A stretch of DNA of 64,000 bases from Elusimicrobiota bacterium (GTDB lineage Bacteria; Elusimicrobiota; Elusimicrobia; UBA1565; UBA9628), in NCBI GenBank assembly GCA_026388095.1, contig JAPLKL010000007.1, positions 1 to 64,000 of the forward strand, in the 5' to 3' direction. This document shows, piece after piece, positions 1-64,000 of this stretch. Under the pieces are notes generated by a model. That model was not told where the DNA came from. It was given only the letters and a program-made list of their open reading frames with translations, and searched no databases. The position numbers and the translations under genes are program-made. Every line of letters begins with the position of its first letter. Position 1 is the stretch's first letter.

Positions 1-201
<201 letters not shown>

Positions 202-229
202 CGGAGCGCCGGATGCGGGGCGACGAAGG

Positions 230-1219
230 TCAGGGGACTTCTACGCTCTCGAAGAGGGTCCGGATGATTTCTTCGGAGGAGATGTTCTCGGCTTCGGCCT
301 CGTAGCTCACGAGAATGCGGTGGCGCAGCACGTCGGCCCCGATGGATTTGACGTCCTCGGGAGTGACATAGCCGCGGCCGTTGAGGAATGCGAAGGCCTT
401 CGCCGCCTGGGCCAGATAGATGGTGGCCCGGGGGCTGGCCCCGTAGGTGATGAGGGGCTTGAGCTTGGCGAGCTTGTGCGCCTCCGGATCCCGGGTCGCG
501 AAGACGAGGTCCAGGATGTAGGTCTTGATCTTCTCGTCGAGATAGATCTCGGATACGATCTGCCGCGCGCGGTTGAGCTGCGCCGGCTTGGCCACCTTCG
601 AGGCCTGCGGCACGGTCAGGGCGGTCATGCGTTCCAGGATCGTTCGCTCCTCGGCCTTGGACGGGTAGGTGATGCGGATCTTGAGCATGAACCGGTCCAC
701 CTGGGCCTCGGGCAGGGGGTAGGTCCCCTCCTGCTCGATGGGGTTCTGGGTGGCCAGCACCACGAAGGGCTCCGGCAGGGGATAGGTGTAGTTGCCGATG
801 GTGACGTGGCGCTCCTGCATGGCCTCCAGGAGAGCGCTCTGCACCTTGGCCGGGGCCCGGTTGATCTCGTCGGCGAGGATGATGTTGGAGAACAGCGGCC
901 CCTGGTGGACCGAGAAGTTCGAGTCCTTGGGGTTGAAGATCAGGGTCCCGGTCAAGTCCGCCGGCAGCAGGTCCGGCGTGAACTGGATGCGGGAGAACCC
1001 GCATTCGACGCAGTGGGCCAAAGTCTTGATGGTGAGGGTCTTGGCCAGGCCGGGAACGCCCTCTATGAGGATGTGCCCGTTGGCCAGCAGGCCGGTCAGG
1101 ATGCGGTCGATGACCTCATCCTGGCCGACGATGACGCGAGCGATCTCGCGCTTGAGTTCGGCCACGAAGAGGCTTTCCTCGGAGACCTTCTTGTTGATCT
1201 CTTTGATTCCGAGTTCCAT
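230..1219 (-). CDS. MoxR-family AAA+ ATPase
   Basis: A 329-residue protein of normal MoxR length. Walker A is GVPGLAKT near residue 55, Walker B is IILADEINRAPAK near residue 114, and the sensor-type motif VLATQNP lies near residue 158. MoxR ATPases act as chaperone-like remodellers that help load cofactors or assemble complexes, usually with a DUF58/VWA partner, and the DUF58 gene directly downstream fits this. The start ATG at 1217-1219 is preceded by a purine-rich AGAGAGGA. The family call is secure; the client protein cannot be told from the sequence. Confidence 0.95.
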   Translation of the reverse strand: MELGIKEINKKVSEESLFVAELKREIARVIVGQDEVIDRILTGLLANGHILIEGVPGLAKTLTIKTLAHCVECGFSRIQFTPDLLPADLTGTLIFNPKDSNFSVHQGPLFSNIILADEINRAPAKVQSALLEAMQERHVTIGNYTYPLPEPFVVLATQNPIEQEGTYPLPEAQVDRFMLKIRITYPSKAEERTILERMTALTVPQASKVAKPAQLNRARQIVSEIYLDEKIKTYILDLVFATRDPEAHKLAKLKPLITYGASPRATIYLAQAAKAFAFLNGRGYVTPEDVKSIGADVLRHRILVSYEAEAENISSEEIIRTLFESVEVP

Positions 1220-1318
1220 GGTGGGTGTCCTCTCTTTCCGGATTCAGGATCGCTTCAGACCGGCGGGCTGCCCGCGCGCGGCGGCCCGGGCTGGGGTCAG
1301 CGCGGGATCAGGGAGCCA

Positions 1319-1924
1319 TCATTTGTTCTTGGCCGCTTCCTCGGCCTTGAGCCGCAGCTCTTCCTGGCGCTTCCTCTCGGCCTCGATCATGGCCGCTTTC
1401 TTCTCCTGCAGGTTGTTGAGGGTCTTGAGGGCCTGCAGACGGACCCGTTCGTCGCCGTCCTTGAGGGAATCGGTGACCACAGACCCCACGGAGTAGTCGC
1501 CGAGGGCGTCGAGAGCCTGCAGGGCCGCCATGCGGACTTCCGGCACCGAGTCCTTGGTCGCCGCGACCAGGTGCTGCGAGATCTCCGCGATGCGCTTGTC
1601 CGAGCCGCGCTGCCCGAGCAAGGTGATGATCTTGAGGCGCACTTCGAGGTCCTGATCCTTCTGCATCCTTTCGAACACGACGTCGAAGAACGCGGGCACC
1701 CGCATCTTGTCGAGGAACAGGATGGCCTGCCAGCGGACCTCGGGGTTCGTGTCGTTGGCGGACTTGATGATCTTGGTCTGCTCCTCCGGTGTGATGAGCG
1801 GGGCGGGCTCGGTCAGGATGGCCGGCGGCGGGGGCGGCGGGGGCGGCAACGGCTTGGGCTTGAACTGCTGCCAAGCGAAGTAGCCCGCCACGCAGAGGAC
1901 CACGGTCATCAGCAGGAATTTCAT
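1319..1924 (-). CDS. Membrane-anchored HEAT-repeat protein
   Basis: A 201-residue protein. Residues 3-18 form one hydrophobic segment (FLLMTVVLCVAGYFAW), followed by a run of eight prolines (about residues 27-34). Residues 50-175 contain HEAT/armadillo-like helical repeats, with phrases such as NPEVRWQAILFLD, DLEVRLKIITLLG, VPEVRMAALQALD and DERVRLQALKTL spaced about 30-40 residues apart. The tail is a charged helix. Such proteins are protein-binding scaffolds; no enzyme motif is seen. The start has a strong GAGGAGGAG ribosome site. It sits upstream of the MoxR gene on the same strand and may be co-transcribed with it. Confidence 0.8.
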   Translation of the reverse strand: MKFLLMTVVLCVAGYFAWQQFKPKPLPPPPPPPPAILTEPAPLITPEEQTKIIKSANDTNPEVRWQAILFLDKMRVPAFFDVVFERMQKDQDLEVRLKIITLLGQRGSDKRIAEISQHLVAATKDSVPEVRMAALQALDALGDYSVGSVVTDSLKDGDERVRLQALKTLNNLQEKKAAMIEAERKRQEELRLKAEEAAKNK

Positions 1925-1945
1925 CCGGGTTCGGTCTCCTCCTCG

Positions 1946-1974
1946 ATTAAAACATAAAGCCGCACGCCGTTCAA
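1946..1974 (-). promoter_or_regulatory. Sigma70-type promoter for the HEAT-repeat gene
   Basis: On the minus strand TTGAAC (1969-1974) and TTTAAT (1946-1951) are separated by 17 bases, about 20 bases upstream of the start at 1924. The leader includes the GAGGAGGAG ribosome site. Confidence 0.45.
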
Positions 1975-1999
1975 GGCGCGGCCTGGGGCGGGCCGGCGC

Positions 2000-2425
2000 T
2001 CAACTGGGGCTGGCTGGGGCGGCAGAGAGGTTCTCCAGGAGGCCTCGGGCCTTCTGGACGTTCTCGACCGCGATGAGGATGCGCGAGATGCCGCCGCTGT
2101 GGCCGGAACTGCCGTAGACCGTCGTGATGTTGATCTTGCCGTCGGCCAGGGTCTTGGCGATGCGGTGCAGCTCGCCGGGGGTCCCTTCGAGCTCTACGGA
2201 CAGGAGGTTGGTCTCCACGCTGGAGAAGCCTCCCTGGGAGAGGATGGCCGAGACGTCGGCGTCGGCGGCCACGGCGATGCGGACCACTCCGGAATCATCG
2301 CGCACCTCCGAGGCCAGGCCCTTGATGCTGATGCCTTTATCCGAGAAGACCCGGGCCAGGCCGCTGAACGCGCCGGGCCGGTTGGGCATGAATACGCTGA
2401 ACTGCTTGAGTATCTCGACTTTCAT
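2000..2425 (-). CDS. Tandem ACT-domain protein
   Basis: A 141-residue protein made almost wholly of two ACT domains. The first starts FSVFMPNRPGAFSGLARVF (residues 9-27) and the second starts LSVELEGTPGELHRIAKTL (around residues 75-93). The xRPGxxxxL and TPGELxxI patterns are the ligand-binding turns of ACT domains. Such stand-alone proteins usually sense amino acids and modulate amino-acid enzymes. No enzyme gene is adjacent, so the effector is unknown. The start has a good AAGGAAGGA ribosome site. Confidence 0.85.
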   Translation of the reverse strand: MKVEILKQFSVFMPNRPGAFSGLARVFSDKGISIKGLASEVRDDSGVVRIAVAADADVSAILSQGGFSSVETNLLSVELEGTPGELHRIAKTLADGKINITTVYGSSGHSGGISRILIAVENVQKARGLLENLSAAPASPS

Positions 2426-2442
2426 GATTCCTTCCTTGCGAT

Positions 2443-2471
2443 AATCTATTCCTGTTGAGAAATGATATCAA
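2443..2471 (-). promoter_or_regulatory. Sigma70-type promoter for the ACT-domain gene
   Basis: On the minus strand TTGATA (2466-2471) and TAGATT (2443-2448) have a 17-base spacer. The -10 ends 17 bases before the ATG at 2425, leaving room for the AAGGAAGGA ribosome site. Confidence 0.45.
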
Positions 2472-2507
2472 AAGAGGCCATGGCCTTGTCGGCTTGGCCC
2501 GCAAAAC

Positions 2508-2544
2508 GCCTGCCCTTCCCCCGGGGTCCGGGGAAAGGGCAGGC
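2508..2544 (-). terminator. Rho-independent terminator after the secreted-protein gene
   Basis: A long GC-rich inverted repeat (GCCTGCCCTTTCCCC pairing with GGGGAAGGGCAGGC around a short loop) is followed on the minus strand by GTTTTGC. It lies about 25 bases beyond the stop codon at 2570, the expected place for a terminator of that gene. The T-run is short, so strength is uncertain. Confidence 0.65.
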
Positions 2545-2569
2545 TTTGAGGGTCGTGCTTCCAGAGCGG

Positions 2570-3424
2570 CTAGAGCTGCGACTTCGCCGCGTTGTCCAGG
2601 GCCTTGGCGACGCCGTCCTCGTAATTGCGCGCGAACGGCCCGCCGGTCTCCTGGAACAGGCCGTCGCCCCGCACGTAGTACGAGCTGCGGCCGTTCGATT
2701 CCTTGATGACGGTGGCGATGGTCCACTTGACCAGCGGCTGCATGGCCGCCACGGGGTTCTCGGTCGTGCCCGCGTTGGCGATGCTGGAGTCCGGTATCTC
2801 CACGCTGAGGTTGAACTTGTAGCCCCAGAGCACGTCCACGGTCAGGGGGTCGATGGTGACGGCGGTGAGATACTTGCCCTTGCCGTTGTAGTTGCCGCCG
2901 CAGGTGCGCAGCACCTGGTAGCGGACGTTGATGACCGTGGCCCCGTAGGCGTTCTTGGCGGAGAAGCCGTAGACCGTGCCTTCCGGGGCTTTCCAGCCCG
3001 CGAGCTGGGTCCAGTGGTCGACGCCTTTCGGGGTGGCGGTGCCGTACTGGGTCTGGATGTTGACCACCGGCTTGTTGGCCTCGACGATGGCCCAGATCTT
3101 CTGGCCCAGGTTGATGATCTGGTCGATGAGCACGAGCGGGTCGGGCCCGTCTGAGCCCCCGTCTGGGCCGGGCCGGAAGGGCTCCTTCCCGGGCTTGGCG
3201 GGGTTCTTATTCTCGGGCAGCCCGATCTGCTTGGGGCTGACCACGGGACCGAGGTTCTGGATGCGGATCGAGGCCTCGTCTATGGTGTACGCCTTCGGGT
3301 CTTCCTGCGCGGCCTGGACCTCAAGTATGGAGAACTTGGGCTCCTCCTTCTTCTGCGCGTAGGATGTGGCGGCGGCCAGCAGCAGCAGGGCGACCAAAGT
3401 CGCTCCTCGGCGCAACATCGACAT
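2570..3424 (-). CDS. Secreted protein of unknown function
   Basis: A 284-residue protein if started at the ATG at 3422-3424. That start is chosen because GGAGG lies five bases upstream and because it puts a clean signal peptide at the N-terminus: LVALLLLAAATSYAQ, with likely cleavage after SYA. A longer frame begins at 3484 but would bury the signal. The mature part has an early motif EASIRIQNLGPVVSPKQIGL, a Pro/Gly/Asp-rich linker (residues 75-95) and a beta-rich remainder. I recognise no family. It has its own terminator downstream and is probably a single-gene unit. Confidence 0.75.
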   Translation of the reverse strand: MSMLRRGATLVALLLLAAATSYAQKKEEPKFSILEVQAAQEDPKAYTIDEASIRIQNLGPVVSPKQIGLPENKNPAKPGKEPFRPGPDGGSDGPDPLVLIDQIINLGQKIWAIVEANKPVVNIQTQYGTATPKGVDHWTQLAGWKAPEGTVYGFSAKNAYGATVINVRYQVLRTCGGNYNGKGKYLTAVTIDPLTVDVLWGYKFNLSVEIPDSSIANAGTTENPVAAMQPLVKWTIATVIKESNGRSSYYVRGDGLFQETGGPFARNYEDGVAKALDNAAKSQL

Positions 3425-3606
3425 TGGGACCTCCGTAAGCTCGGGATTTCGGGGTAGGACTTCGGGGACTTTTCGGGTGACCATGGGACCTACGCTCAGT
3501 GTAACACAAGGGCCCAGGCAGGGGAGGGCCCATAGGCCCAGGGCCGATTAGGCCTTAAGCCCCATCCCCGGTCGGCGGGATTCAATCGGCGGGATGCGAG
3601 GGTCTG

Positions 3607-5604
3607 CTACTTTATGGAGGCTTCGTGCCTGCTGATGCGCGCGGCGATCCACAGGTAGAAGGCGGCCAGGCCCCCCAGCACCCCGAGCATGATCATGAAG
3701 GGCACGGTGCTGGCCGGGAAGAATTTGAAGAGCTGCCCGAAGGCGAAGGTCCCTACGGCTGCGGCCAGGGTCATGGCGGTGCGCAGTCCGCCCATGACCT
3801 TGCCTTTCTTCTCGGGCGGGACGTTGGCCTGGACCTGGGAGAGCGTCTTGAGCTGGGCCATGACGCTCGTGATGCCGAAGGGGACCATGGCGATGAATGC
3901 CCACAGAGGGTTGGCGAACAGGAAGGGGACGAAGCCGAGCAGCCCCAGGGCTCCGAGGCGGACCCAGAGGCTGAGGTTCTTGAGGTCGGCCTTCTTGGCG
4001 GCCGCGGGCTCCAGGTCGGCGGTCCGCGGGGCGGCCGTGTCCTTGCCCAAGACCTTCTTGAGCCAGGCCCAGGCGGCTTGGGGAATGCCGCTGAGGAAGG
4101 CGGCGGCGAGCAGCCCGCCGAAGCTGTAGAGGCTGACGATCTTGCCGGTGATCCCGGCGGCCAGGGCGTCGTTGCCGGGGCTGATATAGTTGCCGTAGCC
4201 CAGAGCCAGGATGCTGTAGAGCAGGACGTTCATGAGCACGAAAGCGGGGTAGGCCAGGCTGGCGAGCTTGAGCATGACCGGGTCGCGTTCGGCCGCAGTC
4301 GGAGCCGCGGTCTTCTTCTGCGCGGGCTTGTAGTCGGGGACCTTGGTGAAGACCCCGAAGATGAGCATGGCGGCCGCCACGGTCACGGGGAATATCCACA
4401 TGGTGCCGGCGAAGCCGAGCACGCCCAGCAGGGAGTTGATGGCGAAAGGCACGCCGATGCCCGCGAATTCGAGGATGAACTGGGAGATGGAATTGAATTT
4501 CTCCAGGGAGTCCTTGTTGCCCTTGAAGATGGAGATGGGGATGGTCTGCTCGGCCGTGCGCTGCATGGTGCCCAGCACGGTGCGGAAGGCGGCCAGGCCG
4601 GCCAGGGCCGCGAAGGGCAGCATGTGCCAGCTGAACAGCATCAGGATGGCGGTGGTGCAGGCCGCGCCCAATAGGGAGGCCCCGATGTAGGTGACTTTGA
4701 GGCCGAGCTTGTCCGCGGCCACGCCGCCGATGTAGCCGGCCGCGAGGCTGGCGAAGAGCGAGATGGTCTGCAGAGAGGCGAGCTTGTCCACCCCGAAGCT
4801 CATCTTGACCCACTGGCCGTAAGAGGCGGAGAAGGCCTCCAGCCCGACCTGGGCCACGACCAAGCTCACGATGAAGAAAGTGGCCCAGCGGTTGGCGCCC
4901 GGCTCGGGCTTGGGGGTGTCGTCGGCCGCAGGCGCCGGGAGGGACGCCTTCTTGCCGTCGGCCTGCGTGGTCGGGGCGCTGGGGGTCAAAGTCGCGGCGG
5001 ACTTCTCTGAGATCTGAACGGGACCAGCCGGCGAGGCGTCGACGGCGGCGGGGAGCGCGCCGGCGTTCTTGCGCGAGGAGAAGAGGGACTTGAGCGTGCC
5101 GATGATTCCTGTGCGCACGCGGGAGGCCGGGGCCGCGAGGCGCCCGGGCTCGGCCGCGATGGATTCGGCCTGCGCGACGGTCCCGCCTTCCGGGGTCTCG
5201 GCGGGCGCGATCTTGGCGCTGTCGGCCGGAGCCGCGGCTGGTATGACGGTCCGGATGCCCTCAGCGGCCGGGGCCGCGACAGTCTCGAACAAAGCCGGGG
5301 CGGCGAGGGATACCGGAGTCTGAGGAGCGCTTATGTCCTGGACGGAAACCGTGGGGGCTGCCGGGGCCGGGGCCAGTATCCCGGAGAGGCTGGTGGTCAA
5401 CCCGGTCTGCCGCGCGTCGAGGGTCCCGGTGAAAGTCGTCTTGCCGAGCCCGGCACCGACCGGGGCGCTGACCGGGGCGTTGACCTGGACCGAGACGATC
5501 TGACCGGCGGCTGCGTAGGCGCTGGGGCCGGGGCAGGCCAGGAGCACGGCGCCGCAGAGGATGGCAGAGATGAGCCGCGTGGACAAAGGCGTCTTGGTCT
5601 CCAT
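3607..5604 (-). CDS. Major facilitator superfamily transporter with long Ala/Pro-rich N-terminal leader
   Basis: A 665-residue protein started at ATG 5602-5604. Residues 1-30 look like a signal peptide (LISAILCGAVLLACPGPSAYA). Residues 30-235 are a low-complexity, Ala/Pro/Ser-rich stretch. About residues 237-650 form roughly 12 membrane segments of MFS type, including SLFASLAAGYIGGVAADKLG, which matches the loop 2-3 region. The substrate cannot be told. The odd part is the 200-residue leader, far longer than the short cytoplasmic tail usual for MFS proteins; with a signal peptide it would lie outside the cytoplasm. The start is supported by a promoter whose -10 box ends seven bases before it. 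Confidence 0.85.
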   Translation of the reverse strand: METKTPLSTRLISAILCGAVLLACPGPSAYAAAGQIVSVQVNAPVSAPVGAGLGKTTFTGTLDARQTGLTTSLSGILAPAPAAPTVSVQDISAPQTPVSLAAPALFETVAAPAAEGIRTVIPAAAPADSAKIAPAETPEGGTVAQAESIAAEPGRLAAPASRVRTGIIGTLKSLFSSRKNAGALPAAVDASPAGPVQISEKSAATLTPSAPTTQADGKKASLPAPAADDTPKPEPGANRWATFFIVSLVVAQVGLEAFSASYGQWVKMSFGVDKLASLQTISLFASLAAGYIGGVAADKLGLKVTYIGASLLGAACTTAILMLFSWHMLPFAALAGLAAFRTVLGTMQRTAEQTIPISIFKGNKDSLEKFNSISQFILEFAGIGVPFAINSLLGVLGFAGTMWIFPVTVAAAMLIFGVFTKVPDYKPAQKKTAAPTAAERDPVMLKLASLAYPAFVLMNVLLYSILALGYGNYISPGNDALAAGITGKIVSLYSFGGLLAAAFLSGIPQAAWAWLKKVLGKDTAAPRTADLEPAAAKKADLKNLSLWVRLGALGLLGFVPFLFANPLWAFIAMVPFGITSVMAQLKTLSQVQANVPPEKKGKVMGGLRTAMTLAAAVGTFAFGQLFKFFPASTVPFMIMLGVLGGLAAFYLWIAARISRHEASIK

Positions 5605-5611
5605 AGGTATC

Positions 5612-5639
5612 ATTGTAGACGGCGAAGAACATATTTGAA
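5612..5639 (-). promoter_or_regulatory. Promoter of the MFS gene, probably leaderless
   Basis: On the minus strand TTCAAA (5634-5639) and TACAAT (5612-5617) are 16 bases apart. Only seven bases separate the -10 from the ATG at 5604, and no ribosome site fits between, so transcription should start at or within a base or two of the start codon. Confidence 0.5.
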
Positions 5640-5717
5640 CGGGTCCTGTGGCCCTATTATGACAAGCAAACGGCCTAGAGGGAGGTGGGACGGAGGACCT
5701 GAGGGTCTGAAATCCGC

Positions 5718-5747
5718 TTGATTCCCCCCCCCACCAGAGTCTATACT
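5718..5747 (+). promoter_or_regulatory. Promoter of the RDD gene, probably leaderless
   Basis: TTGATT (5718-5723) and TATACT (5742-5747) are 18 bases apart. The -10 ends six bases before the ATG at 5754, so the mRNA should begin at the start codon. It is divergent from the MFS promoter about 80 bases away. Confidence 0.55.
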
Positions 5748-5753
5748 TTCCCC

Positions 5754-6611
5754 ATGGCTGAGACCTCTCCCGTGTCCGGCTTCGCCGCGGCGCCCCCTGC
5801 GGGCGGCGAGGTGGAACTGGCACCGGCCAAGGTCAGCGACCGCTTCGTCGCTTTCCTGCTGGACCTGGCGCCGTTCCTGGGCGGCTTCATCGCCAGCATG
5901 TTCTTCATCGGGTACAAGCTCCACCCCGGACCGATCGCCCAGGCGACATTCTTCCGGATAGGGGCGCTCTGGGCCGGTCTGTCTCTGGCGTACCAGTTCG
6001 TCGGGAACCTGATTGGCGGGACCGTGGGCAAGAGGCTCATGGGGCTCAAGGTGGTGCGCTTGGACGGCAGGCCCTTGGGCCTGGCGCGCAGCCTGGCGCG
6101 CGCCGTCGGCTACTTCATCAGCATGCCGCTGTGCAATCTCGGGTTCCTCATCGCTTTCCTGCACCCCCAGTCGCGCACTTTGCACGATATCCTCTCCGGG
6201 GCCTTGGTGGTGGAGGCCCACGCCAAGGATCCCGCCGAGGCCTTCATCCTGTTCCTGGCCGCGGCCTGCGCGATCTGCGCGCTTTTCTTCGGCAACATCT
6301 ACTACGACCTGCACAAGCCCCTGCCCTCCGATCTTCTCGCCGTGCAGAAAGCCCAGGAGGGCCTCAGGATCATGGCCCAGATCGAGGAGGCTTACAAGGC
6401 CAAGAACGGCACGTACACCAGCGCCTTGCCCGATCTGGTGGAAGCCAGCGGCGACCCGGCGGAATTCAGGAAGGCCATGGCGGATATCTTCGACCCCAAC
6501 CTCTTCCGCATCGAGCTGGGCGTGGGCAAGTACCGGATATCGGGCGTGGCCAAGGATCGGGCCAGGACCCGGGTCCGCATCGCGGGTCCCCTGCCGCCCC
6601 CGGCCCAGTAG
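5754..6611 (+). CDS. RDD-family membrane protein with C-terminal pseudopilin-like domain
   Basis: A 285-residue protein. Residues 20-160 are an RDD domain: KVSDRFVAFLLDL supplies the family R and D positions, and the second half has GGTVGKRLMGLKVVRLDG and RTLHDILSGALVV. A further hydrophobic segment (about residues 163-183) follows. The last 90 residues resemble the soluble part of type II/IV pseudopilins: IMAQIEEAYKAKNGTYTSAL, then PDLVEASGDP. RDD proteins are small membrane proteins of poorly known role, some acting in ion exchange; the extra domain is not part of the usual family. Its resemblance to pseudopilins is read by eye and needs a profile search. Confidence 0.8.
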   Translation: MAETSPVSGFAAAPPAGGEVELAPAKVSDRFVAFLLDLAPFLGGFIASMFFIGYKLHPGPIAQATFFRIGALWAGLSLAYQFVGNLIGGTVGKRLMGLKVVRLDGRPLGLARSLARAVGYFISMPLCNLGFLIAFLHPQSRTLHDILSGALVVEAHAKDPAEAFILFLAAACAICALFFGNIYYDLHKPLPSDLLAVQKAQEGLRIMAQIEEAYKAKNGTYTSALPDLVEASGDPAEFRKAMADIFDPNLFRIELGVGKYRISGVAKDRARTRVRIAGPLPPPAQ

Positions 6612-6617
6612 GCGCCC

Positions 6618-8219
6618 CTAGAACTCCACCAGGGCCCAGCGCCCGAAAGCCTGCGCCAGCCGGACCTTGCCCGCCGGCACGAGGCTCAGGACGATGGCCG
6701 CATCGCGGCGCAGGCAGACCGTGAAGACGCGGCGGTCCGCCAAAGGCAGGGCCGAGATGAACTCGGGTCCGCCGAAGCGTTCCTTTCTGATGCGTTCGTC
6801 CCGGTCCGCGTATTCCAGCTCGCCGTGCCATTGGATCATGCGGTCGACCCGCCGGCCGGTGTAGAACGGCAGGCCGTGCGGATAGGTGCCGTAGACGTAG
6901 ACCAGGTCGGCCGGCCCGCGGCGGCTGGAGATCGCGGCGGCCAAGCCGCGGGCGCTCAAAGACTCGGCCGCAGCGCGCATCCCGACGAGGCCCAGCCCGC
7001 CCACCAGCAGCCCCGCGGCGCAGCCGGTCAGGAGCGGCTGGACCTCCCGGCTCCAGCAGAGCAGCGCCGCCCCCAGGACCGTCAGCGCCGCCGCGGCCAA
7101 GGCCGGGGCGCCGGGAAAAGGGAGCTCCCCCGCCGGAACGAGGCGGCAGACCGGCACGGCCGCCGCGGCTGCGATGAGCAGCAGCGCGCCGATGGCGGCT
7201 CCCAGGCGCTTGGCCCAGAGGGGCTTCTCAACGACCGCGGCCGCCCCGAGCACGGCCAGATGCGGGAAGACCGGCAGGATGTAGGTGAGGAGCTTGGAGC
7301 GCGAGCCCGAGAAAAAGGCCGTGACCAGGACGGCCCAGGCCGCCAGGGCCGCGGCGCGTTTGTCGCCTCGGCGCCAATCACCCAGCGTCCGGCCCAGGCC
7401 CGCGGCCACGGCCGGGGTCCAGGGCAGGAGCCCCGCGGGCAGCACCAGAAGGAAGAAATACCACGGGTTGTAGCGGTCGAACTTCTGCGTGGCGAAGCGC
7501 AGGACGTGGTGCTCATAGAAGAAGAAGCGCAGGAAACCCGGGTGGCGCCGTTCCATCAAGACGAACCAGGGCGCGACCAGGAGCAGGAACAACGCGGGCC
7601 CGCCGGGCCGCAGCAGGGCGCGCAGGCGCGGACGCCACTCGGCGCAGAGCAGCCAGAGGGCGGCGGCCCAGGCCAATGGGAAGACCAGGCCGACGAGGCC
7701 CTTGCTCAGGAAGGCCAGGCCGGCGCAGGCCCAGGCGGCCGGCGCGGCCCAGGCCGAGTCCTCGGGCCGCAGGAGGCAGCGCAGCAGCAGCGCCGTGCAC
7801 CACAGCAGCCAGACCGTGAGCCCCAGGTCGGGGGTTATGAAATGCGTCAGGGCGAAGAACAGCATGGAGGACCCCAGCAGCGCCGCCGCGGTCCAGCCCT
7901 GGCGCGGACCGTAGAGCCAGGAGCCCAGCCAAGCCGTGCCCAGCAGCGCCAGCAGGGCCAAGAGCGCCAGCGGCAGGCGCGCGGCGGCCTCGCTGACGCC
8001 GAAGATCTTATAGGAGGCGGCGCAGACCCAGTACCATAGGGGGGGCTTCTCGACGTAGTCCAGCTCGTTGAGGTGGGGCGTGGCCCAGTCCCCCCCCAGC
8101 GCCATCTCGCGCGGCACCTCGGCGTAGCGCGCGTCGTCCACCTCGAGCAGAGGGTGTCCCAGGTCCCAGAACGGGGCCGTGGCGGTCAGGGCCAAGATCA
8201 GCCAGAACCAGCGAGGCAC
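6618..8219 (-). CDS. ArnT/PMT-like membrane glycosyltransferase
   Basis: A 533-residue protein with about 11-12 membrane helices. The N-terminus carries the GT-C signature of the ArnT/dolichyl-mannosyltransferase group: an acidic LLEVDDARYAEVPREMA in the first periplasmic loop, then LDYVEKPPLWYW. Such enzymes move a sugar from a polyprenyl-phosphate carrier to lipid A, protein or another periplasmic acceptor. The acceptor here is unknown. The start is GTG at 8217-8219, seven bases after a TAGACT -10 box, though no clear -35 is seen. The gene is convergent with the RDD gene, six bases between stops. Confidence 0.88.
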   Translation of the reverse strand: MPRWFWLILALTATAPFWDLGHPLLEVDDARYAEVPREMALGGDWATPHLNELDYVEKPPLWYWVCAASYKIFGVSEAAARLPLALLALLALLGTAWLGSWLYGPRQGWTAAALLGSSMLFFALTHFITPDLGLTVWLLWCTALLLRCLLRPEDSAWAAPAAWACAGLAFLSKGLVGLVFPLAWAAALWLLCAEWRPRLRALLRPGGPALFLLLVAPWFVLMERRHPGFLRFFFYEHHVLRFATQKFDRYNPWYFFLLVLPAGLLPWTPAVAAGLGRTLGDWRRGDKRAAALAAWAVLVTAFFSGSRSKLLTYILPVFPHLAVLGAAAVVEKPLWAKRLGAAIGALLLIAAAAAVPVCRLVPAGELPFPGAPALAAAALTVLGAALLCWSREVQPLLTGCAAGLLVGGLGLVGMRAAAESLSARGLAAAISSRRGPADLVYVYGTYPHGLPFYTGRRVDRMIQWHGELEYADRDERIRKERFGGPEFISALPLADRRVFTVCLRRDAAIVLSLVPAGKVRLAQAFGRWALVEF

Positions 8220-8245
8220 GCCGGAGAGTCTACTATTTTCAACGA

Positions 8246-8298
8246 GCGCGTCGCCCTAGGCGACGCGCCACCGGCGCCCCCTATGAGGGGGCGCCGGT
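8246..8298. repeat. Two tandem perfect hairpins between genes
   Basis: Hairpin A (8246-8268) has a 10-bp perfect stem with loop CTA. Hairpin B (8270-8298) has a 12-bp perfect stem with loop TATGA. They sit one base apart, past the stop of the coiled-coil gene at 8319 and just upstream of the GT start at 8219. No T-run follows on either strand, so they are not standard terminators, but could still block transcription or protect RNA ends. Confidence 0.7.
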
Positions 8299-8318
8299 TC
8301 CGTTGGGGTGGCCACCCG

Positions 8319-9932
8319 TCATTCCTTCTTCAGCAAGCCCTGGAAAGTCGAGGAGATCAGGGATATCATCTCGTCCTTCTCCCGGATGGTCTGCAGGAGC
8401 TTCTCCCGCTCCGGGCCCCAGCCGCCGAAGCGGCCGACCACCGCGTCCTTCTCCTGCAGGGTCTTGGTCATGTGCTCGGTCAAAGTCGCGACCTGCGCGC
8501 GCAGTTCGGTGACCGCGGCGGCGAGCTCGCCGCCTTTGGCGAGCTCGGCTTCCAGGCGCTTCTGAAGCTCCTGGAGTCGGGCCATCCAATCGGACTCGGC
8601 CTGGGCGCGGCCGTCCACCTGCAGGCGGACCTTCTCCGCCTCGGCCACGAGCGAGCGGGCCAGGCTGTCCCGCTCGGCGGTCAGCGCGGCGGAGATCCGG
8701 TCGCGGTCCGCGGCCGCCCGGTCGGCGCGGCCGGCTTCCGCCTTGGACTGCAGCTCCAGCTCGGCCACGCGGCCCTGCAGCTCGCGGCCGCGGTCGCGTT
8801 CGGCGTCGAGCTTCGCGCTGAGTCCGAGCAGGCTCGCGCCCATGGTCTTCTCGGCTTCGCCGCGCTCGGACATGTACCGGGCCAGCAGGTCGCTGCGTTC
8901 CTGGAGAGCCTTGAGCAGTTCGGCTTTCTCGCGCTCCAGCTCCGCGACCAGCTCGTCCTTGGCCTTGGGCGGGGTGTTGAGCAGGGCGAAGATGCGGCCG
9001 ACCTCTTCCTTGAGCCGGGCCGCCGCGGCCTCGGACTTGGTCTCGCCCGCCGCCACGGCGTCGAGCCTCCGGCAGACCTCGGCGATGTTCCCGGCCAAGG
9101 TCTCCTCGCGGGCGATGCGCTCCTGGAGGAATTCCTGGCGGACCGCGTGGTTGGCCTCCTCCCACTGCCTCTGGAGGGCGGCGCGCTCGCGGCCCAACTC
9201 GGAGAGCCTGGCGTCCTGCCGCTCCGCCTCCTGGCCGTGACGTTGTTCCCAGGCGGAGAGCCGATCGGCCAGCTCCGCTGCGAACGCGGTCAGGCGGTCC
9301 TGGAGGTCGGTCAGGAGCCGCCGCTCGCGTTCGGGCAGCTCGCGCGCGAGCTGCCCCAAGGCCGCGCCCGCCTGGGGCACGCTGGAGACCTCCGAGCGCC
9401 AGGCCTCGACCTGGGCCTTGAGGTCGCGCAGGCCGTCCGCCGCGGCCCCGACTTCGCGGCCCAGCGCCGCCTGGGCCACGGCGGCCTGATGGTCCTGGCC
9501 CTCGCGCGCCGCCACGGCATCCTTGAGCAGCGCCGCCCAGGTCTGGTGCATCTCGTCGAGCCGCTTCTCGAGCGCGTCGATGCGGCCGCGGGAATGGGAC
9601 TTCTCGGACTCGGTCTCCTTCTCGGCCTTCTCGCGGCGCAGCTGCTCGTGCAGGGATTTGAGGCTGGATTCGACCTCGGAGCGCATGGCGTCCTGCTGGC
9701 CCAGCAGGTTCTGCGCGGCCTGCGCGCGCTGGCGCTCGGCATTGAGCTCCCGCTCCATAGCCTCCAGGCGCCGCTGGAAGAAATCCATCATGGGAGTCAG
9801 CGGCACGTGCGGCACCGCCGGCTGGACCATCCCCGGCGGCGGCGGCACCGGCGGCACCGGCTGCGGGACCGGAGGCGCCGGGGGTGGGGCGGGCGGAGGC
9901 GCAGGCTCTCGGTCAGGTTCGGCTTCGCTCAT
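8319..9932 (-). CDS. Long coiled-coil protein with Pro-rich N-terminus
   Basis: A 537-residue protein. Residues 6-35 are Pro-rich (PPAPPPAPPVPQPVPPVPPP). Nearly all the rest, residues 48-520, is predicted alpha-helical coiled coil rich in E, R, A, L, Q with heptad spacing, for example RRLEAMERELNAERQRAQ. There is no signal peptide and no membrane segment. This suggests a cytoplasmic filament-like or scaffolding protein. It lies 19 bases downstream of the PorV-like gene stop and is preceded by GGGGAG, so it is likely the third gene of the kelch operon. No specific family is recognised. Confidence 0.75.
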   Translation of the reverse strand: MSEAEPDREPAPPPAPPPAPPVPQPVPPVPPPPGMVQPAVPHVPLTPMMDFFQRRLEAMERELNAERQRAQAAQNLLGQQDAMRSEVESSLKSLHEQLRREKAEKETESEKSHSRGRIDALEKRLDEMHQTWAALLKDAVAAREGQDHQAAVAQAALGREVGAAADGLRDLKAQVEAWRSEVSSVPQAGAALGQLARELPERERRLLTDLQDRLTAFAAELADRLSAWEQRHGQEAERQDARLSELGRERAALQRQWEEANHAVRQEFLQERIAREETLAGNIAEVCRRLDAVAAGETKSEAAAARLKEEVGRIFALLNTPPKAKDELVAELEREKAELLKALQERSDLLARYMSERGEAEKTMGASLLGLSAKLDAERDRGRELQGRVAELELQSKAEAGRADRAAADRDRISAALTAERDSLARSLVAEAEKVRLQVDGRAQAESDWMARLQELQKRLEAELAKGGELAAAVTELRAQVATLTEHMTKTLQEKDAVVGRFGGWGPEREKLLQTIREKDEMISLISSTFQGLLKKE

Positions 9933-9951
9933 GACAGGGCTCCCCAGGGCC

Positions 9952-10998
9952 TCACCGTTCGCGGTACCGGTGGGATAGTTTGGCCGGCAGATTGAAGCTG
10001 ACCGAGAAGCGGTGCGTCGAGGAGCCCAAAACTCCCATGGGCACGAAGGCGTAGTCGAAGGTGAAATCGGCGACGGTCAAGCCCAGGCCCATGCTGATGC
10101 CGGACATGACGTCGAGGTCGTTGATGTTCAGGCTGTTGAAGCCGCCGCGCATCATCGCCTTGACCGTCTTGTCCACCTCCCAGACGTACTCGCAGCCTGC
10201 GGCGGCGGCCGGAGAGTTGTTGACGGGAACGATCCCCTCCAGGGACAAGGTGAAGCCGCGCGCGGGGCGGATGGCTCCTCCGAACCTGACCCGCGTGGGC
10301 AAGGTGTCCCGGGTCCGGTCGAATTTCTGTCCCACGCCGACGTTCTGCACCACGGTGGCCAGGTCATAGGGCAGGACGTTGTTGTAGAAATGGGCCTGGA
10401 AGCCGAGGTCTCCGCCGAAGCCGTCGGCGCTCTCGACCATTTCAGAATGGATCCACCGCCCGGTCACGCCCATGTCGAGGTCCAACTCGCTGTCCGAAAG
10501 GTCGTAGACCGACTGGCCCCAGCCCAGCTCGAAGACGTAGTTGCGGGGATGGAAGGAGCCGCTGCCGACCGGGCTGGCGCTGTTGTCGGTCCGGGCGATG
10601 GATCCGAGGTCCTGGTAGCGGAAGCCCCCGGCCACCACGGAACTGTCGTTGATGCGCTGGGCGTAGGACGCCGACTGGTAGCTGATGTCCTGGACGTACA
10701 GGGAGTACATGGTGGCCGCGGAGAGCCGCGGGATCTTGGCCAGGCCGGCGGGGTTCCAGTAGAGCGAATAGGCGTCGTCGGTCACGGGGGTGTAGGCGCC
10801 GCCCATGGCGATGCCGCGCGCGCCGATGTCGAAGAGCAGGAACTCGGAGCCGGCGGTCCCGATGGCCGAGGAGGAGAAATCGGTGGCGGCGCGGACCGGC
10901 GCGGCCCAGAGCCCCCAGGCCGCCGCGGCCGCCAGCAAGGCGGGCGCCAAGCCTCGCCTGTTGCCGGGCCGTCGCCGTCCAGCGCTCGCGGCGTTCAT
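9952..10998 (-). CDS. PorV/UPF0164-like outer-membrane beta-barrel protein
   Basis: A 348-residue protein. It begins with ATG 10996-10998, which overlaps the kelch gene stop by four bases (ATGA), so translation is coupled. A signal peptide is visible (LAPALLAAAAAWGLWAAPVRA). The mature N-terminus has the PorV/PorQ pattern: FLLFDIGARGIAMGGAY, then DDAYSLYWNPAGLA. The remainder alternates short beta strands and ends with FDYAFVPMGVLGSSTHRFSV, like other family members. In Bacteroidota, PorV is the outer-membrane shuttle protein of type IX secretion that binds C-terminal sorting domains. Here the upstream gene product carries a FlgD-like C-terminal domain, suggesting a similar partnership. Function is inferred. 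Confidence 0.85.
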   Translation of the reverse strand: MNAASAGRRRPGNRRGLAPALLAAAAAWGLWAAPVRAATDFSSSAIGTAGSEFLLFDIGARGIAMGGAYTPVTDDAYSLYWNPAGLAKIPRLSAATMYSLYVQDISYQSASYAQRINDSSVVAGGFRYQDLGSIARTDNSASPVGSGSFHPRNYVFELGWGQSVYDLSDSELDLDMGVTGRWIHSEMVESADGFGGDLGFQAHFYNNVLPYDLATVVQNVGVGQKFDRTRDTLPTRVRFGGAIRPARGFTLSLEGIVPVNNSPAAAAGCEYVWEVDKTVKAMMRGGFNSLNINDLDVMSGISMGLGLTVADFTFDYAFVPMGVLGSSTHRFSVSFNLPAKLSHRYRER

Positions 10999-13900
10999 CT
11001 GATCACAGCCAGCTTGCGTACCGCCTTGATCCCGTTGCCCTCGGCGACCACCAGGTAGACGCCGCTGGCCACGGCGCGGCCGCCGCGGTTGGCTCCCTTC
11101 CAGGTGAAGATGCCGTTGCCGTCGGCGCTGCTGTCGAGGACCATCTCGCCGCGCAGGGTGAATATCCGCACCCGGGATGCGGCGGGGAGTCCGTCGATGG
11201 TCAGCCAGGCCTCGCGGGAGGTGTAGTAGGGGTTCGGGTAGATGCGCATGAACTCGGGAGTCGTGGCGGCCGGCCAGGTCCCGACCTGGAAGATGGAGAG
11301 ATGGTTGAGCGTCGCGGTGATCGTGGAGGCCGAGACGAAGCTGGGCAAGGGCACGCACTTGCAACTGGCGGGGTCGAAGCGCAGAAGGACGGCCTGCTTT
11401 TTGTCTATGGCGATATGGTCGGCGGTATTTTCGGGCTCCGTGTCGTTGTAAGTCACGGTGAAATACAGCGGCAGCTTGGGCTGCAGCGGCGGGTCGGTGG
11501 TGATCTCGAAGGCCAGTCTGTTGTCGCCGCCGCAGAGGTTGCTCGTCACTTCTCCGATCATGGGAGAGCATATGCCCTGAAGCTTGGGATACTTGGTGGT
11601 CGGGGAGAAGGTCGAGATGGTCACGACGGTGTCGGAGGGGAAGGCCCCTCCCGGCGCGCTGAACGATACGACGTGCTGCGTTTGGGGCGGGTTGGCCTTG
11701 GGATCGAAGAGGCCCACCGTGCCGCCGCTGACGGAGCCGCCCGTGCTGACGGTGACATTGACGGACAACGAACCCGAGACGACGCCGGGGATGTAGGTGT
11801 AAAAGTGAGGAAGCGACGCAGCCGTGGTCGGGTAGTCCTGCTGGACGTTGGCCCGGGGGCCCGCCCCCGGAGGGTCAGTAGGCAGGGGGCCCTCCCAATG
11901 CGGGAGATTCTGGACGTCGATCGTGAAATAATAGGTGACCCAGGTCTTGAGGTTGGTAACCAGCCCGGTGTTCGTGGGGAACCACAGTCCGTTGCTCTTC
12001 TCGGTCGCGGGGGACGGGAAGCCGAGGCCCGGGGGCACGATGCCGCAGTCCGGCCCGCTCGATGGGACGGTCCGGAATACGGGCTGGAGATTGCCGCTGG
12101 TATCAAAACCGGTGCAGGTGGTCTGCAGGATCTGGAAGCTGCTTTGGGGATAGCCGATCCGCGTCAAGGGGGGGTTCCAGGCGATCTGGTCCATCCACCA
12201 CAAAGTCGTGCTCGTCGGCCCCGTCGGCGGGATGGTATAGAATACGGTGGGAGCCAAAGGCAAAGTGGAGGTGAATCGGTCGGCGCCGTCGGGTCTGGCG
12301 CCGACGGCGTCATAGGACGAGATCAGGTCGGTCCATTCGTCCGTGTAGCTGAAGTCGGTGTTGACCGCTTTGTCCCAGGTCAGACCGAGGCTGTTGAGGG
12401 AGCGCGCCCGGACATAGACCGGCGCGGCCTGATTGATTTCTCCGAGGATGGTGGTCGTGGAGATGTGGTTCGGGTTCGTGTCGTTGTAGAAGACGCTCAC
12501 GGTCTTGTACGTGATGCCCGGCTGCCATTCTCCCGTCGTGCGGCTCCAGGGGCCCGAGGCGTATTGTATTTCGTAGGTGACCGGGTTGAGCTTCCCCTCC
12601 GGGCCGGTCCCGCCCGGGCGCGTGCCCCAGGCCGTTATGATGCTGCCGGTCGTGATGGCGTGGAGGTCATCCCCAACCCGGGGACAGCTCAGTTCGAGGA
12701 AGATGGGCGAGTTCGCCAGGGTGTAGGCCGTGGCCGCCTCCGACAGCGGGCCCTGGGAGCCCCCGGGGATCCAGCCTGGGGGCACCGCCTGGACCTGGAT
12801 CACGCTGCGGGTGTTCTGCGACAAGCCGGTCTGGCTGTAGTGGTTGTCCGACACAGTGGCCAGGAGGTATTTGGGGTCGGTGGCGGGGATGGTCGCATTC
12901 ACGACATTGTAATTCACGCCTCCCGACGCCGCGGTCCAGGACCACTTTATGGTGTCCGTGGAGTAGGCCGATCCGGACAAGCCGGAAAGGCTGGTCATGG
13001 TCTGCGTGGAGACGTATCTGTTGACGCCGACCAACGCAGGGAAGATGGGCCGTTCCAGGCCCCAGTCCGAGCATTCGCCGTAGGGATTGCCGTTGAGGTT
13101 GCAGGCCCGCACGCGGAAGTAGAACGGGGTGTTGGGACTGAGGCCCAGAGGCGAGTCCGGGGCGAAGTTGCCCTCGGTCAGGCTGAAGGTGTCGACTATG
13201 AACTTGAAGAGGGAGTCCCGGGCTTCGTAGACTTCGTAGAGCGTGCCCTTGCCGTTGTAGGGAACGCCCATGGAGTTCGCGGTGCTCCATTTTATGAAGA
13301 ATGTGTTGGCTGAAGTGGTGGCGATGTACACGTCCACGGGCTCGTTGGGCAGGGTGTAGGCGGCGGCCGTGGAAACGGCCGCGCCGTTGTAGTCCCCGGA
13401 GATGTTGTAGGGCATGACCTTTATCCCTTGTATCGAGCTGGACGACAGTGTGTAGATGGGGAAACTGAAGGAGTTGCAGGGCGTAGCCGGGGCAGGGCAG
13501 CCGCCGACGCCGCCTTTGTCGGGCTGGGTCGAGATGAAGACTCCGGTCGTGGCGACATAGACGTTGTAGCCGTCGAAGTCGGTGCCCGGGACCAGGCCGG
13601 CCGGAGTGTTCCAGGTGAAAGTCATGGAAGTCGTGCCCACGCTGCTGAGGCTGGGGGACGGGGTATATGCGCTGAGGTTGTCCACCGGCGTGCGGGGCCG
13701 GTGGGGCCCGACTTGGAGCATGTAGCTTTCGGAAAGCTGGTCGTTGGCCCCGGCCCGCAGGTGATACCAGCCGTAGGGCATGAGCATGCCGCCGTTGGCA
13801 TCGGCCAGATTCCCGGGCACCTGCACCGTGATGGATGAGTCGGTCAGGCTCCAGGTGTTGTTTGCGGCGTTGACGGCGATGCGCGTGCTCAGGTCCACGA

Positions 13901-16900
13901 TGAACCCGGAGTTGCTCTGGGAGGCTCCGCCTCCGGAGCCGTCCACGGCTTGCAGGACGAGGCGAGGATGACGGTGGTCGGAGTCGGCGGCGTTCGAGCC
14001 TCCGCCCGAGGCTTCGGTCATCCCGTGGAAGCGCGTACCGGTCGTGGTGAAGAGGTCGCCCACGCTGGGCAGGGCGCGGGGACGGGAATCGATGACCGGC
14101 GCGTCGGTGCCGTCGATATGGCTGCGGCGGGTGCTGGGAGGATAGTCTACGCTGTACTGATCGAGCCCGGAGGAGTAGAGGCCGTGGCTTTCCGCGGTGT
14201 TCAGATAGGAGCTGAGGTTGGAGCCGCCGATCGCGAAGAGCGTCCCGTCTACAGCCATGGTCATGGTGTGGTAGGCTCGTTCGGTGGACAAGCCGCCCCA
14301 TATGACCCAATTATTGGTTGCCGGGTCATACTGCTCCACCGAGTCGATGGGCTGGCCGCCGTTGGCAGCGGCCCGGGCGCCGCCGGCCACTAGGACGGTG
14401 CCGTTGGCCAGGAGCGTCGCGGTGTGGCTCTGCCGTTTGCCCAGGTTGGTCGCAGTGTCGACGAGGGGTGCCCCCGCGGCCCAGGAGTTCTTGGCCGGGT
14501 CGTAGAGCCAGACGTTGCCGATCTCCCAGTTCCCGTCGTTGCCTCCGACGAGCATGACGCGGCCGTCCATCAGCAAGGTGGCGGTGTGGTAGCGCACGCG
14601 AGGTGTAGGGGCGCCGGGCAGGGGGGCGGGCGTGTTGTTGTAGGGGAACGGACAGGGAGAGCCGGCGGATCCCTCCCAACAGGAGTTGACGGAATTGAAG
14701 ATCTGGACCGTAGTCAGGAGCGATGACTCGTTCTGGCCGCCGACTACGAGGACGCGGCCGTCCTGCATGAGGGTCGCGGTGTGCAGCCAGCGGCCTTCCG
14801 GCATGTCGGGGACTCTGCGCCAGACCGCGGCCGTGGAATAGTACACCTCCGCCGTCTTCTGAACGACCCCGTTGGCATAGCCCCCCAGCGCCAGGACATT
14901 TCCGTCCGGCAGGGTCGTGGCTGTGTGGTTGCTGCGCGGTGAGATCATGTCGCCGGTGGGCAGCCAGATCCCCGTATCCGGATAGTAGATCTCCGCCCCT
15001 CGGATGGCCCCGGTCGAGAGCTTGTTGGTGGAAAGGCCGCCTGCCACCAGCACCCGGCCGTTGGGCAGCAAGGTCGCCGTGTGCAGGTCGCGCACCTCCT
15101 TCATGATGCCGGTCGGGGAGAAGGTCTTGGTCTTCGGGTCGAGGATCTCCGCGCTCTGGAGCACGTTGGGCCCGTTCGTCCCGCCAGCCACGAGGATCTT
15201 TCCGTTGGGCAAGGTCGTGGCTGTGTGATAGGCTCGCCTGGCGCTCATGGAGCCGCTGGCCGCCGAGAAGTTGTTGGCTGGGGCCCAGCTGAATTTGTTC
15301 CAGACCCTGGACGTGTAGTTGGGCACCGGTATCATGGGGCAGGTGACCGCCGGAGGGTTTTGCGTGCCCCAGAGGATCGGGTCGCAGGTCCAGCCCCCGA
15401 TCAAATGGGAGGCGCCTCGCGAAGTCAAAGTCAGGGTCTGCCCGAACCTTGGATTTATGAGGGCGTGGCCGCCAACGGGATAGAGCCAGTTGGCGGGTCC
15501 CTTGTTCGGCTGGTACTGCTCGAGGTCGCCGAAGATCATTTGATTGACGATCAGAACGGAACGGTCCGCCTTGAAGGTCGCAAGCTCCAGGTTGAGCTGA
15601 TCCGCGAAGTAGTCCGTGATTTTTGCGGACCCCAAGGCGTCATAACCCACATTCGACTGCAGCGTCATCGGGTTCCAGTCGATCGGTTGGTGGTCGGAAT
15701 CGGTGGTGAGTTTCACTGTCCCGGTGACGTTCCCGGGCCCTAGTGTCACGGTGGGGGTGAATGTGACCGTGAGATTCCCAAAGCTCCCCCCCACCGTGCC
15801 GGACAAGCCGGAGAGGTTGACTGGCGCCAGATCGATATCCACGGTCGAGTCACCATTCTGAAACGGGGGCCCTATTATTCTCCCGGAATCCAGGGTCATC
15901 TTGACATTGGAGAGGTTGGCCCCCTTGAATTCGTCGCCCAGGTTGTTGACCACGACATTGAGGACTAGGCTGCCCGAGGTGATGCCATGGGTATCGCCTT
16001 TTTGAAAACCACCTGAAGTGAAATTGGCGTAGTAGACCGAGCCAGACGTTATGTTGGCCTTTACCGACCAACGAGGCGGCTTCTCGAGGGTGACCGTCCC
16101 GGCCTGGTCGTCAGGCTTGAACGAGGGGTAGAGGACCTTGCCGCAGACTTCGCCTTTGCAGGTCACCTGGGCGTTGGCCAGGTTGACCCGGAGCCCGGCC
16201 TTGGTGTCGGGTGCGCCGGGATCGAAAGCAATCTTATTGCCGTCCGAGAATTCCACGCGGGGATTCTGGGGAGCGGGACTGTCGGGGTTCAGGGTGAAAT
16301 ACACCGACCCCTCGGCGATGACGCCGCCGACGTTATGGAGCGTCCCTTCATAATCGGTCAATGTGTGGGATTCCGCGGACGGAATGAGTACCGAGGATGG
16401 GCTGGTGACCTTATACGAGACGGCGTCGTAGGTCACGACGCTTCCGTCCTTCAGTACTGTCGAGAAAGCGGCATTGGCGCCGTCTGGGTACGAGTTGCTG
16501 ATGTTGCCCAGGCCGCCGAGGACCTCGACGGAGCCGTCGGCAATGAGCGTGGCCGAGTGCTGCTTGAGGCGGATGAACGCGCTGCCGGCCGGAGTGATGG
16601 ACTGGCCATAGACCATGTTGTCTCCGACCGGATCGTAAATCTCGGTCGATTGGAGGTAGCCGAAGGTGTTGGATACGTATGGTTCCTTGGAAATGGGTTT
16701 GTCATTGATGGGAGTGACTCCGTCGTAGTTCCCGAAGCCGCCGACGATGAGCACCTTCCCGTTGCCCATCAACGTCGCGGTGTGCTGGGCTCGGGCCTGA
16801 CTGAGCGGGTAGGCCGACTTGAAGACGCCGTTGTCGTATATCTCCGCGGTCGTGAGGCGGCTGTAGGCGCCGAGGGTCGGGTCGTAGCCCCCGGTGAAGA

Positions 16901-17591
16901 GCACCCGGCCCCCGTCGCCCCCATTGATCGCCTTGTCGCTCTCCTCGTCGGGCAGCTTGGTCGCCGTGTGCAGGCTGCGGCCCTGCTGCATGGGGTACGT
17001 GGTGGGGTCGAATCTCCCCGGCGAGGAACCGCAGGCCGAGGCCGAGGCGGACGGAGTGAAGAGATCGCAGGTGGCCAGGCTGGCGACGGCGGGGTTGAGG
17101 CTGTCTCGTCCGCCGCAGACCAGCACCTTGCCGTTCAACAGCAGGGTCGCGGTGTGGTCGAAGCGCGGCCTGACGGCGCCGGCGATCGTCGCGTAGTAGT
17201 GCCAGCAGTTCAGGACCGGGTTGTAGACCTCGGCGTTGGTCAAAGCCCCGCCATTGTAGCCGCCCACCACCAGGACCTCCCCGTTGGGCAGCAGCGTGGC
17301 CGTGTGCGAGGTCCGGGCCACCCCCATGTGGGCGGCCGAGACGGTCCAACTGCTGTCTAGGACCTGCTCGACCTGGTAGACGCCGTTGGCGGCGTCGTCG
17401 GTTATGGGGGCGCCGCTGGCGTCAGCCCCGCCGACGATGAGGATGTTCCGGTTGGTGAGCAGCGTGGCGGTGTGCCCGACGCGGGCGGAGATGCTGGAGA
17501 CGACGACCTGCGCGGCGGCGGGCCGGATGCACAGCGATCCGCACACCAAAGCGAGGAGCCCGGCAGTCAACCTGAGTCTATAGGGTGGCAT
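10995..17591 (-). CDS. Giant secreted double-kelch/fibronectin protein with FlgD-like C-terminal domain
   Basis: A 2198-residue protein with a signal peptide (residues 1-28, ending RPAAAQ). Two clusters of kelch blades are marked by a repeated HTATLLPNGKVLVVGG-like motif: seven copies at about residues 38-420 and seven at about 788-1140, so probably two seven-bladed propellers. Residues 440-780 are beta-rich linker. Residues 1260-1900 hold fibronectin type III-like modules (phrases such as NTPFYFRVRACNLNGNPYG). Residues 2110-2198 are an FlgD-like/T9SS-type-A-like Ig domain with YPNPYY, VRIFTLRGEMV, FTWKGANRGG and ASGVYLVV. It is probably a surface adhesin or glycan-binding protein, followed at once by its PorV-like partner. 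Confidence 0.85.
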   Translation of the reverse strand: MPPYRLRLTAGLLALVCGSLCIRPAAAQVVVSSISARVGHTATLLTNRNILIVGGADASGAPITDDAANGVYQVEQVLDSSWTVSAAHMGVARTSHTATLLPNGEVLVVGGYNGGALTNAEVYNPVLNCWHYYATIAGAVRPRFDHTATLLLNGKVLVCGGRDSLNPAVASLATCDLFTPSASASACGSSPGRFDPTTYPMQQGRSLHTATKLPDEESDKAINGGDGGRVLFTGGYDPTLGAYSRLTTAEIYDNGVFKSAYPLSQARAQHTATLMGNGKVLIVGGFGNYDGVTPINDKPISKEPYVSNTFGYLQSTEIYDPVGDNMVYGQSITPAGSAFIRLKQHSATLIADGSVEVLGGLGNISNSYPDGANAAFSTVLKDGSVVTYDAVSYKVTSPSSVLIPSAESHTLTDYEGTLHNVGGVIAEGSVYFTLNPDSPAPQNPRVEFSDGNKIAFDPGAPDTKAGLRVNLANAQVTCKGEVCGKVLYPSFKPDDQAGTVTLEKPPRWSVKANITSGSVYYANFTSGGFQKGDTHGITSGSLVLNVVVNNLGDEFKGANLSNVKMTLDSGRIIGPPFQNGDSTVDIDLAPVNLSGLSGTVGGSFGNLTVTFTPTVTLGPGNVTGTVKLTTDSDHQPIDWNPMTLQSNVGYDALGSAKITDYFADQLNLELATFKADRSVLIVNQMIFGDLEQYQPNKGPANWLYPVGGHALINPRFGQTLTLTSRGASHLIGGWTCDPILWGTQNPPAVTCPMIPVPNYTSRVWNKFSWAPANNFSAASGSMSARRAYHTATTLPNGKILVAGGTNGPNVLQSAEILDPKTKTFSPTGIMKEVRDLHTATLLPNGRVLVAGGLSTNKLSTGAIRGAEIYYPDTGIWLPTGDMISPRSNHTATTLPDGNVLALGGYANGVVQKTAEVYYSTAAVWRRVPDMPEGRWLHTATLMQDGRVLVVGGQNESSLLTTVQIFNSVNSCWEGSAGSPCPFPYNNTPAPLPGAPTPRVRYHTATLLMDGRVMLVGGNDGNWEIGNVWLYDPAKNSWAAGAPLVDTATNLGKRQSHTATLLANGTVLVAGGARAAANGGQPIDSVEQYDPATNNWVIWGGLSTERAYHTMTMAVDGTLFAIGGSNLSSYLNTAESHGLYSSGLDQYSVDYPPSTRRSHIDGTDAPVIDSRPRALPSVGDLFTTTGTRFHGMTEASGGGSNAADSDHRHPRLVLQAVDGSGGGASQSNSGFIVDLSTRIAVNAANNTWSLTDSSITVQVPGNLADANGGMLMPYGWYHLRAGANDQLSESYMLQVGPHRPRTPVDNLSAYTPSPSLSSVGTTSMTFTWNTPAGLVPGTDFDGYNVYVATTGVFISTQPDKGGVGGCPAPATPCNSFSFPIYTLSSSSIQGIKVMPYNISGDYNGAAVSTAAAYTLPNEPVDVYIATTSANTFFIKWSTANSMGVPYNGKGTLYEVYEARDSLFKFIVDTFSLTEGNFAPDSPLGLSPNTPFYFRVRACNLNGNPYGECSDWGLERPIFPALVGVNRYVSTQTMTSLSGLSGSAYSTDTIKWSWTAASGGVNYNVVNATIPATDPKYLLATVSDNHYSQTGLSQNTRSVIQVQAVPPGWIPGGSQGPLSEAATAYTLANSPIFLELSCPRVGDDLHAITTGSIITAWGTRPGGTGPEGKLNPVTYEIQYASGPWSRTTGEWQPGITYKTVSVFYNDTNPNHISTTTILGEINQAAPVYVRARSLNSLGLTWDKAVNTDFSYTDEWTDLISSYDAVGARPDGADRFTSTLPLAPTVFYTIPPTGPTSTTLWWMDQIAWNPPLTRIGYPQSSFQILQTTCTGFDTSGNLQPVFRTVPSSGPDCGIVPPGLGFPSPATEKSNGLWFPTNTGLVTNLKTWVTYYFTIDVQNLPHWEGPLPTDPPGAGPRANVQQDYPTTAASLPHFYTYIPGVVSGSLSVNVTVSTGGSVSGGTVGLFDPKANPPQTQHVVSFSAPGGAFPSDTVVTISTFSPTTKYPKLQGICSPMIGEVTSNLCGGDNRLAFEITTDPPLQPKLPLYFTVTYNDTEPENTADHIAIDKKQAVLLRFDPASCKCVPLPSFVSASTITATLNHLSIFQVGTWPAATTPEFMRIYPNPYYTSREAWLTIDGLPAASRVRIFTLRGEMVLDSSADGNGIFTWKGANRGGRAVASGVYLVVAEGNGIKAVRKLAVIR

Positions 17592-17707
17592 AGGCGACGG
17601 GCATTTCCCGCCCGGTCGTGAGCTTAGGTTAACACCGCCTTGTTACAAAAACAATAACGTTCGGTAAATGCGGCGGGCTCGCGGGCGGCCGTCAGTGCCG
17701 GCGTGCG

Positions 17708-18451
17708 CTAGGGCAGGACCAGGACCGAGGCGCCTCTCTCCACTTGGCTGTTCTCGGGGTCCAGAGTCCTCTTCTTGCCGTTGACCCAGAACCAGTAGCG
17801 GTAGTTGGTCCCAGGCAGCAAGTAGAGGGTGAGGGCCCAGACCCCATCATCCTGGTGGACCATCTCGCGCCGGCCGCCGCGCACGATGAAGGCGCCGGCC
17901 AATTGGACGCTGCGGGCACGGGGCGCCTTGAGCTTGAACTCGACCGGGACGGAGTGGCGGTTGTCCCCGGGGGCGGCGGCTGGCTGGGCGGCCTTGACGT
18001 TGGCCTCGGGTTGGGGCTTCTCCCGGGCTTTGACGGGCTCCGCCGCCGGAGCGGGCTTGGCGGGCTTGGGGTTCGCCGTAGCGGGAGCGGGCGCCGGCGC
18101 CTTGGCCGGGGCGGCGGGCGGAGGTTCCGCCGCCTTGGCGGCAGGCGCGGGCTGAGGCAGGGTCTTGGCGGGCCGGCGCGGCGCGGCCGGGGCCGCGCTC
18201 ACGGGAGAGTAGAGATGCTGGTAGAGCTTGGCGGCCACCGCTCCGCCGAAGACGCTCACCAGGATGAAGTCGACTAGCAGCAGCACGCCCCACAGCTTCG
18301 GGCGCGCGCGCGAGCCGGGCGCGGCACCGGCGGCGGGCGATGGCCCGCCGGCCTGGGAGGGCAGCCGTTCACCTTCCCCGGAGAGGGCGACCGGTTCCGC
18401 TTCCTCCTTGATCCCGAAAAGGTCGACCTGCAAGGTTTTCTTCGTATCCAA
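17708..18451 (-). CDS. Single-pass membrane protein with C-terminal CBM48/AMPK-like glycogen-binding domain
   Basis: A 247-residue protein. Residues 1-50 are polar and cytoplasmic. Residues 53-75 form one membrane helix (LWGVLLLVDFILVSVFGG). Residues 85-170 are Ala/Pro/Lys-rich linker. The last 80 residues read as a CBM48/AMPK-beta domain: VEFKLKAPRARSVQLAGAF, then GVWALTLYLLPGTNYRYWF and a DPENSQ motif. This fold binds alpha-glucans. By topology the domain would lie outside the cytoplasm, which is odd for a glycogen binder. The start is TTG at 18449-18451, chosen because CCAGGAG lies seven bases upstream and a good promoter precedes it. Confidence 0.75.
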   Translation of the reverse strand: MDTKKTLQVDLFGIKEEAEPVALSGEGERLPSQAGGPSPAAGAAPGSRARPKLWGVLLLVDFILVSVFGGAVAAKLYQHLYSPVSAAPAAPRRPAKTLPQPAPAAKAAEPPPAAPAKAPAPAPATANPKPAKPAPAAEPVKAREKPQPEANVKAAQPAAAPGDNRHSVPVEFKLKAPRARSVQLAGAFIVRGGRREMVHQDDGVWALTLYLLPGTNYRYWFWVNGKKRTLDPENSQVERGASVLVLP

Positions 18452-18469
18452 GGGGGTTCTCCTGGCGAG

Positions 18470-18499
18470 ATTCTACCGTCTCTGCCGCGTGCCTGTCAA
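18470..18499 (-). promoter_or_regulatory. Sigma70 promoter for the CBM48-like gene
   Basis: On the minus strand TTGACA (18494-18499) and TAGAAT (18470-18475) are 18 bases apart. The -35 overlaps the last codons of kdsC, so the CBM48-like gene has its own promoter inside the end of the preceding operon. Confidence 0.6.
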
Positions 18500-19044
18500 C
18501 GGAACCTGCCCAGGACTTGTGCCCAGAGCCCTTGGGATTTGAGCAAGGCCTCGGCCACTTCGCGCACGGCGCCGTCGCCCCCGGCGCGCCGGGTGACCCA
18601 GCGGGCGGCGCGGCGCACCTCGGGCCGGGCGTTGGCCACGGCCACGCCCACGCCGGCCGCGCGCAAGACGGGGAGGTCCGGGAGGTCGTCGCCGATATAG
18701 AGAGCCTCCGCCGGGTCGGCCCGGGCCTCGCGGCATATCTCGTCGAAGACCGCCTTCTTGTCGAGCCGGTGCTGGTAGACGTAGGCCATCTTGAGCAGCT
18801 TCATGCGCTCGGCCACGCCCCGGGACATGCGGCCGCTGATGACCCCGGTCTTGAGCCCCGACTGGGCCAGCCAGCTCAGGCCGATGGAGTCCTGGGCGTG
18901 GATGCCCTTGAACTCCACGAGGCGGCCCTTGGTGTCCACGAGGTGGAAGATGCGGCCGTCGGTGAGCACGCCGTCGACGTCCATGAGCACCAGGCGCACC
19001 CGGCGCAGCCGGGCTTGCAGGGCGCGGGGTCCTAGCTGGGGCAT
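18496..19044 (-). CDS. kdsC: 3-deoxy-D-manno-octulosonate 8-phosphate phosphatase
   Basis: A 182-residue HAD-superfamily protein of the KdsC size. Motif I is VLMDVDGVLTDGRI (nucleophile Asp about residue 22), followed by KGIHAQDSIGLSWLAQSGLK, the KdsC substrate loop. Motif II is GVISGR and motif IV is ALYIGDDLPDLPVL. KdsC removes the phosphate from Kdo-8-P in lipopolysaccharide core synthesis, so its presence argues for an outer membrane. Its start overlaps the end of the tal-pgi gene by 13 bases, so it is the last gene of that operon. The C-terminal tail is slightly longer than usual. Confidence 0.92.
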   Translation of the reverse strand: MPQLGPRALQARLRRVRLVLMDVDGVLTDGRIFHLVDTKGRLVEFKGIHAQDSIGLSWLAQSGLKTGVISGRMSRGVAERMKLLKMAYVYQHRLDKKAVFDEICREARADPAEALYIGDDLPDLPVLRAAGVGVAVANARPEVRRAARWVTRRAGGDGAVREVAEALLKSQGLWAQVLGRFR

Positions 19045-21860
19045 GCCGAAAGCTCCGCCGCTGCGTTGACCACGGCCCGCAGCGACTCCTCGACCGCGGT
19101 CCCCAGCTCCAGGCGCAGGATGCGCCGTCCCCCCTCCAGCAGCGCCGCGAAGTCGCCGCGGGCCTGGGCCCGGTGCAAGGTCCCGAAGCTGAAATCCTGC
19201 CTGGGCACGGGCAAAGACGCCGCGTCGGGCGCCACCAGCTCCAGGAAGACCCCGTTGGCCGCGCCTCCTTTATAGAGCTGTCCGGTGGAGTGCAGGTAGC
19301 GGGGGCCGTACTGCACGGTCACCGCCGCCTTGGATATGCGGCGCAGGTGCCGCTGAAGGGCCTCCAACTGCAGCCGGGCGCCTTCCTCCGGATGCACGTA
19401 GGCGAGAACCGCCGCGTAGTCCCCGGGCTTGAGCCGCGCCAGATGCGCGGCCAGGACGCGGCTCAGGGGCAGGTCCAGGCCGCGGTTCGCGCCCAAAGAC
19501 GAGCGCAGGTCCTGGTCCGCGAAGGCGGCCAGGCCTCCGGCGCGCAGGTCCGCCGTCTCCTTGGGCAGCACTCCCCCCTCCAGGCCGCCGAGCAGCCGCT
19601 TGGTCTGGTCCTTGGCGCTCTGCACATCGGGCTGGTCGAAGGGGTCGACACCCAGCAGGAAGCCCGCCGCGGCCGTGGCCGCTTCCCAGAGGAAGAACTG
19701 CGCCCCCAGTTCGTAGCGGTCGGCCAAGGAGAAGCGCAGGACCGGATGCCCGGCCCGCTCCAGGTCCGCGAGCCGCTCTTCGACGTCGCGCTCGGGCTGC
19801 TCGCGCAGGGCTATGCGCACGAAGACGCGGTCCGCCCCGTAGGACTGGGGCGCGCCCAAGGGCTCGCCATGCACCGGCAGGATGCCGCGGCCTTCCTTGC
19901 CCGTGGACTCGGCGATGAGCTGCTCGATCCAGAGCCCGAAGGGCTCCAGGGCCGGCGACAAGGACAAGGTCAGCTTGTCGCGGCCCGCTCGGGCGTGCAG
20001 CCCCAGAGCGGCGCCCAGGCGCAGACCGGGGTTCTCCGGGGCAGCCGCGGCGCAGGAGCGCGCCATGGCGCGCGCGCAGTTGAGCAGCCGGCCCACGTCC
20101 AAGCCCATGACCGCGGCGGGAACCAGCCCGAAGAGCGACAGGGCCGAGAAGCGGCCGCCCACGTCCGAGGGGTTGAGGAAGACCTTCCGGAAGCCCCTGG
20201 AGAGCGCCGCCTTCTCCATCGCGGTGCCGGGGTCCGTGATGGCCACGAACTGCCGTCCGGCCTTGGCGCCGGCCCGCCGGGAGACCCTGTCGAAGAAGTA
20301 GTCCATCAGGCAGTTGGGCTCCACGGTCCCGCCGGACTTGCTCGATACGAAGAAGAGTGTGCGCGAAAGATCCAGGCGTGCTTGCAGAGCCGCGACCGTG
20401 GCCGGGTTGGTCGAATCGAGGACCTCGAGCGTCGGGGCGCCGGGGGCCGGCTCAAAGACCCGGCGGAAGACCTCGCAGGCGAGGCTCGATCCGCCCATCC
20501 CCAGCACCACGGCGTGCTTGAAGCCTTCGGCGCGGACCTCGGCGGTGAAGCCGCGCACCGGGCCCAGGCCCGCGGCCATGGCCTCGGGCAAGGAGAGCCA
20601 GCCCAGGCTGTTGCGGATGATCTTCTGGTGCGCGGGCTCGCCTTTCCAGAGCGCCGGGTCCTTGCTCCAGAGCCGTTGGCAGAAGCGCGCCTCCTCGAAC
20701 TCCCTGAGACCGGCGACGACCTCCCCCTCGACCGCCAGCACGGAGGACTTCCTCGCGGCCACGGTCTCCAGGATCGTGTTGTAGGACTTCTCGAAGGCCC
20801 ATAGACCCTCGTCTTCCAGCCTGCGCATGGCCGCTCCGAGGTCGAGTCCCAGTGCCTTGAGGCGCTCCCAGTCGGAACGCGCCCCGGCCACGTCCTCCTC
20901 GATGCTGGGGCGGCAGGCGCCGTGGTCCCGGAAGGCTTTGAGCGTGGCCGGCGGCATGGTGTTGACCGTGTCGGGCCCGATGAGCTCGCAGACGTAGAGC
21001 GTGTCCTTGTAGGCCGGGTTCTTGGTCCCCGTGGAGGCCCAGAGCAGGCGCTGGGGCCTGGCCCCCTTGCGCTGCAAGGCCTCGAAGCGGGGGCCGGAGA
21101 ACTCCTTTTTGAATATCTGGTAAGCCAGCTTGGCGTTGGCCACGGCGCCGCGCCCCAGGAGCTGCCGGGCTTCCTGGCCGCTGGCGCCGCCGCGAGCGGC
21201 GAGCGCCTGGAGGTCGCGGTCGAGGCTCGTGTCGACCCGACTGACGAAGAAGCTGGCCACGGAGGCGCAGACGGAGAGGTCCTTGCCCTGGCGCGCGCGC
21301 AGTTCGAGCCCCTGCAGGTAGGCCTCCACGACCCGCGCGTAGCGCTCCTGCGCGAAAAGCAGCGTCACGTTGACCGGGATGCCATCGGCCACGGCCTCGG
21401 TGATGGCGGGCAGGGCCGCGGCCGTGCCCGGGATCTTGATCATGACATTGGGCCGCCCCACCACCTGGTGCAGGCGCAGAGCCTGGGCCTGGCTGGCTTT
21501 GGCGTCCTGGGCCAGCTCCGGGGGCAGCTCGATGCTGGCGAAGCCGTCGCGCCCGGCGGTATCGTCGTAGACCCCCCGCAGAACGTCGGCCGCCGCGCGG
21601 ATGTCCTCGGCGGCCAGGGCCTCGAAGAGGGCCGCCGGCTCGGGCTGCCGCGGGGCGAGGCGGCGGACGGCTTCATCGTAGTCCTTGGAGGAAGACAGGG
21701 CGGCGGCGAAGATGCTGGGGTTGGAGGTCAGGCCGCTGACCCCGTCTTCGGCGACGAGCCGCGCGAGCTCCCCGGATTCGAGGAGCTCCCGGCTGATGGT
21801 GTCGAGCCAGACGCTGACGCCGAAGCGGCACAGCTCTTTGAGAGGGTTGGTCCGGCTCAC
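19032..21860 (-). CDS. tal-pgi: Bifunctional transaldolase / glucose-6-phosphate isomerase
   Basis: A 942-residue fusion. Residues 1-370 are transaldolase: SVWLDTISRELLESGEL, GVSGLTSNPSIF, NVTLLFAQERYARV, and LLWASTGTKNPAYKDTLYV, where the earlier VMIKIPGT lysine is the Schiff-base residue. Residues 400-930 are glucose-6-phosphate isomerase: VVLGMGGSSLACEV, FFVSSKSGGTVEPN and a late RYLHSTGQLYKGGA. It links fructose-6-P and the non-oxidative pentose phosphate pathway in one chain. Such fusions are known in several bacterial groups. The start is GTG at 21858-21860, overlapping the rpiB stop (GTGA), so the two are translationally coupled. Confidence 0.95.
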   Translation of the reverse strand: MSRTNPLKELCRFGVSVWLDTISRELLESGELARLVAEDGVSGLTSNPSIFAAALSSSKDYDEAVRRLAPRQPEPAALFEALAAEDIRAAADVLRGVYDDTAGRDGFASIELPPELAQDAKASQAQALRLHQVVGRPNVMIKIPGTAAALPAITEAVADGIPVNVTLLFAQERYARVVEAYLQGLELRARQGKDLSVCASVASFFVSRVDTSLDRDLQALAARGGASGQEARQLLGRGAVANAKLAYQIFKKEFSGPRFEALQRKGARPQRLLWASTGTKNPAYKDTLYVCELIGPDTVNTMPPATLKAFRDHGACRPSIEEDVAGARSDWERLKALGLDLGAAMRRLEDEGLWAFEKSYNTILETVAARKSSVLAVEGEVVAGLREFEEARFCQRLWSKDPALWKGEPAHQKIIRNSLGWLSLPEAMAAGLGPVRGFTAEVRAEGFKHAVVLGMGGSSLACEVFRRVFEPAPGAPTLEVLDSTNPATVAALQARLDLSRTLFFVSSKSGGTVEPNCLMDYFFDRVSRRAGAKAGRQFVAITDPGTAMEKAALSRGFRKVFLNPSDVGGRFSALSLFGLVPAAVMGLDVGRLLNCARAMARSCAAAAPENPGLRLGAALGLHARAGRDKLTLSLSPALEPFGLWIEQLIAESTGKEGRGILPVHGEPLGAPQSYGADRVFVRIALREQPERDVEERLADLERAGHPVLRFSLADRYELGAQFFLWEAATAAAGFLLGVDPFDQPDVQSAKDQTKRLLGGLEGGVLPKETADLRAGGLAAFADQDLRSSLGANRGLDLPLSRVLAAHLARLKPGDYAAVLAYVHPEEGARLQLEALQRHLRRISKAAVTVQYGPRYLHSTGQLYKGGAANGVFLELVAPDAASLPVPRQDFSFGTLHRAQARGDFAALLEGGRRILRLELGTAVEESLRAVVNAAAELSACPS

Positions 21861-22318
21861 GCTTTTCTCTCTTGGAATTCCTTCTCCAGAGCGGTCACCT
21901 TGTCGCGCCGGCGCGCATGGCGCTCGACGTTCGAGAACTTGGCGGCCACGAAGGCCCGGACGAGCTCATAGGCCAGCTCGCAGCCGATGATCCGGCCGCC
22001 CAGGCAGAGGACGTTGATGTCGTCATGCTCCACGCCCTGATGGGCGGAGTAGGTGTCGTGGCAGACGCCCGCGCGTATGCCCGGGAATTTATTGGCGGCC
22101 ACGCAGGCCCCGATCCCGCTGCCGCAGACCATGATGCCGCGCTCGGCCCGGCCGCCCAGGACCTCAGAGACGACCTTGCGGGTGTAGTCGGGATAGTCCA
22201 CGGGGTCGGGGGCGTCCACACCGACGTCGAGGATCAGATGCCCTTCGCCCTCCAGCATGCGGCGCAGGAGCTTTTTCAGTTCGAATCCACCGTGGTCGGA
22301 GCCCAAGGCTATGCGCAT
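21857..22318 (-). CDS. rpiB: Ribose-5-phosphate isomerase B
   Basis: A 153-residue RpiB/LacAB-family protein of full length. Diagnostic parts are ALGSDHGGFELK at the N-terminus, the active-site cysteine in MVCGSGIGACVAANKF (about residue 67), and the sequence HDTYSAHQGVEHDDINVLCLG with its conserved histidine. It converts ribose-5-P and ribulose-5-P. It sits between a sugar kinase-like gene and tal-pgi in one tight operon, so the operon handles pentose/hexose phosphate exchange. Confidence 0.95.
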   Translation of the reverse strand: MRIALGSDHGGFELKKLLRRMLEGEGHLILDVGVDAPDPVDYPDYTRKVVSEVLGGRAERGIMVCGSGIGACVAANKFPGIRAGVCHDTYSAHQGVEHDDINVLCLGGRIIGCELAYELVRAFVAAKFSNVERHARRRDKVTALEKEFQERKA

Positions 22319-22326
22319 GATTGATT

Positions 22327-23178
22327 CTACCCCCTCGCTAAGAAGCGGTCAATAGGCAGCGCTGCGGCCGCGACGTCGGCCGCCAGCTGCGGCGCGATGA
22401 CCTGATAGCGCCGCCCCAGCGCGCGTCGGGTCTGCCGGGACAAGGCCGTGTCGCGGAACACCCCGCCCCAGAAGCAGACCGGGACCGGGCCGGCGCGATG
22501 CAGGCTCCGCCCGGCCTGCTTGGCCAGCAGCGCCAGATGGCGCGCGGCCTCGTCGCGGATGAGCCGCGCCCGGGCGTTGGTCCTGGCCAGCCGCAACACC
22601 CGCGGGGCCAGGCCGGCTACCAGGCGCACGCTCTCCGGGGTGGGCGGCAGAGCCGGAGGCCCCAGCCTCAGCCGGCGCCGCAGGAGCGGATCGCGCAGGG
22701 CCGACCGTCCGATCCAGAAACCCGAGCCTTCGTCCCCCAAGAGCTGCCCCCAGCCTCCGGAGCGACGCCAGCGGCCGCGCCAGTCCCGCGCGATAGCGAT
22801 GGAGCCCGTGCCGGCCACGACCAGCAGGCCCGGCTCCCCGCCGAACGCGGCCGCGTGCGCCAGCTCAACGTCCGAGACTGCCTCGACCCGGTCCGCCCAG
22901 GGCCGCAAGACGCGCCGGGCGGCGCCCAAGGTCTCCGGCGCCCACAGGCCGGTGGAGCCTAGGGTCAGCCGGCGCAGGCCGCGGAACCGCAGAAGCCGGC
23001 GCAGGCGCGGCAGGACGGCGGGAAGCTCCTGCCAGGGGACCGCAGGCAGGCGGCAGCGGCGTAGCACGCGGCCGTCCGCGCCGGCGAGACAGGCGCGCAG
23101 CCAAGTGCGGCCGAGGTCGATGCCCAAAGAGAGAGAAGTCCGCGCGACCTTCGGTCGCGCGGTCTTCTTCTTTTTCAC
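22327..23178 (-). CDS. BadF/BadG/BcrA/BcrD-type ATPase, probable amino-sugar kinase
   Basis: A 283-residue ASKHA-fold protein. It has the phosphate-1 motif SLGIDLGRTWLRACLAG near residue 17, phosphate-2 LLVVAGTGSIAIARDW near residue 120, and GGWGQLLGDEGSGFWIG, which is typical of N-acetylglucosamine/glucosamine kinases. The length suits this kinase group better than 2-hydroxyacyl-dehydratase activators, and no cysteine pair for an iron-sulfur cluster is seen. It probably phosphorylates a sugar released from peptidoglycan or surface glycan. The start is GTG at 23176-23178, overlapping the stop of the lipoprotein gene (GTGA). It is unusually Arg-rich. Confidence 0.75.
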   Translation of the reverse strand: MKKKKTARPKVARTSLSLGIDLGRTWLRACLAGADGRVLRRCRLPAVPWQELPAVLPRLRRLLRFRGLRRLTLGSTGLWAPETLGAARRVLRPWADRVEAVSDVELAHAAAFGGEPGLLVVAGTGSIAIARDWRGRWRRSGGWGQLLGDEGSGFWIGRSALRDPLLRRRLRLGPPALPPTPESVRLVAGLAPRVLRLARTNARARLIRDEAARHLALLAKQAGRSLHRAGPVPVCFWGGVFRDTALSRQTRRALGRRYQVIAPQLAADVAAAALPIDRFLARG

Positions 23179-23840
23179 GGGGTCTTGAACAGCGGCGCGC
23201 GCTCGGTCTCCGCCTCGGCGAGGATGTCGAGGAGGGCGTTCTGCAGGGCGCGCGACCAGGCGATGGACCTTTCGCGGTCATCCAGAGGGATGGTGGGGTC
23301 CATCATCTGGTGGATGATGTCCTGCACGATCTGCCGTCGCGTCGGGATGGAGTCGTCGATGCTGATCTTCACCTTCGGGGTCTGGCCGGGCAGAGCCTGC
23401 TGCAGCTGGACCTGGAAGACGCCGATGGGGAAGATCTTCTTGCCCTTGATGTTGAGAGGCGCCTTGCGCAGGATCTCGCGCGGAAAGGGCATGCGGTAGG
23501 CACGGCCTGCGATGTACACCTTGAGCGTCGGCTGCGGGAATCCCAGGAAATTGCGGGTCACGCTGAGGCGATAGATGTCGGGTTCGACCTGATAGAGCAT
23601 GGTCTGATGCGGCACGATGGGCACGCGGTACATCTCGGCCACCCTTCCCCCCTCGCCTTCGAGATTCACATAGAAGCCGCCGGACTGCGTCTCCCCGGCG
23701 GGAGTGGTGAAGCGCGCGCCCAGGATGATCGCCGCGATGCCTTGCTCGGGGAGTCCTTTGCGCAGGGGGGCCGAGCCGGAGCAGCCGGCGCCCAGCAGCG
23801 CCGCGGCGGCGCAGACCAGCGACGCGGGTAGGTGGCGCAT
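23175..23840 (-). CDS. Predicted lipoprotein of unknown function
   Basis: A 221-residue protein if started at ATG 23838-23840. That start gives a classic lipoprotein signal: SLVCAAAALLGAGC, with a lipobox at LGAGC (Cys about residue 20). The mature part is mainly beta (FYVNLEGEGGRVAEMYRVPI and VEPDIYRLSVTRNFLGFPQP) and ends in a helix with DDRERSIAWSRALQNALLDI. I recognise no family. It lies between the SpoIID-domain gene (29 bases upstream) and the kinase-like gene (overlap), so it is probably part of the cell-envelope operon. Confidence 0.75.
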   Translation of the reverse strand: MRHLPASLVCAAAALLGAGCSGSAPLRKGLPEQGIAAIILGARFTTPAGETQSGGFYVNLEGEGGRVAEMYRVPIVPHQTMLYQVEPDIYRLSVTRNFLGFPQPTLKVYIAGRAYRMPFPREILRKAPLNIKGKKIFPIGVFQVQLQQALPGQTPKVKISIDDSIPTRRQIVQDIIHQMMDPTIPLDDRERSIAWSRALQNALLDILAEAETERAPLFKTP

Positions 23841-23869
23841 GCGCCTGTCATCATACCTTTGCCGCGGGC

Positions 23870-26011
23870 TCATTTCAAGGAACCTTCGGGCGCATAGTCC
23901 GAGCGCCCCAGAGCGGTGCCGGGATAGTAGGAGAGGATGATCTGCGGGAAGTCCTGCCCGGCCTCCGCCCGGCCCATGGCGCCGGACTGGCACATCCCCA
24001 CCGCGTGACCCCAGCCTCCCCCCGTGAAGGTGACGGCTTCAGGTTTGCCGTCCGCGCCGAGGTCCGGCGTGAACAGGAACAAGGTGCTGCGCAGCGAGCC
24101 CAGGCCGGGCAGGCCGCGGATGGCCATTTCGGAGTCCACTTTGACCCGACGGCGCGTCCCTTCCAGGATCAGGGCGTTGATGTTCCCGGACGAAGCCCGG
24201 CGCAGGGTGCGGATGAGCTTGAGGCGGCCGGTGTGGTAGCGGCGGTCGATGCGGCGGGAGAGCTCGGTCCAAGTCACCAGGCGGGTCCATCGGAAGTGCG
24301 AGGGGTGCACGAAGTTGGAGGGGCCGCAGTAGGCCTGGGGCGAGGATGTCAGCCATCGGCGCAGAGCCCATGGCGAATCCGGGGCCGCTTCCGGGATGGG
24401 GCTGTCCGATATCCCGGTCCAGTAAGGGACGTTGCCCCACCCGGTCAGGCCGCGGCCGTCCTGGGTGTGTCCGCCGCAGTCGGAGGAATAGATGACGTGG
24501 GCCGGGCGGCCCTGATAGATGACGATGATGCCGCGGGTGGCCTCGACCACGGCCCGGGAGCGCTCGCTCTCGGCGCGGGCCCCGGCATAGACCTGGCAAT
24601 GCTGCTCGTCGCAGACGTCATAGCCGTCCTTGCGATGGCGGCGCGTGACCGTCTTGATGAACAGGGCGTGCGTCCGCGCCGTCACGGCTTGAGCCTTGAG
24701 CGCCTCCAGCGGCGAGCGGATGGGCATCTCCGCGGAGACCACGCCATGGGTGTAGTTCTCCAGGTCGATCTGGTTGACCACGCGCAGGGTCCGCCGCCAG
24801 ACCGCGATCTCCACTTGTCCGCGCAGGAGCTTCTCCGCCGTCGCGGCGGTCGCCTGGCCGGAGCCGCTGAGGTTGAGCGCCACCAGGCCCTGCTCGCGGG
24901 ACCGGGGAGTGATGACGAAGGGCTCGCGCCGGACGAGCCGGACGCGGCCGGACCCGTCAGCGACCTCCAGCGCCAGGCGCCGCCGGACCCTCTTGATCCG
25001 GGCCACCCAGAACTCGTCGGCCCGGACAGAGGCCAGGCTCTTGCCGGTCTTGGCGTCGCTGAGGATGAAATCCGTCGTGGCGGAGAAGGCCACGGACCGG
25101 CGGGCTCGCGGCCGCCCCAGGGGGGTGGTGCCGATGCCGATGCGCAGCACGGGGACCCCCTTCGGGAATGCCGTGGAGGGCGCGACGGCGGCGACGGGGC
25201 TGCGCACGCCGTCGAGGCGGGCCCCCTCCGGCGAGAGCAGCGGCTGGACTTTGGCCAGGAGCGCGGCGAGCTCCGGATTGTGGGGATCGGCCTCGAGCGC
25301 CTTAGCGAACTGCCGGAAGGCCTCGTTGAACCGGCGCGCGCGCAGGTACAGGCGGCCCAAGGCCTGCCGCGCCTCCAGGAAATAAGAATCTGAGCCTACG
25401 CCCTTGCGGTAGGCCTCGATGGCGTTGGCGGGGTCTCCGAGCGCTTCGTAGGCGCGGCCGAGGAAGAGGGCGTCCAAGTTGGACGTCGGCCCGGCCGCCG
25501 CGGTGCGGGTGAGCAAAGTCACGGCCTGCCGGGGCTGGGCCGAGGCGAGCTCCGCGCGGGCGAGTCCCAACCTGGCCCAGGCGTGGTCGGGGTCGTGCTG
25601 CAGGACGCGGCGCAGGGTCGCCGCGGCCTCGGCCGCGTCGTGGGAGCGCAGTTGGGCCCAGCCGAGCGCGCAGAGCGCCTCGTCGTCCAGGGCGTCGAGC
25701 CGGACCCCGCGGCCGTACCAGAGCGCCGCTTGGCGCGGTTGACCGGCCTCGTCCCAGACGGCCCCGCCGTTGAGCCAGGGCAGGACGCTCGTGGAGCTGA
25801 CCCGGATGGCCGCCTCGTAGCGCGCGATGGCTTGAGCGTATTCCCCCCGGGCATAGGCGTCGGCGCCCTGCCTCAGCAGGCGCCGGAGCTCGCGGGACGG
25901 GTCGACCGGGGGCCGGGGGCTGGGGAGCGTCGTCGTGGATGTCCGGGCCGGCGAGCCTCCCGGAGCCGGAGCCTCGGCCCAGACCAGAGGTCTGGGCCAG
26001 AGCAGGATTAT
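23870..26011 (-). CDS. TPR and SpoIID/LytB-domain protein
   Basis: About 713 residues. After a hydrophobic N-terminus (about VIILLWPRPLVWAEA, a signal peptide) come TPR repeats: GADAYARGEYAQAIARYEAA, then several 34-residue units to about residue 280. The C-terminal half is a SpoIID/LytB domain: LRVVNQIDLENYTHGVVSAE, PLEALKAQAVTARTHALF, YSSDCGGHTQDG and GWGHAVGMCQSGAMGRAEAG. In Bacillus SpoIID is a lytic transglycosylase of denuded peptidoglycan; in diderms this domain also occurs in division amidase enhancers. The start is unclear. The only ATG (26116) would run through the tRNA gene; in-frame ATA 26011, ATC 26008 or CTG 26005 would give a clean signal peptide. Confidence 0.8.
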   Translation of the reverse strand: MILLWPRPLVWAEAPAPGGSPARTSTTTLPSPRPPVDPSRELRRLLRQGADAYARGEYAQAIARYEAAIRVSSTSVLPWLNGGAVWDEAGQPRQAALWYGRGVRLDALDDEALCALGWAQLRSHDAAEAAATLRRVLQHDPDHAWARLGLARAELASAQPRQAVTLLTRTAAAGPTSNLDALFLGRAYEALGDPANAIEAYRKGVGSDSYFLEARQALGRLYLRARRFNEAFRQFAKALEADPHNPELAALLAKVQPLLSPEGARLDGVRSPVAAVAPSTAFPKGVPVLRIGIGTTPLGRPRARRSVAFSATTDFILSDAKTGKSLASVRADEFWVARIKRVRRRLALEVADGSGRVRLVRREPFVITPRSREQGLVALNLSGSGQATAATAEKLLRGQVEIAVWRRTLRVVNQIDLENYTHGVVSAEMPIRSPLEALKAQAVTARTHALFIKTVTRRHRKDGYDVCDEQHCQVYAGARAESERSRAVVEATRGIIVIYQGRPAHVIYSSDCGGHTQDGRGLTGWGNVPYWTGISDSPIPEAAPDSPWALRRWLTSSPQAYCGPSNFVHPSHFRWTRLVTWTELSRRIDRRYHTGRLKLIRTLRRASSGNINALILEGTRRRVKVDSEMAIRGLPGLGSLRSTLFLFTPDLGADGKPEAVTFTGGGWGHAVGMCQSGAMGRAEAGQDFPQIILSYYPGTALGRSDYAPEGSLK

Positions 26012-26028
26012 GACGGTGAAGAAAAATG

Positions 26029-26099
26029 AGCGGGCGAAGGGAATCGAACCCTCGTTTAGAGCTTGGGAAGCTCCCGTTCTACCATTGAACCACGCCCGC
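26029..26099 (-). tRNA. tRNA-Gly (anticodon CCC)
   Basis: On the minus strand the cloverleaf folds cleanly. The acceptor arms are GCGGGCG and CGCCCGC, the D-loop contains AATGGTAGA, the anticodon arm is GGAGC-TTCCCAA-GCTCT with anticodon CCC, and the T arm is GAGGG-TTCGATT-CCCTT. The discriminator base is U, as expected for glycine. CCA is not encoded. Its 3' end is within about 20 bases of the likely translation start of the SpoIID-domain gene, so the two are probably co-transcribed and separated by tRNA processing. Confidence 0.96.
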
Positions 26100-26116
26100 G
26101 TCGATAAGGCCCCCAT

Positions 26117-26146
26117 ATTCTATTGCATCCCTGGCGGGGCAGTCAA
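26117..26146 (-). promoter_or_regulatory. Promoter for tRNA-Gly
   Basis: On the minus strand TTGACT (26141-26146) and TAGAAT (26117-26122) are 18 bases apart. The -10 ends 17 bases before the mature tRNA 5' end at 26099, leaving a short 5' leader for RNase P. The -35 overlaps the last codons of the upstream epimerase gene. Confidence 0.6.
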
Positions 26147-27123
26147 TGCGCTTGGGCGCCGCGTCCCTGGGAAAGGCTGCGGGCGCAGGCGAGCAGGGCC
26201 TGGAGCGAGCCTTGGGCCGGCGCGAAGCCCACCGCCTCCTTGAACTTCTGGTTGGAGGCCACGACCGGATAGGCCAGGTAGGAGGCGATGCCCTCGGGGA
26301 TGGTGGTCTTGAAGAGCCGTCGGCCCAGCCAGAGCCCCAGCCAGAGCCAGGAGAGGGGCATGGGCAGGCGCCACTTTTCCAGCTCGCGGCAGACCCGTGC
26401 GATGGGGACCGCATCGTCCGGGACCACGTTGAAGGCCCCGCGCAGCTGGGGCGCCTCCAGAGCGCGGCAGAAGGCCTCCAAGGCGTCGGACTCGCTGAGG
26501 AACTGCAGCGCGCCTTGACGGCCGAGCGCCGATGCCGCGAAGGGCAGGCGGCAGAAGCGGTGCACCGGGCCGCCGGGACGCTCCTCGGGCCCCACCACCG
26601 TGCACAGACGCAGGACCGCCACCTGGAGGCTGCGCCGGACCTGGGGCATGGCCTTGGCCAGCTCCTCCTCGATGCGGCGCTTGTGCACCGCGTAGGCCAG
26701 GCCCGCTGCGCGCAGGGGGTGAGTCTCAGCGAGCGGACGCCCGTTGCCGCGGCGGGCGCCGTAGGCCGATGTGGAGCCTGCGATGACGAGCCGCTGCACC
26801 CGCGGGCTCTTGTCCGCGGCCTCGAGGACCACGATGGTCCCGTGCACGTTGGTCTCGCGGGCCCGGACGTCGTCGGCATGGTCCGCGTTGAGGAAGGCCA
26901 TGTGGAAGACGGCGTCCACGGCCTCCTCCTCCAGGACGCTGCGCAGCAGATACTCGTCGCGGATGTCCGCAGTCACGGTGCGCAGCTTCGCGTGGGCCGG
27001 CAGGCCCGGGGCGGCCGCGTCCAGCCCGATGACGCGGGACACCAAGGGATGCTCGAGCAGCCGGGCCGAGAGCAGCCGCCCCAGATAGCCGGAGCAGCCG
27101 GTCACGAGGACTCGCTTGGGCAT
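26143..27123 (-). CDS. NAD-dependent epimerase/dehydratase family protein
   Basis: A 326-residue extended short-chain dehydrogenase. The nucleotide-binding motif is VLVTGCSGYLGRLLSARLLE (residues 4-23). A conserved aspartate pair follows (VIGLDAAAPGL, then TVTADIRDEYLL), with the active-site serine region VIAGSTSAYGARRGN and the YxxxK pair in LAYAVHKRRIEEEL. It probably acts on a sugar nucleotide or similar small molecule. Exact substrate is unknown. It appears to be transcribed from its own leaderless-type promoter. Confidence 0.85.
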   Translation of the reverse strand: MPKRVLVTGCSGYLGRLLSARLLEHPLVSRVIGLDAAAPGLPAHAKLRTVTADIRDEYLLRSVLEEEAVDAVFHMAFLNADHADDVRARETNVHGTIVVLEAADKSPRVQRLVIAGSTSAYGARRGNGRPLAETHPLRAAGLAYAVHKRRIEEELAKAMPQVRRSLQVAVLRLCTVVGPEERPGGPVHRFCRLPFAASALGRQGALQFLSESDALEAFCRALEAPQLRGAFNVVPDDAVPIARVCRELEKWRLPMPLSWLWLGLWLGRRLFKTTIPEGIASYLAYPVVASNQKFKEAVGFAPAQGSLQALLACARSLSQGRGAQAH

Positions 27124-27131
27124 CGCGGATG

Positions 27132-27160
27132 ATTTTAGCTAATGCGACGGCCGGCGGCAA
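27132..27160 (-). promoter_or_regulatory. Promoter of the epimerase gene, probably leaderless
   Basis: On the minus strand TTGCCG (27155-27160) and TAAAAT (27132-27137) are 17 bases apart. Eight bases (CATCCGCG) separate the -10 from the ATG at 27123, with no ribosome site, so transcription should begin at the start codon. Confidence 0.5.
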
Positions 27161-27229
27161 TGACGAGGCCAAACTCGACTTCACCCACTTTTCCTAAAGC
27201 TGCGGATAGCAGCCCCCTGCCGTCCAGCC

Positions 27230-27363
27230 ATTCCGACGGGCAAAGCCCGTCGGAATCCCGCGCACGCAGCGCGGAAGAGATCGTTTTTGGACAACTGTGT
27301 CCGGACATAGTCGCCGGGCGCTGACCGAAGGTCAGCGCGGGTTTGGCGGCTGCGCCGCCAAAC
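27230..27363. repeat. Cluster of stable hairpins around a shared palindrome
   Basis: Four near-perfect hairpins lie in 134 bases: 27230-27256 (11-bp stem), 27258-27274 (6 bp), 27318-27338 (9 bp, loop GAA) and 27341-27363 (10 bp, loop TGC). Between the second and third sits ACTGTGTCCGGACATAGT (27294-27311). That same 18-base near-palindrome is found inside the insertion element at 46456-46702. No start-to-stop gene fits here. It is probably a member of a dispersed hairpin-rich repeat family. Confidence 0.7.
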
Positions 27364-27384
27364 CTCTAAAAAGAATGCCTGGCC

Positions 27385-27777
27385 CCCCAGGGTGGACTAT
27401 CTTCTCTTGCCTTTCACCAACCATAAGGTGGCCGACGGCTTTGTGCGGTCAAGTCCGTAAGAGCCCGCCTCAAACGTTGGGGCGTCGAGGAGGCAGGGCG
27501 TATCCGGAAACAGGCTTTCCAGTTGGAATATCCGAGGGTTCTGACCTGGGCAGGCCTGGTCAAACTGGTCTGGCTGACGATGTGGACCTACGGCTTGCTC
27601 CGCAGCATGCGGCTCAAGGCCGAACGCCCCTACGAGAAAATCCTGGCGAATTATCCCGCTTTCGGCCCGGCGCCACGCTTCCCCTATTATCGCGTCGCCG
27701 AAGTCCTCGCCTGGCTTCTCTGCGTCGGAGCACTCACCGCCCCGGGGGCTCTATTGGCCCGTTGGGAAAGTGGGTGA
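27385..27777 (+). pseudogene. Probable broken gene fragment, membrane-protein C-terminus
   Basis: Between the hairpin cluster and the sulfatase gene, two frames look protein-like and join end to end. One reads VDYLLLPFTNHKVADGFVRS from about 27390 and stops at TAA near 27460. A second picks up at about the same point as VRARLKRWGVEEAGRIRKQ and continues as VLTWAGLVKLVWLTMWTYGL and a final hydrophobic stretch (VAEVLAWLLCVGAL) to a stop at 27775. This looks like a C-terminal fragment split by a frameshift, its 5' part lost. The parent family is not recognised. It could also be a short intact gene started at TTG 27523. Confidence 0.35.
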
Positions 27778-27836
27778 GGTCGTGCGAGGCCAAAGGGGCA
27801 AAATGTTATCATGGATTCGCGACCTGGGATCCGACC

Positions 27837-29189
27837 ATGTTGAGCTTTGGCTTCCTGCTCGTCTCGATGCTGACGCGCCCTTCAGCGGCCGCCGCGTCCG
27901 CCTCCGCTCCCCGGCAAGGTCCCTGGAACGTGATCCTGGTCGTGATGGACGCGGCCCGCGCGGACCATACCTCCCTGTACGGATACGCTCGCGACACGAC
28001 CCCCGCCTTGGCCGAGCTGGGCCGCAAGGGGGCCGTGTTCGAATCCGCCCTGGCCCAGTCCGACTGGACCTTGCCTGCCTTCTCCTCCATATTCACAGGG
28101 CAGAGGCCCGCGACGCACGGCGTCTGCATGCCCAGAGACTCCCTGAGCGGCGCGCAGCCGACCTTGGCCCAGCTCTTCCGGGAACGCGGTTTTCAGACGG
28201 CGGCCTTCACGGCCGGGATCTTGGACATAAGGAGAATGGGCCTCGGCCGCGGTTTCGACTCTGTCGCGGCGTTCCACAGAGCCTCGGGCATGGGGTCTAT
28301 GGCCCAAGCCCTGCCCGCGGCCTTGAGTTGGCTCGAGTCCAGGTCCTCCTCGCCCTTCTTCATCGTGATCCATGGGGCGGACGTGCATTATCCTCATGTG
28401 TGCCCGCCGGATTATCTGACCCGCTTCGCTCCGCAGGGACCGCGTCCCGGCGCCGGTGCGCCGGGCGACGTCAACTTCCTCCAAGCCTTCGATCTCTCCG
28501 GCAGCGTCGACTGGCGGAGAATGCCGTCTGAGTTCATCGGTCGGGTGGCCTCGATCAAGGCGGATCCGCAGGCCATGGCTCGCCTCGCCGCCGACATCGC
28601 CGCCGAATACGACGGCTGCATGAGCTACGGCGACAGCCAGCTGCCGGCGCTCTATGAGGCGATGACCAAGCTCCGCCTTTGGGACAACACCATCCTCGTC
28701 GCGACCGCTGACCACGGCGAGGAGCTGGGCGAGCACGGCGGCTTCGGCCACGCCTCGCGGCCGCTCTACGACGAGGTCCTGCACGTGCCGCTCGTGGTCT
28801 GGCAGCCCGGCGTGCCGGGCCTCGCCGGCCGCAGGATCAGGACTCCCGTCGAGGAGATCGACCTCCTGCCCACCCTCATGGAATTGGAAGGCTGGCCGGC
28901 TCCGCCCGGAGCGCAGGGCCGGAGCTTCAGGGACCTGCTGGAAGGGGCGACGCGACCGGCGACAGACTCCGGCCAGTACTCCCAAGCCTCTTTGCGCGCC
29001 ATCGGCCCGAGGATTCTGGACCTGGAAGCCTACCGGAACGGGGATTGGAAGATTGTGCGGCGCGAACACCGCTGGGAGCTCTTCGATCTCGCCGCCGACC
29101 CCAAGGAGAGCCGCAGCCTGCTGGACCGGGAGCCTGGGAAGTTCATGCAGCTGGCCGCGGAACTGATGCGGCTCAAGACCAGGCCATGA
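27837..29189 (+). CDS. Sulfatase / alkaline phosphatase superfamily protein with Thr at the nucleophile site
   Basis: A 450-residue protein from ATG 27837 with a weak signal peptide (residues 1-24). The metal site is clear: VVMDAARADHTSLYGY (Asp38) and TADHGEELGEHGGFGH. True sulfatases have a Cys/Ser-x-Pro-x-Arg formylglycine site; here the equal place reads WTLPAFSSIFTG with Thr78 and no Arg, so it cannot be matured to formylglycine. This form resembles phosphodiesterase/phosphoglycerol-transferase-type members, which use Thr. Substrate is unknown. The stop overlaps the start of the next gene (ATGA). Confidence 0.85.
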   Translation: MLSFGFLLVSMLTRPSAAAASASAPRQGPWNVILVVMDAARADHTSLYGYARDTTPALAELGRKGAVFESALAQSDWTLPAFSSIFTGQRPATHGVCMPRDSLSGAQPTLAQLFRERGFQTAAFTAGILDIRRMGLGRGFDSVAAFHRASGMGSMAQALPAALSWLESRSSSPFFIVIHGADVHYPHVCPPDYLTRFAPQGPRPGAGAPGDVNFLQAFDLSGSVDWRRMPSEFIGRVASIKADPQAMARLAADIAAEYDGCMSYGDSQLPALYEAMTKLRLWDNTILVATADHGEELGEHGGFGHASRPLYDEVLHVPLVVWQPGVPGLAGRRIRTPVEEIDLLPTLMELEGWPAPPGAQGRSFRDLLEGATRPATDSGQYSQASLRAIGPRILDLEAYRNGDWKIVRREHRWELFDLAADPKESRSLLDREPGKFMQLAAELMRLKTRP

Positions 29190-30349
29190 AGCTGACCGCT
29201 CTGCTGCTGCTCGCCTGGCCGCTGTGCGCCCAGACCGAGGATTGGGATGCGACGTGGCAGAGGTACTTGAAGGCCATGTCCCAGTCCCCAGCCTCCGATG
29301 CCGCGAGGCTGCTTCTCCAAGAGCTGGAGCCGTGGCGCCTGCCGGCCGCGGCCAGGCTGCGGCGCGCCGAGGAATTGGCGGCCCTGTGGCCCGAGAGCGC
29401 GGTCCTCAAGGCCGCTCTGGCCAAGGCCCTATGCGCCAACGGGCAGCAGGCGCGAGCGCTGCGCATCCTGGAGGATCCCGGCTTCTCCCGCCGGGACGTC
29501 GACCTTCAGCAGTCCCGGGCCTCGGCCTGGGCGGAGTGCGGCCAGCCGGGACAGGGCGCCGCCGGGCTGGCCGACCTGGTCCAGACCGCCGTCTCCACCA
29601 AAGACGCCGTGCGCGCCCTGCGCGCTCTCTTGAACCTGCCCCACCGCGGCTCCGAGCTTGGCGTGGTGGCCGCCTTGAAGCGGCAGTGGCGCGGCCAAGT
29701 GGATTCGGGCTCCAAGGAACTCAGGACGCACCGGCTCCTGGCCGAGGTCTACTCCTGGGCCAGGGATCCCGCTCTGGTGCCTCTCTGTGAGAACGCCATC
29801 CGGCTGTTCCCGCAGGAGATGGTATTCTTCGATCTCCTGGCGGAGCGGCTGATCCTCCTCGAGGATTGGCCGGCCGTCGAGGCCTTGCGGCTGGGCCAGC
29901 TCCAGGCGCTCCAGAACGTCAGTTCCCAGGATTACCTCCTCCTCGTGGAGGCGTATGTGCTCTCGGGCCGGCTCGACCAGGGGCTGGAGAGGCTCCGCGC
30001 AGGCTTGGCGGACGCGCGGCTGGACCCCGCCGACAAGGTCGGCTTGGAGGACAAGATCGTGGTCCTGGAAGCCATGGAACGCAGCCGGCTTTCCGAGCCG
30101 CAGGCTCCCGCCTGCGACTTCACTGATGAGGACGGGGACCTTGTGGTCGATTGCGGCGGGCGGCGCCTGGGCTATTCCCTGGAGACCGGCCGCTTCACGG
30201 GCCAGGACGACCCCGCCCGCGCCGTCCCCCTCGCCTGCCGGCTCATGGAGCGGGTCGAGGAGGAGCGGTTCTCGGAGCGCGCGGAGCGCCCGGCCATGGG
30301 CCATGAAGTCAGGGAGATGCTCAAGGCGGCCGGCTACTTGGACCGGTGA
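29186..30349 (+). CDS. Secreted helical-repeat (TPR-like) protein
   Basis: A 387-residue protein translationally coupled to the sulfatase-like gene (ATGA). It starts with a short signal peptide (KLTALLLLAWPLCAQ). Residues 20-310 are alpha-helical, Ala/Leu-rich repeats of TPR type: ARLRRAEELAALWPESAVLK, AKALCANGQQARALRILEDP and YVLSGRLDQGLERLRAGLAD. The C-terminal 75 residues hold an acidic, calcium-loop-like CDFTDEDGDLVVDCGG with two cysteines that may pair. It is likely a periplasmic partner of the upstream enzyme; no specific family is recognised. Confidence 0.75.
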   Translation: MKLTALLLLAWPLCAQTEDWDATWQRYLKAMSQSPASDAARLLLQELEPWRLPAAARLRRAEELAALWPESAVLKAALAKALCANGQQARALRILEDPGFSRRDVDLQQSRASAWAECGQPGQGAAGLADLVQTAVSTKDAVRALRALLNLPHRGSELGVVAALKRQWRGQVDSGSKELRTHRLLAEVYSWARDPALVPLCENAIRLFPQEMVFFDLLAERLILLEDWPAVEALRLGQLQALQNVSSQDYLLLVEAYVLSGRLDQGLERLRAGLADARLDPADKVGLEDKIVVLEAMERSRLSEPQAPACDFTDEDGDLVVDCGGRRLGYSLETGRFTGQDDPARAVPLACRLMERVEEERFSERAERPAMGHEVREMLKAAGYLDR

Positions 30350-30360
30350 CCGCCCGCGGC

Positions 30361-31338
30361 TCAGAACCGGTAGGAGAGCGTGAAGCGGTGCGTGTCGCCC
30401 AGCAGGCCGTAAGGCATCCAGGCGTAGTCCAGGGTGAAGCGCGCCACGCCCAGCCCCGCGCCCAGGCCTAGCCCGGAGAGTGAGGCCAGGTCCGAGCCCA
30501 TGGTCCGGCCTTCGTAGCCCGCCCGCACCGCGGCCGACAGGTTGGGCCCCACCGCGCTGCGGAATTCCGCGCCGAAGGCGGGATAGATGCGGTTGTCGCG
30601 GGGCGCCACCACGTCCACGCTCAAAGAGATGTTCCGGGTCGGCCGCAGGCTCTGGCTGAGCGCCACCTGCAGGGGCAGCGGGTCGCTCTCCTGATTGTAT
30701 TTCAGGCGGCCCCCGAGGTTGTGGACGCTCAGCGCCAGCGTGTAGGGCATGCCGCCGGGGTGCCCGCGCAGACGGATCCCGAAGTCGGCGGCGCCGGTCG
30801 CGGCCACGTCCTTGATGCGGGAGGAGATGTACTTGACCCCCACCCCCGCGTCGATGGAGCGGGTCAGGGCCCCGCCCCAGGCCAACAGCGCCGCGAAATC
30901 CTGGGGGGTGAAGCGGTCGCCGGTGGCCGTGCCCGTGTTGTCCACCGCCTCGAGTTGCCCGGAGTTGAGGTAGAGCACGCCCACGCCCACGGCGCCCAGT
31001 TGATTGGTCTGCAGCTCGCGGCGGTTGCGTCCCAAGATGGAATCGATGGGCTGGGCGTAGGCCATGAAGTCGTAGAAGGTGGATTGATAAAAGGCGGCAT
31101 GGGTGAAGGCCGCGTGGCGGTAGCTCAGGGCCGCCAGCCCGGCCGGGTTCCAATAGACGGCGTTGGCGTCCTCGCACAGGGCGCGCGCGGCCTGGCCCAT
31201 GCCCGCGGCGCGCGCGTCGGCGCCGAGCTTCAGGAACTGCGCGGCGGAGGTCCCCGCGTCCTTGTTGTTGAAGGCGGCGCCCGCGCTGCCGGCGCAGGCC
31301 AGCCAGAACGCCGCCGTCAAGAGGAAGGCGCGCTTCAT
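30361..31338 (-). CDS. PorV/UPF0164-like outer-membrane beta-barrel protein
   Basis: A 325-residue protein with a signal peptide (FLLTAAFWLACAGSAGA). The mature start, TSAAQFLKLGADARAAGMGQ, then ANAVYWNPAGLAALSYR, is the PorV-family pattern. The C-terminus FTLDYAWMPYGLLGDTHRFT is nearly the same as in the other two family members in this window. It begins one base after the stop of the giant LamG/FN3 gene, the same arrangement as the kelch pair at 10.99 kb. It is probably an outer-membrane carrier or anchor for that protein. Confidence 0.85.
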   Translation of the reverse strand: MKRAFLLTAAFWLACAGSAGAAFNNKDAGTSAAQFLKLGADARAAGMGQAARALCEDANAVYWNPAGLAALSYRHAAFTHAAFYQSTFYDFMAYAQPIDSILGRNRRELQTNQLGAVGVGVLYLNSGQLEAVDNTGTATGDRFTPQDFAALLAWGGALTRSIDAGVGVKYISSRIKDVAATGAADFGIRLRGHPGGMPYTLALSVHNLGGRLKYNQESDPLPLQVALSQSLRPTRNISLSVDVVAPRDNRIYPAFGAEFRSAVGPNLSAAVRAGYEGRTMGSDLASLSGLGLGAGLGVARFTLDYAWMPYGLLGDTHRFTLSYRF

Positions 31339-31339
31339 C

Positions 31340-34300
31340 TCATTTCTCGATCGCGAACCTCAGGATGCGGCTCGACCCGTCCTGCGACGACTTGACCTGG
31401 GCGAAATAGACCCCGCTGGCCACCCTCTTACCGGCCGTGTTGCGGCCGTCCCAACACTTCGTGCCCGCGTCAGTGCTGGAGAACGGCAGATCGATGACTT
31501 TTTCTCCGGAGAGGGTCAAGATGCGGATGGAGCCCGAGGTGGGCAGGCAACCGGCGTTGGGATTGAGCTGTTCGCAGCCGAAGGCTAGCCCGACCCCCTT
31601 GCAAGGTCCCGTCGTTGGAGTGCCGAAAAGGCCGTCGGTCCCGATCTTCCAGGGGACCGGATAGACCCGGACGGCGGATGCGGTCTGGCCGTAGGAGGTG
31701 GCGCCGAAGAGCCCGAATATGGAGAAATGCGACACCAGGGCCGAGACCCTCCTGTCCACCGTGTTCACGCTCGTGGGCAGCGCTTCCCAGGCCAGGATCG
31801 AGGTGTTCAAGGTGTAGAGCTGCAGCCTGGCCGCCGGCACCGACGGATTGGATCCGTCGACGATGCCGTCGCCATTGGCGTCCGCGTAGGGCAAAGACAG
31901 CGACGCCGATGAGCCGAGGGCGCCGTTGAAATAGTTCACGCCGTCCAAGGTCGGCACGATCTCCAGCAAGGTCGGGTAGGCCTGGGAGGGCGGCATGAGC
32001 ATCTGCCCGGTGGGCGGCCGGGAGAGGGCCTGGGCCAGGAGGCTGGAGGAGATCCGCAGAGGGTGGCTGATGGGGTCGGAGCTCACGTAGATGCTCGCCG
32101 CCGAGGGGAAGGCGTTGGGAGGCAGCAGCAGCTGGATGGCGCTGTTGACTCCGGGCGGGGTGAGCTGGGTCGGGAAGTAGCTGTGGTAGAGGTCCGCGGC
32201 CTGCGCGGCGCTGAGGGCGGTGTTGAGCAGGCGGATGTCGTCGATGACGCCGGAGAAGCCCAGGTTGTAATTGCCGGTGCCGTCCTTGCGGTTGCCCACC
32301 GAGATGGGCGCGGTGTTGGTCACGCGCGGCCAGCTGACGGTGGCGCTGGAGGCGAAGATGCCGTTTATGTAGAGCGTGGCTTGGTTGGCGGGGCCGCGGT
32401 CGAAGACCGCCGTGACCAGGTCCCATTGGCCGGTCCGGACAGTGGAGGTGCCGAAGATGGTGGCGGTGTGGGGGCCGGTCATCTGTGTCCGGAAGAGGTA
32501 TCGGGGCGCACCGGCCCGGTTGGTGAGCTCCAGGCTGAATGATTCGTCGCCCGAGACTCCCTTGGTGACGAGCCCCGCGCCGTCGGTCTGCACGGCGGTG
32601 GCGGGCTTGACCCAGGCGCTGAGCGTCAGGGAGTCGGTGAAGTCGTACTGGGCCGCGGGCGGGATGCTCAGCAGAGAGTTGCGTATGCCTGAGAAGGAGA
32701 CCGCATGGCCCAGGTCCGGCGGCGCGTCCGTGGTGAAGGTCGGAGTCGAGTTGAGCGCGCTGCAGTTGGCAGGGATGTCCAGGCAGGCGAGACCCCCGGT
32801 GTTGGCCCAGGCCGAGGCGTCCTTGGCCCGGGTCCCGGAGTCCTCATCGAGGTGCCAGAGCCCGATGAGCCCGGGCGGGATCGCGTAGGGCGAGGTCGGG
32901 GCCGTGGAGCGGGTCACCGAGTTGTCGGCCTTCGTGCAGATCGAGCCCGCCGGGACGAACCCCGTGCCGATCTGCCCTCCGTTGATGGCCTGCACCTGCG
33001 CGTAATAGGTGGCGCCGGGGAACAGGCCGCTGATCGCGGTGAATGTGCTCATGACGCTGACCGTGGCCGCCACCACGCCGTAAAGGGAGTCCGTGGCCAG
33101 GATGATCTGGTAGAAGGTGTAGGAGGCGTTGTTGTTGGGATTCCAGGACAGGTTCACCGTGTCGCTGCTGGCCCCGGTTATGCCGGGCGCGGTAGGAGGG
33201 TTGGCCTTGGTGAAGGCGTAGACCACCGCGGAATAGGGCCCATATTCGCCGTTGGAGTTGTAGGAGGCGATCTTGGCCCCGCATGCGGTGTTGGGGCGGA
33301 ACGGGCCTGAGGAGATGGTGACCGCGGACGTGTTGGGATTGTCCAGGATCGGAACCTCCGCGTCGCTGACCAGCTTGTAGCCCACCGCGCCGGTGACCGG
33401 GTGCGCGGACCAGTCCCACTTCACGGTGGTGATGTTGGTCCCGGTCCCGGTCAGCTCGGGCGGCTGGGGCCGGGTGACGGTGGATGCGAGGATCGCGAAG
33501 TTGGTCAGCAGCCCCCCGAAGCCGTCCTCGGCGCGGCCGTTGGCCGCGCGCACGCGGAAGTAGTAGGTGGAGCCGGCGTTGAGGCCGTTGACAAGGTAGG
33601 AGTTGGACGTCCAGTTGTTGGTGATATAGACGAGCGTCGAGATCGAGACGGGCTGGAGCAGGTCGTTGAGCGGAGACATGGACACTTCGAAACGGGTGTA
33701 GGGCGGGTTGGTGCTGTCCCACTGCAGCTTCACGGACCCGGTGGATACGGCGGCCGCCCTGAGGTTGGCCGGCGCATCGGCCAAAGTGTAGGCGCTGGCG
33801 GAGAGCGAGAGCGGGCTGTACGAGGCGGTGACGCTGTCCTGGGCCCTGAGCTGCAGCGAGTAGAGCGTGTTGGTCCCCAAGGGGGCGTTGGACAGGTCGT
33901 TGGTCTGGGTCCACGGGGGGTTGGGCTGAGAGCCGGGATTGAGGTCCCCGAGGGAAGGATTGGGCGGGATGGGGACGGCCGCCCCTGTGACAGCGTCGAA
34001 GGGAAGGTATCTGAACGGGACGCAGATGTTGACGGGAGGAGTCCAATTCCAGGTGATGACGTTGTTCCCGGAGACCCCGGTGAGGTTCGCGGGCGCGTCG
34101 GTGAAGTCTCCCGTGGTCGAGAACCCGGCCGTAGACGAGGTGTCGCTCCATTGCGTGTAGGCGCCGGTGTCTTGGGCCTGCACGACGCGCAGAAAGGATG
34201 TCCCTTTCGCCAGGCCGGTCTCCACGCAGTTGGTCTGCCCGTTCGGGAGAGTCGGCGGACCGCAGACCGCGATGGCGCTGATGGAGCCGTCGCCGTTCAT

Positions 34301-36265
34301 CCGGGACACCTGGTAAGGGGTGGCGTTGGCGCTGGCGGGATAGGCGCTGCCCTTGATCACCGGGCTCCAGGTCCAGTTGATGGTGGTCTTCGGACAGATC
34401 ACGGGGCCCGCGGGGAGGTTCCCCGTCAATCCGGTCGGGGTCGCGGGCTGCGAGACGAAGCTCGCCGGAGGATCCCCGCCGGAATCAGGGCCCCGCTCCG
34501 CGAACTTGCCTTCGTCGTTCTCGCATTGTATCGCGAAGACGAAGTGGGACGACTTGGGCAGATTGACGATGCTGATGACGTCGTTTTCTTTGGTCTTCGC
34601 GAAACTGGTCACGCTCTGGTACACGCCGTTCTCCTTGGCGATGACCGCGCAGCGCGTGTCGTCGGGATTGTCCCGGATGTGCGCCTTGAGGGTGACCGAG
34701 GTGGGGCCGGTGCCGGTGATCGTGTCCGGACCGACGTTCGGCCTCGCGGCCAGGGTCCTGACGGTGGAGACGCCAGAGGAGCCGGAGGGGCCTGCCGTCT
34801 TCCCCGAGCCTCCGGTGTCCACATAGGTCGCATTGTAGGAGAGGGTGTAGACCGTGTTGGGAGTCAGGCCCGTGGGGGAGTAGTAGGGATAGCTGTTCGG
34901 GGAGCCGGGGCCGCTCGCGTTCGTGTTGATGGTGTACGTAGTGTTCTTGCCGGGAGCGACGCCGCAGGCGGCGTAAGGGGATTTGCAGGTGTTGCAGGCA
35001 TAGCTCGACCAGTTCCAGGTGATCGACGTCGCGCCGACCATGGGGACCGTGGGGTTGGGCGGGAGCATGAGGCCGGTCTGATCCACGGTGATGGACAGGC
35101 CGCGATAGGCCATGTTCTCATCCTCGTCCTGCGCCGTTTGGTTGGTGCCGGAGGTGGGCGTGTGGATGACACCGAGGTAGATTCCCATGGTTCCCGCCTT
35201 GCTGCCATGCACAAAGCCCCCGATGGGACGCCAGGTCGGGGTCAACCAGTCGGCATAGTAGGCTTGGCCGGCGTAGTCGGCGGCGACCTGGCCTGGAGGC
35301 ATCTCGTAATTGACGATGCGGATGTCGTCCAGCTGGCCGTTGAAGTTGTCTCCGGCCGACACGTTCGGGGCGATGCCCAGATAGACGGTGCCGGTGGTGC
35401 CTTGGTAGGTGTTCCCGGCGGTCCTCTCCTTGACCTTGAGTCCGTCCACGTAGATGGTCTGATACTTCGAATTATAGTCGAAGGTGAAGACCAGGTGGTG
35501 CCAGGCACCGTCAGCGATGCTCGAGTCGGCTTCGAGGTCGTCGCTGTAGAACCCGAGATGGGGCTTGCCGTTGCGCAAGGTCAGGTGCAGGCATTGGTCC
35601 AGGGTCGCTGCCGCCTGGCATTGCTCCAGGATGGGACGGTCGTTGTTGCCTGAGGGGCTGGTGGGCACGCCCGAGGCCTTGACCCACAGCTCCACCGAGA
35701 ATGATCTGTTGTAGAAGACGCTGTCGAGGGTCGGGACCACGGCGTAAGCCGAGGAATAGGCGTAGCTTTTCGCGGCGGGGGCACAACCGGGCACTGTTTT
35801 GCAGCATTTGGCAGTGCTGTAGTTCCCGATGAAGGTGAGATTCTGGAGGAAATCCGCGGTCGGCCCGGTCCCCGTGGCCCCCCAGCTCGTCACGGCCGTG
35901 CCGGGATTCGGGATCGCGTCCACGCACATACTGCTGTCGGAGTGGTTGCCCGGGACCGGGTTGGCGATGTGGTGCTGGCCGCCCGACGAGTCGTTGCCGT
36001 CGTTGTCGAAATGCAGCAGGAGGCGCGTGCCGGTGATGCTCTTGCGGGGATAGGAGCCGCCCTGGAAGCCTGGCGCGGGCGCGGTGAACCCCACGTACCA
36101 CGAGGGTACGGTGGTGTAGACGGTGGGGGAATTGTCGGTGGCGACGGGGTCCGCGCCTAAGCAATAGGTGATGCTGGAGAATGCGACGCTCGGCGAAGCG
36201 TGCAGGCGGGAAGCCCCGATGACGATGAGGAAAAAGGCCGCCAGGGATGTCCTTCGGAGGTTCAT
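31340..36265 (-). CDS. Giant secreted LamG/fibronectin protein with FlgD-like C-terminal domain
   Basis: A 1641-residue protein. The start ATG 36263-36265 has GGGGAG upstream and gives a signal peptide (SLAAFFLIVIGASRLHA). A LamG/concanavalin-like domain lies at about residues 185-340 (SFSVELWVKA, then GAWHHLVFTFDYNSKYQTIY). Residues 400-1110 are fibronectin type III-like repeats. A second LamG lies at 1128-1367 (SLTLSAWVKPATAVQTDGAG, FSGVIDDIRLLNTALS). The end (about 1525-1641) is an FlgD-like Ig domain: VRVYPVPW, SIRILTLSGEKVI, CWDGRNTAGKRVASGVYFAQ. It is probably a surface adhesin, paired with the PorV-like protein just downstream. Confidence 0.85.
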   Translation of the reverse strand: MNLRRTSLAAFFLIVIGASRLHASPSVAFSSITYCLGADPVATDNSPTVYTTVPSWYVGFTAPAPGFQGGSYPRKSITGTRLLLHFDNDGNDSSGGQHHIANPVPGNHSDSSMCVDAIPNPGTAVTSWGATGTGPTADFLQNLTFIGNYSTAKCCKTVPGCAPAAKSYAYSSAYAVVPTLDSVFYNRSFSVELWVKASGVPTSPSGNNDRPILEQCQAAATLDQCLHLTLRNGKPHLGFYSDDLEADSSIADGAWHHLVFTFDYNSKYQTIYVDGLKVKERTAGNTYQGTTGTVYLGIAPNVSAGDNFNGQLDDIRIVNYEMPPGQVAADYAGQAYYADWLTPTWRPIGGFVHGSKAGTMGIYLGVIHTPTSGTNQTAQDEDENMAYRGLSITVDQTGLMLPPNPTVPMVGATSITWNWSSYACNTCKSPYAACGVAPGKNTTYTINTNASGPGSPNSYPYYSPTGLTPNTVYTLSYNATYVDTGGSGKTAGPSGSSGVSTVRTLAARPNVGPDTITGTGPTSVTLKAHIRDNPDDTRCAVIAKENGVYQSVTSFAKTKENDVISIVNLPKSSHFVFAIQCENDEGKFAERGPDSGGDPPASFVSQPATPTGLTGNLPAGPVICPKTTINWTWSPVIKGSAYPASANATPYQVSRMNGDGSISAIAVCGPPTLPNGQTNCVETGLAKGTSFLRVVQAQDTGAYTQWSDTSSTAGFSTTGDFTDAPANLTGVSGNNVITWNWTPPVNICVPFRYLPFDAVTGAAVPIPPNPSLGDLNPGSQPNPPWTQTNDLSNAPLGTNTLYSLQLRAQDSVTASYSPLSLSASAYTLADAPANLRAAAVSTGSVKLQWDSTNPPYTRFEVSMSPLNDLLQPVSISTLVYITNNWTSNSYLVNGLNAGSTYYFRVRAANGRAEDGFGGLLTNFAILASTVTRPQPPELTGTGTNITTVKWDWSAHPVTGAVGYKLVSDAEVPILDNPNTSAVTISSGPFRPNTACGAKIASYNSNGEYGPYSAVVYAFTKANPPTAPGITGASSDTVNLSWNPNNNASYTFYQIILATDSLYGVVAATVSVMSTFTAISGLFPGATYYAQVQAINGGQIGTGFVPAGSICTKADNSVTRSTAPTSPYAIPPGLIGLWHLDEDSGTRAKDASAWANTGGLACLDIPANCSALNSTPTFTTDAPPDLGHAVSFSGIRNSLLSIPPAAQYDFTDSLTLSAWVKPATAVQTDGAGLVTKGVSGDESFSLELTNRAGAPRYLFRTQMTGPHTATIFGTSTVRTGQWDLVTAVFDRGPANQATLYINGIFASSATVSWPRVTNTAPISVGNRKDGTGNYNLGFSGVIDDIRLLNTALSAAQAADLYHSYFPTQLTPPGVNSAIQLLLPPNAFPSAASIYVSSDPISHPLRISSSLLAQALSRPPTGQMLMPPSQAYPTLLEIVPTLDGVNYFNGALGSSASLSLPYADANGDGIVDGSNPSVPAARLQLYTLNTSILAWEALPTSVNTVDRRVSALVSHFSIFGLFGATSYGQTASAVRVYPVPWKIGTDGLFGTPTTGPCKGVGLAFGCEQLNPNAGCLPTSGSIRILTLSGEKVIDLPFSSTDAGTKCWDGRNTAGKRVASGVYFAQVKSSQDGSSRILRFAIEK

Positions 36266-36314
36266 GCGCGCGCTCCCCGCCACAACGCCAGCGTAGTCCT
36301 GGGATGTTATAGAG

Positions 36315-37829
36315 TTATTTCAGTCTCTTAAGGAAATCCAGAGCCGCTTTCTTGGTGCCGATCTTCCCCTCCGCCTGGGCCTCCCGGAGCTTTTCCAGCA
36401 GTTCCCCCACCTTGGGGCCCGGAGGGATGCCCAAGGCCTTCATCACCGCGTGGCCGTCCACCAGCCGGTCCGGCACGGGCTTGCGCCGCTCGTCGAAGCG
36501 GCGGCGCAGGAGCAGCGCGATGACCTGCAGATGCTTGAGGGTCTTGCGCGCCTCCACGGGCCGCACGCTCGACATGTCGTAGGAGTCCGGGTCCTCCGCG
36601 GCCGCGGGCAAGAGCCGCTCGAGCTGCCGGTGGGGCAGGTAGCTGGCATGGTCGGCCCAGCACACCAGGAGCACGGCCACGGCGTGCTCCCCCAGGTCGC
36701 GGAAGAAGCGGTACACCGCTTTGTCGGTCAGAACGCCCCCGGCCGTCAGGTTGCCCGGCCGCAGGTGGTGGGTGGCCACGGCCGCCACCAGCTCGATGGT
36801 CTCGTTGGGGAAGCGTAGGGCCTTGAGCAGGCCCGCGGCGCGCCGCGCTCCCGCCAGGTCGTGGCCGAAGAAGCGCAGTCTGCCCCCTCTGCGCCGCGCG
36901 GTCTCGGGCTTGGACACGTCGTGCAGCAGCGCGGCCAGCATCAAGGCGGCGCGCCAAGGCTGCCCCGGCCGCAGGCGCTCGCCCAAGGACTCCTGGAGCG
37001 GCCCGGCCGCGGCGCCGAACACCCGCCGCGGGTCGGCCAGGAGCAGGTCCAGCCGCGAGCACACCTCCAAGGTGTGGCGCAGCACCCCGCCGCGGCCGTA
37101 GTAGCAGGTCGCGCACTGCCGCGCGGCCTCGAGGTCCTCGAAGAGCTCGGTCAGCAGGCCCGCGTGATCCATGCGCGCCAGCCAGGCCGGACAGCCCGGC
37201 TCGGCCAGGAGCAGGGTGAGCTCGGCCGAGATGCGCTCCGGCGCGCTGCGGCGCACCCGCGAGCGCAGCGCGCGCAGGCGCTGCAGGGTCTTGGCCTCGA
37301 TGGCGAAGCCCAGCTGGGCTCCCAAGCGGAAGGCGCGCAGGACGCGCAGCGGGTCGGCCTTGAGGATGCCCTCATCCTCGCAGCGCAGCACGCCGCGGCG
37401 CAGGTCGGCCAGCCCGCCGCGCGGGTCCAGGACGGCCGCGGCGGACAGCGCAGCGGACAGGTCGCCGGTCAGCGGCAGGGCCAGGGCGTTGGCCGTGAAG
37501 TCCCGGCGCCCAAGGTCGGCCACGATGTCCTCGCCCTGGAGCTCGCTGACGTCGATGTGCAGAGCCCCCCGGCCCTTGGGCAGGGCCAGCCGGAAGACGC
37601 CGTTCTCCGAGTCGAGGACCACGAAGGCCGCGCCCAGGCTGCGTCCCAGCCGGGCGGCCCCGGCGCGCGCGCCGCGCACGGCCAGGTCGAGGTCCAGCAG
37701 GGGCCGGCCCAGCCAGGCGTCGCGCAGGGCTCCCCCCACCAGGTAGGAGGGCCGGGGCAGGTCCTTGGCGGCGGCGCGCAGCAGGGCCAGCGCCGGGCCG
37801 GGGAGGCGCGCGACGGGACGCTCGGTCAT
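36315..37829 (-). CDS. CCA-adding enzyme / tRNA nucleotidyltransferase family with HD domain
   Basis: A 504-residue protein starting at ATG 37827-37829, which overlaps the acyl-CoA ligase stop (ATGA). The nucleotidyltransferase head has YLVGGALRDAWLG and the metal pair LDLDLAV, then RRDFTANALAL. The RNA-binding region contains DPLRVLRAFRLGAQLGF. An HD phosphohydrolase domain follows, with ALLHDVSKPETARR. This order matches class II CCA/poly(A) polymerase proteins. It may repair tRNA 3' ends (the tRNA-Gly here lacks an encoded CCA) or act as a poly(A) polymerase; the sequence alone does not decide. Confidence 0.9.
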   Translation of the reverse strand: MTERPVARLPGPALALLRAAAKDLPRPSYLVGGALRDAWLGRPLLDLDLAVRGARAGAARLGRSLGAAFVVLDSENGVFRLALPKGRGALHIDVSELQGEDIVADLGRRDFTANALALPLTGDLSAALSAAAVLDPRGGLADLRRGVLRCEDEGILKADPLRVLRAFRLGAQLGFAIEAKTLQRLRALRSRVRRSAPERISAELTLLLAEPGCPAWLARMDHAGLLTELFEDLEAARQCATCYYGRGGVLRHTLEVCSRLDLLLADPRRVFGAAAGPLQESLGERLRPGQPWRAALMLAALLHDVSKPETARRRGGRLRFFGHDLAGARRAAGLLKALRFPNETIELVAAVATHHLRPGNLTAGGVLTDKAVYRFFRDLGEHAVAVLLVCWADHASYLPHRQLERLLPAAAEDPDSYDMSSVRPVEARKTLKHLQVIALLLRRRFDERRKPVPDRLVDGHAVMKALGIPPGPKVGELLEKLREAQAEGKIGTKKAALDFLKRLK

Positions 37830-39394
37830 GGCGCGCGGCGCCGGGCCAGCTCCTGCCGGCGCAGGACCGTCTTGAGCACCTTCTGCAAAGCGTTCTTGGG
37901 CAGGCCGGCCACGATCGCGACGTCGCGGGGCCGCTTGTAATTGTCCAGCCGCTGCCGGCAGAAGCGCAGCAGCTCCGCCCGGTCGGCCTGCGCCCCTCGC
38001 CGCAGCACCACGAAGGCCTTGACCGTCTCGTTTCCGACCTCGTCGGGCACCCCCACCACCGCGGCCTCGGCCACGGCCGGATGCTCCAGCAGCGCCGCTT
38101 CCACCTGGGCCGAGAAGACCTTGAGGCCCTTGACGATGATCATGTCCTTGAGCCGGTCCTTGATGGTCAGGTAGCCGTCCGAGTCGAGGCTGCCCACGTC
38201 GCCGGTCTTGAGCCAGCCCTCCGCGGAGATGGTCTCGGCCGTGGCCTGGGGGTGGTTGTAGTAGCCCTTCATCACGCAGTCGCCCTGGATGCAGACCTCT
38301 CCGTCGGCCCCGGGCGGCAGGGCGCGGCCTTCCGGGTCCACGATCTTCAGGCGCACCCCGGCGATGGGCAGGCCCACGGTCCCGGGCCGGCGGCCTGCCG
38401 GCGGGTTGATGGTGGCGATGGGCGAGGTCTCGGTGAGCCCGTAGCCCTCCAATATCGGGACCTTGAGCTGCGCTTCGAAGCGCCGGGCGGTCTCCTGGGC
38501 GAGGGGCGCCGCTCCCGAGACCGCCATGCGCACGCGGCGGAAGAACCACCACCGGAGCATGATGCGCTTGAGCCCGGCCGCCTCCTTGGCCAGCACGGCG
38601 TAGAGCTGGGGGATGGCGGTGAAGACGGTGACCCCGTGGCGGGCCATGAGCTTGAGCCACAGCTTGGCCGGGGTGACCCCCGGCGCGATGGCGACCTCGA
38701 CCCCCCCCCACATGGGGACCAGGACGTTGGCGGTCCAGGCGAAGGAGTGGAACATGGGCAGGATGCAGAGCATCACATCATTGCGGCGCAGGCCCATGTG
38801 CGCGGCGGCGGCCGTGCAGTTCGTGACCAGGTTGCGGTGCGTCAGCATCACGCCTTTGGGCACGCCGGTGGTGCCGGCGGTGTAGAGGATGCCGGCCAGG
38901 TCGGACTCCGAGGCCGCGGCGCGCGGCAGGCTCTCGGGGTCGCCGCGCAGCAGTTCCGAGAAGGGGCGCTCATCGGGGCCCGATTCATCGACGACCCAGA
39001 TGGCCTTCAGGGCCCCGGCCTGCTTCTGCGCCAGCCGCAGCCCGGGCAGGAATTCCGCCGCCGTCACGGCCGCCTTGGCGCCGCAGTCTTTGAGCATGAA
39101 GCCCAGGTCTTCAGGTTTCTGGACCATGAAGTTGATGGGCACTGCCGCTGCGCCCAGGCGGGCCAGCGCGAAGTAGGAGACCACGAAAGGGATGCCGTTG
39201 CGCAGCACGAGGGCGACGCGGTCGCCCTTGGCCACGCCGGCGGCCTGCATCCCGGCGGCGGTCCGCAGGACACGCGACCGGAGGTCCCGGTAGCTCAGGC
39301 GCTCGTCCGGCGTGGAGAGTCCGCCCGCGGGCGGCTGGCGCTCGGCCGCCGCGTCCAGGAGGTCGTTGAGGGTGAGGATAGCCTGCTCAGGCAT
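37826..39394 (-). CDS. Long-chain fatty acid-CoA ligase / AMP-forming acyl synthetase
   Basis: A 522-residue ANL-superfamily protein. The P-loop is GILYTAGTTGVPKGVMLTHR (near residue 170). The A5 motif is GYGLTETSPIATI, and the hinge/A8 region is DGYLTIKDRLKDMIIVKGLK. The conserved final lysine lies in RDVAIVAGLPKNALQKVLK. It activates a carboxylic acid to acyl-AMP then acyl-CoA; length and motifs suit medium/long-chain acyl-CoA ligases. It sits between an AsnC-type sensor gene and the CCA enzyme on one strand, so the three are probably co-transcribed. Confidence 0.93.
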   Translation of the reverse strand: MPEQAILTLNDLLDAAAERQPPAGGLSTPDERLSYRDLRSRVLRTAAGMQAAGVAKGDRVALVLRNGIPFVVSYFALARLGAAAVPINFMVQKPEDLGFMLKDCGAKAAVTAAEFLPGLRLAQKQAGALKAIWVVDESGPDERPFSELLRGDPESLPRAAASESDLAGILYTAGTTGVPKGVMLTHRNLVTNCTAAAAHMGLRRNDVMLCILPMFHSFAWTANVLVPMWGGVEVAIAPGVTPAKLWLKLMARHGVTVFTAIPQLYAVLAKEAAGLKRIMLRWWFFRRVRMAVSGAAPLAQETARRFEAQLKVPILEGYGLTETSPIATINPPAGRRPGTVGLPIAGVRLKIVDPEGRALPPGADGEVCIQGDCVMKGYYNHPQATAETISAEGWLKTGDVGSLDSDGYLTIKDRLKDMIIVKGLKVFSAQVEAALLEHPAVAEAAVVGVPDEVGNETVKAFVVLRRGAQADRAELLRFCRQRLDNYKRPRDVAIVAGLPKNALQKVLKTVLRRQELARRRAP

Positions 39395-39427
39395 CGTCGC
39401 GGCGCCTTCGCAAGAGGAGAATGGAGG

Positions 39428-39661
39428 TCAGATGGCGGTCGTGATGAGGCTCTCGGTGGACATCACGCCCGGGATGGCGCGGATGTCCCGGACGATGACG
39501 TTGGAAAGGGTGAAGAGGTCCTTGGTCTCGATGTCGAGGACGAGGTCCCAGCGGCCGAAGACCGCGGTGACATGGGCCACGCCATCCGTCTGCTTGATCT
39601 TGGCCAGGGCTTGCTTCTCCTGTCCCGCCATGAGCCGTACCAGCACGAGTCCCGTCACCAT
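39428..39661 (-). CDS. Stand-alone Lrp/AsnC ligand-binding domain protein
   Basis: A 77-residue protein from ATG 39659-39661, chosen because AGGAGA lies eight bases upstream. A longer frame from 39694 adds 11 unlikely residues. It is a bare RAM (AsnC C-terminal) domain: VTGLVLVRLMAGQEKQALAK, then VTAVFGRWDLVLDIETKDLF and IRAIPGVMSTESLI. It has no helix-turn-helix. Such proteins form oligomers that bind amino acids and may modulate partner proteins. It probably heads the acyl-CoA ligase operon. Confidence 0.85.
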   Translation of the reverse strand: MVTGLVLVRLMAGQEKQALAKIKQTDGVAHVTAVFGRWDLVLDIETKDLFTLSNVIVRDIRAIPGVMSTESLITTAI

Positions 39662-39769
39662 AGCCTTCTCTCCTCGCGACAGCGATTTGCGCACGGCTCG
39701 TCGAGAATGACGTTGGGCAGTATATCAAATTATTGGTATCATTCCCCGACCTCAGACCGACTCGACCCC

Positions 39770-41371
39770 ATGCCCAGGCTTGAGCATTCCCATGGCCGGA
39801 CCCAGTTCGTCGTCCTGGCGGCGTTCTACGCCCTCTTTTTCCTGGGCCGTTGGGCTTGGCTGAGTTGGGAGCGCCCGGTCCGCCTCTCGGCCGCGAAGGC
39901 CGAGTACCTGCACGACGAGTTCGTGGACATCAGCCTGACCGCCCGCGACGCGTCTTTGGCCGACGCCTGGAGGTCCTCTTCTCCTGCGGTGACCGTCACC
40001 CGGCGAGGCCGGCCGGTGGAGACGATCGCGGGCCTGCGCGAGCTGCGGCTGAGCCCCGATGGGGCGGGCCGCTGGTCCGGCCGTTGGCCCTGCCCCTGGA
40101 ACGCCGCGCCGGGAGAGTACCGGCTGGAGCTCTCGTCCTCATCCGCGGCCGCGCTCGGGCAGCGGCTCTTGGCCAAGCCGTTCCGCATCATCCGGCGGCG
40201 GCCGCAAGCCCTGCCGCAAGGCCTGGCGGTGCTGACCTTGGAATGCGACCTGCCCTTCGCCGGCCTCAAGGTCACGGCCCCCGACGGCAAGGTCAAGGAC
40301 TGGCGCGGACTCCTCGACTGGGTCGAGTACGTGGGCGCCGACGCCTTCTGGGTCCTGGGCGGCCGCTCGCCGGGAGACAAGCCCGGCGAGGTCTGGCTCT
40401 CCTACAACCTGCCCATCATCCCTGAGTTGGCCAAGGAGTGCCGCCGCCGCGGCATCAAGTTCGGCGTTTACGCGCAATGCTTCCTGACCATGTCCGGCCA
40501 GTCGCGCCTGCCCGGCTACGAATATGCCCTGGAGGTCCAGGACGGGCGCGTGGTCCCGACCCGGGCCTTCTCCCTGCGCGACGACAAGCGCGTGCGCGAC
40601 GTGGCTGACCTGCTCAAGCGCTTCCGGGATATCCCCGGAGTGGACTACCTCGGAGTGGACTACATCCGCAACGCCCTGGGCGGCGTGGAGCTGGTCGACG
40701 AGTTCTACCGGGACATGGCGGGCGTCGTCTCGCCCCCGGCCGAGTTCGCGCATCTGAGCTCTGAGGAGCGGATGATCTACTTCGCCCGCAAGAGAGTCAT
40801 GCGCAAGGACATGGCCTTCATCGACGCCTGGCAGTGGTGGCGGGCCCACCGCGTCAGCGGCATCATCCGGCGCCTGAAAGCCGAGCTCGGCGCTGCCCAG
40901 CCGCTCTGGGCTTTCATGCTGACCTGGGATAAGGGCTGGCATCACGGCCAGGACGCGGTCATGTTCAACGACGCGGGGGTAGACGCCGAAGCGCTGATGC
41001 TCTACGAAGCCGACGCTCAGCAGTACTCGGTCCTGCTCTCGGATTGGCACCGCTACCTGGCCCGCGGCGACGCCCAGCTCATCGTGGGAGACGTCGTCGA
41101 CTGGCCCCTGCACCAACGCAGTCCGGACGGCCCCCAGGAGCTCTACCGCCGCACGGCTCTTGCGGTCGACGGCATCTACTCGGACGGCCCCGCCCGCGGG
41201 CTCTTCGTCCACGACCTGGGCCGGGCGCTCTGGGGCCGGCTGGGGCCGTGGTCGACGCGGGCTTGGCTCGACGAGGCCCGTGCCGCGATCCGGCATCTTA
41301 AGGAGGCGGGCAAGGGCCCGCCGTCCCCACAGGCGAAGGCCGTTCTCCTCTCGCCGGAGGGGGCGCCGTGA
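39770..41371 (+). CDS. Membrane-anchored glycoside hydrolase-like (TIM-barrel) protein
   Basis: A 533-residue protein. Residues 10-30 are a membrane anchor (TQFVVLAAFYALFFLGRWAW). Residues 35-150 are an Ig-like beta domain. Residues 160-500 look like a TIM barrel of the hypothetical glycosyl hydrolase (GHL/GH10-like) type: IPELAKECRRRGIKFGVYAQ, the strand with conserved acidic residues VDYLGVDYIRNALGG, and later ALMLYEADAQQY. Catalytic residues cannot be fixed by eye. The gene is divergent from the AsnC-type gene and its stop is close to the DUF192 gene. It may act on a surface or periplasmic glycan. Confidence 0.65.
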   Translation: MPRLEHSHGRTQFVVLAAFYALFFLGRWAWLSWERPVRLSAAKAEYLHDEFVDISLTARDASLADAWRSSSPAVTVTRRGRPVETIAGLRELRLSPDGAGRWSGRWPCPWNAAPGEYRLELSSSSAAALGQRLLAKPFRIIRRRPQALPQGLAVLTLECDLPFAGLKVTAPDGKVKDWRGLLDWVEYVGADAFWVLGGRSPGDKPGEVWLSYNLPIIPELAKECRRRGIKFGVYAQCFLTMSGQSRLPGYEYALEVQDGRVVPTRAFSLRDDKRVRDVADLLKRFRDIPGVDYLGVDYIRNALGGVELVDEFYRDMAGVVSPPAEFAHLSSEERMIYFARKRVMRKDMAFIDAWQWWRAHRVSGIIRRLKAELGAAQPLWAFMLTWDKGWHHGQDAVMFNDAGVDAEALMLYEADAQQYSVLLSDWHRYLARGDAQLIVGDVVDWPLHQRSPDGPQELYRRTALAVDGIYSDGPARGLFVHDLGRALWGRLGPWSTRAWLDEARAAIRHLKEAGKGPPSPQAKAVLLSPEGAP

Positions 41372-41418
41372 CCGCCTGGCTGGCCGTAGGAAATCCCCCG
41401 CCGCAAGAGGAGCGCTCC

Positions 41419-41895
41419 ATGGAGAGACGAACCAGACTCATTCTGACGCTGGCGGCCGCCTGGGCCCTCTGCGCGGCGGCTCCCGCGCCACAGCAGGTCG
41501 CGCGGCACGCCGACCTGCGCTTCGCCTCCGGCCGTCAGATCACGGTGGATGTGGTGGACACCCCGGCCGGCCGCGAGACGGGCCTGATGTACCGCAAGTC
41601 GCTGCCCAGGGACTACGGCATGCTTTTCGTCTTCCCCATCGAGATCGGGAACATGACCTTCTGGATGAAGAACACCTGGGTCAGCCTGGACATCGTATTC
41701 ATCGGCGCGGACCATAGGATCACGCGCATCCACGAGCGCGTGCCTCCTTCGACCGCGAAGACCACGGACGAGGAGGTCGCGCGGGCCCGGGGTCCGGCGC
41801 AGTACGTGCTGGAGCTGCCGGCCGGCGCGGCGCGGCGCTACAAGCTCAAGGTCGGACAGCCGCTCGATTTCGCGGTGCCCGTCCCGGAACGCTAG
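41419..41895 (+). CDS. DUF192 family secreted protein
   Basis: A 158-residue protein from ATG 41419, preferred over an overlapping GTG at 41368 because GAGGAG lies upstream and it gives a signal peptide (RLILTLAAAWALCAAAPA). The DUF192 core is clear: VDTPAGRETGLMYRKSLPRD, GMLFVFP, MTFWMKNTWVSLDIVFIGAD and the ending AQYVLELPAGAARRYKLKVG. DUF192 proteins are small extracytoplasmic proteins of unknown activity. It immediately follows the glycosidase-like gene on the same strand and is probably in its operon. Confidence 0.92.
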   Translation: MERRTRLILTLAAAWALCAAAPAPQQVARHADLRFASGRQITVDVVDTPAGRETGLMYRKSLPRDYGMLFVFPIEIGNMTFWMKNTWVSLDIVFIGADHRITRIHERVPPSTAKTTDEEVARARGPAQYVLELPAGAARRYKLKVGQPLDFAVPVPER

Positions 41896-41903
41896 CAGAC
41901 CGC

Positions 41904-41932
41904 TTGACGGCGGCTGCCTGTAGGTTTAGACT
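41904..41932 (+). promoter_or_regulatory. Promoter of the histidine kinase gene, probably leaderless
   Basis: TTGACG (41904-41909) and TAGACT (41927-41932) have a 17-base spacer. The -10 ends eight bases before the ATG at 41941, with no ribosome site, so the message should start at the initiation codon. Confidence 0.55.
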
Positions 41933-41940
41933 ATTGTCCC

Positions 41941-43245
41941 ATGTCCCAGCGCGATGAGTGGTTCGGCGGGCCCGTCGAAGGCGTGGTCTTCGCTCTCATC
42001 ATGGCCGTGGCCGCCTTCCTGGGCCGGGAGAACCCGCGCTTCGTCTATCCCGAGGTCCTTTACTGCCTCCTGGCGCTGCTGGCCTTCAACCTCGTCAACT
42101 TCTCGGCCCTGCCCCGTCTGCTGCCGCAGCCGCGCCGTTCCGTGCTCGTCGTGGCCTCCAACATCCTCCTTCTGACTTTGGTCCTGCACTATTCCGGCGG
42201 GGCGCAGTCCTATTTCTGGGTGCTCTATCTGCTGCCGGTCTTCAACGCCTGCCTGGCCTTCGGGCGGCGCGGCGTTCTGGCCACCATCGCGGCGGCGCTG
42301 GCGCCCCTGCTGGTCTTCTACCTCGGGACCCTGTCCCGACTGGGCTGGGGCGGCGCCATCGAGCTTCTCGTCAAGGCGGCCATCATCACGGCTTCGGCCG
42401 CTGTGGTCATGCAGGTGGCGGGCCGCGAGCGCGAGGCGCGGGCCCGCCTCGAAGAGGAGCGGCGGCGCAGCGAGACCGAGCGGGTCCAGGCGCGCGAGCA
42501 GCTCCAACACATGGACCGCCTCGCCACTCTGGGGACGCTCATCGCCGGGGTCGCGCATGAGCTCAAGTCGCCGATGGCGGGCATCCTGGGCTATGCGGAG
42601 CTCGCGCACGGACGGGAACTGCCCCCGGCCGAGGCCAAGCGGATCTTCGGCCGCATCGCGGAGAGAGCCCGCAACTGCGAGCAGGTCATCCAGGACATGC
42701 TCGCCTTCGCCCGCCAGAAGACGGGCGCGCGCAAGGCCTGCGACATCAACGCCCTGATCCGGGAATGCGTGGCCCTCAAAGAGCATGACTGGTTCATGGA
42801 CCGGCTCGCGGTCGACGCGGAGCTCTCCGCGGACCTGCCGCGCACCGAGCTCTCCGGGGCGGAGTTCCAGCAGGTCATCTTCAACCTCTTGACCAACGCG
42901 CATCAAGCCATCCGCGCCGCGCGCCGCGCGGACGGACGCATCCGGCTGAGCACCCGCCGCGAGGACGGGGAGATCCTCGTCCGCGTGGAGGACAACGGCC
43001 CCGGCATCCCGGCCGATATCGCGGAGCGCATCTGGGAGCCGTTCTTCACGACCAAGCCGGAGGGCGAGGGCACCGGGCTCGGCTTGGCCATCTGCCGCCG
43101 GATCGTGGATTCCCTCGGCGGGTCCTTGACTCTGCAATCCGGCCGCGGCGAGGGCGCCGCCTTCCTCATCCGCCTGCCGATCGTGGCCGAGGCGGAGGCC
43201 GCGGGAGCGCGGCCTGGGCAGAGCCTCCCCGGCGCGGGGACATAA
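41941..43245 (+). CDS. Membrane sensor histidine kinase
   Basis: A 434-residue protein. Residues 15-165 contain about five to six membrane helices with very short loops, so the signal is probably sensed in the membrane. A coiled-coil linker (REREARARLEEERRRSETER) leads to the HisKA H-box AGVAHELKSPMAGILGYAEL with phosphorylated His about residue 206. The HATPase part has the N-box QVIFNLLTNAHQAI, G1 VRVEDNGPGIP and G2 GTGLGLAICRRIVDSLGG. No response regulator gene adjoins; an orphan regulator lies at 46.7 kb. A GH13 enzyme gene follows 14 bases later, in the same operon. Confidence 0.95.
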   Translation: MSQRDEWFGGPVEGVVFALIMAVAAFLGRENPRFVYPEVLYCLLALLAFNLVNFSALPRLLPQPRRSVLVVASNILLLTLVLHYSGGAQSYFWVLYLLPVFNACLAFGRRGVLATIAAALAPLLVFYLGTLSRLGWGGAIELLVKAAIITASAAVVMQVAGREREARARLEEERRRSETERVQAREQLQHMDRLATLGTLIAGVAHELKSPMAGILGYAELAHGRELPPAEAKRIFGRIAERARNCEQVIQDMLAFARQKTGARKACDINALIRECVALKEHDWFMDRLAVDAELSADLPRTELSGAEFQQVIFNLLTNAHQAIRAARRADGRIRLSTRREDGEILVRVEDNGPGIPADIAERIWEPFFTTKPEGEGTGLGLAICRRIVDSLGGSLTLQSGRGEGAAFLIRLPIVAEAEAAGARPGQSLPGAGT

Positions 43246-43259
43246 CCCAGGAGGACGCC

Positions 43260-44969
43260 ATGCCCGAGCCTCGGTCCGTCAGGGAACTGGATTTCAGCCC
43301 GAAGCCGGGCCGGCGCTACTGGTCGAGCGACCGCGAGTGGCGCGAGGAGTTCATCTATTTCCTCATGGTGGACCGCTTCCACGACGGCCGGGAGCGCCGC
43401 CCTCGGAGCGAGGCCGGGCGCTCGGCCGGCAGCGGCACGCCGGAGCAACTGAGCCGGTTCTGCGGCGGGACCCTCAAGGGCATCACCCGGAACATCGGCT
43501 ACATCCAGGACCTGGGCTGCACGGCCCTCTGGCTGAGCCCCATCTTCGAGAACGACCCGGACCCCCGTTCCGACAGCTACCACGGCTACGGCATCTGGAA
43601 CTACCTCAACGTCGACCCCCGCTTCGGCACCAAGGCCGACCTGGTGGCGCTGGTCGATGAAGCCCACCAGCGGAACATGCGCGTCTTCCTCGACGCCGTG
43701 GCCAACCACTGCGGCGACGTCTGGTACTACGAGGACGACCAGCCGCGCTGGTTCCGAGACGATCAGAAGTCTTGGCCCTTCGGCGGCTGGCGCCGGTCCG
43801 ACTATCCCGTGCCCGTGGAACTGCGCGACCCGGAGGCTTTCTACCGCTGCGGTCAGATCCGGGACTGGGGCTGGGACAGCTTCCCCGAGACTCAGTGGGG
43901 CGACTTCTACACCCTCAAGGGGTTCAATAACGACGATGACCCGGCCGGCCTGGAGCTGCAGCGGGTCCTCAACGCGGCGCACAAGTACTGGATCCGCGAG
44001 GCGGACATCGACGGCTACCGCATGGACGCGGTCAAGCACATGGGCGAGACCGCCATCGCGCGCTTCTGCCAGGAGATGCGCGAGTACTCCTACGAACTGG
44101 GAAAGCGCAACTTCTTCCTCTTCGGCGAGCTGGTGGCGGGCGACGATGCCATCAATCGCTACACCGGTCCCAACACCGCGGGCAAGGTGGACGGCAAGAC
44201 CATCTACTACGGGCTCTCCTCGGTGTTGGACTTCCCCCTCTACTGGACCCTGCCCGGCGTCATCAAGGGCTTCGTCAACCCGTTGGCCCTGGTCAACCGC
44301 TACGAGGCCCTGCGCGAGCGGGCGTTGAACCGCGGGGAGCTTGGCCGCTACATGGTGACCTTCATAGACAACCACGACCAGATCGGGCAGATGTACAAGC
44401 GCCGCTTCGCGGCCGGCGCCCGCGACGAGCAGGTGATCGCGGCCGTAGGCTACCTCATCTGCGCCTTGGGCACGCCCTGCATCTATTACGGGACCGAGCA
44501 GGGCTTCACGGGTGAGGGCGAGAGCGACCACGTCATCCGTGAGGCCATGTTCGACCTGGCCGACCCGGGGCGCGACCTGCTCAACAAGGACTGCCGCATC
44601 TACCGGGAGATCGCCAAGATCGCCAAGGTCAATCAGGCCCATCCCGGCCTGCGCTTCGGCCGCATGTATTTCCGGGAGGTCTCAGGCAACGGCTCGGACT
44701 TCGACCTGCCCGCCGCGCATCCCTGCACCTTGGCCTTTTCGCGGGTTCTGGCCGATGAGGAGATTCTGGTCGCCTACAACACCTCCACGACCGAGCGGCG
44801 GCGCGACTGCGTGGTCGTCGACGCCGGCCTGCACGCGGCGGGCAGCCGGATGTCGTATCTATACGGCGGCCGGGGCGAAGTGACGGTGGAGTCGCATCCC
44901 GACCCGGCCAACGGCTCGCGTTTCGTCAAGCTGGAGCTCGATCCGATGCAGTTCGTGATCCTGCGCTAG
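43260..44969 (+). CDS. GH13 alpha-amylase family enzyme
   Basis: A 569-residue protein, AGGAGG before the ATG. The GH13 regions are all present: region I DAVANHCGD, region II DIDGYRMDAVKHMG (nucleophile Asp256), region III FFLFGELVAGDD (acid/base Glu290) and region IV VTFIDNHDQIGQM (Asp373). There is no signal peptide, so the enzyme should be cytoplasmic and work on glycogen, maltodextrin or trehalose-type sugars. The exact specificity is not resolved. It is co-transcribed with the histidine kinase, an unusual pairing. A glycogen synthase-like gene occurs at 59.5 kb. Confidence 0.95.
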   Translation: MPEPRSVRELDFSPKPGRRYWSSDREWREEFIYFLMVDRFHDGRERRPRSEAGRSAGSGTPEQLSRFCGGTLKGITRNIGYIQDLGCTALWLSPIFENDPDPRSDSYHGYGIWNYLNVDPRFGTKADLVALVDEAHQRNMRVFLDAVANHCGDVWYYEDDQPRWFRDDQKSWPFGGWRRSDYPVPVELRDPEAFYRCGQIRDWGWDSFPETQWGDFYTLKGFNNDDDPAGLELQRVLNAAHKYWIREADIDGYRMDAVKHMGETAIARFCQEMREYSYELGKRNFFLFGELVAGDDAINRYTGPNTAGKVDGKTIYYGLSSVLDFPLYWTLPGVIKGFVNPLALVNRYEALRERALNRGELGRYMVTFIDNHDQIGQMYKRRFAAGARDEQVIAAVGYLICALGTPCIYYGTEQGFTGEGESDHVIREAMFDLADPGRDLLNKDCRIYREIAKIAKVNQAHPGLRFGRMYFREVSGNGSDFDLPAAHPCTLAFSRVLADEEILVAYNTSTTERRRDCVVVDAGLHAAGSRMSYLYGGRGEVTVESHPDPANGSRFVKLELDPMQFVILR

Positions 44970-45004
44970 GTGTCAGGCTTTCACGAACTTCACGGTTCCG
45001 GCCC

Positions 45005-45310
45005 TTAACGCTGATAGGTGCTTTCGGACCGTCTTCTGACCGCCAGCAGGACGACTCGCTTGGCCTCGTCGTCCACATCGTAGAGTATCCGGTAGTCCCC
45101 CACCCTGAGCCGATGCGTCGCGACCATATGGGCGATGCTCACAGGCGGCCTTGGGAACTTGAATTTCTTGCCCTGAGGCCGCGGGTCGGCGGCCAGTGAT
45201 TCTATGGCTTCTTTGATCCGTGATGCGAGCGTCCTCGGCAGCTTCGTCAGCTCCTTGAGAAAATGCTTCTCGACGGCTTCGCTGGCGAACCCGACGGAAT
45301 AGTCCCGCAT
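45005..45310 (-). CDS. RelE/ParE-family toxin
   Basis: A 101-residue protein with the RelE/ParE fold signature. The N-terminal helix reads FASEAVEKHFLKELTKLP, and the core strand pair is THRLRVGDYRILYDVDDEAK followed by VVLLAVRRRSESTYQR. The final Arg and Tyr are typical of ribosome-dependent mRNA interferases of the RelE group, though ParE (gyrase) cannot be ruled out. Four bases after the antitoxin stop, it is the second gene of a type II toxin-antitoxin pair. Confidence 0.88.
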   Translation of the reverse strand: MRDYSVGFASEAVEKHFLKELTKLPRTLASRIKEAIESLAADPRPQGKKFKFPRPPVSIAHMVATHRLRVGDYRILYDVDDEAKRVVLLAVRRRSESTYQR

Positions 45311-45314
45311 CGGC

Positions 45315-45593
45315 TCAAAGTTCTAGTTTCTTCAATACCTTCGCAGCCGGCCGCCAGCGGCCCGCCGCGTAAGCCTTGCGTCCAGACTGGACCATGGCGA
45401 CGAGTGCTTGGTCTCGGGATTCCTCGAGCATCTCTAGAAGGTCCACCATCTCATCGTAAGGGATGAGCATATAGGCAGGCTGGCCTCTGTCAGTGGCCAC
45501 TATCGGCTTATGGGTTCTGAGCAGCATGGAAAGATTGTTCTTGAGTTCCTTGACGCCCACGTGTCGCGCTTTGAGTATCTGAGCCAGGGTCAT
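45315..45593 (-). CDS. Phd/YefM-type antitoxin
   Basis: A 92-residue protein. The middle reads KELKNNLSMLLRTHKPIVAT, then RGQPAYMLIPYDEMVDLLEM, the Phd/YefM pattern; the C-terminal helix should wrap the toxin. GGAGG lies before the ATG. Its promoter carries a symmetric repeat that fits autoregulation by the antitoxin or the complex. Confidence 0.88.
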   Translation of the reverse strand: MTLAQILKARHVGVKELKNNLSMLLRTHKPIVATDRGQPAYMLIPYDEMVDLLEMLEESRDQALVAMVQSGRKAYAAGRWRPAAKVLKKLEL

Positions 45594-45597
45594 GGGG

Positions 45598-45658
45598 CCT
45601 CCGAAAGTAGCTACTAAAGTAGCTACCTACATTATAGCCCGAAGACAGGGATTTTCAA
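45598..45658 (-). promoter_or_regulatory. Toxin-antitoxin promoter with palindromic operator
   Basis: On the minus strand TTGAAA (45653-45658) and TATAAT (45631-45636) are 16 bases apart. Downstream of the -10, at 45607-45626, GTAGCTAC occurs twice, four bases apart; each copy is itself a perfect palindrome. This is the expected place and shape for an antitoxin operator. A GGAGG ribosome site is at 45598-45602. Confidence 0.7.
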
Positions 45659-45734
45659 CCCCCCCAGCCCTACTCTATATAATACGATTTGGGAGTCAAA
45701 AAGTTCCCGGAAGGGGCGGCCGGCAGCAGGCGCG

Positions 45735-46001
45735 TCAGAGTGACCGTCGCAGCTCGTCGTGGGTCCCGACCGCCAGGAGCCGGACCTCGTCCCGGGACAT
45801 GGAGAAGACGAGCCGGTCCAGGAGACCGGCGCGCACCTCCCAGAGGCCGCGGCGCAGCTCGCGCAGGCCCAGGCTGGGCATGGGCCGGTCCTCTTGGAGC
45901 ATCCGCTCCAGGAGGAGCAGGGCCTTCGTCACGGACTCCTGCCTCCCGGCGGGTAGCTTCCGGTAGAGCCTCTGGAAGGCGTCGGCGCTCGTGTAGCGCA
46001 T
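45735..46001 (-). CDS. RelE-like toxin of a second toxin-antitoxin pair
   Basis: An 88-residue protein of RelE-like fold: FQRLYRKLPAGRQESVTKAL, then LRRGLWEVRAGLLDRLVFSM and DEVRLLAVGTHDELRRSL. The VRAGLxDRLVF phrase matches the central strands of type II mRNA interferases. It begins six bases after the AbrB-type antitoxin stop on the same strand. The RelE-type fold with an AbrB-type antitoxin is a less common combination than RelE/RelB. Confidence 0.75.
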   Translation of the reverse strand: MRYTSADAFQRLYRKLPAGRQESVTKALLLLERMLQEDRPMPSLGLRELRRGLWEVRAGLLDRLVFSMSRDEVRLLAVGTHDELRRSL

Positions 46002-46007
46002 GGCGCC

Positions 46008-46307
46008 TCAGCGCTTGAGATCCTTGAGCAGGGCGGACACGCGCCGGAAGGTCTTGCCCTTCCCCTCTCGGCGCAGGCGGGCCAGCTTCTCGTAGGCTCC
46101 TGGGGAGAAGTCGGGGTCGACGGGAAGCGTCTCGGTCCGGGTCAGCCTGACGGTGCCGGCCTCCGCGTCGACGATGAATCCGACGAGGTCGCCCTTGGCG
46201 CCGACCTTGAGGAGCTCGCGCACCGGCTTGGGCAGAGTGATCTGGGCCTTGGAAGTGACCGAGGCGGTGATGAGCCTGGGGGTGTGATGGGAATCCTTAT
46301 TGACCAT
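46008..46307 (-). CDS. AbrB/MazE-type (SpoVT-AbrB) antitoxin
   Basis: A 99-residue protein from ATG 46305-46307, started here because a -10 box ends eight bases upstream; ATG 46325 would add six residues. Residues 15-60 are an SpoVT-AbrB domain: ASVTSKAQITLPKPVRELLK, then VGAKGDLVGFIVDAEAGTVR. The C-terminal part (DPDFSPGAYEKLARLRREG) should bind the toxin. It pairs with the RelE-like gene directly downstream. Confidence 0.82.
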   Translation of the reverse strand: MVNKDSHHTPRLITASVTSKAQITLPKPVRELLKVGAKGDLVGFIVDAEAGTVRLTRTETLPVDPDFSPGAYEKLARLRREGKGKTFRRVSALLKDLKR

Positions 46308-46315
46308 AATCACGG

Positions 46316-46343
46316 ATGATAGCATAAAACGGAATCCTTACAA
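46316..46343 (-). promoter_or_regulatory. Promoter of the second toxin-antitoxin pair, probably leaderless
   Basis: On the minus strand TTGTAA (46338-46343) and TATCAT (46316-46321) are 16 bases apart, and eight bases separate the -10 from the ATG at 46307. No ribosome site is seen. Confidence 0.45.
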
Positions 46344-46357
46344 ACAGCATAACGACG

Positions 46358-46436
46358 TTCCGCCCCTCCGCTGGCGCGTCGGGGCGGTGGCGCCCGGCGC
46401 AGACGGCGGCGCCGGGCGCTCGGAGAACGGCGGGGA
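46358..46436. repeat. Diverged inverted partial copy of the hairpin element
   Basis: This stretch carries an 11-bp perfect hairpin at 46390-46419. Read on the minus strand, the stretch resembles 46476-46541 of the neighbouring element: the same GCGCCCGGC stem, a near-identical CCGTCT loop and flanking AGAACGG and GTTC-GCC blocks. It therefore looks like a decayed second copy in the opposite direction. The match is by eye and imperfect. Together with the next element it fills the 390-base gap before the response regulator. Confidence 0.45.
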
Positions 46437-46455
46437 GGCGGGCTGGTGAGGCCGG

Positions 46456-46702
46456 CTAGCAGGCTGCTGATAAAGTCCGTTCTGCGAGCGCCCGGCGGCC
46501 GTCTGCCGGGCGCAACCGACCCGCGAAGCGGGGCGGCAGAACCCATCCGATGGGTTGCACGAAGGATGGCGCCTTCGGCGCGACTGGCCCAGGCAGGCTG
46601 CGCCTGTCTGGGCCAGTTCGGGGATGGACTGTTGCCCGCTACCGAAAGGACTGTGTCCGGACATAGTCCTTTCCGCAGGAGGGTTTATCAGCAGCCTGCT
46701 AG
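46456..46702. mobile_element. 247-bp MITE-like element with 19-bp perfect terminal inverted repeats and six hairpins
   Basis: The ends CTAGCAGGCTGCTGATAAA (46456-46474) and its exact reverse complement (46684-46702) form perfect 19-bp terminal repeats. CTAG at each end can be read as a 4-bp target duplication, or TA as a 2-bp one. The interior has no gene but holds six hairpins: 46488-46513, 46520-46532, 46540-46556, 46569-46581, 46583-46617 (16-bp stem) and 46644-46673 (15-bp arms). The last contains the palindrome also found at 27294. The right end supplies the TAG stop of the response regulator. It is probably a non-autonomous element moved by an outside transposase, such as an IS5- or IS630-type enzyme (inference). 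Confidence 0.72.
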
Positions 46703-47382
46703 TCGTCGAAGCGGTAGCCGAAGCCGCGCACGGCCACGATCCGGTTGGCCGTGGGGCCGATCTTGTCGCGCAGGTGGGAGAGGGTCACGTCGATGACCTT
46801 GGTGGAGAGGTCCAGGCCCTGCTCGTAGCCCCAGACGTGCTGGAGCAGGAAGTCGCGCGTGAGCACCCGGTTTCGGCGGTGCATCAGGAACCAGAGCAGG
46901 TCGAACTCCTTGGCGCTCAAGGGGACTTCCTTGTGCTTGACGTAGGCCTTGCGCGAGGTCCGGTCGAGCTTGAGCTCCCCGGATTCCTGCACGGTCGGCT
47001 CTTCCAGGGCTCCGGTTCGGCGCAGCAGGGCCTCCACGCGCGCCACCAATTCCTCGGTGTTGAAGGGCTTGGTGATGTAGTCGTCGGCGCCCTCGCGCAG
47101 GCCCGTGACCTTGTCGCTGACCGCGTTCTGGGCCGTGAGGATGAGGATGGGCAGCCGCGCCGATTTTTCCTCGCCCCGCAGGTCCTTGAGCAACTCCATC
47201 CCCTCGCCGTCCGGCAGGGCCCGGTCGAGGACCATCAGGTCGGGCAGAGCGCGCTGCAGGCTCTTGCGCGCCTTGGCCAATGTGTCGACCGTCTGGACCT
47301 CGCAACCCTCGTCCTTGAGCACCTCGCGGATGAGCTCGGAGGTTGCCGCCTGATCCTCGACGACCAAAATCTGGGCTTTCAT
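46699..47382 (-). CDS. OmpR/PhoB-family response regulator
   Basis: A 227-residue protein. The receiver domain has the acidic pair VVEDQ (residues 8-11), the phosphorylated Asp53 in LMVLDRALPDGEG, the conserved Thr/Ser position in ILTAQNA and the lysine in DYITKPFNTEELV. The DNA-binding winged helix (residues 130-227) has LSAKEFDLLWFLMHRRNRVL, VIDVTLSHLRDKIG and the final RGFGYRF. No kinase gene is adjacent. The stop codon TAG at 46699-46701 is formed by the end of the 247-bp inserted element, so the insertion fell exactly at the gene end without harming the protein. Confidence 0.95.
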   Translation of the reverse strand: MKAQILVVEDQAATSELIREVLKDEGCEVQTVDTLAKARKSLQRALPDLMVLDRALPDGEGMELLKDLRGEEKSARLPILILTAQNAVSDKVTGLREGADDYITKPFNTEELVARVEALLRRTGALEEPTVQESGELKLDRTSRKAYVKHKEVPLSAKEFDLLWFLMHRRNRVLTRDFLLQHVWGYEQGLDLSTKVIDVTLSHLRDKIGPTANRIVAVRGFGYRFDD

Positions 47383-47396
47383 CGTATCAGGACCGG

Positions 47397-47405
47397 ATTA
47401 TACCA
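47397..47405 (-). promoter_or_regulatory. Extended -10 promoter of the response regulator
   Basis: On the minus strand TGGTATAAT forms an extended -10 element. No good -35 is seen at 17 bases upstream, as is common with extended -10 promoters. The -10 ends 14 bases before the ATG at 47382, giving a leader of about seven bases with no ribosome site. Confidence 0.5.
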
Positions 47406-47407
47406 CA

Positions 47408-49012
47408 TCAGAGCGGAATATTTCCCCGGTTCTCGTGGGTCCCGGGGATGCGCTTGTCGCGCAGGAGACGCAGAGCCCGGATGATCTTGGTGCGCAGCAG
47501 ACGCGGCTCGATGACCTCGTCTATGGAGCCGGTCGAGGCGGTCTGGTAGGGCGAGGCGAAGCGGTCCTTGTACTCTGCGGTGAGCTTGGCGCGCAGGGCG
47601 GCTTTCTCATCGGCGGTCTTGGCCGCGGCCACTTCGCGACGGTAGAGGATCTCGACCGCCCCGGCCGGGCCCATCACCGCGATCTCCGCGCTGGGAGAAG
47701 AGAAGTTGAAGTCGCTGCCGAGCTTCTTGGAGCTCATGGCGATGTAGGCCCCGCCGTAGGCTTTCCGGATGACCACCGCGATCTTGGGCACCGTGGCCTC
47801 GGAGTAGGCGAAGAGGAGCTTGGCCCCGTGCCGGATGATGCCCCCATGCTCCTGGGTCACGCCCGGCCAGTAGCCCGGCACGTCGGTCAGGGTCACGATG
47901 GGGATGTTGAAGGCGTTGAGCAGGCGTATGAAGCGCGCCGCCTTGTCCGCGGAGTTGATGTCCAGGGCTCCGGCGAAGTGGGCCGGGTTGTTGGCCACCA
48001 CGCCCACGGCCTCTCCGCCCATGCGCATGAAGCCCACCACGATGTTCTTGGCCCAGCCCGCGTGCACCTCGAAGAACTTGTGCTCGTCGGCGATCTGCCA
48101 GATGACGTGGTGGATGCGGTAGGGCTTGCGCGGGTCCATCTCGCACATCTTCTCCAGCAAGGGGATGCCGCGGCTGACCGGGTCCGGATTGGCCACGCGC
48201 GGCGGCTTCTCCCAGCGGTTCTGCGGCAGGTAGGACAGGAGCTCGCGGACTTGGCGGAAGCAGTCCGGCTCGGAGGCGGCCACGAAGTGGCAGACTCCTG
48301 ACTTGTTCGCGTGGGCGGCGCAGCCGCCCAAGGTGTCGAAGCTCACGTCTTCGCCCGTGGCGGCCTTGACCACGTCCGGGCCGGTCACGAACATGTGGCT
48401 GATGCCCTCGACCATGAAGATGAAGTCGGTCAGGGCCGGGGAATAGACCGCGCCCCCCGCGCAGGGGCCCAGGATGACGGAGATCTGCGGGATGACGCCC
48501 GAGCACTGTGTGTTGCGGTAGAAGATCTCGGCATAGCCGTCGAGGGAGTCGACGCCTTCCTGGATGCGCGCGCCGCCCGAGTCCAGCAGGCCGATGATCG
48601 GCACCCGGTTGGTCAGGGCCATGTCCATGACCTTGCAGATCTTCATGGCGTGGGCGTGCCCGAGCGAGCCGCCCAGGACCGTGAAGTCCTGCGCGAAGAC
48701 GCAGACCTCCCGTCCGGCCACGGTGCCGAAGCCGGTGACCACTCCGTCGCCCGGCGGGTTCTTCTCCTTGAGGCCGAAGTCCGCGCAGCGCGTGCTCACC
48801 AGCAGGTCGGTCTCCTGGAAGCTGCCGTCGTCGAGCAGGTACTGGATGCGCTCCCGCGCCGTGAACTTGCCCTTGGCCTTCTGCGCGGCGATGCCCTTCT
48901 CCCCGCCTCCGAGCATGACCGTTTCGACCATCTGACGAAGGCGCGTCAGACTCGGGGCGGCGGGCCGCTCTTTCTTGGCGTGCTCCGGCGGGTTCGTCTT
49001 CGCGGATTCCAT
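47408..49012 (-). CDS. Acyl-CoA carboxylase beta subunit (carboxyltransferase)
   Basis: A 534-residue protein of the propionyl/methylmalonyl-CoA carboxylase beta type. The N-terminal carboxyltransferase half has KFTARERIQYLLDDGSFQET and the acyl-CoA oxyanion region LLDSGGARIQEGVDSLDGYA. The C-terminal half has GYWPGVTQEHGGIIRHGAKL and KAYGGAYIAMSSKKLGSDF. It transfers carboxyl from biotin to an acyl-CoA, usually propionyl-CoA, and may be part of a sodium-pumping decarboxylase in some anaerobes. No biotin carboxylase or biotin carrier gene lies next to it. AGGAGA precedes the ATG. Confidence 0.95.
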   Translation of the reverse strand: MESAKTNPPEHAKKERPAAPSLTRLRQMVETVMLGGGEKGIAAQKAKGKFTARERIQYLLDDGSFQETDLLVSTRCADFGLKEKNPPGDGVVTGFGTVAGREVCVFAQDFTVLGGSLGHAHAMKICKVMDMALTNRVPIIGLLDSGGARIQEGVDSLDGYAEIFYRNTQCSGVIPQISVILGPCAGGAVYSPALTDFIFMVEGISHMFVTGPDVVKAATGEDVSFDTLGGCAAHANKSGVCHFVAASEPDCFRQVRELLSYLPQNRWEKPPRVANPDPVSRGIPLLEKMCEMDPRKPYRIHHVIWQIADEHKFFEVHAGWAKNIVVGFMRMGGEAVGVVANNPAHFAGALDINSADKAARFIRLLNAFNIPIVTLTDVPGYWPGVTQEHGGIIRHGAKLLFAYSEATVPKIAVVIRKAYGGAYIAMSSKKLGSDFNFSSPSAEIAVMGPAGAVEILYRREVAAAKTADEKAALRAKLTAEYKDRFASPYQTASTGSIDEVIEPRLLRTKIIRALRLLRDKRIPGTHENRGNIPL

Positions 49013-49152
49013 TCTGGCTCTCCTATGGTCGCGGCTGAGTCAAGACGACGGCGACGGCGGCATCGCCGATCCGGGCCCCGGAGGCGGGATCATCGATGAG
49101 AACGTCCAGGATCGTCGTCAGAGAGACGCATTATAGCTAATTTCCAATCGCC

Positions 49153-49181
49153 TTGACAGGCGCGGGGCAATCCGATAAGAT
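49153..49181 (+). promoter_or_regulatory. Strong sigma70 promoter of the Pro-rich protein, probably leaderless
   Basis: TTGACA (49153-49158, perfect -35) and TAAGAT (49176-49181) have the ideal 17-base spacer. Only six bases separate the -10 from the GTG start at 49188, so transcription should begin at the start codon itself. Confidence 0.65.
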
Positions 49182-49187
49182 TAAGGC

Positions 49188-50165
49188 GTGGCGGACCTTT
49201 GGGGAGACGTCTGGTTCTACATCTCGACTCTGGGATTCCTCGGCAGCGGCGCGCTGTTCTTGTACCTCCTGGGCCAGTACCGTTCGGCGGTCGAGGAGAC
49301 GGATGAGAGCGACACTGCCTCTCCGTCTCAAGAGGCGGCCTCGGTGGAGCCTCCACCCGCCCAGCCTGCGGTCCTCGAATTGACCCCGGTCCCGGTGGCG
49401 ACCCCTATCGTGTCTTGGCCCAAGACCAAGACCAAGACCGCGCCAGCCGTGGCGCTGCCGGTCGCTGCCGCCCCATCTGCGAAGGTGGAACCGCAACCCT
49501 CCCCCACGACCGCCAAGGCATCGCCTGTTAGCGCTCGGGGCGTCGGCGCTCCCGCGCCGGCGAAAGGCGCGGCGCCAGAGCGCCGTGCCGGCGACGGCGT
49601 CAACCCGACCGTCGCCTACTTGCAGAACATCCGATCCCAGATGGAGAGGTTCGACAAGAACATCGCGGCGCTCAAGGCCTTGTCCGCGCAGCAGGCCGCC
49701 CAAGGCCAACTCGTGCTCAAGAAACTCTCCGAACTGGCCGAAGGATTCAAGACGGGCGCCGGCCGTGAGGAAATCCGTCCGGCCGGCACCGGCGGAACCT
49801 CCGATACCGTCGGCGGAGCCTCCGATACCGCCGGCGTCTCGCCGAGCAGCGCCTTCCCCGCAGCGACGCGATCCGCCGATCTTGCGCTGGAGACGGTTCC
49901 TCAAGCGGCCCCTGCCAGCCAGTCCGGAGCACTGCAGCCCGCCCAGGCCGCGGAGCCCGAGCCGGCGAGCGCGGCTCCGGAGTCGGTTCTTCCCATCCCG
50001 GCCCAGGAGCCGGAAGCTGAGGCGGAACCTCCCGCGGCCGCGGTTGTCGAGGCCCCGCCGCAGGAGCCCGCCACCCCCGAGCCCGCGTCACCCGCGCCGG
50101 AACCGGAACTGGAGCCGGCCGTTCGCCCATTCCAGCCGCGCAAGGGCCCGGTCTGGCCCGTCTAG
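49188..50165 (+). CDS. Membrane-anchored Pro/Ala-rich protein
   Basis: A 325-residue protein started at GTG 49188. Residues 9-26 are one membrane helix (FYISTLGFLGSGALFLYLLG). The rest is low-complexity Pro/Ala/Glu-rich except for a helical segment at about residues 135-185 (VAYLQNIRSQMERFDKNIAA, then QLVLKKLSELAEGFKT) that could be a short coiled coil. No enzyme motif is seen. It may be a periplasm-spanning anchor, by analogy with TonB-like proline-rich proteins (inference). The third PorV-like gene begins right after it and its signal sequence overlaps this gene's end. Confidence 0.7.
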   Translation: MADLWGDVWFYISTLGFLGSGALFLYLLGQYRSAVEETDESDTASPSQEAASVEPPPAQPAVLELTPVPVATPIVSWPKTKTKTAPAVALPVAAAPSAKVEPQPSPTTAKASPVSARGVGAPAPAKGAAPERRAGDGVNPTVAYLQNIRSQMERFDKNIAALKALSAQQAAQGQLVLKKLSELAEGFKTGAGREEIRPAGTGGTSDTVGGASDTAGVSPSSAFPAATRSADLALETVPQAAPASQSGALQPAQAAEPEPASAAPESVLPIPAQEPEAEAEPPAAAVVEAPPQEPATPEPASPAPEPELEPAVRPFQPRKGPVWPV

Positions 50166-50185
50166 CGTTCGCGCTGGTCCTGCTC

Positions 50186-51118
50186 GTGACCGGCGCGGCC
50201 CCGGCCCGGGGCGGCATGTTCGCGCCTTCCGCGTTCTCCGCCGGCTCCGTCGGCACGACCGGCGCGGCATTCCTCAAGCTGGTCCGCTCGGCGCGCGATT
50301 CGGCTCTGGGGGGCGCGGCGGCCGCCGGCGCGCAGGGGGCCGAGGCCCTGTTCACCAACCCCGCCGGCCTCGCTAGCCTTCTGCCGGAGTCCCCCTCCGA
50401 ACTGAGCCTCTCCTACGACAATCTCCTGGAGAGCTCTTATCTCGGCTCCGCGGCCTGGGGACGCCCGGTCGGGCGGTCCGGCGCCTTGGGCGCGGACCTG
50501 GTGTATTTCTCCCAAAGCGCCCAGACGGCCTACAACGGCCGCGGGGATGCGGTCGGCTCCTTCCGGCCTTACGATCTGGCCGTGGCCCTGGCCTACGCGC
50601 GGCGGTTCGACGGCTTCGCCCTGGGCGGCGGCCTGAAGCTGATCCGGTCGTCCCTTGATGACGTATCGGGGACGAGCGCGGCGCTCGACTTCGGCGCGCA
50701 AGCCCGCAGCATCTGCCTGGTCGGAGACCGTCCCGTCGATGTCGGGGCGCATGTCTCCAACCTCGGGCCGCCCATAAAGGTGGGCGGGACGTCGGCGCCG
50801 CTGCCCTTGGCTTTCGCGGGCGGAGTCCTTTGGCATCTGTCCACCTTCGTCGACTCGAGCCTCGACGTGCATGTGCCCTCGGACCAAGACCCTTACGTCA
50901 GTCTGGGAGTGGAGGCGACCTACAGGTTCGACCAGGGCAAGCACAGCGCCGCCCTGCGCCTCGGCTACGACCAGAACCACATCCGGGAGCTCGACGGAGC
51001 GGCTGGGTTGACCGCAGGCGGCGGCTTGGACCTGGGGGGCTTCCGGGTCGATTATGCCTGGGTCCCCTACGGAGACCTGGGCATGCAGAACCGCTTCACT
51101 CTGGCGCTGCGCTTCTAG
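50186..51118 (+). CDS. PorV/UPF0164-like outer-membrane beta-barrel protein
   Basis: A 310-residue protein from GTG 50186. The mature part shows the family start: AAFLKLVRSARDSALGGAAA, then EALFTNPAGLASLLPE, and the family end FRVDYAWVPYGDLGMQNRFT. In frame upstream, from about 50153, codons read LARLAFALVLLVTGAAPARG, a good signal peptide, but no ATG, GTG or TTG starts it; the nearest upstream candidates are CTG or ATT (50129). The real start may therefore be a rare codon inside the end of the preceding gene. The gene ends 23 bases inside the convergent inositol monophosphatase gene. Confidence 0.8.
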   Translation: MTGAAPARGGMFAPSAFSAGSVGTTGAAFLKLVRSARDSALGGAAAAGAQGAEALFTNPAGLASLLPESPSELSLSYDNLLESSYLGSAAWGRPVGRSGALGADLVYFSQSAQTAYNGRGDAVGSFRPYDLAVALAYARRFDGFALGGGLKLIRSSLDDVSGTSAALDFGAQARSICLVGDRPVDVGAHVSNLGPPIKVGGTSAPLPLAFAGGVLWHLSTFVDSSLDVHVPSDQDPYVSLGVEATYRFDQGKHSAALRLGYDQNHIRELDGAAGLTAGGGLDLGGFRVDYAWVPYGDLGMQNRFTLALRF

Positions 51119-51914
51119 CGCCGAGGCGCTCGGCCAGGATCCTGAGCATCGCGGCGTGGACGCGGCCGTTGCTGGCCAAGGTCTGACGGCCGAAAGACGC
51201 GATCCCATCCCAGGGGCGGCCGTGGAAATCCGAGACCTTCCCCCCCGCCTCGCGCACGAGCAGCAGCCCCGCGGCCACGTCCCAGGGGCTGAGGTGGAAT
51301 TCCCAGAAGCCCTCGGCGCGCCCCGCCGCCACCCAGGCCATGTCCAGGGCGGCCGAGCCGCTGCGGCGCACGTCGTGGCAGCGGACCATGAAGGAGCGGT
51401 AGAACCCGGTGTAGAAGTCGGGGCGCGAATGGCGGTCGTAGGGGAAGCCCGTGATGAGCAAAGACCGCGCCAGGCTCCGCACCGCGGAGACGCGCATCGG
51501 CTTGCCGTTGAGCCGGGCCCCGCATCCGGCTTCGGCCAGGAAGCGCTCGTCGCGGAACGGGTCGTGCACCCCGGCGAGCAGAGGGCGGCCGCGCCGCAGC
51601 AGGGCGATGGACACGCAGCCGACCGGATAGCCGTGGGCGAAGTTCGTGGTCCCGTCCAGGGGGTCGATGACCCAGACGTACTCCGAGCCGGTGTCCCGGC
51701 AGGCCTTCTCCTCGGCGCGGTAGTCATGACGCGGCAGACGGCGGCGGATCAACTCCAGGATGGCCTTCTGGCTCTCCAGGTCGGCCTGCGTGAGGAGGTT
51801 GGCCCGGCCCTTGTAGCGGATGCTCACCGAGCCGAATCGTCGCCGGAGCACTCGGCTGGCCCGGTCCAGGGCTTCCCGCAGGACGTGGCGCAGTTCAGCT
51901 CGTTCAGCGCGCAC
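51096..51914 (-). CDS. Inositol monophosphatase family protein
   Basis: A 272-residue protein of the right length. Metal-binding motifs are complete: Glu in DYRAEEKACRDTGSEYVWVI, DPLDGTTNFAHGYPVGCVSI, and WDVAAGLLLVREAGGKVSDF near the end. The family acts on inositol-1-phosphate, fructose-1,6-bisphosphate or 3'-phosphoadenosine phosphates. The substrate here is not resolved. Start is GTG 51912-51914, overlapping the end of hemD, so the two are co-translated. Confidence 0.92.
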   Translation of the reverse strand: MRAERAELRHVLREALDRASRVLRRRFGSVSIRYKGRANLLTQADLESQKAILELIRRRLPRHDYRAEEKACRDTGSEYVWVIDPLDGTTNFAHGYPVGCVSIALLRRGRPLLAGVHDPFRDERFLAEAGCGARLNGKPMRVSAVRSLARSLLITGFPYDRHSRPDFYTGFYRSFMVRCHDVRRSGSAALDMAWVAAGRAEGFWEFHLSPWDVAAGLLLVREAGGKVSDFHGRPWDGIASFGRQTLASNGRVHAAMLRILAERLGARSAAPE

Positions 51915-52674
51915 GGAAATGCCTCGCGAGCGCGCCGCAGAGGGAGGCCACTGTGGCGCGCGGAGCTTCCACCGCCGCGCTCACCCCGCGCTGTTCGAGC
52001 GCGGCGCTGGTGACCGGCCCGATCGAGGCCGCCACGGCCCGGTTGAAGAGGCGGCGGCGGGAGGCGGCGGGAAGCTGACGCAGGAGATTCTCCACGGCGG
52101 AGCCGGAGGTGAAGACCACGGCGTCGACGCCGCCGGAGGCTGCGGCCGCGCGCAGGCGCCGCGCGCCGCGTCGGTCCGCCAGAGTCCGGTAAGCGGCGAC
52201 GGCGTCGACTTTGGCCCCCTGCGCGCGCAGGAGGCGCGGCAGGACCTCGCGGCCTGCCTGCGCCCGGGGCAGGAATATCCTCTGGCCCCGCACCCGGCCC
52301 GCGACCGCGGCCAAGTCCTCGGCGCGATGCCTTCGCGGCGCCACAGCGCGCCAGCCTCTGCGGCGCAGGGCGCCGGCCGTGGCCGGGCCCACGGCGAAGA
52401 CCTTGGGCGGCGGCGACAGCCTCAGGCCCAGGGCCCGCGCGCGGGCGAAGGTGCTCTCGACGGCGCGCGCGCTCGCGAAGACCGCGGCATCGTAACGTCC
52501 GAGGTCACGCAGCGCCGCGTCCAGGCGCGTCCACGACGCGGGCGGCGCGAAGCGGATGACCGGCACGCTCCAGACGCGCGCGCCCAGCGCCCGCAAGCCG
52601 TCGGCCAAAGGGCCCGCCGGACCTTCGGGGCGGGTCACCAGGATGGTCCGCCCCATGAGAGGCTTGCAGGACAT
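51904..52674 (-). CDS. hemD: Uroporphyrinogen-III synthase
   Basis: A 256-residue HemD-family protein from ATG 52672-52674; a longer frame starts at 52710. Recognisable parts are GRTILVTRPEGPAGPLADGL at the N-terminus, YDAAVFASARAVESTFARAR, VFAVGPATAGALRR, the later VDAVVFTSGSAVENLLRQLP and VAASIGPVTSAALEQRGVSA. The enzyme closes the tetrapyrrole ring in haem and corrinoid synthesis. The family is divergent, so the call rests on the repeated two-lobe pattern. No other hem gene is nearby. A TAGAAT box five bases upstream of the ATG suggests another short-leader start. Confidence 0.85.
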   Translation of the reverse strand: MSCKPLMGRTILVTRPEGPAGPLADGLRALGARVWSVPVIRFAPPASWTRLDAALRDLGRYDAAVFASARAVESTFARARALGLRLSPPPKVFAVGPATAGALRRRGWRAVAPRRHRAEDLAAVAGRVRGQRIFLPRAQAGREVLPRLLRAQGAKVDAVAAYRTLADRRGARRLRAAAASGGVDAVVFTSGSAVENLLRQLPAASRRRLFNRAVAASIGPVTSAALEQRGVSAAVEAPRATVASLCGALARHFRAR

Positions 52675-52698
52675 GCGCCATTCTAGCAAGTGTCGGTT

Positions 52699-52727
52699 TT
52701 GACAGTCCAATTCGCGAATGGTATAAT
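52699..52727 (+). promoter_or_regulatory. Consensus sigma70 promoter of the def-fmt-rplS region
   Basis: TTGACA (52699-52704), a 17-base spacer and TATAAT (52722-52727) match the sigma70 consensus exactly in both boxes and spacing. Transcription should start about 52734-52735, five or six bases before the ATG at 52740. It is the best promoter in the window and probably drives the whole 14-gene run. Confidence 0.75.
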
Positions 52728-52739
52728 TATGAATCTTCT

Positions 52740-53306
52740 ATGGTTCTGCCGTTCTTCCCTGACAAGAAACGCCAGCCTGCCGCCGCTTTAGGAAAATCGG
52801 AGAGACTTTCCAACAAGGCGGGAGCGTTGGTCCGTCCGAAAAGCATCGCCATTTCCAATATTTTGAGCGAGGACGTGGTGATCCAGGCCCCGGCCGGGGT
52901 CGGCAAGGACGGGCTCATCGAGCTCCTGGTCGGCCGGCTCTGCGATCGCAAGGCCATCGGCAGTCCCCAGACTCTGCTGGCCAAGGTCTTGGAGCGAGAG
53001 CAGGGCATCAGCACCACCTTGGATACCGGGTTGAGCCTGCCCCACGCCCGGGTGGATTCGATCACGGAGATCGTGGCGGCGCTGGCCTTGGTCCCCCAGG
53101 GGATCGCGGACCCCAAGGCCGGAGATCTGACCATCAGGCTCATGTTCCTGTTCTTCTCCTCTAGCAGGCCGGATATCCTGCCCTTGCACCTGCAACTCCT
53201 GCGCGGGGTCGCCTCCCTATTCCAGCCCCAGATCATCGCGGAACTGGCGGGCGCGCCCGACCCGGCCGCGGCTCTGGCGATCATCCGCAGAGTGGAGAAC
53301 CCCTAG
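52740..53306 (+). CDS. PTS EIIA(Ntr)-like protein
   Basis: A 188-residue protein. After a 38-residue N-terminal extension, residues 40-185 are a PTS EIIA type-2 domain: SNILSEDVVIQAPAGVGKDG, then the active-site GLSLPHARVD with phosphorylatable His102, and LHLQLLRGVASLF near the end. EIIA(Ntr) proteins relay nitrogen or potassium signals rather than carry sugar. No EIIB or EIIC gene is present, which supports a regulatory role. It is first in the long operon. Confidence 0.88.
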   Translation: MVLPFFPDKKRQPAAALGKSERLSNKAGALVRPKSIAISNILSEDVVIQAPAGVGKDGLIELLVGRLCDRKAIGSPQTLLAKVLEREQGISTTLDTGLSLPHARVDSITEIVAALALVPQGIADPKAGDLTIRLMFLFFSSSRPDILPLHLQLLRGVASLFQPQIIAELAGAPDPAAALAIIRRVENP

Positions 53307-53328
53307 CCCGCCAGCGACGGAGATCCGG

Positions 53329-53841
53329 ATGGCCATCCTGCGCATCACCAAGCACGGCGAGCCGGTCCTCAAGAAGGCCTGCGCGCCCGTCACCTACGAG
53401 ACCTTGCTTCCGGGCCTGCCCAAGCTGCTCAAGGACATGTGGGCGACCATGTACTCGGCCAAGGGCGTCGGGTTGGCCGCGCCCCAGGTGGGACTGAGCC
53501 TGCGGCTTTCCGTCGTGGACGTGCGGCCTGAAGGCAAGGCCCAGCGCCTGGTGCTCATCAATCCCGAGATCGTCGCTCGCGAAGGGGCCATTTTCGAGGA
53601 GGAGGGCTGCCTGTCCGTCCCCGGGGTCTTCGCCCGGGTCAAGCGCTGCGCGCGCGTGCGCATCCGCGCCCTGGACGCGCGCGGGCGGCCCTTCGAGATG
53701 GAGGGCACTGGGCTCCTGGCCAAGGCCTTCCAGCACGAAGTGGACCACCTCGACGGCAAGCTCTTCATCGACCGCCTGCCTTTCACCGAGAAGCTCAAGG
53801 TCCTCTCCCTCATCAAGGATCTGCGCCGGGACTGGACGTGA
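53329..53841 (+). CDS. def: Peptide deformylase
   Basis: A 170-residue protein with all three motifs: GVGLAAPQVG (motif I), EEGCLSVPG (motif II, cysteine metal ligand) and QHEVDHLDG (motif III, two histidine ligands and catalytic Glu). It removes the formyl group from nascent proteins. Its stop overlaps the GTG start of fmt, the classical def-fmt pair. Confidence 0.97.
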   Translation: MAILRITKHGEPVLKKACAPVTYETLLPGLPKLLKDMWATMYSAKGVGLAAPQVGLSLRLSVVDVRPEGKAQRLVLINPEIVAREGAIFEEEGCLSVPGVFARVKRCARVRIRALDARGRPFEMEGTGLLAKAFQHEVDHLDGKLFIDRLPFTEKLKVLSLIKDLRRDWT

Positions 53842-54788
53842 GGACCCTCTTCTATGGTACGCCGGCGCTAGCCGTCCCGTTCCTGGACCTCCTGGCCCGC
53901 AAGAGCGCGGTCGTGGGCGTGCTCACCAGCGCGGACAAGCCCGTCGGCAGGAGCCTGCGGGTGCAGCCGACTCCGGTCAAGGCCCGGGCCCTGGAGTCGG
54001 GCCTGAAGGTCCTGCAGCCGGAGAGACCCTCGGCCGCGGCTGCGGAGCTCTCGGAGCTCAAGCCGGACCTCGCGGTGGCCGTGGCCTACGGCAAGCTCCT
54101 CCCCCCCGAACTGTTGGCGGTCCCCGCGCTGGGCAGCCTCAACGTCCATTTCTCTTTGTTGCCCAAGTACCGCGGCGCGGCGCCGGTGCAGTGGAGCCTA
54201 GCGCGCGGCGAGTCCCGTACCGGCGTCACCGTCTTCTGGATCGAAGGGGGGTTCGACACCGGCCCCGTGTTCTTGCAGCGGGCTCTCGATATCGGGCCCG
54301 ATGATGACGCGGAGGGGCTGTTCTCTCGCCTCACCGCTCTGGGCCTGGAGGCCCTGGAGCGGGCCATCGACGAGCTCGCGGCGGGCCGCGTCCGCAAGGA
54401 GCCCCAGGCCGGGGAGTCCAGCCTGGCCCCCCGCATCCGTCGGGAAGACGCCCGCATCTCTTTCTCCCGGCCCGCGCGGCAGATCCATGACCTGGTGCGC
54501 GGCATGCGCCTGTGGCCGACGGCTTATCTCGAGCTGAAGTCCCCGGCCCCGCGGCTCGTCCAGGTGCACCGGACCCGCCTGCCCGAGCCCCGCGAACGCT
54601 CCGCCTCCGGTCCGGGCCCCGGCCTCATCGTCGGCATTGAACCGCACGGCGGTATTTTGGTACAATGCTCGGACTGCAGCAGTGTTTGGCTCCTCACGGT
54701 TCAGACCGAGGGTAAAAAGCCGGTAGCCGCTGCGGATTTTCTCAATGGCCTCCGCCTCGGCGTGGGGGACTTTTTGTCTTTGGCATGA
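53838..54788 (+). CDS. fmt: Methionyl-tRNA formyltransferase
   Basis: A 316-residue protein. The formyl transfer core has LNVHFSLLPKYRGAAPVQWS with the catalytic Asn/His, then GVTVFWIEGGFDTGPVFLQR. The C-terminal tRNA-binding beta domain is present, about residues 210-310. The start is GTG 53838, sharing four bases with the def stop. Length is typical. It formylates initiator Met-tRNA, the partner step to def. Confidence 0.97.
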   Translation: MRTLFYGTPALAVPFLDLLARKSAVVGVLTSADKPVGRSLRVQPTPVKARALESGLKVLQPERPSAAAAELSELKPDLAVAVAYGKLLPPELLAVPALGSLNVHFSLLPKYRGAAPVQWSLARGESRTGVTVFWIEGGFDTGPVFLQRALDIGPDDDAEGLFSRLTALGLEALERAIDELAAGRVRKEPQAGESSLAPRIRREDARISFSRPARQIHDLVRGMRLWPTAYLELKSPAPRLVQVHRTRLPEPRERSASGPGPGLIVGIEPHGGILVQCSDCSSVWLLTVQTEGKKPVAAADFLNGLRLGVGDFLSLA

Positions 54789-55753
54789 TTCTCGATATGA
54801 AGGGGGAGGTGCGGTCGTGGGAAGCGATCGGCGTGAGTTTGGCTCTCGTGGTCGCGGTCTTCGCTCTGCTGCAATGGGGGATAGAAGGCGTGATCCATGA
54901 CCGCAAGACTCAGACCATGCCCGAGCTCAAGGGGCGGTCCATCTCCGCGGCCTTGGACCTGCTCTCCCCTCTCAACATCGGCCTGCGCAAGGAAGGCACC
55001 GAGTTCAACAACGCCGTGCCCATCGCTTCCGTGCTGCGCCAGTACCCCGCGGCCGGGACCGTGGTCCGCGAGGGCAAGATCGTCCGCGTGGTGGTCAGCC
55101 AGGGCGGAGAGACCGTCTTGACCCCGTCCATCGTGGGACTGCCCCTGCGCAACGGGGAGATGCTCTTGCGCCAGAGCCAGCTGGTGCTGGGAGAGGTCAA
55201 CGAGAGCTATTCCCTCAAGTTCGAGAAAGGCACCGTCCTCTCCCAGGAGCCCAAGGCCGAGGCCAGCGTCGAGCGCAACGCCTTGGTCAACGTCACGGTC
55301 TCGGGCGGCTCGCCGCCGACCGGGGTCAACCTCATGCCCGATTTCCTGCGCAAGAACATCCAGGAGGTCCAGTCCTGGGCCAGCACCGCGGGCGCGACGC
55401 TGAGCTCTCGCAAGGACTTGTCCTCCCCCTTCGCTTACGGGACCATCCTGTCCCAGGAACCGGCGCCGGATACTCCCTTGAGCGCGGCCGCCAAGGTCTC
55501 CGTCGTCATCAGCGGCAAGCTCGGCAAGTCCGGCGAGGCCGGCCCGGCCGTCACCAATTTCCACTACGAGCTGCCGCAGGGCGGCAGCGAGAGCCTGGTG
55601 CGCATCGTGGTCTCGGATAAGTACGGCGAGCGCGAGCTCTTCAACGGCCTGCGCCGGCCCGGCTCCAAGATCGACCTGCCGGTGCAGGAGACGGGCGGAG
55701 CGCACGTGCGCATCTTCCTCAACGGCATCCTCGTCGACGAGAGGGACATGTGA
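54785..55753 (+). CDS. Membrane protein with three PASTA domains
   Basis: A 322-residue protein. Residues 15-35 are a membrane anchor (IGVSLALVVAVFALLQWGI). Three PASTA domains follow: about 45-110 (MPELKGRSISAALDLL), 115-180 (TPSIVGLPLRNGEMLLRQSQ) and 185-245 (MPDFLRKNIQEVQSWAS), each ending in a VVSQGG, VTVSGG or VVISGK strand. The last 70 residues are a further beta domain. PASTA domains bind peptidoglycan or beta-lactams, usually on Ser/Thr kinases or penicillin-binding proteins, but no kinase domain is present here. Start overlaps the fmt stop (ATGA). Confidence 0.88.
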   Translation: MILDMKGEVRSWEAIGVSLALVVAVFALLQWGIEGVIHDRKTQTMPELKGRSISAALDLLSPLNIGLRKEGTEFNNAVPIASVLRQYPAAGTVVREGKIVRVVVSQGGETVLTPSIVGLPLRNGEMLLRQSQLVLGEVNESYSLKFEKGTVLSQEPKAEASVERNALVNVTVSGGSPPTGVNLMPDFLRKNIQEVQSWASTAGATLSSRKDLSSPFAYGTILSQEPAPDTPLSAAAKVSVVISGKLGKSGEAGPAVTNFHYELPQGGSESLVRIVVSDKYGERELFNGLRRPGSKIDLPVQETGGAHVRIFLNGILVDERDM

Positions 55754-56448
55754 CCATGACCGCGGCACGGACGGTGGAGATCGTGCCCTCGCTTCTGTCG
55801 GCGGACCTGTCCCGCCTGCCGGCCGAGCTGCGCCGGGTCCAGGAGGGCGGCGGCGAGTGGGTCACCGTGGACGTGATGGACGGGCACTTCGTTCCCAACC
55901 TGAGCTTCGGGCCCGATCTGGTGCGCGCCGTCAAGCGCCTCTCCCCCCTGCGCGTGGACGTCCATCTCATGGTGACCAACCCCGAGACCGCGGCCCCTTG
56001 GTTCATCAAGGCCGGCGCGGACCGCATCATCTTCCATCTGGAGGCCTGCGGCGACCCGCGGGCCTTGCTGCGCGCGCTGCGCGGCCAGGGCGTGGAGGCC
56101 GGCGTCGCGGTCAAACCGGGCACGCCGGCCGACGGGTTGCTGCCGCTGCTGTCCGAGGCGGACATCGCCTTGGTCATGACCGTGGAGCCGGGCTTCGGCG
56201 GGGCGGCGTTCCTCAGCGCCATGCTGCCCAAGATAACGGCGGCGCGCCGGACCCTGGACGAGGGCGGCCTGCCGTGCCGCCTGCAAGTGGACGGAGGCAT
56301 CAATCTGGATACCGTGGAAGCCGCGGCCGGGGCCGGTGCGGAGATCCTCATCGCGGGCGCCGGCGTTTTCGGCAACCCCGACCCGGCGGGGGCCATCCGG
56401 ACCTTGCGCGCCAAGGCGCAGGCCGCTTATTCCGGGCGCGCGGGCTGA
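55750..56448 (+). CDS. rpe: Ribulose-phosphate 3-epimerase
   Basis: A 232-residue TIM barrel with VEIVPSLLSADLSRLPAEL, the metal-binding aspartate in VTVDVMDGHFVPNLSFGPDL, LRVDVHLMVTNPE, MTVEPGFGGAAFLS and VDGGINLDTVEAAAGAG. It interconverts ribulose-5-P and xylulose-5-P, complementing the rpiB and tal-pgi genes at 19-22 kb. The GTG start at 55750 overlaps the PASTA gene stop; ATG 55756 is a possible alternative. Confidence 0.96.
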   Translation: MTMTAARTVEIVPSLLSADLSRLPAELRRVQEGGGEWVTVDVMDGHFVPNLSFGPDLVRAVKRLSPLRVDVHLMVTNPETAAPWFIKAGADRIIFHLEACGDPRALLRALRGQGVEAGVAVKPGTPADGLLPLLSEADIALVMTVEPGFGGAAFLSAMLPKITAARRTLDEGGLPCRLQVDGGINLDTVEAAAGAGAEILIAGAGVFGNPDPAGAIRTLRAKAQAAYSGRAG

Positions 56449-56474
56449 TTTCGAGGAGTTCAACAGGAGGAGAC

Positions 56475-56765
56475 ATGTCCGTAGTCATCAGGTTGCAGAG
56501 GACGGGAAAACCGAAGCAGGCGCACTACCGCGTGGTCGCCATCGAGCGCAGCCGGGGCAGCACGGGCAGGCCCATCGAAGTCCTGGGCAGCTACGACCCC
56601 CGCGGCGAGACGATCAACAAGAAGCTGGTGGTGCGTCAGGACCGTTACGAGGCTTGGCGCAAGAACGGCGCCCTGCCGTCCGTGACGGTGGAGAAGCTGA
56701 TGCGTCAGTCCCAGAAGAAGTCTGCGGCGCCCGCGTCGGCCGCCGCGGAGCAGGCCAAGCCATGA
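56475..56765 (+). CDS. rpsP: 30S ribosomal protein S16
   Basis: A 96-residue protein with the S16 start SVVIRLQRTGKPKQAHYRVV, then EVLGSYDPRG and KLVVRQDRYEAWRKNGALPS. The last 15 residues are an Ala-rich extension. AGGAGG precedes the ATG. It heads the conserved rpsP-khpA-trmD-rplS cluster (rimM, usual in this group, is missing). Confidence 0.97.
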   Translation: MSVVIRLQRTGKPKQAHYRVVAIERSRGSTGRPIEVLGSYDPRGETINKKLVVRQDRYEAWRKNGALPSVTVEKLMRQSQKKSAAPASAAAEQAKP

Positions 56766-56989
56766 AAGACCTCGCTCAATTCCTGGTCAAGAACCTGGCC
56801 GATCATCCGGACCAGGCCTCGGTGCAGGACTCGGAATCCGACGGAACCGTGACCTTGAAGCTGGTCGTGGCCGAGGAGGACAAGGGCAAGATCATCGGCA
56901 AGAAGGGCAAGGTGATCAAGGCCATCCGGTCCCTCGTGGGCGCGGCCGGGGCCAAGGCGCAGAAGAAGACGGTGGTGGACATCGACTGA
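56762..56989 (+). CDS. khpA: KH-domain RNA-binding protein (KhpA family)
   Basis: A 75-residue protein with one KH domain: the RNA-binding loop is KIIGKKGKVIKAIRSLVGAA (GxxG as GKKG). The N-terminal helix has DLAQFLVKNLADHPDQ. It binds RNA, probably with a KhpB/Jag partner encoded elsewhere. Start overlaps the rpsP stop (ATGA). Confidence 0.95.
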   Translation: MKDLAQFLVKNLADHPDQASVQDSESDGTVTLKLVVAEEDKGKIIGKKGKVIKAIRSLVGAAGAKAQKKTVVDID

Positions 56990-57003
56990 GGCCGAAGAAG
57001 ACC

Positions 57004-57606
57004 ATGCGCATCGACGTGGTGACGCTGTTCCCGGAGATGTTCGAGCCCGTTCTGGGCGCGAGCATCGTGGGCCGCGCCCGCGCGCGCGGGCTGCTCGAGC
57101 TGGGGACCGTCAACCCGCGCGACTTCGCCCCGGACCGGCACCGGACCGTCGACGACCGGCCCTTCGGCGGCGGCGCGGGCATGGTGCTCAAGGCCGAGCC
57201 CCTCTACCGCGCCATCGAGAGCGTGCGCCGGCCAGGCAGCCGCGTGGTCTACCTCTCGCCGCAGGGCCGAAGATTCGACGCGGCCGCCGCGCGGCGGCTG
57301 GCCCGGGAGAAGCACCTGGTCCTGGTCTGCGGCCATTACGAGGGCGTCGACGAGCGGGTCCTGCGCTGCTGCGACGAGGAGCTGTCGGTCGGGGACTTCG
57401 TGCTCACGGGCGGGGAACTCCCGGCTATGATGGTGGCCGACGCCGTGGCGCGGCTCATCTGCGGCGTGCTCAAGAAGGAGGACGCGACGCTCAAAGAGTC
57501 CTTCGAGGCTGGGCTGTTGGAGCATCCGCACTACACCCGGCCGCGGGTCTGGAAGGGCCGCAAGGTGCCTGAGGCCCTGCTGTCCGGAGACCACCGGATT
57601 TGTTGA
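57004..57606 (+). CDS. trmD: tRNA (guanine37-N1)-methyltransferase lacking the C-terminal domain
   Basis: A 200-residue protein, against about 240-250 in most bacteria. The trefoil-knot SAM domain is intact: IDVVTLFPEMFEP, RTVDDRPFGGGAGMVL, HYEGVDERVLRCC and GDFVLTGGELPAMM, as is the linker HPHYTRPRVWKGRKVPEALL. The sequence stops at LLSGDHRIC, exactly where the C-terminal helical tRNA-binding domain should begin. The bases up to rplS at 57639 do not encode the missing part in any frame. The enzyme methylates N1 of G37 to prevent frameshifting. Activity of this short form is uncertain. Confidence 0.93.
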   Translation: MRIDVVTLFPEMFEPVLGASIVGRARARGLLELGTVNPRDFAPDRHRTVDDRPFGGGAGMVLKAEPLYRAIESVRRPGSRVVYLSPQGRRFDAAAARRLAREKHLVLVCGHYEGVDERVLRCCDEELSVGDFVLTGGELPAMMVADAVARLICGVLKKEDATLKESFEAGLLEHPHYTRPRVWKGRKVPEALLSGDHRIC

Positions 57607-57638
57607 AGACTAGCACATAAGCACATAGGAGACGAGTT

Positions 57639-58157
57639 ATGATGGTGGCAGCAGAACAGGCGAAGAAGCAGTTCCCGGATTTCCGTCCGGGCGACACGAT
57701 CAAGGTTCACATCAAGGTCGTGGAAGGCGACAGCGAGCGCGTCCAGGTCTTCGAGGGCACGTGCTTGGGGCGGCGGGGCCGCGGCGACGGAGCCAGCTTC
57801 ACCGTGCGCAAGGTGTCCTTCGGCGTGGGCGTGGAGCGGACCTTCCCCCTGTTCTCCCCGCACATCGAGAAGATCGAGGTGACCATGTCCGGCAGGGTCC
57901 GGCGGGCCAAGCTCTACTATCTGCGGGGCTTGAGCGGCCGCGCGGCGCGCGTCGACGAGATCAGCCGCGAGACTCCCGAGGCAGGCCCGAAGGCGGCCCC
58001 GGCGTCCGAGGCCCCCGCCGCAGGCGCGGCGCAGGCCGAAAAGGCCAAGCCCGCGGCGGCTCCGGCGCCGGCCCACAGCGAGACCGGCAAGTCCCATTCC
58101 ACGGACGCCAAGCCGGGCAAGGCGGCCGCGGTCAAGGCCGGTTCCACGGCCAAGTAG
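57639..58157 (+). CDS. rplS: 50S ribosomal protein L19 with long Ala/Lys-rich tail
   Basis: A 172-residue protein. Residues 10-115 are L19: [35 protein letters not shown], then [20 protein letters not shown] and [20 protein letters not shown]. Usual L19 is about 115 residues; the last 55 are a low-complexity Ala/Pro/Lys tail. AGGAGA precedes the ATG. The tail may extend from the ribosome at the 30S interface, where L19 sits (inference). Confidence 0.96.
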
Positions 58158-58164
58158 TCCGACC

Positions 58165-58806
58165 GTGGCCGCTTGCGCGGGCCATCGGTTCGATGCCACC
58201 CTGCGCGCCTCTCGGCGCGCGGGGTGGCTTATTGGCGTCGATGAAGCCGGCCGGGGCCCCTGGGCCGGACCGGTCGTGGTCGCGGCGGTGCGCTTGGGCG
58301 CCAAGGTCCCCAGGGAGCTTCTGGCCGCGCGGGACTCCAAGCTGCTCTCCCCCTCCCGGCGCGAGACTCTCTCCCGCGCCATCCGAGCCCGCGCCGAGGC
58401 CGTTTCGGTGGCCTGGTCCCAGCCCCGCGAGATCGAGCGCAGCAACATCCTCGCCGCGACGCTCGGAGCGATGCGTCGGGCCGCGCTGAGAGCCGCCGCG
58501 AAGGTCCCGGCCGGCCGCTGCCTCGTGGTGGTGGACGGCAACCGCCCCATCCCGCACCTGCCCCTGGAGCAGGTCGCCGTCGTGGATGGCGACCGGCTGT
58601 CTCTGGCCGTCTCCTGCGCGAGCATCGTCGCCAAGGTGGTGCGCGACCGTTGGATGCGCAGGCTCGACCGCCGCTATCCCGGCTACGGCTTGGCGCGGCA
58701 CAAGGGCTACGGCACGGCCGAGCATCGCGAGGCCTTGGCTCGGCTGGGGCCGGCGCGGGTCCACCGGTACACGTTCGCCCCCGTCCGCGAATCGCTCCCC
58801 GCATGA
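58165..58806 (+). CDS. rnhB: Ribonuclease HII
   Basis: A 213-residue protein. Motif I is LIGVDEAGRGPWAGPVVVAA (catalytic Asp and Glu), and the other metal ligands are in CLVVVDGNRPI and VSCASIVAKVVRDRWMRRLD. It ends with YGLARHKGYGTAEHREAL. It removes RNA from RNA-DNA hybrids and misplaced ribonucleotides. Start is GTG 58165, eight bases after the rplS stop; the N-terminus is slightly extended. Confidence 0.95.
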   Translation: MAACAGHRFDATLRASRRAGWLIGVDEAGRGPWAGPVVVAAVRLGAKVPRELLAARDSKLLSPSRRETLSRAIRARAEAVSVAWSQPREIERSNILAATLGAMRRAALRAAAKVPAGRCLVVVDGNRPIPHLPLEQVAVVDGDRLSLAVSCASIVAKVVRDRWMRRLDRRYPGYGLARHKGYGTAEHREALARLGPARVHRYTFAPVRESLPA

Positions 58807-59153
58807 GCCGGGAGGCGGGCGCGCGGGCGGAACGCTTGGCCGAAGAGTTCCTCCGGGGACGCGGCATGCGCATCTTGGCGCGCAACTTTCGCACCCGTTT
58901 CGGGGAGATCGACCTGGTGGCCCAGGACGGTGAGACCGTGGTCTTCGTCGAGGTGCGCTCCCGGTCCAGCGACGCCTTCGGCTCGCCGCAGGAGACCGTG
59001 ACCGCGGCCAAGCGCCGGCGCATCATCCGCACCGCGCAGGCCTACGCGCAGAGCCGCCGCCTCGACGCCCCCCTGCGCTTCGACGTGGTCGCGCTGTCTC
59101 CGCAAGGGACCCTCCACATCCCCGCCGCCTTCGACGCCACGGGGTACGCGTGA
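58803..59153 (+). CDS. yraN: UPF0102 (YraN) family endonuclease-like protein
   Basis: A 116-residue protein of the expected size. The conserved nuclease-like core is present: GEIDLVAQDGETVVFVEVRS, then QETVTAAKRRRIIRTAQAYA and FDVVALSP. The E-x-D and E-V-K/R pattern matches the resolvase-like fold. Its role is unknown in most bacteria; it usually follows rnhB as here. Start overlaps the rnhB stop (ATGA). Confidence 0.93.
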   Translation: MSREAGARAERLAEEFLRGRGMRILARNFRTRFGEIDLVAQDGETVVFVEVRSRSSDAFGSPQETVTAAKRRRIIRTAQAYAQSRRLDAPLRFDVVALSPQGTLHIPAAFDATGYA

Positions 59154-59542
59154 CCATCCACGTCTACTACGAGCACAAGTGCGCGGGCTGCCAGGCCTTC
59201 TACATCCCGTACGCTCCGGGGGTGGCCTGCCCCAAGTGCGGCCGCCAGGAGGCGGAGGTCTTCGACTTCATCCCCCAGGCCGCGGCGTCCTTGCGCTTCA
59301 ACCTGCAGAGCACCGGCAGCTACCTGCCCCCGGCCTGGTACGTGGGCTCGCTGGGAGACCATTGCCTGCGTCTGCTCTTCGCCGTCTTCGAGGCCTACCG
59401 CACCCGCCCGGTCCAAGGCGAGAGCTTCGCCGACTGCCTGGAGCGCAAGCTCGCGGCGCTGGAGTGGGGAGAGCAGTCCTACCTCCTCGGCCATGTGCGC
59501 GACATCGCCCTGAGGGTCCGCGCCGTCCTGGAGACGCCGTGA
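59150..59542 (+). CDS. Small zinc-ribbon protein of unknown function
   Basis: A 130-residue protein. The N-terminus holds a zinc ribbon with two CxxC knuckles (HKCAGCQAF and VACPKCGRQ). The rest is mostly helical: SLGDHCLRLLFAVFEAYRTR, then a C-terminal helix. No family is recognised. It begins with GTG overlapping the yraN stop and its own stop overlaps the next gene's GTG, so it is produced with the glycogen synthase-like enzyme and may bind or regulate it (inference). Confidence 0.8.
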   Translation: MTIHVYYEHKCAGCQAFYIPYAPGVACPKCGRQEAEVFDFIPQAAASLRFNLQSTGSYLPPAWYVGSLGDHCLRLLFAVFEAYRTRPVQGESFADCLERKLAALEWGEQSYLLGHVRDIALRVRAVLETP

Positions 59543-61353
59543 ACTCCCTGCGCGTGGCTCTATGCGCCTGGGAGATCGGCCGGCTGAGGTCGGGCTTCGG
59601 CACCAAGGTCGGCGGCCTGGGCGGCGTGATGGAAGAGCTTCCGGCGGAGCTGGTCAAGGCCGCGGCCCGGCAGGGCCTGCGCCTCGAGATCGAGCTCCTC
59701 TCTCCTTGCTTCGCGCATTACGACCGGTCCCGGCTCAAGAAGCTCGCGCTGCGCCCGGCCGCGCGCATCGAGGGGACGTCCTTCGAGTTCGAGGTCTACG
59801 AGCACGTGTTCATGGAGCCGGGGGCCGTCCGGAGCCTCTATTTCTGGGACCCGGGCCAGCTGGGCTGGACCGGAGCCCGGGCCGTCTATCCCAACGATCC
59901 CTGGATGATGATGAAGCTCTGCGCCGCGGTCTCCCAGGCCATGGCCGGCTACATCCGGCAGGGGGATTTCCAGACCGTGCATCTGCACGACTCCCACGTG
60001 GGCCTGGTGCCCCTCTACCTGGGCGACGAGTACCTTAAGGACGTTCCGGTCCATCTTACCTTGCACAACGCCTCCCACCAGGGCGTCTGCCATATCCTGG
60101 GCGGCGGCTACGAGACGCTCGACCGCCTCGACCTGCCCGGGGCGAAGCTCTTCCACGAGTACTTCGACTACTTCGACGGCCTCAACGCCGCCAAGGCCTG
60201 CATGCTCAAGGTCCACAAGACCGGCGGCCGCGTCACCACCGTCAGCGGGGACCTCGACGGCACGTGGGGCTACGCCGCCGAACTGCGCGAGAGCTACGAC
60301 TCGCTGCGGCGCCGCGCCTGGCGGCAGAAAGGGGCTCCCCCCGTCGACATCTTCCATCCCAACCGGGGCCTGGACCTCTTCGAGAAGATCCCGGTGGCGG
60401 GGATCACCAACGGCCTGGCCGCCAAGAACTGGCCGCAGCATATGCCCGAGTTGCGCTGCGCGCATCTGCGGGCCTTGCAGGAGAGGTCCCCGGCCCCGAT
60501 CTTCTCCGACCCGGGGGTCCGGGCGGAGCTGCTCTCCCGGGACCACGATTTCGACGCGGACCGCCTGGAGCGCAAGCAGGAGCTTCGCCGCCTGCTCTAC
60601 CGGGAGGCCTTCGGCCACGACATCTGGGGCTACCCCGCGCTCTTCTGCGCCGTGGGCCGGATGTCGGAGCAGAAGAACTTCCGCGCCATCGCGGCCGTCG
60701 TGGAGCGCACGCTCGACTTCGACCCGCAGTCACGCTTCGTGGTCCTGGCCTCGGCGGACGACGGCGAGAAGGGCGTGGAGAGCTGGTTCTTCTCCTTGGC
60801 CCGGCGCCATAAGGGGCGGGTCTACTTCAACAACACCTTCAATCAGCCCCTCTCCAAGCTCATCCTGGCCGGCTCGGACTTCGTGCTGATCCCCTCCCGC
60901 TTCGAGCCCTGCGGCTTGGTGGACTACGAGGCCGCGCTCCTGGGGACCTTGCCCGTCGTGCGCGCCGTCGGGGGGCTCACCAAGGTCCGGCATTGCGGCT
61001 ATCTCTACGACTGGCTCGACGTCGGCGATTTTGACGGGGAGTGCAACGCCTTCTTCGGCTCCATCCAAGACGCCTTGCGCGTCTTCCGCCAGGACTATCC
61101 CGGGCATGTGCGGCGCATGCGCGCGGCCATGGCCACCGACGCCTCCTGGGACAGCTCCGCGGCCCGGTATGTCGAGCTGTACCGCTACGGCCTCTTGGCC
61201 AGGCGCTGGCGCCGCGGCCAGAGCATCGCCGGTTTCATGAAGGAGTTGGGCGAGGACCGGGGCTTGTTCCGCCGTTTCCTGGCCCCGGGCCGCGGCGAGT
61301 TCGCCGACCCGCGGGATTTGGCGCTCCGGCAGGCCTTGGACGGTGGCTCATGA
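59539..61353 (+). CDS. Glycogen/starch synthase-like GT5 glycosyltransferase
   Basis: A 604-residue protein. The N-terminal GT5 part has the ADP-glucose loop as GTKVGGLGGVMEELPAEL (KxGGL), and the middle reads HLHDSHVGLVPLYLG. The C-terminal GT-B lobe has AVGRMSEQKNFRAIAAVVER and the E-x7-E region FVLIPSRFEPCGLVDYEAAL, then VRAVGGLTKV. It should extend alpha-1,4-glucan or a related polymer. It is longer than bacterial GlgA (about 480) because of an insert and a C-terminal tail. GTG start overlaps the zinc-ribbon gene. Confidence 0.85.
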   Translation: MNSLRVALCAWEIGRLRSGFGTKVGGLGGVMEELPAELVKAAARQGLRLEIELLSPCFAHYDRSRLKKLALRPAARIEGTSFEFEVYEHVFMEPGAVRSLYFWDPGQLGWTGARAVYPNDPWMMMKLCAAVSQAMAGYIRQGDFQTVHLHDSHVGLVPLYLGDEYLKDVPVHLTLHNASHQGVCHILGGGYETLDRLDLPGAKLFHEYFDYFDGLNAAKACMLKVHKTGGRVTTVSGDLDGTWGYAAELRESYDSLRRRAWRQKGAPPVDIFHPNRGLDLFEKIPVAGITNGLAAKNWPQHMPELRCAHLRALQERSPAPIFSDPGVRAELLSRDHDFDADRLERKQELRRLLYREAFGHDIWGYPALFCAVGRMSEQKNFRAIAAVVERTLDFDPQSRFVVLASADDGEKGVESWFFSLARRHKGRVYFNNTFNQPLSKLILAGSDFVLIPSRFEPCGLVDYEAALLGTLPVVRAVGGLTKVRHCGYLYDWLDVGDFDGECNAFFGSIQDALRVFRQDYPGHVRRMRAAMATDASWDSSAARYVELYRYGLLARRWRRGQSIAGFMKELGEDRGLFRRFLAPGRGEFADPRDLALRQALDGGS

Positions 61354-62150
61354 TCCGCAGAAGCAGATGTCTGTTCGCCGTGGCTTCAGCGCTCTTCGCG
61401 TTCGCCCTGGGCCCGGCGCCGAGCCGCGCCCAGAACTACGCGCGCACGGACGACCTGCGCACCCGGCCTCCCGAGCTCTGGTTCCCGTGGCAAGAATACG
61501 GCCTGGACCTGCGCGCGGGCGGAGGCTACCTCCAGGGCAACGTCCGGAGCAACAGCTTCTCGGGCGGCGCCGAGTTCACCGCGAAGCTGGCGCGGGACCA
61601 CCAGGTCTTCCTCGAAGCGGCGGAGGATTACGCTAGGTTCGGCGACAACATCGTCCTGGACAAGACCAAGGGCTCCGTGCTCTACGCCTACTCCGTGCAG
61701 CCGCGGTGGAACCTCTTCGCCCTGAGCACGCAGGCCAGGAACAGGTTCCTGCAGGTCCGCTACCGGACCATGAACGGCGGGGGCGTCTGCTACCACAGCT
61801 TCCTGCCCGGCTTCGACCACATCCTGGCGAGCTACGCCGTGACGCCGGACTATGAGGCCTTCAACTCCGGCTTGATCCGCCAGACGGTCCGTTCCCAGGC
61901 GCGCCTCAATTTCGCCTTCCCGGTCTCTCCGTTCGCCAAGGTGGGTGCCGACTTCATCTACATGCCCTCTTTCTCCGAGTTCGCGAACTACGTGATCTAT
62001 TCCGAGACGTACCTCCAGCTCAAGGTGACCAAGGACCGACTCTCCTTCAAGATCGCCTTCATCGACGAATATGATTCCCGGCCGTTCGCGGGCATACAGA
62101 AGAACGACCGGACTCTGAACTACAGCCTGCTGATGCATTTTGGGAGATAG
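61350..62150 (+). CDS. Predicted outer-membrane beta-barrel (DUF481-like) protein
   Basis: A 266-residue protein with a signal peptide (LFAVASALFAFALGPAPSRA). The mature part is a beta-rich series of amphipathic strands: YGLDLRAGGGYLQGNVRSNS, KLARDHQVFLEAAEDYA, and ends TLNYSLLMHFGR, finishing in a typical barrel-type aromatic/Arg strand. This fits DUF481, a salt-stress outer-membrane group, but the match is loose. ATG overlaps the upstream stop. Confidence 0.65.
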   Translation: MIRRSRCLFAVASALFAFALGPAPSRAQNYARTDDLRTRPPELWFPWQEYGLDLRAGGGYLQGNVRSNSFSGGAEFTAKLARDHQVFLEAAEDYARFGDNIVLDKTKGSVLYAYSVQPRWNLFALSTQARNRFLQVRYRTMNGGGVCYHSFLPGFDHILASYAVTPDYEAFNSGLIRQTVRSQARLNFAFPVSPFAKVGADFIYMPSFSEFANYVIYSETYLQLKVTKDRLSFKIAFIDEYDSRPFAGIQKNDRTLNYSLLMHFGR

Positions 62151-62152
62151 CA

Positions 62153-64000
62153 TGGATATCGGGATCGGCGTGAGCATGGACTCGGACTCGGCGCAGGCTG
62201 CGGCTGAGGCCGTGGCGCAGGCCAAGAAGACGGTGCCCAAGCCGGACCTGGCAGTCGCCTTCGGCTCCATCCATCTGGACCATCAGAAGCTGCACGGGGC
62301 GCTCTGCCAGGAGCTGGACGGCTCCATGCTCATGGGCGGGTCCTGCTACGCGCAGATGACCAACGCCGGGGTCTCAAAGGAAGGCTTGGCCGTCCTGCTG
62401 CTCTCGCTAGACGGGGCCCGCGTGCGGTTCTCGATGCAGGATATGGGCGCCGACCTGCGCGAGACGGGCCGAGCCTTGGCGCGCGGCCTGCCTGCGGCCC
62501 CCCCTTCGCCTTCCCCCTCGCGGCCGCTGGCCCTGGCTTTCGCGGGCATCACCACCGGCCGCGAGCACGAGATGCTCCTCGGCGTCAACGACGTCATCGG
62601 CCCGGCCCCTATCTTCGGAGGGCTCTGCTGCGGCGACTACGACCTGGGCATGAGCCATCCCGACTTCTGGACGAACTACCAGTACGCCGGAGCCCGGCTG
62701 ACGAAGAAGACCGCCCGCTTGGCGCTTTTGGACCTGCCCCAGGAAGGGTTCCGCACGGCCTTCGGCTTCGCGCACGGCTGGCAGCCCGTGGGCCCCGCCG
62801 TGGAGCTGAGCAGCTGCGAAGACGGGAAGGTCTACGAGGTCGGCGGGGTCCCGGTCTTCGACTATTATCGCCAGTTCCTCGGGCGGGACCAATCGGACGC
62901 CTTCTTCGAGCTCATGGTCCAGCGCTACGGCTTCTCGGTGCTGGTGGAAGGCGACCGGCGCTCCCGGATCAAGCTGCCCGTGGCCTGCGATTTCAAGGAG
63001 GGCTGCATCTCTTATTTCCCGGTCGAGGACCTGCAGGGGCGCAAGGCCCAGCTTACGCTGGCCAGCCGCAATGGCCTGCTGGGCGGCGCCCGGGAATCGG
63101 CCGAGGGCTGCCTGCGGGCGCTGGGCGGGCAGCGCCCGGACCTGGTCTTCGTGGTCAGCTGCTGTTCCCGCAGCGCCATCCTGCACAGCCGCACCCAGAG
63201 GGAGCTCGAGGTCATCCAGTCCGTGTTCGGCCGGGACGTCCCGGTCTTCGGCTACTACTCGGGCGGCGAGTTCGGCCCCTGCCTCAACCGCTACGAGGAT
63301 ATCGTCGACCCCGCGCAGCCTCTGAGCGGTTCTCAGTATCACACGACCACGGTGTGCATCATGGCCTTGAAGGGCCCCCAGCCGGCGCGGGCCAGCATCC
63401 CGTCTCCGGCGGCGCTGAGCCGCGGCTCCGGCGATGAAGCCGCCGGCCTGCGCAGGCTCCTGGCGCAGAGCGAGGAGATCCACGACGACTCGGAGAAGTT
63501 CCTGGCCAACCTCAGCCGCAAGTCCTATCTGGACGGGGAGAGCCTGCGCCAGCAGAACGAGGTCATCCACCGCTACACCCCGCACCAGGTCTGGGCCAAG
63601 GTGGGCGCGAGCGTGGCGGCCGGGCAATACGAGCTGCCGGACTCGGAGTTCAACGGCTGCTTCCTGTTCATGGATGTCAAGGGCTTCACCTCCTACAGCG
63701 AGGAGCACGGCCCCTCCGAGGTGGTCGCGGCCTTGAACGGGATATTCAAACCCGCGACCGAGACCATCTATTCCTGCGGCGGGGACGTGGACAAGTTCAT
63801 CGGGGACTGCATCTTCGCGGTATTCCCCACGCCGCAGGAGGCCCTGACCGCGGGGCGCAGGCTGCTGGAGCTCTTCAGCGGCCTCAAGGCCAAGGGCAGC
63901 CCCTTCACGGTGCGCATCGGCATCAACAGCGGCCGGGCCGTGCGCGCCAACGTGGGCTCGCCGGACCGGCGGGAGTACACCTTCATCGGCGACGCGGTCA
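62153..64000 (+). CDS. FIST-domain / class III adenylate cyclase fusion (runs off right edge)
   Basis: From ATG 62153 the frame stays open to the window edge (616 codons). Residues 5-215 are a FIST-N sensor domain (KPDLAVAFGSIHLDHQKLH, IFGGLCCGDYDLG). Residues 220-410 are FIST-C (VPVFDYYRQFLGRD, then DLVFVVSCCSRSAILHSR). A helical linker leads to a class III cyclase domain at about residue 500: FLFMDVKGFTSYSE (metal Asp), GGDVDKFIGDCIFAVF (second Asp, with Lys marking adenine choice) and REYTFIGDAV at the edge. FIST domains sense small ligands such as amino acids. It should make cAMP in response to a ligand. Confidence 0.9.

Follow-up and report, generated by a model that had tools for sequence, protein, structure and literature searches.

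The 247-bp element studied here lies at positions 46456–46702 (forward strand) of the window, the 64,000-nucleotide stretch of Elusimicrobiota DNA that was analysed. It runs from one terminal inverted repeat (TIR) to the other and is present in ~30 copies in the genome. The left TIR (46456–46474, forward strand) consists of CTAG followed by CAGGCTGCTGATAAA, the first four bases being the target CTAG, and the right TIR (46684–46702, reverse strand) ends in the second target copy. The sequence agreed with the original prediction that perfect TIRs, 19 bp long including CTAG, enclose 209 bases with no gene. The gene adjoining the right end encodes an OmpR-type response regulator with Response_reg and Trans_reg_C domains (46699–47382, reverse strand). 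Its TAG stop codon is provided by the right CTAG of the element, and the earlier proposal of a neutral insertion at this stop codon was supported by the copy number, flanks and congeners described below. Two toxin-antitoxin-like gene pairs were found beside the element at 45005–45593 and 45735–46325 (both on the reverse strand), namely Phd/YefM together with ParE, and a protein resembling PrlF/AbrB whose short partner had no Pfam match.

The interior of the element is a chain of six hairpins that is closed by the TIR stem. Hairpins H1 (46488–46513, GCG-tip-CGC) and H2 (46516–46536, CCG-tip-CGG), which occupy positions 1 and 2 of the framework described below, are closed into a three-way junction by a stem whose 5' strand GTTCTGC (46479–46485) folds with GCAGAAC at 46536–46542. 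The loop of H2 is the site of a two-hairpin insert in sister copies. They are followed by a third hairpin, AACCCATCC-GAT-GGGTT (46540–46556), which varies among copies, and by a fourth, GGCGCC-TTCG (46568–46581), whose tip is invaded in sister copies. H5 (46584–46616) exists in two unrelated tip versions on one base (CTGGC...GCCAG). H6 (46645–46672) is a palindrome with the centre GTCCGGAC, and in sister copies this centre is invaded by a ~400-bp element with an 8-bp duplication. All of these hairpins are given on the forward strand.

The element had an RNA minimum free energy of −169.1, compared with −108.2 ± 5.3 for 200 dinucleotide shuffles (z = −11.6). Folding with DNA parameters gave z = −11.3, and the inner 209 bases without the TIRs gave a z of about −8.5. 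The earlier description of six stable hairpins held for the chain, and the super-stable loops GCGAAGC and C-TTCG-G were both present. The third hairpin was perfect in the window copy only and was unconserved in the other copies.

Copy number and insertion sites

The element sequence occurred at ~30 dispersed places in its own genome, with 71–100% identity over most of its length, and extra pieces were found at contig ends of this genome, which is a draft of 79 contigs with an assembly broken at such repeats. Copy number had been named as a check on the MITE assignment, and these matches showed that the element is not single-copy. Across the genome, 46 ends had at most one mismatch from CTAGCAGGCTGCTGA, while the reversed control gave 0. 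A search of 38 genomes placed the element's diverged relatives mainly in the same genus. An exact TIR search of a genome-contig collection without the element's own genome gave matches solely in unrelated phyla. With TIRs, no transposase gene, a length under about 700 bp and multiple copies, and with the further evidence of flanks and congeners, the stretch at 46456–46702 was confirmed as a mobile element, a non-autonomous transposon of the MITE type.

The predicted duplication of a CTAG target was borne out at two loci (L005 and L011), where convergent coding frames end exactly at both boundary CTAGs. Both convergent genes keep their CTAG stop at these loci, which is possible only if the target was duplicated on insertion. 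Judging from these sequences, each gene pair must have shared one CTAG with a 4-base overlap before insertion; at L005 the pair is glycosidase-like and GtrA-like. Orthologues of one flanking gene end in a bare, element-free CTAG in congeners G001 (for L005) and G006 (for L011), so that the suggested comparison with empty sites was positive on one side of each locus. No exact two-sided empty site was found at these two loci in the congeners, in which the flanking genes were present with other neighbours.

Coding-like flanks, judged by a simple codon-usage score trained on the window, were found at 44 of 54 unique element ends, and the boundary TAG closed the reading frame at 30 of them. By a hand count from the flank scores, 18 of the 20 copies with both flanks touched a gene stop, compared with 12 of 29 CTAG sites in the window (p = 0.0008, Fisher test). 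The element thus shows a preference for, or survival at, gene stop codons. CTAG is rare (31 observed, 188 expected from base composition). Since 12 of the 29 window sites of this rare word are already gene stops and insertion there is tolerated, most of the stop-codon bias can be put down to target supply and harmlessness. There was no orientation bias, as the end facing the gene was the H6 end in 15 cases, the H1 end in 12 and unclear in 2.

Candidate partner transposase

A genome of the same bacterial family (G021) contained an IS1182-type gene (DUF772) between perfect 17-bp ends, CAGGATGCTGAAAAACC, which are close, though not identical, to the element ends CTAG-CAGGCTGCTGATAAA. This gene matched NF033551 with an E value of 1e-54, although decay of the gene left its score under the curated cut-off. 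In another genome (G016), multi-copy repeats had the ends CTAGCAGGCTGCTGAAAAACC, and there was a reading frame whose start, MMGTAEGQKS, resembles MMGIAESQKS of the G021 gene. An IS5 or IS630 transposase had been suggested as the partner of the TIRs; the ends in G021 make an IS1182-type (DUF772) transposase more likely, and the element is probably an IS1182-type MITE, as far as its ends can tell.

No transposase with identical ends was found in the element's own 79-contig draft genome, and the viral contigs searched contained no relative of the transposase. Two genes of the same genome were considered as partners and rejected: an IS1182 gene on contig C46 had no matching ends around it, and the sole IS110-type gene (PF01548) was unlinked to the repeats. 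The IS1182-type gene on C46 is directly followed by a group II intron with a reverse transcriptase (Rfam RF02005 and RF00029; L129, 1718–5182).

A hairpin framework beyond the element

H1 and H2, together with their junctions, recurred without the element ends. A covariance model of this framework gave 59 matches in the own genome and between 0 and 12 per genome in six congeners. Most other genera of the family yielded no match, and three further genomes (G017, G026 and G029) yielded a few. The hairpin core thus belongs to a family that is largely confined to one genus, a finding that goes beyond the original prediction. The junction letters of the framework are fixed (GAGCG-tip-CGCMACCG-tip-CGG-AGAAC), whereas the tips vary wholesale. 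In 29 framework sequences, 97% of cells were paired, and no G-U pair occurred in 498 cells. Double-sided changes were seen in 70 cells at 12 pairs and one-sided changes in none, and the pair-counting measures were reached by none of 500 shuffles. This covariation supports the view that the dense hairpins reflect a conserved structure.

The window holds two further framework domains without TIRs. One (46353–46424, reverse strand), of the H1-H2 type, is inverted relative to the element and lies at a distance of 31 bp from it; the other (8241–8310, forward strand) has different tips and is related to L246 and L291. TIR-less copies form dispersed families of 290–400 bases (L212/L213, L154/L156 and L153/L158), and one long related pair (L290/L298) has element-like ends, two framework domains that are inverted relative to each other and the two-hairpin insert. 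The data on gene orientation around the TIR-less domains were too noisy for a bias to be seen. Long runs of at least five consecutive perfect hairpins with another kind of junction (CGGTTCCGTTGGGG-TGGCCA) were observed in a genome of the same genus (G002; L247, ~1380–1830).

Tip exchange and nested insertions

Comparison of the copies showed that hairpin tips have been exchanged between copies and entered by insertions. The two versions of H5, CTGGC-GAGCCTTCGGCTC-GCCAG and CTGGC-CCAGACAGGCTGCGCCTGTCTGG-GCCAG, stand on the same base, and the arm CCCAGACA was present at H1, H2 and H5. Different hairpin positions had more 8-base words in common than almost all letter shuffles. All five recognisable foreign inserts, a small number of events, were located at a hairpin loop or symmetry centre, although tips account for only around one eighth of the element interior. 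The inserts in H1, H2 and the fourth hairpin were two-hairpin units of 50–60 bases with CCGTAAGGA, the insert in H5 was a small element with the ends GAAGCTGTGAAAAAAT, and that in H6 was a ~400-base mosaic with GTCCGGAC on both flanks. Stem-loop replacement of the IS1272 type exchanges a target hairpin without duplication; tips are replaced between the copies studied here, but the recognisable nested inserts show apparent short duplications.

The ~400-base mosaic of H6 (L024, 1501–2187; L019, 1060–1757) has imperfect ends, CAnnnCTGTCCGGGG, and is split by another palindrome, TGTCCGGACACAG. Two-hairpin repeats with CCGTAAGGAAATCCGTCCGGCCGG, of the kind that invades tips, stand alone elsewhere in the own genome at, for example, C9:17772, C10:26232, C17:67541 and C48:30650.

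Discussion

We consider it fairly likely that the element is a MITE with IS1182-type ends, whose hairpin cluster is both produced and targeted by mobile DNA and acts at the DNA level, not as a dedicated RNA gene. The element with its hairpin cluster would be moved by a transposase supplied in trans. Its hairpins would act as single-stranded or cruciform DNA, perfect palindromes would be maintained by template switching, in which each arm can be copied from its partner, and other palindromic elements would preferentially land at the tips or replace them. The exchange of tips could come about by transposase action or by recombination. Processes that could produce what is seen are on record: template switching makes and restores perfect compensatory stems (PMC8794818), IS elements hit REP palindromes at the symmetry axis (PMC1525189), and IS1272, a member of the IS1182 family, replaces stem-loops (PMC5678879). 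Since the element has ends of the IS1182 kind, one class of enzyme may be responsible both for moving it and for altering its hairpins, although this is conjecture. In a stronger version, the tips would themselves be mobile, with an IS1182-kind transposase swapping them on a fixed framework so that exchange and nesting replace point mutation; we regard this as doubtful.

A selected RNA would also fit part of the evidence. The MITE could have captured and spread a structured non-coding RNA belonging to the genus, the compensatory changes in the core then recording selection on RNA folding, and the strong covariation, the fixed unpaired junction letters, the three-way junction and the long, multi-branched TIR-less copies (L154 and L156) all speak for it. 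We nevertheless think it unlikely, given that the 498 cells held no G-U pair, that copies stand behind genes in both orientations, that the distal parts vary between families, and that whole tips are swapped in place of single base changes. Moreover, Rfam covariance models run against the element and the long sister copies gave no family above the gathering score. A role in transcription termination, or in protecting the 3' ends of mRNAs by hairpins riding at stop codons, was suggested in the original prediction. Most copies do begin at a stop codon, and with hairpins directly behind the gene a read-through mRNA would end in stable structures. However, a search of the element for an intrinsic terminator (a GC-rich hairpin and a T run) found none, with no T tract after any stem. 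Either end of the element can face the gene (15 versus 12), the varying helix cells are free of G-U, and the rarity of CTAG, with 12 of 29 window sites at gene stops, ascribes the position mostly to target supply and tolerance. The suggested role was thus unsupported, and we judge it quite improbable.

We give still less weight to the reading in which a Y1 (RAYT) transposase moves the hairpins as repeats of the REP/REPIN type and the CTAG and TIR ends are a secondary wrapper. The palindromes are short, have fixed letters at their flanks and occur in paired inverted arrangements, and the own genome has two Y1 transposase genes, as such repeats would lead one to expect, but no framework domain lies near these Y1 genes or near those of congeners, and one congener (G004) has 11 framework matches and no Y1 match. 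The GTAG and CGTC tags that PMC3733652 defines for REPs are absent from the framework letters GAGCG, CGCMACCG and CGG-AGAAC, and the link to RAYT was rejected.

The DNA-level reading is favoured over a strand-specific RNA by perfect pairing without G-U, the change of whole tips, the occurrence of both orientations and the lack of a terminator or an Rfam match. Against it, the absence of G-U would also be expected if stems were replaced whole and selected as RNA, and the own genome, as a 79-contig draft that breaks at repeats, yielded no transposase with exactly these ends.

Among known systems, MITEPsy1 of Pseudomonas syringae (PMC3189936) is likewise short and non-autonomous, with inverted ends (18 bp in MITEPsy1) and insertion into CTAG with duplication, but it is 100 bp long, has no reported hairpin cluster or nested tip insertions and was attributed to an IS5-like element. 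A further parallel is the IS1182 family, especially IS1272 (PMC5678879): the transposase between the most similar ends is of this type, and members of the family are known for targeting inverted repeats and replacing them (PMC5678879). In contrast to it, the window element targets the 4-base palindrome CTAG with duplication, and its copies encode no transposase. REP, REPIN and BIME sequences (PMC3733652, PMC3116915) are also dispersed intergenic palindromes in paired inverted arrangements and known insertion targets (PMC1525189), whereas the family described here has a two- or many-hairpin domain with fixed junctions and wholesale tip swaps, and lacks both the GTAG/CGTC tag and a flanked RAYT gene. 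Three elements on Rhizobium or Rhizobiales contigs (L176, L178 and L179) have the TIR CTAGCAGGCTGCTGATAAA at one end, a length of ~250 bp and several internal palindromes, but these palindromes are unrelated and fold more weakly (z of −3 to −6, compared with −8.5). Since contigs with the same end sequence carry other palindromes, hairpin-rich MITEs of the IS1182 type may represent a recurring pattern.

Landing at stop codons through the rare CTAG explains how such a bulky structure could spread with little harm. The dozens of copies, with hairpins intact, swapped or invaded, form a natural series on the origin and upkeep of perfect hairpins and on their attraction of insertions. They also call for caution, as G-U-free covariation need not imply a selected RNA and can be mimicked by palindrome copying and hairpin-targeted insertion. 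If the tips are indeed mobile, multi-hairpin repeats would evolve by exchanging and nesting whole hairpins.
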